Shown here one piece after another: positions 1 to 34,499 of a DNA stretch of 34,499 bases (position 1 is the first letter of the stretch; each line of letters begins with the position of its first letter). The notes beneath the pieces were generated by a model. That model did not search any database. It saw only the letters and a program-made list of their open reading frames with translations, and was not told the DNA's origin. Both the position numbers and the translations under genes were made by a program. The stretch is from NCBI RefSeq assembly GCF_007126775.1, contig NZ_SLAP01000204.1, forward strand, positions 1 through 34,499. Direction: 5' to 3'. Source of the DNA: Cecembia sp. Lineage in GTDB: Bacteria; Bacteroidota; Bacteroidia; Cytophagales; Cyclobacteriaceae.

Positions 1-968
1 CGACCACTATTGGCTTCGTAACCGGTCCAGTTTTCTTCTATTCTCCTGAGAATTTCCTCCGATTGCTCTTTGGACTCCATCATGCGTCCCACGGTGTAAA
101 GGTGCCTGGCATAAGAGCGATGGAAGTATGGATTATTGGGGAATTTATGATGCAGGTAATCTGTAATGGCCAAAGCCTTGTAGGGCTGTCTTTCCTCGGA
201 AGCATATAACCTAAAAAGAAAATATTGGGCCTCTACCCTGGCATAAAAGGCATTTTTGGCAACATCCTCCAACTGTTCAAGCCCCAATTCCTTATCACCT
301 TTGGGGAAAAGCGCGACTACAGGCTTTAAGATGGGGTAATTTTCAGGAATCCAAACTGAAAAATAATTGAACAGGGCATCTCCCAAAAGCAATTCCGGGT
401 TCAATTCTTCCTCTCCTTTACTTTGTTTAAGGTATTTGAGTGCATTTTTCCCTGCAAAAGTCGCTTTGGTCCAACTTTTCCTTTCACTCAATAAGCGCCC
501 TTGAAAACCGTAGGCTCCGGCCAGAAAAAAAGAAGCTTCCTTATTATCAGGTTCCTCGTCCAGCAGGTTTTTGGCTTTATCGATCACCACATCCATCTGT
601 TTCAGGAAAAGGTCATCATAGCGTTTGTTTTCTATATCCGGTGCAATTTTCCACCATGTACTCAGTCCCTGCAGAAAATATGGTAAGGGATGTTCCGGAT
701 ATTGGTACTCCATTACTTTAAAACCCCGCTCTGCCTTTTCAAACTCGAAATTGTAAAGGGCATTGACATTCTCCGTTATTCTGAACTGAAGCCCTTTGTC
801 CAAAAGCAAATATTGTTCTTCCAATCCCAGTCCAGCGACAGTGTCCAAAATATCATTTTGGGCTAAAGCAGGTGACTGAAATGCCAAAAGGAGCCTGTTC
901 CCGGATTGGGACAGCGTCCAGCATAAAGTCAAGATCAAGATAAAAACCGGTTTTCTACCCAATATCAT
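1..968 (-). CDS. Exported TPR-type protein, partial (C-terminus outside window)
   Basis: The minus strand stays open from an ATG at 968 to the left edge, giving about 322 residues without a stop. The N-terminus has a basic start, a hydrophobic core (about residues 8-19) and a possible signal-peptidase site ending ALA before QND at residue 36/37, so export is likely. The rest is helical, with tetratricopeptide-like pairs such as YNFEFEKAERGFKVMEYQYP and RQPYKALAITDYLHHKFPNNP, suggesting a periplasmic scaffold. The specific role is unknown. It is transcribed away from the membrane protein at 1045, and a TAATTTTG -7 box (988-995) lies 20 nt ahead of the ATG. The call rests on my own translation of the edge-truncated frame. 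Confidence 0.7.
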   Translation of the reverse strand, partial: MILGRKPVFILILTLCWTLSQSGNRLLLAFQSPALAQNDILDTVAGLGLEEQYLLLDKGLQFRITENVNALYNFEFEKAERGFKVMEYQYPEHPLPYFLQGLSTWWKIAPDIENKRYDDLFLKQMDVVIDKAKNLLDEEPDNKEASFFLAGAYGFQGRLLSERKSWTKATFAGKNALKYLKQSKGEEELNPELLLGDALFNYFSVWIPENYPILKPVVALFPKGDKELGLEQLEDVAKNAFYARVEAQYFLFRLYASEERQPYKALAITDYLHHKFPNNPYFHRSYARHLYTVGRMMESKEQSEEILRRIEENWTGYEANSG

Positions 969-987
969 ATATATTCTAAATTTCCCG

Positions 988-1025
988 CAAAATTATGGGG
1001 TATTCCAAACAATCGTTTAGATTTG
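988..1025. promoter_or_regulatory. Divergent promoter pair (-7 boxes)
   Basis: On the minus strand TAATTTTG (988-995) precedes the TPR gene start at 968. On the plus strand TAGATTTG (1018-1025) precedes the membrane protein ATG at 1045. Both match the Bacteroidota -7 consensus TAnnTTTG exactly. Neither has a clear TTG -33 element at 17-20 nt, so strength is uncertain. Confidence 0.4.
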
Positions 1026-1044
1026 GCAAGATTTATTTATTTTG

Positions 1045-1692
1045 ATGCAACAGCAAAAGACCACAATCTCTCAACGTATAGAATCGCTTTTGGATTTCGA
1101 CAAAAGGATATTTTTTTTGGCGCTAGTGATTTTTTTTCTGCTGGTACGTTTTGTTACCAATGATATCATCCTCACTTCTATCCCGGGTTACAGTGATCTG
1201 GAAAGGGAAGGGTCTTTCGCGCTGTTCCATATTTTCAATGCGCTCAATTACCTTTGGACACCTTTTGCACTCTTGTGGAAATTTACTGTAACCGCTTTTA
1301 TTATTTGGACAGGCTCATTTGCATTTGGTTATAAAGTAAGCTTTGGGAGTCTTTGGCGTTTGGTGCTTTTTGCTGAAATATTTTTCCTTTTGGCTGAAAT
1401 CCTCAAAATGGTCTACTATATACAACCTCAGGAAGGCGTCTCCTTTCAAGAAATCCGGGACTTTTACCCATTGTCCCTCTTTGGTCTCTTGGCAAATGAT
1501 AGTCTTGAAGCGAAGTACCATTATCCACTCCGTGCTTTGAACCTATTCGAACTTCTTTACATCATTTTTTTGGCTTTAGGTTTTCACAGTATCAGTGGCC
1601 GTAAAATAACAGCTTCTTTCATCGTGATACTTTCCAGCTATGTGTTGTTTTTTCTGCTCTGGCTTTTGTTCTACATTTTGGTATATAAATAA
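1045..1692 (+). CDS. Five-helix integral membrane protein, function unknown
   Basis: The product is 215 residues from the ATG at 1045; a TTG lies in frame directly before it, but the ATG is the better start. Five hydrophobic stretches can be seen, near residues 22-40, 75-97, 103-126, 160-180 and 186-212. This spacing and the polytopic fold resemble YIP1-domain proteins of Bacteroidota, but I cannot confirm membership by eye. No catalytic motif is visible. The gene is divergent from the TPR gene. Only about 107 nt separate it from the CocE hydrolase downstream, which has its own -7 box. Confidence 0.65.
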   Translation: MQQQKTTISQRIESLLDFDKRIFFLALVIFFLLVRFVTNDIILTSIPGYSDLEREGSFALFHIFNALNYLWTPFALLWKFTVTAFIIWTGSFAFGYKVSFGSLWRLVLFAEIFFLLAEILKMVYYIQPQEGVSFQEIRDFYPLSLFGLLANDSLEAKYHYPLRALNLFELLYIIFLALGFHSISGRKITASFIVILSSYVLFFLLWLLFYILVYK

Positions 1693-1723
1693 AGCCATTC
1701 CACACAAAGCCTTTTCCCAACTT

Positions 1724-1731
1724 TAGCTTTG
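1724..1731 (+). promoter_or_regulatory. Candidate -7 box for the CocE hydrolase
   Basis: TAGCTTTG matches TAnnTTTG and lies about 68 nt ahead of the preferred ATG at 1800. No convincing TTG -33 element was found. Confidence 0.35.
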
Positions 1732-1799
1732 CTCCTATATTTACATGACTATTCTTCACTATGTACAAAGGCAAGTTTTACACAAAAAAATCAAATTGC

Positions 1800-3671
1800 A
1801 TGAAAAATTATAAGGTACTCATTCTCTTTTGGTCCTTTCTTGGGAGCAGCCTTTTGGCTTTTTCCCAAGCAACGGACTTTGTAAGCAGCAATTATGAAAA
1901 AAGCGAATATCAAATTCCCATGCGGGATGGAATAAAATTGCATACCGTAGTCTATACTCCCAAAGATCAATCCAAAAAATATCCCTTTGTCATGCAGCGG
2001 ACACCATACAGCGCAGGCCCATATGGGGAGGGGAAAATGAAAACCCTACTCGGCCCCTCTGAAAAGATGATGCAGGATGGTTATATTTTTGTTTATCAAG
2101 ATGTGCGCGGAAGGTGGATGTCAGAAGGAGAATATGACAATATGAGACCTACTGTCCCTGTCCGTAAAAAAGGCAGTAAAGAAATAGACGAAAGTACGGA
2201 TACTTTTGATAGTATCGAGTGGTTACTTAAAAACATCAATAACCACAATGGCAAATTTGGACAGTGGGGCATTTCCTATCCAGGCTTCTATTCCGCCGCT
2301 TCCCTACCATTTGCCCATCCGGCTTTGAAGGCAGTTTCTCCTCAGGCCCCTATTGGAGATTTCTACTTTGATGATTTTCACCATAACGGTGCCTATTTCT
2401 TAAGTTACTGGGTTGCCACTTCGGTATTCGGCTATCAGCATGATGGTCCTACTGATAAACCTTGGTACAGTATGGTCAATACCGGCACAAAGGATGCCTA
2501 TCAGTTTTTTATGGATATGGGTTCTCTGAAAAATGCAGACCAATATTATGGTGAGGACAATTTTTTCTGGACCCAGCTTAAGGAAAATCCAGATTACAAT
2601 GAATTCTGGCAAAAAAGAAGCATCATCCCACATTTGAATGATGTAAAACCTGCTGTAATGACTGTAGGGGGCTGGTTTGATGCAGAAGACCTGTATGGAC
2701 CTCTGACCATCTATAAAACCATAGAAAAAAATAATCCCAACACCTACAACACCTTGGTGATGGGGCCTTGGTCACATGGAGATTGGGCCAGAGAAAGTGG
2801 GCAGCAACAGGTCTCCAATATTTATTTTGGAGATTCAATTTCCACTTGGTACCAGCATCATGTGGAAGCTGAGTTCTTTGAGCATTTCCTGAAAGGTCCA
2901 GCAGATGGCAAGACCAATCTTCCCGAAGCCTACGTTTTTGATACCGGCAATAAAGAATGGAGGATGTTTGATGCATGGCCTCCCAAAGAAGCCAGTGAAA
3001 GGATATATTTTCCTCATGCCAATGGAAAGTTGAACACCCAAGTTCCTATGGGCAATGAGTCCTCCACTTTTGTTTCTGACCCATCCAAACCTGTTCCTTA
3101 CAGCCCAGATATCAAATTTAATTTTACCCCAAGAAAATATATGGCCGATGACCAGCGCTTTGCGGCAAGGAGGCCCGATGTACTGGTCTTTGAAACTGAT
3201 GTCCTGGAAGAAGATGTGACGCTTGCCGGCGAGATTTTGGCAAAACTGATGGTCTCCACTACTGAAACCGATGCGGATTGGATTGTAAAATTGGTGGATG
3301 TATTTCCCCCAGATACCCCTGACCATGAAAGGGTACAACAGGGAACACACCTGAGCAATTACCATATGATGGTGAGATCAGAAGTGATCAGGGGCAGATA
3401 TAGAGAAAATTTTTCTGAACCCAAGCCTTTTGTTTCTGGTGAAAAAACTTCCGTCCCATTACAATTACAAGATGTGATGCATACCTTCAAGAAGGGGCAC
3501 AAAATCCAGATCCAGATCCAAAGCACTTGGTTCCCACTGATAGACAGGAATCCACAAAAATACGTGGAGAATATTTTCAAAGCCGATGATTCCGATTTCA
3601 TCAAGGCTACCCATAAGGTCTATCATGATGCTGAAAATCCAACAGCCATTCATGTTCAGGTACTGAAGTAA
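1800..3671 (+). CDS. CocE/NonD family serine hydrolase (Xaa-Pro dipeptidyl-peptidase-like, S15), exported
   Basis: The product is 623 residues from the ATG at 1800. An upstream in-frame ATG at 1761 would add 13 residues before a clean signal peptide (MKNYKVLILFWSFLG...FSQ), so 1800 is preferred. The alpha/beta-hydrolase half carries the nucleophile motif GISYPG with Ser159, acid Asp294 in GWFDAED and His326 in GPWSHGD, the expected S15/CocE triad order. The C-terminal part (from about residue 360) is the beta-sandwich jelly-roll found in this family. Members cleave dipeptides after proline or hydrolyse esters and acylated beta-lactams; the substrate here cannot be told from sequence. It probably acts in the periplasm. 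A strong terminator follows. Confidence 0.9.
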   Translation: MKNYKVLILFWSFLGSSLLAFSQATDFVSSNYEKSEYQIPMRDGIKLHTVVYTPKDQSKKYPFVMQRTPYSAGPYGEGKMKTLLGPSEKMMQDGYIFVYQDVRGRWMSEGEYDNMRPTVPVRKKGSKEIDESTDTFDSIEWLLKNINNHNGKFGQWGISYPGFYSAASLPFAHPALKAVSPQAPIGDFYFDDFHHNGAYFLSYWVATSVFGYQHDGPTDKPWYSMVNTGTKDAYQFFMDMGSLKNADQYYGEDNFFWTQLKENPDYNEFWQKRSIIPHLNDVKPAVMTVGGWFDAEDLYGPLTIYKTIEKNNPNTYNTLVMGPWSHGDWARESGQQQVSNIYFGDSISTWYQHHVEAEFFEHFLKGPADGKTNLPEAYVFDTGNKEWRMFDAWPPKEASERIYFPHANGKLNTQVPMGNESSTFVSDPSKPVPYSPDIKFNFTPRKYMADDQRFAARRPDVLVFETDVLEEDVTLAGEILAKLMVSTTETDADWIVKLVDVFPPDTPDHERVQQGTHLSNYHMMVRSEVIRGRYRENFSEPKPFVSGEKTSVPLQLQDVMHTFKKGHKIQIQIQSTWFPLIDRNPQKYVENIFKADDSDFIKATHKVYHDAENPTAIHVQVLK

Positions 3672-3695
3672 ACCTGAGGAAAAAAAAGTTAAAGC

Positions 3696-3725
3696 AAAAA
3701 GGGGGGAAATGTTTTCCCCTTTTTT
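3696..3725 (+). terminator. Rho-independent terminator after CocE hydrolase
   Basis: GGGGAAA (3703-3709) pairs with TTTCCCC (3713-3719) across a 3-nt loop and is followed by six T residues; a flanking A-run can extend the stem with the T-tract. Confidence 0.8.
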
Positions 3726-3851
3726 CACTTCTCTTAGTCCACCAAACACTATTCCTCTTGGTACATTGTATTTGGTAGACCTTGCCTCTTGGTTAATGCT
3801 ACTTGATTCTAGTCCCTTTTCTCTATTTTCCTACTTTCAAGCAAACTTCTT

Positions 3852-3859
3852 TAAGTTTG
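3852..3859 (+). promoter_or_regulatory. Candidate -7 box for the M3 peptidase
   Basis: TAAGTTTG fits TAnnTTTG and lies 36 nt ahead of the preferred ATG at 3896. Because it lies downstream of any start at 3803, it also argues for the shorter protein. Confidence 0.4.
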
Positions 3860-3895
3860 TACCTGTTAATACTCTGCACACAAATAAAAGATTTT

Positions 3896-5926
3896 ATGAA
3901 TCCATTATTGGAAAAATTTAACACCCCATTTGAAACAGCACCTTTTCACCTGATAAAAAACGAACATTTCCTTCCTGCGGTAAAAAAGGCCATAGAGTTG
4001 GCAAAGGAAGAAATCACGGCTATTAAGTCCATCGCTCTACCCGATTTTGAGAACACTATTGTGGCCCTTGACAGGTCAGGTGAAAAACTAAACAGCATTA
4101 GTGCCATCTTTTTTAACCTGAACAGTGCAGAAACCAATGTGCATATTCAGACATTGGCTAGAGAAATCTCTCCACTTTTGACCGCCCATAGCAATGATAT
4201 CCTATTGGATGAAGCACTATTTAGCAGGATTCAGCAGGTTTATGAACAAAAGTCCCAGCTCCAATTGACCGAAGAGCAAAAAACCCTTTTGGAAAAAACT
4301 TACAAAGCTTTTGTAAGAAACGGCGCCAGGTTGGATGAAAAGCAAAAAGCAAGATTGCGGGAAATTGACAAGGAACTTTCCCAGCTTGGACTAAAATTTG
4401 GAGAAAATGTGCTGGCAGAAACCAATAAGTATGAATTGGTGATAGACAATGAAGATGACTTATCGGGCTTACCGGAAGCCATCAAAGAAGCCGCTGCACA
4501 AACCGCAGAAGAAAAAGGAAAGCCTGGCCAATGTGTTTTTACCTTGGCATTCCCGAGTTACCTTCCTTTTATGACCTATGCCGAAAATAGGGCATTGAGA
4601 AAGGAACTTTTTACTGCATACAATACCAAGGCAAGCAAAGGAGATGCGCTGGATAACCGTGCGCATATCAAAAACATGTTGGCGCTGAAAAATGAGCGGG
4701 CCAAACTTTTGGGTTACCCACGATTTGCAGATTTTGTACTGGAAGAACGCATGGCAAAAAATGCTCCGGCTGTAATGGAGTTCTTGCACAATCTTTTGGA
4801 TAAGGCCAAGCCCAAAGCAGAAAAAGAACTGGAAGAATTAACCGCTTTTGCCAAAGATTTGGATGGATTGGAACAGTTAGAAAAGTGGGATTTTGCCTAT
4901 TATTCCGAAAAACTGAAAAAGAAAAAGTATGAAGTAGATGATGAATTATTAAGGCCCTATTTCAAATTGGAAAATGTCATTGATGGGGTATTTACTACAG
5001 CAGAAAAACTGTTTGGAATACGCTTTATAGAAAATAAGGACATCCCCAAGTACCACCCTGATGTTACTGCATATGAGGTAGTGGATTTAGAAGGAAAGCA
5101 TCTGGCTGTATTCTATGCTGACTTTTTTCCAAGGGAGGGCAAAAGAAACGGTGCCTGGATGACCAGTTACAGGGGACAAAAAGTGATGGATGGAAAAGAC
5201 CACAGGCCCCATGTATCCATCGTATGCAATTTTACCAAACCCACTAAAAGCAAGCCTTCTTTACTCACTTTCAATGAAGTGACGACTTTATTCCACGAGT
5301 TTGGGCATGCACTTCATGGCATGTTGGCCAATGGCAATTACGAATCTTTATCCGGCACCAGTGTGTATTGGGACTTTGTAGAACTCCCATCACAGATCTT
5401 TGAAAACTGGTGTTATGAAAAGGACTGTCTGGACCTATTTGCCAAACATTATGAAACAGGAGCTGGCATTCCTGTCGACCTTATTCAAAAAATTAAGAAT
5501 GCGGCTAATTTCCAGCAGGGCTATCAAACGGTAAGACAGATCAGTTTTGGTTTGCTGGATATGGCTTACCATGGTACAGACCCAGAAAAAATCACAGATA
5601 TCCACAGCTTTGAAAGGAAGGTCATGCAGAACACACAGCTCCTCCCCGAGGTGAAGGACACTTTAATGAGTACCTCCTTTTCACATATTTTCCAAGGGGG
5701 CTACGCCGCCGGCTATTACAGTTACAAATGGGCAGAAGTACTGGATGCAGATGCTTTTGAACTCTTTTTGGAACGTGGAATATTTGATAAAGTAACCGCT
5801 GATTCATTTAAGGAGAACGTTTTGTCGGCTGGTGGAAAAGAACATCCTTCTATCCTATATAAAAGGTTTAGGGGAAGAGAACCAAGACCAGAGGCCCTGC
5901 TGAAAAGGGCAGGACTTCTCAACTAA
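3896..5926 (+). CDS. dcp: M3 family metallopeptidase (peptidyl-dipeptidase Dcp / oligopeptidase A type)
   Basis: The product is 676 residues, normal for the family, starting MNPLLEKF at 3896. A longer frame from 3803 would add 31 hydrophobic residues that cover the -7 box, and it is rejected. The zinc motif HEFGH is at residues 467-471, and the third ligand is Glu496 in DFVELPSQ, the spacing expected for thimet-type M3 enzymes. The N-terminal half is the long helical region that encloses the active-site channel. The enzyme trims short peptides, releasing dipeptides (Dcp) or cutting internally (OpdA); the choice between these is inference. No signal peptide is present at the preferred start, so it is probably cytoplasmic. 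Confidence 0.92.
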   Translation: MNPLLEKFNTPFETAPFHLIKNEHFLPAVKKAIELAKEEITAIKSIALPDFENTIVALDRSGEKLNSISAIFFNLNSAETNVHIQTLAREISPLLTAHSNDILLDEALFSRIQQVYEQKSQLQLTEEQKTLLEKTYKAFVRNGARLDEKQKARLREIDKELSQLGLKFGENVLAETNKYELVIDNEDDLSGLPEAIKEAAAQTAEEKGKPGQCVFTLAFPSYLPFMTYAENRALRKELFTAYNTKASKGDALDNRAHIKNMLALKNERAKLLGYPRFADFVLEERMAKNAPAVMEFLHNLLDKAKPKAEKELEELTAFAKDLDGLEQLEKWDFAYYSEKLKKKKYEVDDELLRPYFKLENVIDGVFTTAEKLFGIRFIENKDIPKYHPDVTAYEVVDLEGKHLAVFYADFFPREGKRNGAWMTSYRGQKVMDGKDHRPHVSIVCNFTKPTKSKPSLLTFNEVTTLFHEFGHALHGMLANGNYESLSGTSVYWDFVELPSQIFENWCYEKDCLDLFAKHYETGAGIPVDLIQKIKNAANFQQGYQTVRQISFGLLDMAYHGTDPEKITDIHSFERKVMQNTQLLPEVKDTLMSTSFSHIFQGGYAAGYYSYKWAEVLDADAFELFLERGIFDKVTADSFKENVLSAGGKEHPSILYKRFRGREPRPEALLKRAGLLN

Positions 5927-5949
5927 GGAATAAGCCAACAGCTGAAAAA

Positions 5950-6022
5950 AAATATCCCACAAAGTTTAAATCTTCAAAAAAGCAACATGCTTTTTTGGTT
6001 TAAAATCTTTGTGGGATTTTTT
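5950..6022. terminator. Nested bidirectional terminator between convergent genes
   Basis: An outer 11-bp stem, ATCCCACAAAG (5954-5964) with CTTTGTGGGAT (6007-6017), encloses a second perfect 9-bp hairpin, AAAAAAGCA (5976-5984) with TGCTTTTTT (5988-5996). Short T or A runs flank both sides, so it can end both the M3 transcript and the leftward M20 transcript. Confidence 0.8.
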
Positions 6023-6062
6023 ATGCAGTTTTCCAAGAAGGAAGTTCAATACAATCCAAGAC

Positions 6063-7511
6063 TTATTTTACCTTGTTTTGCTCAGCTCTAAAATGCAATG
6101 GTGGAGCCATATCCCCTATCAAAGGCTCATAAACCAATCCATCCAGCCTTTCATCAAATTCCTTTCTGGCCTCCTTGATCAATAGGGGATTCAGGATCAG
6201 GTCTTTCCCTGTAAGGGCCATGGTTTTGGCAGCGACCATCATTCCTTTATAGCCTATACTCATCCCATCAGCAGCAACTGCCTGCCAGGTATGCGCCGCT
6301 GTTCCTGGTACCCAAGTTGCTGTGCTTAAGCCGACGGTGGGCACCACATAACTGACATCCCCAACATCGGTTGAGGCTGGAAAATGAGACAATTTGTACG
6401 GTTGCACTTCTTTGGCTACAGAAAGCGGCGGAACCCTAGGGGAGTTGAAGGTAGTCTGAATCTGTTTGGCAAATTCTATTTCATCCTCATTGTATTCTAC
6501 TCCACCTACGATGCTTAGGTTTTTGTGCATGGTTTTGGCCAAAGTTTCATTTGGCAGAAGTCCATAAATCCCTGCCACTACTTCTACTTCCACCTGCGTT
6601 CCTGTTCCCAATGCTGCTCCTTCAGCCGCTTTGATTACCCTTTCCCACATGTCTTTTACTTCTACTACATCCGGATGCCTGACCATATACTCCACCACGG
6701 CATAATCAGGCACCACATTGGCCGCCAATCCGCCATTTGTAATCACATAATGTATCCTGCTTTCTTGATCCACATGTTCGCGCATCATATTGACCATCAT
6801 ATTCATCGCCTCTACCCCATCAAGTGCCGAACGCCCTCTTTCAGGAGCACCAGCTGCATGGGAAGTCTGACCATGAAACTTAAAATAACCCTGCATCACA
6901 GCAGTACAGGTAGATGCATTGGCTGCATTTCTATCTCCTGGGTGCCAATTGATTACAGCATCAACACCTTCAAAAAGACCTTCCCTTACCATATATACTT
7001 TTCCAGCCCCCCCTTCTTCAGCAGGGGTGCCAAATATCTTGATCGTGGCTTGGATATTATTGGCGTCAATCCATTCTTTTAGTGCGATCCCTGATGCCAC
7101 TACTGCAGTACCAAAAAGGTTGTGGCCACAGCCGTGACCATTACCCCCATCTACAAGTACAGAACGGAAGGGAACTGCATCCTGAGATAAGCCTGGTAAA
7201 GCATCGTATTCGGCCAAAAATCCCAATACCGGTCCTCCTTTGTCGTAGGTGGCCAAAAAAGAAGTCGGCATATCCGCAAGTCCTGTTTCCACATCAAAGC
7301 CTGCAGCCTGAAGCTCCTCTACCAATAATTTGGAACTGGTAAATTCCAGGTACCCTAGTTCTGGATTTTCCCAAATCTCTCGAGCAACTTTAGAGAATCT
7401 TTCTGTATTGTTATCCAGATGCCTTACAATAAATGCATCATGGGAGGTTTCCTGAGCCCAAGCAGTCAAACAGAGAAATGCCCCCAATAAACTGAATATG
7501 ATCTTTTTCAT
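6063..7511 (-). CDS. Exported M20 family amidohydrolase (AbgB-like)
   Basis: The product is 482 residues starting MKKIIFSLLG, with a signal peptide cut near TAWA|QE (residue 19), so it is probably periplasmic. Metal-site motifs of the M20D/amidohydrolase group are clear: FLAEYDALPG, GHGCGHN with Cys128, TPAEEGGAG and NWHPGD, and a late histidine in GTAAHTWQ. The lid domain (HGQTSHAAGAPERGRSALD) sits in the middle. The overall pattern is closest to the p-aminobenzoyl-glutamate hydrolase B subunit and related carboxypeptidases or indole-acetyl-amino-acid hydrolases. These remove an N-acyl group from an amino acid or dipeptide. The real substrate is not deducible. Confidence 0.88.
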   Translation of the reverse strand: MKKIIFSLLGAFLCLTAWAQETSHDAFIVRHLDNNTERFSKVAREIWENPELGYLEFTSSKLLVEELQAAGFDVETGLADMPTSFLATYDKGGPVLGFLAEYDALPGLSQDAVPFRSVLVDGGNGHGCGHNLFGTAVVASGIALKEWIDANNIQATIKIFGTPAEEGGAGKVYMVREGLFEGVDAVINWHPGDRNAANASTCTAVMQGYFKFHGQTSHAAGAPERGRSALDGVEAMNMMVNMMREHVDQESRIHYVITNGGLAANVVPDYAVVEYMVRHPDVVEVKDMWERVIKAAEGAALGTGTQVEVEVVAGIYGLLPNETLAKTMHKNLSIVGGVEYNEDEIEFAKQIQTTFNSPRVPPLSVAKEVQPYKLSHFPASTDVGDVSYVVPTVGLSTATWVPGTAAHTWQAVAADGMSIGYKGMMVAAKTMALTGKDLILNPLLIKEARKEFDERLDGLVYEPLIGDMAPPLHFRAEQNKVK

Positions 7512-7546
7512 ATTGTACTGATTTTATTTTGTGAATTTAATATTTA

Positions 7547-7575
7547 TAAAAATAGGATATGCCCTTGTAAAACAA
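7547..7575 (-). promoter_or_regulatory. Promoter of the M20 amidohydrolase
   Basis: On the minus strand a TTG (7575-7573) is followed by an 18-nt spacer and TATTTTTA (7554-7547), a 7 of 8 match to TAnnTTTG with ideal spacing. Transcription would begin about 30 nt before the ATG at 7511. Confidence 0.55.
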
Positions 7576-7627
7576 AACAGAATTTTCAATAAGTTGAATT
7601 GCTAAAAAAATTGGGAGAAAAAACCCT

Positions 7628-7663
7628 AAAAAAAAGAGATTGCAACAATGCAATCTCTTTTTT
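7628..7663 (-). terminator. Strong terminator of the 28-residue micro-ORF transcript
   Basis: GAGATTGCA (7636-7644) and TGCAATCTC (7649-7657) form a perfect 9-bp stem with a 4-nt loop, extended by A/T pairs. In the leftward direction the stem is followed by eight T residues (7635-7628). It separates the micro-ORF unit from the M20 promoter and could also work rightward. Confidence 0.8.
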
Positions 7664-7731
7664 AAACTCTTTAATCCATTTGAAAAGCATCAGCTGTCTT
7701 GTGCAAGGCTTCTAGCACTCTTTGTATCCTG

Positions 7732-7818
7732 TTAGACCACAATGAGTAACCCAACAAGGATCAACCATACGATTGACGATATCGCCAAAAGTACCTTGAA
7801 TTGTTTTTCCTCGTTCAT
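7732..7818 (-). CDS. 28-residue single-pass membrane micro-protein (candidate)
   Basis: This small frame fills an otherwise gene-free 393-nt stretch (7512-7904). It starts with ATG at 7818 and ends with TAA at 7732. The peptide has a charged head, MNEEKQFK, then an unbroken hydrophobic segment of about 20 residues with one Trp and one Gly, ending VGLLIVV, so it should be a single transmembrane helix. A promoter-like element lies upstream (7832-7863) and a strong terminator about 70 nt downstream, so the unit would make a transcript of roughly 200 nt. I recognise no homologue. The transcript could instead be a small RNA, but the clean topology favours a coding unit. Confidence 0.5.
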   Translation of the reverse strand: MNEEKQFKVLLAISSIVWLILVGLLIVV

Positions 7819-7831
7819 AGCTTTTTTTTTG

Positions 7832-7863
7832 CAAAATATACAAATTAATTTGTAGTCAATCAA
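7832..7863 (-). promoter_or_regulatory. Promoter with palindromic operator for the micro-ORF
   Basis: On the minus strand a TTG (7863-7861, with another at 7859-7857) is followed by 20 (or 16) nt and TATATTTTG (7840-7832), one nt off the TAnnTTTG form. The perfect 16-bp palindrome TACAAATTAATTTGTA (7839-7854) lies in the spacer, as expected for a repressor site. A second palindrome, TATTTCGAAATA, is at 7887-7898. Confidence 0.45.
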
Positions 7864-7904
7864 ATAAATGGGAAATTTTATTTTTGTATTTCGAAATATA
7901 TAAT

Positions 7905-8897
7905 TTAACTACTCAGTTCGTGGTAATGCTTTTGGTTCTTGGCTACGTTTTCTGCATTCCAATCTATTTTTTTATCAATTGGGTACTTTCTTACGGGACA
8001 ATCTGTGATTTGACAGTAATGGCAGCATTTTTCAGGAATACAGGGATCAGCATGCACAAAAACCTCCATCACCCCGGGCCAGTCATCTTCCAATACCTTT
8101 TCCAGCTCCTCCACCTCATCATGTACCTGCCCCAAATCCAAATAATAGGGCAATGTAAGGTGCAGATCTATATGCCTATCCCCCCCATATTGTTGGACCC
8201 GCATATTATGTACATCTATCCAATTAGGTTTTCTGTTCTTGTTAATCACCTCAACTGTGGACTGCAAAGCCTCAGGGTCAGCCTCATCCATTAAGCCTCC
8301 AACTGATTTTCTGACCAAGCCATATCCTGAATAGAGAATATAAAGCGAGAATAAAATAGCAATGACCGAGTCGAGAAAATAAAGGTTGGTCAGGTAAATA
8401 ATCACTATTCCCAAAATCAATAAAACAGAAGTCAAAGTATCTGTCAACAAATGCTTTCCATTGGCTTCAAGGGTAATGCTGTTGAGTTCTTTTCCTTTCT
8501 TTTTTAAAAGCAATCCAACAAAACCATTCAACAATCCTGAGAAAGAGATCAAGATGATCCCTTCAACCAATTTTTCCAATTCGTGAGGGAAAAAGAAATT
8601 ATAAATTGCCTGATATATAATAAAAAGGCCTGCAATCATGATCAGGGTACCTTCTACCCCTGCGCTGAAAAATTCTATTTTCCCATGACCATAAGGATGA
8701 TTGTCATCTCTTGGTCTGGAACTCAGGTAAATGCTATAGGAAGCAAAAGACGCCGCAACTACATTCACAATGCTTTCCAAGGCATCAGTCAAAATAGCTG
8801 TTGAATTGGTAATATAGAAGGAATAGAATTTTATAATCAACAGAATTACACTGATGATAAATGAAACTTTTATCCAATACGTCCGCTCTCTTTCCAC
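7905..8897 (-). CDS. Cation diffusion facilitator (CDF) metal exporter with Cys-rich tail
   Basis: The product is 330 residues, probably from GTG at 8897. Membrane helices occupy about residues 8-205. CDF signatures are visible: LTDALES in TM2 with Asp38, the HPYGHGK loop (His67, His71), and His149/Asp153 in NGKHLLTD of TM5, consistent with a Zn-type site. The position four residues after Asp38 is Ser42, where E. coli YiiP has a second Asp. The C-terminal cytoplasmic ferredoxin-like domain (about 205-290) is followed by an unusual tail, PCIPEKCCHYCQITDCPVRK, with five cysteines, likely binding metal. Such proteins export Zn, Fe or Co by proton exchange; the metal is inference. Confidence 0.9.
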   Translation of the reverse strand: MERERTYWIKVSFIISVILLIIKFYSFYITNSTAILTDALESIVNVVAASFASYSIYLSSRPRDDNHPYGHGKIEFFSAGVEGTLIMIAGLFIIYQAIYNFFFPHELEKLVEGIILISFSGLLNGFVGLLLKKKGKELNSITLEANGKHLLTDTLTSVLLILGIVIIYLTNLYFLDSVIAILFSLYILYSGYGLVRKSVGGLMDEADPEALQSTVEVINKNRKPNWIDVHNMRVQQYGGDRHIDLHLTLPYYLDLGQVHDEVEELEKVLEDDWPGVMEVFVHADPCIPEKCCHYCQITDCPVRKYPIDKKIDWNAENVAKNQKHYHELSS

Positions 8898-9036
8898 TTT
8901 TTTTAGGTTAAAGTGCCAAAATAAAACTAATTTTAAGGAAAGCCCTTTATTTCTTAAAATTCTAATGTGAATTTCTTATTTGACAGGTTAACAGTCAACA
9001 AAAATATATTCAACAGCTTTCCTTTTTTCTGAATTT

Positions 9037-10116
9037 ATGAGCGATATAGACAAAACCAAACTCCCTGCTACCATCCGTGTGTTGGTAGTGTTATTATTGA
9101 TCATTGTGATCATATTTATTCTGATCCTGGGCAAAAACATTTTAATCCCTCTTTTCCTGGCCGGCTATGTATCCGCCCTTTTGGTACCAATGGGCAATTG
9201 GCTGGAAACCAAGAAATTTTCCAGAATTATGAGTTCCATAGTCGCCCTGCTTACGGCAGTATTGGGGATATTGGGACTTTTGACCTTTATTGCTTTCCAA
9301 GTAGCAAGCTTCAGCAGGGATCTTGGAAATGTTGGTGAAAAGCTGAATAAATACCTGGCAGATCTGGAAGTGTTTCTTTCTGATAAACTAAAAATTGAAA
9401 CAGGTGTTGGAAAAGGAATCGATCAGGATTACCTTATCAACTTGCTTGAGGAAAACAGCAGGAGTGTGGCAGATTTTATTTTCGGAACCCTGGGTTCCCT
9501 TACTTCCTTTGTTTTACTGATTGTTTTCATCTTTTTTTTCCTGTTGTACAGAGACCATTTGACTTTGTTCATTTCAAGGCTTTTCAAAGATCAGGAAAGT
9601 GAAAAAGTCAGGCATGAAATAAAAAATCTCAGAAAGGTTGTTCAAAAATATATCATCGGGGTGCTGAAGGTAATGGCCATACTTGCCGTATTGAATACAG
9701 CCATTTTATTTGGTTTCGGAATAAAGCATGCAGTTTTCTTTGGAGTTTTTGCCGGTATTTTAAATATCATTCCTTTTTTGGGCCCTTTCCTGGGGGCTAT
9801 CCTGCCCACAATATTTGCCTTTCTTACCAAAGACAGTCTTTGGTATCCTTTTGGAGTAGTGGCTGCTTTTCAGATCATACAATTGATTGAAAGCAATTTC
9901 CTGACTCCAAAAATTGTCGGTGCCAATGTTAACCTCAATGCCTTTGTGACTTTTTTGGGTTTGATGATAGGTGCAGCCATCTGGGGAATAGCTGGCATGA
10001 TTATCATTATTCCGACCTTGGCGGTTCTTCGACAGATTTTTGAACTCAATGAGGCAACTTTGCCCTTTGCTTTATTGTTAGGTGAAGAAGAAGAAGAAAA
10101 AAAGAAAAAAACTTAG
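9037..10116 (+). CDS. AI-2E family transporter (paralogue 1)
   Basis: The product is 359 residues with the PF01594-type layout: two N-terminal helices (about residues 16-55), a third near 65-90, an amphipathic extramembrane stretch (about 95-155), then a C-terminal bundle containing the family-typical NIIPFLGPFLGAILP segment and QIIQLIESNFLTPKIVG. It ends in a highly charged EEEEEKKKKK tail. Family members were named for autoinducer-2 export (TqsA), but many act as Na+/H+ antiporters or have unknown cargo, so no substrate is assigned. The TPR lipoprotein starts 9 nt after its stop, so they are probably co-transcribed. A second copy lies at 22509. Confidence 0.85.
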   Translation: MSDIDKTKLPATIRVLVVLLLIIVIIFILILGKNILIPLFLAGYVSALLVPMGNWLETKKFSRIMSSIVALLTAVLGILGLLTFIAFQVASFSRDLGNVGEKLNKYLADLEVFLSDKLKIETGVGKGIDQDYLINLLEENSRSVADFIFGTLGSLTSFVLLIVFIFFFLLYRDHLTLFISRLFKDQESEKVRHEIKNLRKVVQKYIIGVLKVMAILAVLNTAILFGFGIKHAVFFGVFAGILNIIPFLGPFLGAILPTIFAFLTKDSLWYPFGVVAAFQIIQLIESNFLTPKIVGANVNLNAFVTFLGLMIGAAIWGIAGMIIIIPTLAVLRQIFELNEATLPFALLLGEEEEEKKKKT

Positions 10117-10125
10117 AATTATAAC

Positions 10126-11055
10126 ATGAACAGTAAATGGCTAGTAGTCCTTTTTTTTCTTTTCACTTTGGTGGCATGTGATAGTGAAGATGATAAAAAA
10201 GGCCGTTTTCTACTTAAAGGAAATGAAAAACTCAAAGAAAATGACACCAAATCAGCCATAGACTTTTATTCGGAAGCCATCAAAATAGATCCTGAATTTG
10301 TAGACGCACTTTATAATCGTGGCTTGGTCTATCAGAGGAACAATAGGTTGGACGATGCGATCAGGGATTACGGTGCGGTATTAACTGTAATGCCTGAACA
10401 CAGGGCTACTCTTTTCCAAAGAGGATTGGCTTTGATGGATAATGGAGAATATTACAAGGCCCTTGCTGATGCTGAGCGTTCAGTAGAACTATTTGAAGAC
10501 AACTGGCAGAGTCACTTTCTATACGGAATGGTTTTAGCGCAATTGAAAGACCATGATAAAGCATTACAAGCTTTTGATAGTGGATTACTCTTAGAACCGG
10601 GTAATTCCGACCTTTTGGTAAACAAAGCCATCATTTGTTATGAACAGAAAAATTATGATCTGGCTTCAGATATACTGCGCAATGCTGAAGATTTAAATCC
10701 GGAAGAACCAAATATCTATAACCTGCGCTCTATGATCAGTTTTGAAGAAGGGGATTTTTCTCAGGCAATGGCATCAGTGGAAAAAGCAATTTTCCTTAAC
10801 CCAAGAGATGCTTATTACTATAATAACAGGGGACTGTATAAACTCTTCCTAGGAGAATTGGAAAGTGGATTGGAGGATATCAATTACAGTTTGAAACAAG
10901 ATTCCAAAAACTTATATGCTTTACGGAACAAGGGTATTTATTATGCTAAAAAAGAAGAAAAAGAGCTGGCCTTGAGATACCTGGAAGATGTTTTTGGTAA
11001 AGTTCCGGACATGCCCCTTGTTCAGGAATACCTGAAAATGGCTCAGGCACTTTGA
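10126..11055 (+). CDS. TPR-repeat lipoprotein
   Basis: The product is 309 residues with a lipoprotein signal, MNSKWLVVLFFLFTLVAC, so Cys18 should be lipidated. The next residues, DSEDDKK, resemble the acidic S-(D/E)-(D/E) lipoprotein export signal used in Bacteroidota to place lipoproteins on the cell surface. The rest is about seven or eight tetratricopeptide repeats, for example YNRGLVYQRNNRLDDAIRDY and LYGMVLAQLKDHDKALQAF. It is probably a protein-interaction scaffold in the outer membrane. It follows the AI-2E transporter by 9 nt. Its last 13 nt overlap the 3' end of the convergent histidine kinase gene. Confidence 0.85.
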   Translation: MNSKWLVVLFFLFTLVACDSEDDKKGRFLLKGNEKLKENDTKSAIDFYSEAIKIDPEFVDALYNRGLVYQRNNRLDDAIRDYGAVLTVMPEHRATLFQRGLALMDNGEYYKALADAERSVELFEDNWQSHFLYGMVLAQLKDHDKALQAFDSGLLLEPGNSDLLVNKAIICYEQKNYDLASDILRNAEDLNPEEPNIYNLRSMISFEEGDFSQAMASVEKAIFLNPRDAYYYNNRGLYKLFLGELESGLEDINYSLKQDSKNLYALRNKGIYYAKKEEKELALRYLEDVFGKVPDMPLVQEYLKMAQAL

Positions 11056-14000
11056 TTGGCAATCTTGAGTACCTCTTTGATTTTTCTTAGGAGCTCAGAA
11101 GCATCAATAGGTTTGGCTACATAACCATCAAAACCTGTTTTTTCGATTCTGTCCATTACCTCTATTTTGTCTGCAGCAGAAAGGGCCAATACAGGTACAT
11201 TGCAAATTTCTTTTATTTTTTCGGTAGCATCAAAGCCATTCATTACCGGCATTTGAATATCCATCAATATACAATCGTATTCTCCATCTTGAACAGCTTC
11301 TACTGCAAGCTTTCCATTGCTCACCCTGTGGTATTGAATACCCCATTTTTTGATGATTTTACCTAATACCAAGGCATTGACATCATTGTCTTCAGCCATC
11401 AAAAGTCTAACCTCCGATAGCGTTTTGGGCTTGGTACCGTTAGGCTTTTCCGGTTCTTGTTTTTCTAGATCTGATACTGTAGCCTTTGTCTGCTTCTTGG
11501 GTTCTTCTAAAGGTGCTATTCTTTCCACCTTGTTGGGTTTGAGCTCTACCTTCGGTTGGTGCTCATCTTCCGCAAAATTTGAAACCTGCCCGTACATTTT
11601 TTCGAACTCTATTTCAAAGAAGAAGGTGGAACCCGCTCCCACTTCAGAGTAAAGGTCAATTTTACTGTCCATCAAAGCCAATAGCTTTTTGGTGATGGCA
11701 AGACCTAAACCTGTGCCGCCATATTTTTTACTGAAAGAATTCTGGACCTGATCAAACTCATTGAAAACCCGGTCTTTATGCTCCTCAGCAATCCCAATTC
11801 CTGTATCCTTAACTTCAAAATAAACCTTGATCTTAGAGGCTTCATTTTCACGGATATCTACAGTTACGTCAACACTTCCCTTTTCCGTAAATTTAAGTGC
11901 ATTGGTGATCAAGTTATTCAATACTTGTGAAAGCCTGACCTTATCTCCTTTCACTTCAATACCTGCATCCTGCTTGAAATGCAATGAAAGTTTGTTGCCA
12001 CTGTCTTTGGCATGGTATTCCAAGCCATTGATGACATTTTTGACGACCTCCTCCAAATTCATTGGACTTACCTCAAGGTTGAGTTTTCCAGCTTCAATCT
12101 TTTGGAAGTCAAGGAGGTCATTGATCATTGTGATCAAATTGTCCACTGCAAAATTAATGGTATTAAATGCCGCGGCCTGTACTGGGGTATGGTCATCCTG
12201 CAAAAGGGAATAAACCGAACCTGAAATGGCATTAAGGGGGGTCCTGAGTTCGTGGCTGATAATGGAAAGAAATTCAGATTTGATCTGACTGGCCTTCATG
12301 GCTTCCTCTTTGGCACTCCTTAACTTATCTTCAAATTTCTTTTGATCTGTGATATCTGTAAGGTAACCGTACCACACCACATCTCCATTCTCGAGTTGTT
12401 CGGGCTTGGCTGCACCAAGCACCCATTTATAGTTTTTGGTTTCCGGCTCTATAATCCTGAATTTACAGGACCAAGGCGTAAGCTTTCTTGCAGATGATAC
12501 CGTTGTTGTCAATACATTGGCGATATCCTCCGGATGTACTTTGGAAATGGCTTTGCCAACGTCATTGAACCCTGCCACTTCTTTGTCTTTGAGATCCAGA
12601 ATATTCTGAATTCCCGGACTGAGGTAGGAAAACTTCATTTCTCCATCTTTGTCCACGACAAATTGGTACAAGGCCCCTGGAATCTGTTCGGTAAGATGTG
12701 TCAGGAAATCAGGTGCTGCACTTTCGGCAAGCGATTTTTCCCTAGCAGCAGATATTTCCCTGAAACTTGAAACTATATGATTTACTTCCTGGATTTGGAC
12801 CAATTTGGAAGCAATTTCGACATGCAGTTCATTACCTTCCAAAGTCAATAACTCACTTTGATAGGTTTTAACCCCCTCCGCGCTGAGATGGCTGAGGTGG
12901 TTTTCCCAAACCTCTTTTTTATCAAACAAAGGTTCAAGTTTAGCAATTTGATCCGGAAAGGCCTGACCATCTTTGGAACCAATTCTTTGCTGTGCCAATT
13001 GGTTGTAGAAAATAATTTTTCCCGACATATCCGTCACAAAAGCACCGTCAGGAAAACCATCCAAAATTTCCTTGGACAAGCCCAGGTAATTTGCTTGTTC
13101 CTTATCCCTGCTTACATCCTGGATAGTCCCAAAAATCCTTGAGGTTTTATTGGTAAGGATATGTGCCCTACCTGAAAACTCTATCCACTTGAAACCATCT
13201 TCCCCTGCTTTGATTTCCAATAATAAATCTATTTCCTTGCTGGAGGAGATCAGTGATGATACCGCATTCTTAACCATGGACCTATCAGCAGGCTGGAAAA
13301 GATTGACCATACTTTCCAATGTCAATGCTGTATTTTTCTTCAGACCGAAAATATTGTAGGTCTCCTCCGAAAAATAAACACCCTTATCCTCTGTATTGAT
13401 TTCCCAAAAACCAATATGTCCAAGTTTCTCACCTAAGGCATAAAGTTCGTTCAGGTTTTGCTTCTGGTCCAGTAATTCTTTTGATGCGGTAATATCTCTG
13501 GCTACAGCATAAAACTTGCCTACGATGAAATGAACATTGAACTCAAACCACCTGTAATCGCCATCCTTAGTCAACAATCTAGCCTCAAAGTTGGTGTTTT
13601 TCCTTTCCTGCCGAAAATCCAAAACCAAGGATTTAACTTTTTCTAGATCATCAGGATGAAAATAACTGCAAAGCTCAATATTGGTAATTTCATCCGGGTT
13701 GTAGCCCAAAGCCGGTTTCACCGAACTGCTTACCCAGGTAAGAAATGACTCTTGGCCAATCCCGATAAGGTCAATGGAGTTCCTGAAAAAATACTGGGAA
13801 TCGTTTTTATTGGGAAGCCCTTGCCCCCTTAACTCCTTCCCTTTGTAAAAAAGAAAATAGTTTGACGCATTTTCCTGAGGCAATTCCAAATAAAAAGTAT
13901 ACTCGACCCCCATAAAGGTCAGTATTAATTCTTCATTAAAGATATATGAATTGATATCCAGTCCAAGACCAACGAGGTTTCTCTCATCCAAAAACTGCCC

Positions 14001-14129
14001 TATCTGATTTTCAAAAGCCTGATTACTATAAAAAATATTATAGGGATAAGAATCATCAGCTAAAAATACCATTTCGCTGGATTCAAAAATTATTTTCTTG
14101 AAAGTATTATTTATACCTCTTTCCTTCAT
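11043..14129 (-). CDS. Soluble multi-PAS hybrid sensor histidine kinase / response regulator
   Basis: The product is 1028 residues with no transmembrane segment or signal peptide, so it should sense in the cytoplasm. About five PAS-like domains come first (near 8-110, 115-220, 228-340, 350-465 and 475-605). HisKA follows with phospho-acceptor His626 in SHELRTP, then HATPase_c with N-box NNLITNALKF and G-box GGTGLGLAI (about 670-850). A linker rich in Lys, Pro and Glu leads to a C-terminal receiver domain with Asp957 in LMDIQMP and the acidic pair AEDND. No DNA-binding or HPt domain is present, so the next phosphorelay partner is encoded elsewhere. The signal is unknown. Confidence 0.92.
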   Translation of the reverse strand: MKERGINNTFKKIIFESSEMVFLADDSYPYNIFYSNQAFENQIGQFLDERNLVGLGLDINSYIFNEELILTFMGVEYTFYLELPQENASNYFLFYKGKELRGQGLPNKNDSQYFFRNSIDLIGIGQESFLTWVSSSVKPALGYNPDEITNIELCSYFHPDDLEKVKSLVLDFRQERKNTNFEARLLTKDGDYRWFEFNVHFIVGKFYAVARDITASKELLDQKQNLNELYALGEKLGHIGFWEINTEDKGVYFSEETYNIFGLKKNTALTLESMVNLFQPADRSMVKNAVSSLISSSKEIDLLLEIKAGEDGFKWIEFSGRAHILTNKTSRIFGTIQDVSRDKEQANYLGLSKEILDGFPDGAFVTDMSGKIIFYNQLAQQRIGSKDGQAFPDQIAKLEPLFDKKEVWENHLSHLSAEGVKTYQSELLTLEGNELHVEIASKLVQIQEVNHIVSSFREISAAREKSLAESAAPDFLTHLTEQIPGALYQFVVDKDGEMKFSYLSPGIQNILDLKDKEVAGFNDVGKAISKVHPEDIANVLTTTVSSARKLTPWSCKFRIIEPETKNYKWVLGAAKPEQLENGDVVWYGYLTDITDQKKFEDKLRSAKEEAMKASQIKSEFLSIISHELRTPLNAISGSVYSLLQDDHTPVQAAAFNTINFAVDNLITMINDLLDFQKIEAGKLNLEVSPMNLEEVVKNVINGLEYHAKDSGNKLSLHFKQDAGIEVKGDKVRLSQVLNNLITNALKFTEKGSVDVTVDIRENEASKIKVYFEVKDTGIGIAEEHKDRVFNEFDQVQNSFSKKYGGTGLGLAITKKLLALMDSKIDLYSEVGAGSTFFFEIEFEKMYGQVSNFAEDEHQPKVELKPNKVERIAPLEEPKKQTKATVSDLEKQEPEKPNGTKPKTLSEVRLLMAEDNDVNALVLGKIIKKWGIQYHRVSNGKLAVEAVQDGEYDCILMDIQMPVMNGFDATEKIKEICNVPVLALSAADKIEVMDRIEKTGFDGYVAKPIDASELLRKIKEVLKIANQSA

Positions 14130-14274
14130 CAGAAGTTATATCAAACTGTCTGTTCTTTTGTTTTCAATTTTATGAAAATTGTGGTGCTATACAATAATCT
14201 TTGTAAACATACATCAAATTGCCTTTTACACCAAATTTTTTGCTTTTAAAATCTAAAAATATGCCTTTTACTCA

Positions 14275-15492
14275 TTAGATTCCGAATTCTACCTGAAACA
14301 TTCCAGTCCATGAATTACCCACATTTTCAAAACTGGAAAGTCCTTCCAGCCACTTATAGCCTACATTTGCCTGAAATTTAATTCTATGTCCGTTGACATA
14401 TCTGGAAAAACCAAGAAGGACTTCATCCACTCGATCCTGAAACTGAATGATTTCTGGATCAGGTGTCACTTTTGAATATCTGAATGCAAGTTCGTGTTTT
14501 CTGTCCAACATTCTACTGATTTGGGTATTTAAACCCCATCCAACTTGTACTATCCTTATATCGCCCATATCATTGCTTGTAATGGGATCCAAAGAACTTC
14601 TTTCTAAGTACTCTCCCAAAACAGCCCAACCTCGGTATTTGAACACCCCATCTACTATCAAGCTGTTCATATTTCGTGCTTCAAACAGGTTCTGTCCCAA
14701 CTGCCCTCCTGCCCTTACGGCTTTTTGATTGGCGGATAGGGTTATTCCAATTGAGAGCTTTGGATTTGTTTCAAATTCCAAATCTCCTTCTGAGTAATCT
14801 CCATTGTTCAAAAAGGGCCCAAAAGGAAGGTATTCCAATCTTCCGGTATAACTCAGTCCATTATTTATGGCTGAGGCATTTCTTCCATCTCCTGTTGTCA
14901 ATGCCCCTTTGAACTGCAGTTCAGAGGTATTGCTAAAAGGAAAAGTTTTATACAAAAACAATCCAAAGTCCCTGTCAATGTTAAACAGAGCATTAGCGGT
15001 TGAACGGTCTGCAAACTGTAGATTCCCAGAACTGTTTACCCTTTGCCTGTTACCTGGAAGCTTGGATTGTCCAAATCCCAGGTAAAAATTTTGATTGACA
15101 ATATAATAGACGATTGCATCCCTTATGGGCTGTGCAATCAATGTATTTTCCAAATCCAAATCTGCTTTAGAAAAAGCCAATTGAATATAATATTGTAATC
15201 TTGGATGCCCTACAAACCCATCTAACCGAAGGCGAAGTCTTCTAACCCGCATTTCAAATTCATTTACCCTGAAATCATCCCCTTCCAAGGTATTGAATCC
15301 TGCCCGGTTTTGCATTCTGAACCTGAAATTCATCAAAAACAGGGAATCTTTGGAAAAACTGATCCCATCCTCTACCAATAAAAGTGCCCTTTCATCTGTT
15401 TCCACCACTTGACCTGATGCCGGTGAAAAAAAAAGAAAAAACATCCAAAGAACCATCAGCAGTATGACTCTTTTCCCAGCTCTTAAGAACAT
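14275..15492 (-). CDS. Phosphate-selective porin O/P-like outer-membrane protein
   Basis: The product is 405 residues from ATG at 15492; an in-frame GTG three codons earlier is less likely. A signal peptide ends near SPASGQ. The mature part is full of alternating beta strands with the porin O/P family signatures RVNEFEMRVRRLRLRLDG near the N-terminus, YIQLAFSKADLD, and NFYLGFGQSKLPGNRQR. It ends in a strand with a terminal aromatic pattern, MFQVEFGI, typical of outer-membrane barrels. Family members form anion or phosphate channels; specificity here is unproven. It lies 165-175 nt downstream of the LCIB-type gene on the same strand. Confidence 0.85.
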   Translation of the reverse strand: MFLRAGKRVILLMVLWMFFLFFSPASGQVVETDERALLLVEDGISFSKDSLFLMNFRFRMQNRAGFNTLEGDDFRVNEFEMRVRRLRLRLDGFVGHPRLQYYIQLAFSKADLDLENTLIAQPIRDAIVYYIVNQNFYLGFGQSKLPGNRQRVNSSGNLQFADRSTANALFNIDRDFGLFLYKTFPFSNTSELQFKGALTTGDGRNASAINNGLSYTGRLEYLPFGPFLNNGDYSEGDLEFETNPKLSIGITLSANQKAVRAGGQLGQNLFEARNMNSLIVDGVFKYRGWAVLGEYLERSSLDPITSNDMGDIRIVQVGWGLNTQISRMLDRKHELAFRYSKVTPDPEIIQFQDRVDEVLLGFSRYVNGHRIKFQANVGYKWLEGLSSFENVGNSWTGMFQVEFGI

Positions 15493-15666
15493 TGTATCCA
15501 CCTACTTTTTGGTTTCAAAACGGATTAAATATAAATCATTTTTACAAATATCAAATCAACCTGTTAAACAAAGACTATTTGGAATATTGTAATGCATTTT
15601 TAATCATTTAAAAAAATCAGCCTTTTGGGAAATGCATAAAACAAATCAATATTTCGAGGGATGCTT

Positions 15667-16434
15667 TTACAAGTGTTGAAATGCTTCTGTGTCCAAAATA
15701 GAACTGGGAATATATTGTTCTTGGTCTTTGGTGTGAATCACTTCAAAATTCCTGATATCCACATAATCGTGGAAATCTTCAGAAGTATTGATAATTACCC
15801 CACCAAGGAGGAAAATTTTTTCACATTTAAACTCATTGATGGACATCCTGACCAGACGGTTGATCTGTCTATTGATCTTATAGTAGGCTACTTCAGTGAT
15901 TTCCTTTTTGGGATTCTCAGCATTCAAGATCCTTGTTTTAAAAGGCATCAACATCTGTTCGAGCAAGACCTGCTGATAATCGTACTCCACCAAATGGGGC
16001 ACATAAGTTTCCTCTCCTTCAGTATCCTGCTGAAAGCGTTGCAAGGCCAACATCAGGGCGCCACAGCTATTGGTAAGCTTTTTCTGACCGACTCTTCTCA
16101 TTCTGCCCAATTCTCCTTCATCTGTAATCCCTATATGAGGACCATAAAATATAAAGGCATCCCCTTCATCAGGAATATGGTGCGAGAAGGCAACCATCCC
16201 TGTCAGACCGGAATAAGGCAGACCCCCCAAGCCTCCCATTGAAAACGGCCTGTTAAGGACCTTTCTAAAATCGGTGGAAACATTCACATCATCTGAGCAT
16301 AAAGATGTAGCAAAAAGCATTTTTTTAAGGTTTGTCTTATACTCTCTGGCAAGGAGATTCAAATAACTGAAAGTTATCTCTTCTCCTGTTTTAGCATTGG
16401 GATAATGCTGATTTATGATGGGTTCCATTTCCAT
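15667..16434 (-). CDS. LCIB/LCIC-family carbonic anhydrase homologue
   Basis: The product is 255 residues. I recognise the signature of the limiting-CO2-inducible protein B/C domain, a beta-like (theta-class) zinc carbonic anhydrase: CSDDVN (46-51), FSMGGLGGLPYSGLTG (64-79), FSHHIPDEG (83-91), FYGPHIGITDEG (96-107) and NSCGAL (122-127). Cys46, His100 and Cys124 are the candidate zinc ligands, and Asp48 or Asp49 with Arg57 may supply the catalytic acid/base pair. There is no signal peptide, so it should be cytoplasmic. The family interconverts CO2 and bicarbonate, though some members are inactive. It sits between aconitase and a porin with gaps of about 140-170 nt, so a shared transcript is not assured. 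Confidence 0.75.
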   Translation of the reverse strand: MEMEPIINQHYPNAKTGEEITFSYLNLLAREYKTNLKKMLFATSLCSDDVNVSTDFRKVLNRPFSMGGLGGLPYSGLTGMVAFSHHIPDEGDAFIFYGPHIGITDEGELGRMRRVGQKKLTNSCGALMLALQRFQQDTEGEETYVPHLVEYDYQQVLLEQMLMPFKTRILNAENPKKEITEVAYYKINRQINRLVRMSINEFKCEKIFLLGGVIINTSEDFHDYVDIRNFEVIHTKDQEQYIPSSILDTEAFQHL

Positions 16435-16511
16435 AGCTTGAGGGATTTTTCTTTAAAATAGGAAAAAAGGCAATCAAATAGCGGTCTAATACAATATTTA
16501 TATTTCTACGT

Positions 16512-16549
16512 AAAAAAAAAGAGCCAGTTAACATGCAACTGACTCTTTT
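16512..16549 (-). terminator. Terminator after aconitase
   Basis: AAAAGAG-C-CAGTT (16517-16529) pairs with AACTG-A-CTCTTTT (16537-16549), one mismatch and a 7-nt loop. Read leftward, it is followed by a run of nine T residues (16520-16512). Confidence 0.75.
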
Positions 16550-16572
16550 CTGAAATATTATCAATGGATGGG

Positions 16573-18834
16573 CTAGACCCCGGCCTTGATCAGGTTCAGG
16601 GCAGAACCTGCCTTAAACCATTCAATCTGACCTTCATTGTAGGTATGATTTACTTTTATTTCATCCTTGCTGCCATCTGCATGGTTCAAAACCACTGTCA
16701 ATGGCTTGCCGGGAGCAAAAGATGTAAGTCCAAGTATATCGATGGCATCATCTTCCTGAATCAGGTTGTAATCAGAAGGATTGTCAAAAGTCAAAGCCAA
16801 CATGCCTTGTTTTTTCAGGTTGGTCTCATGGATTCTGGCAAAAGATTTCACCAAAATAGCCCTGACCCCAAGAAAACGGGGCTCCATGGCAGCATGTTCT
16901 CTTGAAGAACCCTCTCCATAATTTTCATCTCCCACCACAATGGACCCAATTCCCTGTTGCTTGTACTGACGTTGTACTGCAGGTACTTCACCATATTCAC
17001 CGTTTAACTGATTCTTTACCTTGTTGGTCTCCTCATTGAAGGCATTTACTGCCCCGATAAGCATGTTGTTGGATATGTTGTCAAGGTGTCCCCTAAATCT
17101 CAACCAAGGACCGGCCATAGAGATATGGTCCGTGGTACATTTTCCCTTTGCTTTGATCAAAAGTTTTAGCCCTTTAAGGTCAATGCCTTCCCATGCCTGG
17201 AAAGGTTCCAACAATTGAAGCCTCTCAGACTTTGGATCTACCAATACCTCTACTTTTGAGCCATCAGCAGCAGGTGCTTGGTAACCTGCATCCTCAACTG
17301 CAAAACCTTTGGTGGGGAGTTCTAGGCCACTGGGTTCATCCAATCTTACCTGCTTTCCTTCCTCATTGGTTAAAGTATCCGTCATCGGGTTAAAGGTAAG
17401 GTCCCCTGCAATGGCCATCGCAGTTACGATTTCAGGAGAAGCCACGAAAGAATGGGTATTGGGATTTCCATCTGCCCTTTTCGCAAAGTTTCTGTTGAAA
17501 GAGGTAATAATGGAGTTCTTCTCTTGCTTTTCTGCACCATGACGTGCCCACTGCCCTATGCAGGGACCACAGGCATTTGCGAGTACTACCCCGCCCATTT
17601 TATCGAATACATTTAGGAAACCATCCCGGTCTACTGTAAACCTTACCTGTTCTGAACCTGGGGTAATGGTAAACTCAGATTTGGCAACCAGCTTTTTATC
17701 CACAGCTTGCTGCGCCAATGAAGCAGCCCTTGAGATATCTTCATAAGAAGAATTGGTACATGATCCTATCAGACCCACTTCCAATTTTGCCGGCCATCCG
17801 TTTTCCTTTACTGCTGCTGCAAACTTTGAGATTGGCCAAGCCAAATCCGGCGTAAATGGACCGTTGATGTGTGGCTCCAGTTCAGAAAGGTTGATTTCAA
17901 TCACCTGGTCAAAATATTTCTCTGGATGGGCATAGACCTCAGGATCTGCATTCAAATGTTCTTTGATGCCATCGGCCAAATCCGCTATGTCAGCTCTGTC
18001 AGTTCCCCTCAGGTAAGCGCCTGATTTTTCATCATATCCAAAAATTGAAGTTGTGGCTCCGATCTCTGCTCCCATATTACAGATGGTTCCTTTACCAGTT
18101 GCAGAAAGCGAATTGGCCCCTTCTCCAAAATATTCTACGACACTACCTGTCCCACCTTTTACAGTCAATATGCCGGCTACTTTGAGAATAACATCTTTGG
18201 CTGCTGTCCAACCTGAAAGCTTTCCTGTCAATTTCACCCCTATTAGTTTTGGGAACTTCAGTTCCCAAGGCAAACCTGCCATCACATCACAGGCATCTGC
18301 ACCTCCAACACCTATAGCGATCATTCCCAGACCACCAGCATTAGGCGTATGTGAATCAGTGCCTATCATCATACCTCCAGGGAATGCATAGTTCTCCAGG
18401 ACCACTTGGTGAATGATACCTGCCCCTGGTTTCCAAAATCCTATTCCATATTTATTTGATACTGAGGCCAAAAAATCATAAACTTCTCTGTTTTTATCCT
18501 TGGCTTTATTCAGGTCAGCAGTAGCTCCTATTTCTGCTTGGATCAGGTGGTCACAATGCACAGTAGATGGCACTGCCACTTTATCTCTCCCTGCCTGCAT
18601 GAACTGAAGCAGGGCCATTTGCGCCGTTGCATCTTGCATAGCAACCCTATCCGGGTTAAATTCCACATAAGACACACCCCTACCGTAAGCTTCCGTGGCT
18701 TCCCCTTTGGTGAGGTGTGCATATAATATTTTTTCGGTCAAGGTGAGTGGTCTTCCCACAGCTTTTCGGGCAGCCGCTATCCTGGAAGGATATTGATCAT
18801 AGACCGCCTTGATCATTTCTATATCAAATGCCAT
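16573..18834 (-). CDS. acn: Aconitate hydratase, mitochondrial (ACO2) type
   Basis: The product is 753 residues, the length of the mitochondrial-type aconitase rather than the roughly 890-residue AcnA. It interconverts citrate and isocitrate in the TCA cycle using a [4Fe-4S] cluster. The cluster cysteines are Cys359 in GSCTN and Cys422/Cys425 in ACGPCIG, with the 63- and 66-residue spacing seen in the pig enzyme. The N-terminal active-site region [13 protein letters not shown] and the C-terminal swivel domain motif [14 protein letters not shown] are intact. It has its own promoter and a terminator, so it is probably a single-gene unit. The type name is certain; the gene symbol is generic because naming differs between subfamilies. 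Confidence 0.95.
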
Positions 18835-18881
18835 TTCAAATTATATTTAATGTAAATATTGAATAGGTTACAAATTGTTCG

Positions 18882-18911
18882 CAAAGATAAAAATTCGGGG
18901 CAAAAATGGAA
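18882..18911 (-). promoter_or_regulatory. Aconitase promoter
   Basis: On the minus strand TATCTTTG (18889-18882) matches TAnnTTTG perfectly. A TTC (18911-18909) lies 19 nt before it in place of TTG. Transcription would start about 40 nt ahead of the ATG at 18834. Confidence 0.5.
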
Positions 18912-18961
18912 GTGAAATTACGCTATTGCCATTTATTTATAACCAATTTAAGAAAAGCACC

Positions 18962-20263
18962 TTAAGCTAACCAAATCAAAATAGAGAGGCCAAAAACAAC
19001 TGTAGCGGCTAGAAAAAAGTAGGCAGTGTATTTAAATATTTCTTTTGCAGGAATCCCGGTAATGGAAAGTAATGGCAGGGCCCAAAATGGCTGCAACATA
19101 TTGGATAGTTGATCCCCATAAGCGAATGTCATGACCATTTTGGGTAAATCAATTCCCATTTTTTGGGCAGCTTCCATCATCACAGGCCCCTGAATGGCCC
19201 ATTGACCACCCCCTGAAGGGACAAAAAAATTGACGATGGCAGCGCTGGCAAATGATAGCAATGGGAAGGTGGCGGTTCCGGACCTCGCTACCATATCATC
19301 TGCCAAAAGGACAAGTAAGCCGGAATATTTCATCATCCCTAAGATTCCTGCATAAAATGGAAACTGGATAATGATGTCCGTTGCCCCTTTTACAGCAAAT
19401 GAAAGGGATTGGACATAATCACTGAGACTACCATAAAATAGTAGCCCCAAGGCCAGTAAGGTAAAATTCACAAAATTGAGGTCTACTGAAGCCCATATTT
19501 GATCTCCGGAAAAAAATAATTCTCCACAGATTACCAAAATCATAACCAAGCCTAAGATCCAGCCAATTTTTTCTTTACTTTTTGAATGGGTGCTGCTGCC
19601 CGACTTACCCAAACTGACCTGATTCTTATCAAATTTTTTTAGCGAAAGTAGGTAAAGGACAATCAGCAATAGGATGATAAGAAACAGATTGACGTATAAA
19701 TTGAAGGCGGAAAAGACTGTCTGATTTATAGGTATTACCCCCATTGACTCCTGTAAAAAGTGCCCCTGTTCAGCCACCTTTAGGGTTGCTGATCCTGAGA
19801 GCCCTCCATGCCATACCAACATCCCCAGGTAACCTGATGCGCCTACCAGGTAGTAGTTGATCTGTATATTATTTTCCTGAGCAAACTCCCCTATTTTCCT
19901 TGCCAAAATCGCTCCGAGTACCAAACCAAAACCCCAATTCAGATATCCTCCTGCCATTGCCATGGTACCGGTGAGCAAAACCGCATGGGTATTGTTTTTG
20001 ATAAGTGCAGAGATTTTCCTTAGCCCTTTGTCTATAGGTGCAGATAAAGCCAGGGTGTGACCAAGGACCAAAATAAGCACCATTTGCATGGTGAATTCCA
20101 ATAGGTCCCAAAATCCGGATTTCCAGAATCCCAAAACGCTGTAACCATAAGACAAGTGGGGCAGCCCTTCCGGCTTCGTCAGGACCAGAGCAAAAAGGAA
20201 AACGATTAAGCTTAACAGCAGGGCGATCTCAAAAGTAGAGGGAAAGGAAAAACGTTTTATCAT
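18962..20263 (-). CDS. atoE: Short-chain fatty acid transporter (AtoE family)
   Basis: The product is 433 residues of a polytopic membrane protein with about 10-12 helices. Family-typical stretches are MQMVLILVLGHTLALS, GGYLNWGFGLVLGA, GLSGSATLKVAEQ, IIIQFPFYAGILGMMKYSGL and FVPSGGGQWAIQGP near the C-terminus, all characteristic of the PF02667 / AtoE group. These are proposed to import short-chain fatty acids such as butyrate or acetoacetate. A promoter lies just upstream. The neighbouring acyl-CoA reductase upstream on the same strand gives a loose fatty-acid theme, but the two are separated by a promoter. Transport substrate is inferred from the family only. Confidence 0.88.
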   Translation of the reverse strand: MIKRFSFPSTFEIALLLSLIVFLFALVLTKPEGLPHLSYGYSVLGFWKSGFWDLLEFTMQMVLILVLGHTLALSAPIDKGLRKISALIKNNTHAVLLTGTMAMAGGYLNWGFGLVLGAILARKIGEFAQENNIQINYYLVGASGYLGMLVWHGGLSGSATLKVAEQGHFLQESMGVIPINQTVFSAFNLYVNLFLIILLLIVLYLLSLKKFDKNQVSLGKSGSSTHSKSKEKIGWILGLVMILVICGELFFSGDQIWASVDLNFVNFTLLALGLLFYGSLSDYVQSLSFAVKGATDIIIQFPFYAGILGMMKYSGLLVLLADDMVARSGTATFPLLSFASAAIVNFFVPSGGGQWAIQGPVMMEAAQKMGIDLPKMVMTFAYGDQLSNMLQPFWALPLLSITGIPAKEIFKYTAYFFLAATVVFGLSILIWLA

Positions 20264-20297
20264 AGGCTGGAACTGAAATTTTCTATCATCAGCAATT

Positions 20298-20325
20298 TAA
20301 AATTAGGGAAATTCCCAAAAAACAA
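20298..20325 (-). promoter_or_regulatory. atoE promoter with inverted repeat in its spacer
   Basis: On the minus strand a TTG (20325-20323), a 17-nt spacer and TAATTTTA (20305-20298, 7 of 8 to consensus) form a good Bacteroidota promoter. The spacer contains GGGAATTTCCC (20316-20306), an inverted repeat with a single central base, which is a possible regulator site. Confidence 0.5.
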
Positions 20326-20353
20326 TCGGTTAATCCAGGAAAAAGGATCAGGG

Positions 20354-21370
20354 CTAACTCAGCTGTTTTAAAAAGGCAATGGTATCCACCCCATCCGCAT
20401 AATCATCCAAGGCTGGACATTGGGCTTCGCCAAAAGGAAAACTACCTTCATACCATGCATCTTTACTGACTATGCACTGGATTTTATCCTTTACAAGTTC
20501 CAGCTTCTGTTTTAAATCCTCCTCGTTCTGGTAAAATTCATAGTAAAGCACGCCTATTGGAGAAACCAACTCCTCACTTTCTTTTAAAAGGAGAAAGCCA
20601 TTATCCAAATGGGCTTCTTTGTTGACCAGAAAAATAGACTTATTGTAATCGTAATTATTGAGGTATTTGTGGTGACTGCTCAAAAAATTTAATTCCCCGA
20701 TGCTGTCCAAAAATGCGTTTAAACTAGCGCTTTGCCTGATGTAGATTTTGGAAACATTTCTACACCCCAAACCAAAATATTGGAAAACATCCCTGGCCAA
20801 TCCTTTATAATCTTCCACAGTCTCCTGTTCATTGAATATACCTACGGAAGTACGGTTTTTCCTGATAATATGGGGGTATTTGCCAAAATAATAATTAAAA
20901 TAACGTGCCGAATTATCGCTTCCCGTAGCAATGTAGGCATCTTTTCCTTTCAGCATTTCTTCGAAAGTTACTGCTCTCCGGAACCTGGGTTCAATGTCAC
21001 ATAACTTATCGACCAACCATTGAATGGACTCCTTATCAGAGGAACTCAATTTTACAGAAGCATGGTGCCCCGAAATCAAAACAGAAAGCAAGTCATGAAA
21101 TCCAACTGCCGGAATATTCCCGGCCATTAAGATACCTATATTCCTTGGTTCGGGCTCGTCATCCAATTTGTATTTACTGATCCAATCTCTGATTTGTCCT
21201 TCCTCTAACACGAGAGCCAAAGCTTGGAATGCAGAGCGGGTATGTTCTGGGGTAAACCAACTATTATTGTTTTGAATCCGTTGAGAAAGCTGTTCAAACT
21301 CATCTCCTTTAAGCTCTTTGATGGCTTTTCCCAAGAGGCTTAGGGCTTTTATTCTTTCTTCTAAGGTCAT
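20354..21370 (-). CDS. LuxC-type acyl-CoA reductase
   Basis: The product is 338 residues from the ATG at 21370 (MTLEERIKAL), which fits family starts; an ATG at 21400 would add ten residues. The fold is aldehyde-dehydrogenase-like: GILMAGNIPAVGFHDLL resembles the nucleotide-binding turn, SVKLSSSDKESI follows, and GLGCRNVSKIYI contains the presumed catalytic Cys (residue 203 from this start). The family reduces acyl-CoA or acyl thioesters to fatty aldehyde with NAD(P)H. No LuxD or LuxE partner or luciferase is nearby, so it is unlikely to serve light production. It is divergent from the ferredoxin at 21526. Its physiological substrate is unknown. Confidence 0.82.
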   Translation of the reverse strand: MTLEERIKALSLLGKAIKELKGDEFEQLSQRIQNNNSWFTPEHTRSAFQALALVLEEGQIRDWISKYKLDDEPEPRNIGILMAGNIPAVGFHDLLSVLISGHHASVKLSSSDKESIQWLVDKLCDIEPRFRRAVTFEEMLKGKDAYIATGSDNSARYFNYYFGKYPHIIRKNRTSVGIFNEQETVEDYKGLARDVFQYFGLGCRNVSKIYIRQSASLNAFLDSIGELNFLSSHHKYLNNYDYNKSIFLVNKEAHLDNGFLLLKESEELVSPIGVLYYEFYQNEEDLKQKLELVKDKIQCIVSKDAWYEGSFPFGEAQCPALDDYADGVDTIAFLKQLS

Positions 21371-21460
21371 GAAATTTCTATTCTCCTGCAAAGATACCAT
21401 TTCAGGAAAAGTATTTTTGGATAGAATGAATATAAATTACTTAGCATGACAACTTTTTTT

Positions 21461-21492
21461 TTGCTTCCTATGTTATTTGATTTGTAATTTTG
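21461..21492 (+). promoter_or_regulatory. Ferredoxin promoter
   Basis: TTG at 21461-21463 and TAATTTTG at 21485-21492 are separated by 21 nt, close to the consensus spacing. The ATG follows 33 nt after the -7 box. Confidence 0.45.
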
Positions 21493-21525
21493 AATTCTTG
21501 AAAGTGTTATAAAAATGAATCTATT

Positions 21526-21873
21526 ATGGCTATAATGATAACTGACGAATGCATCAATTGCGGTGCATGCGAACCAGAATGTCCCAATACGGCAATTTAT
21601 GAAGGCGGAATAGAATGGACCTGGGCCGGTGGTACCAATTTGAAGGAAGTAACTTTACCGGATGGCACTGTAGTTGACGCCAACCAAAAGCAAGAACCGG
21701 TTTCAGACGAGTTTTATTACATAGTGACTGAAAAATGTACTGAATGCACCGGGTTTCATGAAGAACCTCAATGTGCGGCGGTTTGTCCTGTGGATTGTTG
21801 TGTAGATGATCCAGATCATAGGGAGTCAGAAGAAGCGCTTTTGGCGAAAAAGATATATATGCATGGAGAATAA
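21526..21873 (+). CDS. 2[4Fe-4S] ferredoxin, Alvin (Allochromatium) type
   Basis: The product is 115 residues. The first cluster motif is CINCGACEPECP near residues 9-20. The second is split by an insertion, CTECTGFHEEPQCAAVCP, giving C-x2-C-x8-C-x3-C, the hallmark of YfhL/Alvin-type ferredoxins. A long segment between them (about residues 25-65) and the extra CC after the second motif are also seen in this type. Such proteins carry very low-potential electrons between cytoplasmic redox partners; the partner here is not known. It is divergent from the acyl-CoA reductase and is followed by its own terminator, so it is probably transcribed alone. Confidence 0.9.
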   Translation: MAIMITDECINCGACEPECPNTAIYEGGIEWTWAGGTNLKEVTLPDGTVVDANQKQEPVSDEFYYIVTEKCTECTGFHEEPQCAAVCPVDCCVDDPDHRESEEALLAKKIYMHGE

Positions 21874-21874
21874 G

Positions 21875-21900
21875 AGGGGCTGATGCCCCTTTTATTTTTA
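21875..21900 (+). terminator. Terminator after ferredoxin
   Basis: AGGGGC (21875-21880) and GCCCCT (21885-21890) form a 6-bp stem with a TGAT loop, followed by TTTTATTTTT. Confidence 0.8.
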
Positions 21901-21920
21901 CAAATTCCTTTGCAGATACT

Positions 21921-21954
21921 TCTGATTTTAAACCGTTTACTATAAGAAATCAGA
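21921..21954. repeat. Inverted repeat upstream of DUF3276
   Basis: TCTGATTT (21921-21928) and AAATCAGA (21947-21954) form a perfect 8-bp stem around an 18-nt loop that itself holds the small hairpin TAAAC-C-GTTTA. It lies about 100 nt ahead of the DUF3276 start and has no T-tract, so it is not an obvious terminator. Confidence 0.35.
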
Positions 21955-22057
21955 CATTTGTTTAAAAAAATCTCTCAATTACCTTGAATTTATTTTTTGA
22001 ATTCGTTTAACTTGTTGTTCAAATAATTACAAAACCAACCGATAAATTCTTTTGACA

Positions 22058-22387
22058 GTGGACGAAAACAGAGGTAATGACAGAGAAGAAATCTTCTCGA
22101 GGAGAGTAAAAGCAGGTAAAAGGACTTATTTTTTCGATGTAAAGGCAACAAAATCAAATGATTATTATTTGACCATTACAGAAAGTAAAAGAAGGATGAG
22201 AGATGATACTTTCACTTTCGAAAAGCATAAAATCTTTCTCTACAAAGAAGATTTTGGTAAGTTCCTTGATGCCCTTCAAGAAGCTGTGGATCATGTAAAA
22301 AATGATCTGATGTCAGATTTTGATTTTTCCCAGTTTGATAGGGAAGAACCAGAAAATGAACTTGACGATGAATTGAAATGGGATTAA
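22058..22387 (+). CDS. DUF3276 family PUR-domain nucleic-acid-binding protein
   Basis: The product is 109 residues from GTG at 22058 (VDENRGNDREEIF); an in-frame TTG lies two codons earlier. The core REEIFSRRVKAGKRTYFFDV, KSNDYYLTITESKRR and FLYKEDFGKFLDALQEAVDH is the single PUR-alpha-like beta-beta-beta-beta-alpha repeat of DUF3276, a small protein widespread in Bacteroidota. Related PUR proteins bind single-stranded DNA or RNA, and the borrelial relative is a regulatory RNA-binding protein. It ends in an acidic tail (REEPENELDDELKWD). It is followed 20 nt later by an RNA-like folded element. Which nucleic acid it binds is unknown. Confidence 0.85.
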   Translation: MDENRGNDREEIFSRRVKAGKRTYFFDVKATKSNDYYLTITESKRRMRDDTFTFEKHKIFLYKEDFGKFLDALQEAVDHVKNDLMSDFDFSQFDREEPENELDDELKWD

Positions 22388-22408
22388 TTCCCATTTTTTA
22401 GTTTATTT

Positions 22409-22500
22409 AGGAGAAAGAAGCTCAAAGACAGACTTTGTTTGTCTAGGTTCATGCCTGTTGATTAAATTCAGGTGATGGACTCAGCGTCTTTCTCCTTTTT
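22409..22500 (+). ncRNA. Candidate structured RNA element or complex terminator
   Basis: AGGAGAAAGA (22409-22418) pairs perfectly with TCTTTCTCCT (22487-22496), and after an A-G mismatch three more pairs form (GCT with AGC). Inside are a hairpin AGACAGAC-TTT-GTTTGTCT (22426-22444, one G-T pair) and a weaker CCTG/CAGG hairpin (22454-22472). A T-run (22496-22500) follows the closing stem. It may be a multi-branched terminator for DUF3276, a leader element of the AI-2E gene (ATG at 22509), or an independent RNA of about 90 nt. The size is also compatible with a 6S-like RNA, but this is only a suggestion. Confidence 0.45.
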
Positions 22501-22508
22501 GTGGATAT

Positions 22509-23591
22509 ATGAAGAAACCCATCGTTATTCTCATTATTATTATCCTGCTCCTATTGGCAGCAGGTTGGTATTTCTCTAATATCACGCTCTATTTTATTTT
22601 CTCGGTGGTACTGGCTGCCATTCTGCGTCCTTTGACCAATAGGATCAATTCCATTCATGTTTTTGGGCAACATGTTCCAAGGTGGATTTCTATATTCATA
22701 TCTTATATTGTGGTGGGGGTCATCGTTTTTTTGATTGGAGCCTTGTTTGTACCCCTTATTTCTGCCCAAATACAAGTGATCGCTACATATGATCTGGACT
22801 ACATTTATGAACAGATACAAAACCCTGTAGGAAAGATCGAAGACTTTCTTTTCCAATATGAAATCATACAGAGCGAGCCCGGTTTTTTGATCAAGCAGGT
22901 CAGGGAAAATCTTGTAAGTAGTTTTAGCATGTTGAATGTGCAAGGCATAATCAACACGATATTGAATACCACGAGCTCTATTCTTTTAGGTTTTATGGCC
23001 ATTTCCTTCATCACCTTTTTTCTTTTACTGGAGAATGGACTCCTGAGAAGAAACATTATGGATTTGGTCCCCAATTCCTATTTTGAGTTGGCTGTGGCGA
23101 CTTTTAATAAAGTGGAAAGACTCTTATCCAATTATCTGGTAGGTTTGGTGATCCAATTGAGCTGTATCTTTTCCTTGGCAGCTATAGGGCTTACCCTCAT
23201 GGGAATAGAATATGCATTGACCATAGCCATGTTTGCCGCTGTAGCCAACCTTATTCCTTATGCAGGCCCTATCCTCGGAGCTACTTTTGGTGTGATAGTG
23301 GGTTTATCTACCGGAAGCTTTGAAGGCTCAAATGAAATATTTTTTATGATCATTAAGATCCTTTCGGTATTTTCCGTGGTTCAGTTGACAGACAATGTAG
23401 TCTTACAGCCATTAATTTTCTCGAAATCAGTAAAAGCACACCCTCTTGAAATTTTTGTTATTATCTTTGCCGGTGCAAAAATCGCAGGCATCCTTGGGAT
23501 GATCTTTGCGATTCCTGTATATACTATATTTAGGGTGTCCTTTTTGGAGTTCTACAAAGGGTACAGGGAGTACAGCATCTTTAAACTGTAA
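22509..23591 (+). CDS. AI-2E family transporter (paralogue 2)
   Basis: The product is 360 residues with the same PF01594 arrangement as the gene at 9037: two adjacent N-terminal helices (about residues 5-40), a third at 55-80, an extramembrane loop, and a C-terminal bundle with [19 protein letters not shown] and [17 protein letters not shown]. It lacks the acidic/basic tail of paralogue 1 and has clearly diverged. Cargo is unknown; family members include the AI-2 exporter TqsA and Na+/H+ antiporters. YchF begins 15 nt after the stop, so the two are probably co-transcribed, which does not imply a shared function. The start codon lies only 9 nt after the folded element upstream. Confidence 0.85.
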
Positions 23592-23606
23592 AAAGAAAAA
23601 TCAACA

Positions 23607-24704
23607 ATGGCTTTACAATGTGGTATCGTTGGACTTCCCAACGTAGGTAAATCTACTTTATTCAATGCGCTGTCGAGTGCGAAGGCAGAGGCAGCTAATT
23701 TCCCTTTCTGTACCATTGAACCCAATGTGGGAGTGGTTACTGTTCCGGATAGAAGACTTAAAATTTTGGAGGACCTGGTCAATCCCAATCGGGTAATCCC
23801 CACCGTAATCGAATTTGTGGATATTGCCGGCTTGGTAAAAGGCGCGAGCAAAGGAGAAGGCCTGGGCAATAAGTTTCTGGCCAATATCAGGGAAGTAGAT
23901 GCCATCATTCACGTGATACGCTGTTTTCAGGATGACAATATTGTACATGTGGCGGGCAGTGTGGATCCGGTATTTGACAAAGAAGTTATTGATACCGAAT
24001 TGCAATTGAAAGATCTGGAATCTATAGATAAAAAAATTGCCAGGATTGAAAAAATTGCCAAATCAGGTGATGCAAAGGCCAGGAAAGAACTTGACATCCT
24101 GCAGCAATTCAAAAAGGGCTTGGAATCAGGAAAAAATGCCAGGGCCATTGAAATAGAAAGGGAGGATCTAGAGGCCGTCCGAGACCTGCATTTGCTGACG
24201 ATCAAACCCGTACTCTACGTGGCCAATGTAGATGAAAGCGCTATCATAAGTGGTAATGCTTATGTGGAGCAGCTCAAAGAAGCGGTCAAAGAGGAAAATG
24301 CAGAAGTAATCGTGCTCTGCGCTGCCATAGAGTCCCAGATTGCGGAATTTGAGGATCCAGAAGAAAAATCAATTTTCCTGAGCGAGTACGGGCTGGAAGA
24401 AAGCGGTTTGAACAAACTTATAAATGCTGCGTATAGGTTATTAGATTTGATCACCTATTTTACCGCAGGTGTTCAGGAGGTTAGGGCTTGGACCATCAAA
24501 AAAGGCTGGAAAGCTCCACAGGCAGCTGGCGTAATCCATACAGACTTCGAAAGGGGTTTTATCAAGGCAGAAGTAATCAAACTTCAGGATTATGAAAAGT
24601 TCAAGACTGAAGCAGGTTGTAGAGAAAATGGTAAAATTGCGATAGAAGGCAAGGAATATATTGTAAAGGATGGAGATATTATGCATTTTAGATTCAATGT
24701 GTAA
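23607..24704 (+). CDS. ychF: Redox-regulated ATPase YchF (Obg-related)
   Basis: The product is 365 residues, the standard length. Walker A is GLPNVGKST (residues 8-16) and switch II is [17 protein letters not shown], both diagnostic of the YchF/OLA1 subgroup. NVDE replaces the NKxD motif, the change that gives ATP preference over GTP. The coiled-coil insertion (about 130-200, [20 protein letters not shown]) and the C-terminal TGS domain ending [14 protein letters not shown] are present. YchF binds ribosomes and affects translation initiation and stress responses. It is a single-copy conserved gene, so it is a useful anchor for comparing this locus between species. Confidence 0.97.
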
Positions 24705-24725
24705 CGATTCTTTCAAAAAAATTTG

Positions 24726-24733
24726 TACTTTTG
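24726..24733 (+). promoter_or_regulatory. Candidate -7 box for cas6
   Basis: TACTTTTG matches TAnnTTTG, 22 nt after the ychF stop. It implies a leader of about 65 nt before the GTG at 24806, which contains the palindrome AACAATTGTT (24775-24784). No good TTG was found at 17-20 nt. Confidence 0.4.
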
Positions 24734-24805
24734 CAAGAAACCAAACAAATTTATAGCGTTTAATAATCTTAGTTAACAATTGTTTAAATTTTATTTTTAA
24801 TTACC

Positions 24806-25681
24806 GTGAGAATAAGACTAATATTTTCCCTGAAAAACAAAGGTGCTTATTTACCCTTTCATCACCAGTACATTCTGGCACAGTACCTAAAGGGACTCAT
24901 CGTTAAAGGTGGGCGTGAGGAGTTTTTCAACTACAATTACTTCAACTTCTCTGGACTGAAAGGTCAGACCAAAGTAAGTAGAAGTGGACTTCATTACTAT
25001 TCCAGTTTAGTCACCCTAGTGCTTTCATCACCCAATGAAGATTTTATTGACTATTTACTGGAGCAGGTATTTGATACTCCAAAAGTTGAGTTAGGAAACC
25101 TCATTCTTGCCCCCGAGTACACAGAACAGGAAATTGAACCTGAATTGGAGAGTTCAAACAAATTTGTTTGTATTTCCCCTTTGGTGTTGATTACCCCTTC
25201 TTTCAATGATGAGTCAGGCAAACGTTTCATCAACCCAGATACGGATGAATTTTCTGATCTGCTGTATGAATCCACGCTTACAAGGATGGAAAAGTCCGGT
25301 TGGTATAACCAGGAACAAATGGAATCTTTCTATAAATTCCAGGTCGTACCGGACATGAATTATGTAAATAAGCTCAGAGAGCAGCAAAAGAAATTTGCAA
25401 GAATCTACTCTGTTTATGACATGGATGTAAAGTATGAAGTGAGGGGCTACACGCTTCCATTCACTTTATATGCAGCCAAAGAGGTTCAGGACTTTGTGTT
25501 CAAATGTGGATTGGGAGCATTTACCCACAAGGGTTTTGGAATGCTGGATCTTGCCAATCACCTGCCGAGCCAAAGAACAGAACCTTATAAGTTTAAAAGA
25601 GAAGGTTTTATCCCTTACAAAGCCCATACGGAAAGACAAAAACCGGATGAGCTAGACAAGGAAAGTGAAAAAGAAGATTAA
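24806..25681 (+). CDS. cas6: Stand-alone CRISPR-associated endoribonuclease Cas6 family protein
   Basis: The product is 291 residues from GTG at 24806. It shows the Cas6 two-ferredoxin-fold plan: an opening strand MRIRLIFSLKN, YLPFHHQYILAQYLKGLI where His19 or His20 could be the catalytic residue, LVLSSPNEDFIDYLLEQVF, the FVCISPLVLITPS strand, and the RAMP glycine loop GLGAFTHKGFG (235-245), an exact GhGxxxxxGhG. Cas6 cuts CRISPR precursor RNA within its repeats. No array or other cas gene is in the window. After the glycine loop, where Cas6 usually ends, there is a highly charged tail of about 45 residues. The RNA target here is therefore open. Confidence 0.85.
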   Translation: MRIRLIFSLKNKGAYLPFHHQYILAQYLKGLIVKGGREEFFNYNYFNFSGLKGQTKVSRSGLHYYSSLVTLVLSSPNEDFIDYLLEQVFDTPKVELGNLILAPEYTEQEIEPELESSNKFVCISPLVLITPSFNDESGKRFINPDTDEFSDLLYESTLTRMEKSGWYNQEQMESFYKFQVVPDMNYVNKLREQQKKFARIYSVYDMDVKYEVRGYTLPFTLYAAKEVQDFVFKCGLGAFTHKGFGMLDLANHLPSQRTEPYKFKREGFIPYKAHTERQKPDELDKESEKED

Positions 25682-25715
25682 AAAAATCCCGATCAAATGG
25701 TCGGGATTTTTTTTT
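25681..25715. terminator. Bidirectional terminator between cas6 and the Plug gene
   Basis: ATCCCGATC (25686-25694) pairs with GGTCGGGAT (25699-25707), one G-T pair and a 4-nt loop, with an A-run before and nine T residues after, so it can serve both converging genes. Confidence 0.85.
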
Positions 25716-26985
25716 ATAACCTTCTTTTATTTGGGTTAAGATTGAAATATCCTATCAATTCATCATACCTAGATCCCATATCCCTGTAGTACACCAGTAC
25801 CTCATACTCATTTTCAGTTTCAAAAAAGCTCCCTTCAATGGGTAAGGGATTCCAGCCATCCTTTTCCTTATAAGCATATTTGTAATCGTACCAACCCTGC
25901 TTCAAAATAAGGGTGGTTTCATAGGTATTGGTTTTGGAATTGAGCGTCATTTTTGCATCAGGGCTAAAGCCCCATTCCGTGAGCGCCCCGATTACATAAG
26001 GTGCATCAGATAGTCCTTCGGCAGAAAGATTGAATGTCATCACCAGGTATTCACTTTCCAATTCATGGTTCATTCTTTCCATGTTCATAATGGCGTATTG
26101 GCCATTAAGGTCCAAATATTCGGAATAAACCGTATGCTGCCTGCTTTTGTCCAATCCACCTTCTGCATAAACTACATCTTCTTCCATACGCACCGCGCTT
26201 ACATTAATCCCCCTTGCCCTTACCATTCTCAAATCCACAAACCGGAATTCATTACCCGCGTAGAAAGCATTGCTGCCATCAAACAGATTGTACTCAATCA
26301 TTTTGATATCCTCCCGCAACATGGTGGGATTTCCCAATACTTTGATATTGTCCCATCTTTGGTTTTGGCGGAGCATCACCCTGAGGTTGTTTCTGGGATC
26401 AAATAAATCTCTCCCCTTGTAATTGAGATTGACATTGATCTGCTGCACTTGCCTTCTTGTCTCAGTCTGACTTGGGGGTACTATCCTAGCCGCCAGGTTG
26501 ACCATGTTATTGAACACCATGAATCTCTTGGTCAAAATCACCTGGTTGGGATCTCTTCCCCTATATACTACAGCTACATAATTGCCTGATTTAAGCACCC
26601 TAGGAAGTACAATATTGTAGTGAATATAAGGAATTCGGGTATCTATAGAATAATTGTAGTCATTGATATTGAATTCATTGAAAGCTTCCAAGTACTCAGG
26701 CTCTTTCAAGTCAGACGGAGTCCAGTCCATGTTGCAATGGATAAGCTTGACGGAGTACATATCCGGATCGTATGCCAAGTCATCAAATGTCAAGTTCAAC
26801 TCCACACCACTGTTCAGTCCGATTACAGGGGAATTGAGCTGGGCAGAAAAATCACCACTGTTGGGAAAAAGTCTGACCGATTGGATATTTTCTTCAAAAA
26901 TACGATCATAATAAGCTTTATTTCCCTGTGACCAGCCTTGCTGATTTAAAATAATAATTAAAGCTAGGGTTAATAAACTGCGCAT
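25714..26985 (-). CDS. Type IX secretion system Plug protein (DUF5103)
   Basis: The product is 423 residues from ATG at 26985 (MRSLLTLALIIILNQQGWSQ), a clean signal peptide; an ATG at 27027 would place 14 residues before it. The body is beta-rich with the DUF5103 pattern: IQSVRLFPNSGDFSAQLNSP near the mature start, MYSVKLIHCNMDWTPSDL, FMVFNNMVNLAARIVPPSQT, and QGWYDYKYAYKE near the end. DUF5103 proteins were identified as the Plug that closes the periplasmic side of the SprA translocon of the type IX system. The presence of this gene implies T9SS in the host. It follows the ABC-F gene by 63 nt, so it may share that transcript. Confidence 0.85.
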   Translation of the reverse strand: MRSLLTLALIIILNQQGWSQGNKAYYDRIFEENIQSVRLFPNSGDFSAQLNSPVIGLNSGVELNLTFDDLAYDPDMYSVKLIHCNMDWTPSDLKEPEYLEAFNEFNINDYNYSIDTRIPYIHYNIVLPRVLKSGNYVAVVYRGRDPNQVILTKRFMVFNNMVNLAARIVPPSQTETRRQVQQINVNLNYKGRDLFDPRNNLRVMLRQNQRWDNIKVLGNPTMLREDIKMIEYNLFDGSNAFYAGNEFRFVDLRMVRARGINVSAVRMEEDVVYAEGGLDKSRQHTVYSEYLDLNGQYAIMNMERMNHELESEYLVMTFNLSAEGLSDAPYVIGALTEWGFSPDAKMTLNSKTNTYETTLILKQGWYDYKYAYKEKDGWNPLPIEGSFFETENEYEVLVYYRDMGSRYDELIGYFNLNPNKRRL

Positions 26986-27048
26986 ATCAATGTAATTTGG
27001 CTCCTGAATATTAGGATGAAAGATCAAAGTTCATGCCACCCTTTCCTC

Positions 27049-28965
27049 TCAAATTTCAACCTGCAGGTTTTCAATTTGTTCTGCAAGTTGCTCCCATTTT
27101 TTGTTCAGTTCCTCCTCTTCCGACTGCAATTCGCTATAACGTCGGTTAAGACTTTCCAGCTTATCCATGTCAGAATAGATCTCTGGCAAAGCCATTTCCT
27201 CTTCCAAAGCCTTTTTTAACCCCTCACATACCGTGATCTTTGATTCTACCTCTTCCAGTTCAGTTTCCTTCTTTTTGAGTTCTTTTTTGGCCATTTGGAT
27301 TTCCGGATCAGACAATTGTTTTTTCTTTGGTTCCCTCTGTTTCAGGGGCTGCTCTTTTTTTTCAACCTCTTGCTGTTGGGATTTCCAAAAAGTAAATTCC
27401 TCATAAGTCCCAGGATATTCTTTGATTTCGTGGTCTTCTATATACCATATCTTATTGGCTACCCCTCTTATGAAATGTCTGTCATGCGATACTGTAATAA
27501 AAGTCCCTTCATATTGTTGCAAAGCCTGAATAAGGATATTCACAGACTGCATATCCAGGTGGTTGGTAGGCTCATCCAATAAAAGAAAATTGGCCTCAGA
27601 TATCAATGTTTTGGCCAGTGCCACTCTGGATTTTTCTCCACCAGATAGTACTTTGATCTTTTTGAAAACATCATCATTGGTAAACAAAAAGCAACCAAGC
27701 ACATTCCTGAGTTCAGTATCGGTTTTACCTGAGCCTGCCTGCTGCAGTTCCTGTAAAATCTCATTTTCTACATGCAGGGCTTCAAGTTGGTGCTGGGCAT
27801 AGAAAGATTTGATGACATTATACCCCTGTTCTCCCTTACCTTCAATTTTTTCGGTCCCATCAATAACCCTCAACAAGGTAGATTTCCCTTTGCCATTTGC
27901 TCCAATAAGGGCGATTTTATCTCCTCTTTCAATGCGTGCAGATGTATATTTGAGGATGGTCAGGTTTCCATAAGATTTGGATACATGATCCAGGACCACT
28001 ACATCTCTACCGGATTTTTTAGAAAATTTAAATTTAAAATTTACTGCAATATTGTCATCTACAACCTCTGAAACCCTTTCCATCCTATCCAAGGCTTTGA
28101 TCCTGGACTGTACTTGATTTGACTTAGTGGCTTTGGCACGGAAACGCTCTATAAAGCGTTCCGTCTGCTTGATCATTTGTTGCTGGTTTTCATACGCATT
28201 TTGCTGGATTTCCATCCTTTCCTTTTTTTCATTTTGGAAAAATGAGTAATTCCCCGCGTAGCTTGTCAATGTGCCGTTGGAAACCTCAACTGTTGTTTCT
28301 ATGCAATTGTTGAGAAATTCCTGGTCATGGGATACCACAATAACAGCTCCCTCATAAGTTCTGAGGTAATTTTCTACCCATTGGATGGATGGAAGATCCA
28401 GGTGGTTGGTAGGCTCATCCAGCATGAGAAGCGAAGGCTTCTCCAAAAGTAATTTGGCAAGCATTACCCGCATTCTCCATCCTCCTGAAAATGTCTTTAG
28501 AGGTCTTTGGAGGTCTTCCGTAGCAAATCCAATTCCTTCCAGAACTTCTTCTGCCTTGGCTTTGATCGTGTATCCTTCATTGGCCTCAAATTGATCCTGA
28601 AGTTTAGCCAACTTATTGATGACAACATCAGAATAGTCTGTTTCCATCTCTTTCAACACTTCATTGATGTCATCCTGCAATTTGAGGGTCTCTTTAAATG
28701 CCTCCAAAGCCACATCCAGAATACTGTCTTCCGATTGATAGGAAAGCAGGTCCTGATTAAGAAAGCCAATGCTACAGTCTTTGGCTTTTTGTACTTCCCC
28801 TTCGCTGGCTTGGATATCCCCATGAATGATTTTAAGTAAAGTGGATTTACCTGTCCCATTGAGTCCCACTAATCCAATTTTGTCCTTTGGTTTGATGTGC
28901 AAAGAAGCGTGTTCGTATAGGGCCCTGCCCCCGATGTAATATGAAAGATTATTAATGGATAACAT
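27049..28965 (-). CDS. ABC-F family ATPase (ribosome-associated)
   Basis: The product is 638 residues from ATG at 28965 (MLSINNLSYY). A longer frame to 29094 adds 43 residues with no homologous look. It has two ABC cassettes and no membrane domain: Walker A GLNGTGKST (34-42) and GANGKGKST, signatures FSGGWRMR and LSGGEKSR, and Walker B plus glutamate LLMLDEPTNHLDLPS and LLLDEPTNHLDMQS. The linker between cassettes (about 235-320) is basic and helical, as in ABC-F proteins that reach the ribosomal P-site. The C-terminal coiled coil (about 530-638) is typical of Uup/YfmM-like members. It likely resolves stalled ribosomes; antibiotic protection cannot be claimed. Confidence 0.92.
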   Translation of the reverse strand: MLSINNLSYYIGGRALYEHASLHIKPKDKIGLVGLNGTGKSTLLKIIHGDIQASEGEVQKAKDCSIGFLNQDLLSYQSEDSILDVALEAFKETLKLQDDINEVLKEMETDYSDVVINKLAKLQDQFEANEGYTIKAKAEEVLEGIGFATEDLQRPLKTFSGGWRMRVMLAKLLLEKPSLLMLDEPTNHLDLPSIQWVENYLRTYEGAVIVVSHDQEFLNNCIETTVEVSNGTLTSYAGNYSFFQNEKKERMEIQQNAYENQQQMIKQTERFIERFRAKATKSNQVQSRIKALDRMERVSEVVDDNIAVNFKFKFSKKSGRDVVVLDHVSKSYGNLTILKYTSARIERGDKIALIGANGKGKSTLLRVIDGTEKIEGKGEQGYNVIKSFYAQHQLEALHVENEILQELQQAGSGKTDTELRNVLGCFLFTNDDVFKKIKVLSGGEKSRVALAKTLISEANFLLLDEPTNHLDMQSVNILIQALQQYEGTFITVSHDRHFIRGVANKIWYIEDHEIKEYPGTYEEFTFWKSQQQEVEKKEQPLKQREPKKKQLSDPEIQMAKKELKKKETELEEVESKITVCEGLKKALEEEMALPEIYSDMDKLESLNRRYSELQSEEEELNKKWEQLAEQIENLQVEI

Positions 28966-29142
28966 GGTGCAAAAATAGTCAAAGTCTTTTTCTATATGGC
29001 AAAATAAAAAAATAAGGAGGAAAGGGTGCTGAAAATAAAAAAACAGTTTACAGTTCAAAAGGAGAAAAGCGCATCTATTGAAAAAAACTAACAATTGATG
29101 AATGAATTGATTAAATTAGAGTCTAATCAATCCCAATCAGAC

Positions 29143-30267
29143 ATGATAAGACATTCCATTGCTTTAATTTTATTGCTCATTTCTTTTTCCTGTACAGGAC
29201 AAAGCACATCGAGCATTATCCAATTGGAAACTATTCAGCTTCCTGATGGCTTTGAAATCGAGGTTTGGGCAGAAGATATCCCGGACGCCAGGTCCTTGGC
29301 GATGAATGAAGATGGAAGCATTATCTTTGTTGGTAACAGACAGGGTAAAAATGTATATGCCATTCAGGACAGTAATGGAGATGGAAAAGCTGACAAAAAA
29401 TATACTTTGGCTACAGGACTGCGCATGCCCAATGGTGTGGCATTTAGGGATGGTGACCTGTATGTGGCAGAGGTCAGCCGTATACTGAGATTCAGAGATA
29501 TCGTGTCCAATTTGGATAAGCCCAATTATGAGGTGGTTTTTGACCAATACCCCGACAAAGCCCACCATGGATGGAAATTCATTGCTTTTGGTCCTGATGG
29601 GATGTTATATGTACCTGTTGGAGCCCCTTGTAATATCTGCGAGTCTGAAGAAATATTTGCATCAATCACCCGAATTGATGTTAGGGCAAACAATATCCAA
29701 CCTGAAATCTTTGCAAATGGTGTGCGGAATACTGTGGGGTTTGATTGGCATCCTCAAAGTGGCGAGCTTTGGTTTACCGATAATGGAAGAGACATGATGG
29801 GTGACGATATTCCAGACTGCGAACTCAATCATGCTCCTGAAAAGGGGATGCACTTTGGCTACCCTTATTGGCATGCCGGCGATGTCAAAGACCCTGAATT
29901 TGGAAATAAAGGCAAAGGTAAAGATGCCTATATTGCTCCAGCAGCCAAATTAGGGCCTCATGTGGCTCCTTTAGGCATGCGTTTTTATACAGGCCAACAA
30001 TTTCCCGATAGATTCCAAAATAATATCTTTATTGCCAAACACGGTTCTTGGAACCGCAGTAAAAAAATCGGCTATCAAGTGACCAATGTTGTCCTTGATG
30101 CATCCCAAAGGGTAGTTAGAGAAGAGGTTTTTGCAGAGGGCTGGCTGAATCATGATACCCAAGATGTCTGGGGAAGACCAGTAGATGTACTTCAACTCCC
30201 CGATGGCAGCCTTTTAGTATCTGATGATATGGCGAATTGTATTTACAGGATAAGCTATAGGAATTAG
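29143..30267 (+). CDS. PQQ-type sugar (sorbosone) dehydrogenase family lipoprotein
   Basis: The product is 374 residues from ATG at 29143, which gives a lipoprotein-like signal MIRHSIALILLLISFSC with Cys17; starts at 29098 or 29095 add a charged leader. The body is a six-bladed beta-propeller of the glucose/sorbosone dehydrogenase type: QLPDGFEIEVWAEDIPDARS, TGLRMPNGVAFRDGDLYV, APCNICE, FANGVRNTVGFDWHP, LWFTDNGRDMMGDDIPDCEL and HGSWNRSKKIGYQV. Family members oxidise sugars or sugar derivatives with PQQ in the periplasm. No cytochrome c motif (CxxCH) is fused, so electrons must leave by another carrier. Cofactor and substrate are inferred from family. Confidence 0.85.
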   Translation: MIRHSIALILLLISFSCTGQSTSSIIQLETIQLPDGFEIEVWAEDIPDARSLAMNEDGSIIFVGNRQGKNVYAIQDSNGDGKADKKYTLATGLRMPNGVAFRDGDLYVAEVSRILRFRDIVSNLDKPNYEVVFDQYPDKAHHGWKFIAFGPDGMLYVPVGAPCNICESEEIFASITRIDVRANNIQPEIFANGVRNTVGFDWHPQSGELWFTDNGRDMMGDDIPDCELNHAPEKGMHFGYPYWHAGDVKDPEFGNKGKGKDAYIAPAAKLGPHVAPLGMRFYTGQQFPDRFQNNIFIAKHGSWNRSKKIGYQVTNVVLDASQRVVREEVFAEGWLNHDTQDVWGRPVDVLQLPDGSLLVSDDMANCIYRISYRN

Positions 30268-30280
30268 GAAAAAGGTTAAA

Positions 30281-30305
30281 GGGAAAAGGGGAAAGGGGAA
30301 AGGGG
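30281..30305 (+). repeat. G-tract repeat with G-quadruplex pattern and matching inverted copy
   Basis: The plus strand reads G3-A4-G4-A3-G4-A3-G4, which fits the four-tract G-quadruplex pattern with short loops. GGGGAAAG (30295-30302) also pairs with CTTTCCCC (30306-30313). A longer arm, CCCTTTCCCCTTTC (30337-30350), is complementary to 30291-30304. It lies between converging genes and may act in transcript ending. Confidence 0.55.
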
Positions 30306-30348
30306 CTTTCCCCAATCCTTTCACCATTTACCTCGTCCCTTTCCCCTT

Positions 30349-31638
30349 TCATTTATTCATTAAATCTTCGATTTCCTCCGCTTCAATCGGGATATTGCTC
30401 ATCAGGTCAAAAAAGCCTTTTTCCTCTATAACAATATCATTTTCAAGGCGAACACCTAGACCTTCCTCTTGAATATAAATCCCAGGTTCAACTGTGAAAA
30501 CCATGCCTGGACTGATGGGTTCATGCATGGTTCCTACGTCATGAACATCCAAGCCAAGGTGATGGGATGTTCCATGCATGAAGTATTTTTTATAAGCAGG
30601 CCACTTAGGGTCTTGATTTTTGATGTCAGTTTGATCCAATAACCTCAAACCTAGAAGTTCAGACTGCATTATCAAACCTACTTCCTTGTGGTAATCCTGA
30701 ATATTGACTCCAGGCCTTAAAATGTCTATGGCACCCCTTTGAACCCTCAGGACAGCATCATAAACCTTGCGTTGTCTTTCCGAAAATCTGCCATTCACAG
30801 GGATAGTTCTGGTCATGTCCGCATTGTAATTGCCATATTCAGCTCCCACATCCATCAGAATAAGGTCTCCATCTTTACAGGTTTCTTTATTTTCTATATA
30901 GTGGAGTACGCAGGCATTCTTACCTGTAGCTATAATAGGTTCATAGGCAAATCCTTTACTTCTATTCCGAACAAATTCATGGATAAACTCAGCCTCAATC
31001 TCATATTCTGTCACACCAGGCTGTAGAAAGGACAGAATTCGTCTAAAACCTTTTTCCGTGATATCGCAAGCCACTTGTAGCTGATCAATTTCTTCCTTTT
31101 CTTTCACTGCCCTCAACTGGTGCATCAATGGGGCTACTCTGTGGTATTGGTGCAGTGGATAACGTGCTTTGCAAGTTTTTATAAATCGGGCATCTCTGGT
31201 TTGCACTTGAACGGCCGCCCTCAAATGTTCATTGGTATTTAAAAAGACATGATCACTTAGGGCCATCAGCGTATTCAGTACGCCATCAAAATTTTCTACC
31301 CACTGAATATTTTCAATTCCGGAAGCTTCAAACGCTTCTTCTACGGTATATTTATGTCCTTCCCAAATTGCTATATGGTCACTGGTTTCTCTCAGGAAAA
31401 GGATTTCTCTCATATTGGGATCCGGAAAATCAGGGCAAAGCAGCAAAATACTTTCTTCTTGGTCAATTCCTGTCAAATAAAATAAATCATTGTTCTGCCT
31501 GAAACGCATGGTTCCGTCCGCATTGGTAGGTAAAATATCGTTGGAATGAAAAACAGCCAATGACTTTGGTAGCAGCTTTTGGGCAAGCTTTTTGCGGTTT
31601 TTAATGTACAGACTTTTAGGAAGTGTTCGGTATTTCAT
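30349..31638 (-). CDS. pepP: Xaa-Pro aminopeptidase (M24B)
   Basis: The product is 429 residues. The N-terminal creatinase-like domain (about 1-170) includes RFRQNNDLFYLTG. The C-terminal pita-bread domain has the five metal ligands in order: Asp in LMDVGAEYGNYNADMTRT (two Asp), His in MHGTSHHLGLDVHD, Glu in TVEPGIY and Glu in VRLENDIV. It removes N-terminal residues that precede proline, using two Mn or similar ions, probably in the cytoplasm because no signal peptide is seen. It is convergent with the PQQ-type dehydrogenase. Together with the CocE/S15 hydrolase and M3 peptidase it supplies proline-peptide turnover, but these genes are far apart. Confidence 0.93.
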   Translation of the reverse strand: MKYRTLPKSLYIKNRKKLAQKLLPKSLAVFHSNDILPTNADGTMRFRQNNDLFYLTGIDQEESILLLCPDFPDPNMREILFLRETSDHIAIWEGHKYTVEEAFEASGIENIQWVENFDGVLNTLMALSDHVFLNTNEHLRAAVQVQTRDARFIKTCKARYPLHQYHRVAPLMHQLRAVKEKEEIDQLQVACDITEKGFRRILSFLQPGVTEYEIEAEFIHEFVRNRSKGFAYEPIIATGKNACVLHYIENKETCKDGDLILMDVGAEYGNYNADMTRTIPVNGRFSERQRKVYDAVLRVQRGAIDILRPGVNIQDYHKEVGLIMQSELLGLRLLDQTDIKNQDPKWPAYKKYFMHGTSHHLGLDVHDVGTMHEPISPGMVFTVEPGIYIQEEGLGVRLENDIVIEEKGFFDLMSNIPIEAEEIEDLMNK

Positions 31639-31766
31639 ATTGCTTTTTTGAATGATGGTGTTGCCCCCAAGGACTATGAATTATTACTTTAATTAATATT
31701 ACTCTAAATTATCAATAAGGACTGGGTTAAAAAAGCATTCTTATTTAATTTACCCCTTGCTTTTAA

Positions 31767-31798
31767 TTGAATAACCCATCACAATTCGTTTAATTTTG
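31767..31798 (+). promoter_or_regulatory. Promoter of the M16 peptidase operon
   Basis: TTG (31767-31769) and TAATTTTG (31791-31798) are separated by 21 nt. The -7 box is a perfect match to TAnnTTTG and lies 26 nt ahead of the ATG at 31825. Confidence 0.5.
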
Positions 31799-31824
31799 TA
31801 CCTTAAAGGCAGGAAGGATTTTAC

Positions 31825-33054
31825 ATGCAATATAATCTAAAAACATTGCCCAATGGCATTCGCATTATTCATCAAGAAGTCACCCATACCCGGATTGTGC
31901 ATTGCGGATTTATTCTCAATATAGGGAGCAGGGATGAATCCAAAGAGGAAGAGGGAATAGCCCATTTTTGGGAGCATATGGCATTCAAGGGTACAAAAAA
32001 AAGAAAGGCATATCATATCATCAATCGATTAGAGTCTTTGGGAGGAGAACTGAATGCTTACACTACCAAAGAAAAGATCTGTTTCTATTCCAGCACTTTA
32101 AAAGAACATTATGCCAAGGCAGCAGAGCTTTTGTTTGATATCACCTTCAATTCCACCTTTCCCAAAAAGCAGATCGAAAAAGAACGTCAGGTAATTTTGG
32201 AGGAAATGGCCATGTACAGGGACTCCCCTGATGATTCCATCCAGGATGATTTTGATGCCCTGATATATGAAGGCCATGCGCTTGGCAGAAATATCCTAGG
32301 CACAGAAGAGACAGTGGGGAAATTTACGCAAGAGGATTTTTTTGACTTTGTATCCAGTAGACTGGATACCACCCAAGTAGTTTTTTCAGTGATCGGCAAT
32401 ATCAGTTTCCAAAAAGTGCTGAAGAAAATTGAAGGGCTGTTGCAGGAAATTCCGGTGAAAAGGAGTTTGTATGTCCGCAATGGGTTTTCCATGTACCATC
32501 CCAAAACCAAGATGGTTTTAAAAGATATCACCCAGGCGCACTGTGCCATTGGGAAACCGGCCTATTCTTTATATGACCCCAGGAGATTTAAACTTTATCT
32601 CCTGAACAATATTCTAGGTGGGCCAAGTATGAATTCCCGTTTGAATATGGCATTAAGGGAAAAACATGGTTATGTATACAGTGTAGAATCCCATTATCAG
32701 GCTTATTCAGATACCGGTTTTCTAGGTATTTTCTTTGGTACCGAACAAAAAACTGCCAACAGGGCCAGAAAACTTGTCCTCAAAGAAATGGAAAAATTAA
32801 GAGCACAAAAACTTGGCACCCTGCAACTGCATATGGCCAAAGAGCAGGCTATTGGACAAATGGCAATGGCTGAGGAAAATTACGCCGCTTTGATGCTGGT
32901 TTTTGGAAAAAATCTGCTCGATAAAGGAAAAATAGACTCCCTCGACAGTATATTTGAAGTGATAAGAAGTACAACTGCGGAGGAATTATTGGATATTGCC
33001 AACGAAATATTTGATCCACATCAAATGAGTTATTTAACCTATTTACCTACTTAA
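31825..33054 (+). CDS. M16 family (pitrilysin/MPP-like) zinc peptidase
   Basis: The product is 409 residues, the single-unit size of bacterial M16B peptidases that work as dimers. The inverted zinc motif HFWEH is at residues 47-51, with Glu50 catalytic and His47/His51 as ligands. The downstream EKERQVILEEMAMY supplies the third ligand Glu. The second half carries the R/Y pair region NSRLNMALREKHGYVYSVES. No signal peptide is seen, so it is probably cytoplasmic. It leads a tightly packed operon: the O-methyltransferase starts one nt after its stop. The substrate is unknown. Confidence 0.92.
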   Translation: MQYNLKTLPNGIRIIHQEVTHTRIVHCGFILNIGSRDESKEEEGIAHFWEHMAFKGTKKRKAYHIINRLESLGGELNAYTTKEKICFYSSTLKEHYAKAAELLFDITFNSTFPKKQIEKERQVILEEMAMYRDSPDDSIQDDFDALIYEGHALGRNILGTEETVGKFTQEDFFDFVSSRLDTTQVVFSVIGNISFQKVLKKIEGLLQEIPVKRSLYVRNGFSMYHPKTKMVLKDITQAHCAIGKPAYSLYDPRRFKLYLLNNILGGPSMNSRLNMALREKHGYVYSVESHYQAYSDTGFLGIFFGTEQKTANRARKLVLKEMEKLRAQKLGTLQLHMAKEQAIGQMAMAEENYAALMLVFGKNLLDKGKIDSLDSIFEVIRSTTAEELLDIANEIFDPHQMSYLTYLPT

Positions 33055-33055
33055 A

Positions 33056-33700
33056 ATGGAATTTATTTCCCAGGATTTGCTTACGTACTGCGAACTTCAC
33101 AGTGAAGAAGAAGACCCACTTTTAAAATATATTTCCAGAGAAACGCATACCAAGGTTTTGATGCCCAGAATGCTGTCTGGTCATCTTCAGGGGAAGTTCT
33201 TGGAATTTCTGGTAAAAATGCAAAGACCTGCTGCTATTCTTGAGATTGGGACCTATACAGGGTATTCCGCAATATGCATGGCCAGGGGACTTGGAGAGCA
33301 TGGAAAATTGATAACTTTAGATATTAATGAAGAATTAGAAACAATGGTGCGTAATTTTTTTGAAAAATCAGGATTAAACCATAAAATTGATTACAGAATT
33401 GGAAACGCACTTGAAACCATCCCCTTATTGAAGGAAAATTTCGATATGGTTTTCATTGATGCGGATAAAAGTAATTATATCAATTACTACAATCTGATAA
33501 TAGACCGTGTAAACCCTAATGGAATGATTATTGCAGACAACGTCCTTTGGTCTGGCAAGGTAATTGTTAATGATGGCCAGAAAATTGACAAGGATACACA
33601 AGCTATTTTAGATTACAACCGAATGATTAAAAATGACCCTCGGGTTGAAAGTTTACTTTTACCAATTAGAGATGGTTTAATGTTTGCAAGAAAATTATGA
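33056..33700 (+). CDS. Class I SAM-dependent O-methyltransferase (COMT-like)
   Basis: The product is 214 residues. The SAM-binding motif AILEIGTYTGYSAICMARGL is near residues 60-79, followed by LITLDINEE (acidic loop), MVFIDADKSNY (metal and catalytic Asp), and IIADNVLWSGKV with the Asp-Asn metal pair. This is the cation-dependent caffeoyl-CoA/catechol O-methyltransferase fold (PF01596). Bacterial members methylate catechols or modify tRNA (the TrmR group, which methylates 5-hydroxyuridine). The gene company gives no clue. Its stop overlaps the lytic transglycosylase start in an ATGA. Confidence 0.88.
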   Translation: MEFISQDLLTYCELHSEEEDPLLKYISRETHTKVLMPRMLSGHLQGKFLEFLVKMQRPAAILEIGTYTGYSAICMARGLGEHGKLITLDINEELETMVRNFFEKSGLNHKIDYRIGNALETIPLLKENFDMVFIDADKSNYINYYNLIIDRVNPNGMIIADNVLWSGKVIVNDGQKIDKDTQAILDYNRMIKNDPRVESLLLPIRDGLMFARKL

Positions 33701-34499
33701 AAAGTATCAAAAATTTATTCTTAGGAAATTTAATTCTTTCTTTCCTTCTCCTTAATTTTTCTTTTGAGGCCCTGGCCCAAGCACCTGAAGTTCCCAGAGA
33801 AATGCAATTTGCAGATCTTACTATCAGGATCAATGAACAGGCAAGAAGGGAAATTCAACTGGATGTAGATGCGCTGCACCGCAATAAGATTTATTTCAAT
33901 AACAAGGCCGAGCGGGCTAGCCTTTACTTCCCTTTCGTTGAAAGAGAGCTGAGAGAAGCCGGAGTTCCTGAGGATTTCAAATACCTGGTTTTACAGGAAT
34001 CAAGTCTTGTAGCTGATGCGGTTTCTTCCTCCAATGCAGTTGGTTTTTGGCAATTCAAGCAAGGTACAGCAGAAGAGGTTTTCCTTAGGGCCGACATGCA
34101 AATTGACGAAAGAAAAAACATCGTTTCTTCTACCCGAGGAGCAGCTAGTTACCTCAAAAAGAACAATGCACAATTTGATAATTGGATGTGTGCTTTGGTA
34201 TCTTATCAAATGGGTCTCGGTGGTGCAAGAGCTTATTTCGGAAGCCAATTTAATGGCAAAAAAACCATTGATGTGGACAGAAACTCTCACTGGTATTTTA
34301 AGAAATTTCTTGCCCATAAAATAGCTTTTGAAAATCAGATTGGGAATGTGCTGGTTAGCAACACGCAATACCTGGAAGAATTTAAGGTTAATGGACCGAG
34401 CTCTTTGAGAGAAATTTCCAAAAACCTTGGAGTCAGCGAAGAGCAGTTGGTTGAACTGAATAAATGGGCTGTTAAAGGAGAAATTCCAGGGGATAAAAC
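33697..34499 (+). CDS. Membrane-associated or exported lytic transglycosylase (MltD-like), partial
   Basis: The frame is open from ATG at 33697 to the right edge, about 267 residues. A signal peptide ends EALA|QAP at residue 27. The SLT catalytic domain has Glu101 in LQESSLVADAVS, followed by AVGFWQF and the later VSYQMGLGGARAYF, as in family 1 transglycosylases. The last 40 residues (VNGPSSLREISKNLGVSEEQLVELNKW) look like the start of a LysM-type peptidoglycan-binding repeat. It would cleave peptidoglycan between MurNAc and GlcNAc in the periplasm. Its ATG overlaps the O-methyltransferase stop (33697-33700), so they are translationally coupled. Confidence 0.85.
   Translation, partial: MKSIKNLFLGNLILSFLLLNFSFEALAQAPEVPREMQFADLTIRINEQARREIQLDVDALHRNKIYFNNKAERASLYFPFVERELREAGVPEDFKYLVLQESSLVADAVSSSNAVGFWQFKQGTAEEVFLRADMQIDERKNIVSSTRGAASYLKKNNAQFDNWMCALVSYQMGLGGARAYFGSQFNGKKTIDVDRNSHWYFKKFLAHKIAFENQIGNVLVSNTQYLEEFKVNGPSSLREISKNLGVSEEQLVELNKWAVKGEIPGDK

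Follow-up and report, generated by a model that had tools for sequence, protein, structure and literature searches.

In Cas6e and Cas6f the catalytic histidine lies in helix 1 (His26 and His29, respectively), SsoCas6 is active without the canonical histidine, and the P. furiosus Cas6 with the structure 3UFC is non-catalytic (PMC3652601). The known exaptations of CRISPR components are mostly whole modules, repeats or element-borne systems (reviewed in PMC8730458). At the locus described here it is a single crRNA-processing protein that has seemingly joined the core genes of a large group of bacteria. Our search of open-access papers found no description of this orphan Cas6 clade, or of a Cas6 linked to YchF.

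The protein and its relatives

The gene occupies positions 24806..25681 (+ strand) of the window, i.e. of the whole 34.5-kb stretch of DNA that was analysed, and encodes an orphan (CRISPR-independent) protein of 291 amino acids with a GTG start. Judged by curated profiles and an AlphaFold model, the product is a Cas6 homologue, with scores far above chance: PF01881 gives 75.9 bits (cut-off 23), TIGR01877 gives 73.2 bits (curated cut-off 58.65), and the best PADLOC match is Cas6b (1e-26). The AlphaFold (AF2) model, computed from 68 orthologues, has a mean pLDDT of 90.2 and shows a tandem RAMP (ferredoxin-like) fold along the whole length of the protein. Its matches to solved Cas6 structures extend over about 217-231 residues with Z scores of 24-26, the best being PH0350 (3QJJ; Z 25.8, 2.2 A over 229 residues), followed by the PfuCas6 paralogue 3UFC (Z 25.7), 5YI6 (25.6) and PfuCas6 3I4H (24.7). 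The Cas6 assignment made in the preliminary description is thus confirmed by profiles and fold alike. The glycine-rich loop that it had read as an exact GhGxxxxxGhG is also present, as GLGAFTHKGFG at residues 235-245 (25508..25540, + strand), and all four glycines are invariant in 68/68 orthologues and in 12/12 members from other orders.

The charged tail at the C-terminus (about residue 267 onwards; 25604..25678, + strand) is a different matter. The tail exists, as had been described, but it is not conserved: the orthologues are 259-301 residues long, their alignment breaks down beyond about residue 267, and the tail is predicted to be disordered (residues 275-291 of the model have a pLDDT below 50). 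Since its sequence varies among orthologues the tail is probably unimportant, and we dropped it as a functional extension.

An orthologue with 43-95% identity is present in 128 (86%) of the 148 genomes examined from its family, the named close relatives being Cyclobacteriaceae such as Cecembia, Belliella, Echinicola, Cyclobacterium and Algoriphagus, and orphan Cas6 orthologues are found in 13 families of the order. A Pfam search detected Cas6 in the same 128/148 genomes. When the whole class was searched with a profile of the 68 orthologues, matches of 181-250 bits appeared in four families that belong to other orders of Bacteroidia, and the remaining matches scored only about 25-55 bits. The 12 loci from other orders encode proteins of 244-282 amino acids that are 30-41% identical to the window protein; the best Cas6 proteins of CRISPR loci reach about 25%. 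In a maximum-likelihood tree the orphans of the order and the other-order members group in a single clade (support 99/96) that excludes every CRISPR-locus Cas6 protein, and a separate, earlier tree restricted to the order agrees with the orphan clade. The 68 orphan sequences share 34 invariant columns; codon choice is free over most of the gene, and the reading frames are intact in nearly all carriers. The protein is under strong purifying selection.

Gene neighbourhood and start region

The gene directly follows ychF (PF06071 and MMR_HSR1; 23607..24704, + strand), as the preliminary description had stated, and this adjacency is kept in 53/68 diverse loci of the order. Further upstream are an AI-2E family transporter gene (22509..23591, + strand), which belongs to the neighbourhood conserved within the order, and a DUF3276 gene (22052..22387, + strand), found two to five genes upstream in 50/68 loci. 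Downstream there is a convergent type IX secretion system (T9SS) plug gene (PF17116; 25714..27027, - strand; 50/68 loci), and between the two genes we read from the sequence a terminator-like, G+C-rich inverted repeat with a T-run (25686..25715). In the 12 loci of other orders neither AI-2E, DUF3276, T9SS plug nor ABC-F genes were found as neighbours, whereas ychF is directly upstream in four (L244, L249, L250 and L251). As ychF alone among the tested neighbours persists in other orders, the ychF-cas6 pair is best read as ancestral. We note that the other eight of these loci, some of which are cut by contig ends, have no adjacent ychF, so the adjacency may reflect an inherited position and not a function. 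The orphan Cas6 of one family from another order is not next to ychF (L240:7606-8376, L242:7613-8383) but at a conserved place beside a sugar-transferase-like/aminotransferase-like cluster (names assigned by eye).

The evolutionary distances of Cas6 correlate with those of its neighbours weakly to moderately (0.44 for ychF, 0.50 for the T9SS plug, 0.08-0.18 for two other neighbours), the values probably being blurred by crude ORF starts, and they were not used as proof of congruence. A functional coupling to YchF is plausible from the gene order. E. coli YchF is in contact with IF3 and with the small subunit of the ribosome, and leaderless mRNA is translated more actively when YchF is missing (PMC8138138).

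The orphan gene has its own promoter box of the TAnnTTTG (-7) type, TACTTTTG, at 24726..24733 (+ strand); the box had already been noticed, and it is retained in relatives as a conserved column block. A conserved, U-rich 5' leader element, ATTGTTTAAATTTTATTTTTAATTACC, directly precedes the start codon (24779..24805, + strand). The start codon and codons 2-11 (24806..24838, + strand) are under very strong synonymous constraint. Codons 2-8 are nearly frozen at synonymous sites, with a normalised entropy in 81 close relatives of 0.28 vs 0.81 in the rest of the gene; the corresponding values are 0.67 for ychF and 0.37-0.75 for other genes. Some constraint in the start region is also seen in DUF3276 and in the gene at 16573. 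All 81 close relatives start with GTG, and GTG or TTG is used in 59/68 diverse loci of the order; 11 of the 12 other-order members start with ATG. A non-ATG start in 132/141 orthologues overall is unusual for a conserved gene. ATTTTT tracts occur within 60 nt upstream in 57/68 loci, where about 12 are expected from shuffled sequences and 12 when scaled from control genes. The start and leader region is AU-rich. A hairpin pairing codons 1-3 with codons 6-8 was considered and is not claimed, as it shows neither covariation nor unusual stability, and an Rfam search of the window gave no match. IF3 discriminates against non-AUG starts. The non-AUG start and the constrained U-rich leader together suggest that in this Cytophagales-like order the synthesis of the protein is post-transcriptionally controlled, perhaps by the protein itself.

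Active site and CRISPR context

In the CRISPR-type Cas6 proteins of these taxa the catalytic histidine is part of an LHxxG segment after helix 1, and this segment is missing in the orphan. The LH motif is found in 33/35 CRISPR-locus Cas6 proteins of the same phylum, one exception being a protein with a truncated start, vs 0/68 orphans. Among the CRISPR-type proteins, L225:4860-5648 and L226:9569-10348 encode divergent Cas6 sequences on a long paired branch, and the latter has no LH motif. The canonical triad of PfuCas6 consists of Tyr31, His46 and a lysine, which we take to be Lys52. In the profile alignment Tyr31 pairs with Lys29 of the orphan, and His46 falls into an orphan segment of variable length that has no conserved residue; a histidine was absent from this position in every orphan member examined.

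The His19-His20 pair of the orphan (codons at 24860..24865, + strand) does not occupy the position of the LHxxG histidine. The pair had been placed in the first helix; it is present, but in the model it directly precedes that helix (residues 21-35). His20 is invariant in 80/80 orphans (68/68 of the order and 12/12 of other orders) and is the only histidine invariant across the class-wide clade, i.e. of the two features whose conservation was in question, His20 is conserved and the tail is not. In CRISPR-locus relatives this position mostly holds another residue, in many cases Tyr (NYQY vs HHQ in the orphan). The class-wide invariant residues are H20, S49, K52, S124, P125, D183, Y186, K195, G235/237/243/245 and D248, and Pro17, Arg199 and Tyr201 are nearly invariant. 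His63 is near-invariant in the order, and we dropped it as a catalytic candidate because the other orders do not conserve it. The overall pattern is compatible both with an active site that has moved and with an RNA-binding surface that has been remodelled.

That the gene encodes a domesticated Cas6, as had been proposed, is strongly supported: it is near-universal in the family, monophyletic across the class and syntenic with ychF, it has lost the canonical catalytic histidine, and 73 of the 128 carriers have no cas1. We consider it rather probable that this Cas6 parted from CRISPR in the distant past and has since been passed on vertically in Bacteroidia as an RNA protein with a housekeeping role. 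Such a protein likely acts on cellular RNA. By analogy with PfuCas6-type proteins, it would recognise a specific unstructured (U/A-rich) RNA in the cleft between the two ferredoxin-like domains. With lower confidence, we infer that it may slowly cleave the bound RNA. The catalytic residue would be His20, which lies where helix 1 begins, the region that holds the catalytic histidine of Cas6e and Cas6f, and Lys52, Tyr186 and Lys195 are candidate helpers picked by their conservation; we put the odds of nuclease activity by way of His20 at roughly even. With YchF as a retained neighbour, the target RNA might belong to translation or to mRNA handling under stress. In its most specific version, the idea is that Cas6 was domesticated class-wide in ancient times, that it is now a core RNA endonuclease whose active site has moved to His20, and that it is coupled in function to the ribosome-associated ATPase YchF and controls translation or the processing of RNA under stress in Bacteroidota; this version is tentative, and we regard it as rather unlikely.

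A competing explanation, to which we give a substantial minority of our belief, is that nuclease activity was lost with the LHxxG segment and that the protein is now a pure RNA-binding protein, either a regulator (of its own mRNA included) or an RNA chaperone beside YchF. The loss of the canonical triad in all orphan members agrees with this, and the constrained U-rich leader and the non-AUG start hint at autoregulation. The protein may bind RNA without cutting it, because its closest structures, 3QJJ (PH0350) and 3UFC, include one that is called non-catalytic (3UFC, i.e. PfuCas6nc; PMC3652601). However, RNA binding by itself would not obviously call for a new histidine fixed in 80/80 orphans, and SsoCas6 stays active despite the loss of its canonical histidine (PMC3652601).

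The preliminary description had also offered action in trans, i.e. maturation of crRNAs from arrays elsewhere in the genome or from visiting mobile elements. The CRISPR content of the genome that carries the window (3.82 Mb, 254 contigs, 91.7% complete) was checked by profile and repeat-pattern searches, the query repeat being the one typical of the family's arrays. Neither Cas1 nor a RAMPs-family protein (PF03787) nor a second Cas6 was found in this genome, ORF 24806-25681 being the single Cas6 gene, and the family-type (I-B-like) repeat, the only one sought genome-wide, has zero copies at up to 3 mismatches. Within the 34.5-kb window no direct-repeat array was found either, in agreement with what had been said of it, and there were no repeat arrays at five orphan Cas6 loci of other orders. 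As the genome is incomplete, there is a small chance that a CRISPR locus was missed.

The family-wide distribution points in the same direction. Among the 148 genomes cas1 is present in 55/128 carriers of the orphan gene vs 5/20 non-carriers (p = 0.15). Additional Cas6 genes were found in 27 genomes (one of which, G077, was counted from its listed places), and these genes track cas1, as 25/27 such genomes are cas1-positive (p = 7e-10); high-copy, array-type repeats of the family are found in genomes with an additional Cas6 (e.g. G018, G043, G053 and G127). Since the additional Cas6 depends on cas1 and carriage of the orphan does not, there are two kinds of Cas6 in the family: a CRISPR type, whose presence follows that of cas1, and an orphan type that is retained. 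A distribution following CRISPR had been named as an argument against domestication; what we find is carriage independent of cas1. Service to CRISPR in trans is consequently disfavoured and, in our estimate, very improbable: it could draw on the protein being a Cas6 homologue and on the cas1-positive carriers, but CRISPR-positive genomes often have a separate, canonical Cas6, and the orphans lack the LH motif and are inherited vertically and in synteny. Based on these sequence comparisons we are highly confident of the CRISPR independence and vertical inheritance of the orphan gene.

If the gene were the decaying remnant of a CRISPR locus since lost, retained only by chance, the missing CRISPR partner and the lost catalytic motif would be explained, but this reading is refuted by the intact frames and by conservation (86% of the family genomes, a class-wide range and the 34 invariant columns), and we give it practically no credence.

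Because curated models name the gene as a CRISPR gene, an orphan Cas6 of this kind is a false sign of CRISPR. It also allows one to test directly how a slow RNase of high specificity can be retargeted to cellular RNA. YchF is universally conserved and its role is poorly understood; the orphan protein may reveal a partner of it.

Comparison with known Cas6 proteins

The orphan shares with canonical CRISPR Cas6 (PfuCas6; 3I4H, 3PKM) the tandem ferredoxin-like RAMP fold, the C-terminal G-rich loop and profile scores above the cut-off. It differs in having no array, no cas partner and no Tyr31/His46/Lys52 triad, and in its vertical, core-gene distribution next to ychF. SsoCas6 of Sulfolobus similarly misses the canonical catalytic histidine, and its lysine residues matter for activity; however, it works on CRISPR repeats, whereas the orphan keeps an invariant His20 elsewhere (PMC3652601).

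A 218-residue second Cas6 (PADLOC PDLC02101) has the same short connection between helix 1 and strand 2 and branches closest to the orphan clade (97/90), a grouping that is unsure because the branch is very long (2.2). Unlike the orphan, it adjoins cas6 in Bacteroidota CRISPR loci. This Cas6b lies beside an ordinary cas6 at L221:7126-7782, L228:5899-6555, L218:10065-10721 and L122:819-1475.

The best PDB matches by both structure and sequence are the Thermococcales Cas6 paralogues PH0350 and PfuCas6nc (3QJJ, 3UFC), in which the segment of the canonical histidine is unalignable too. These proteins are archaeal, only 21-24% identical to the orphan, and carry NYNY at the position of His20, where the orphan has HHQ.
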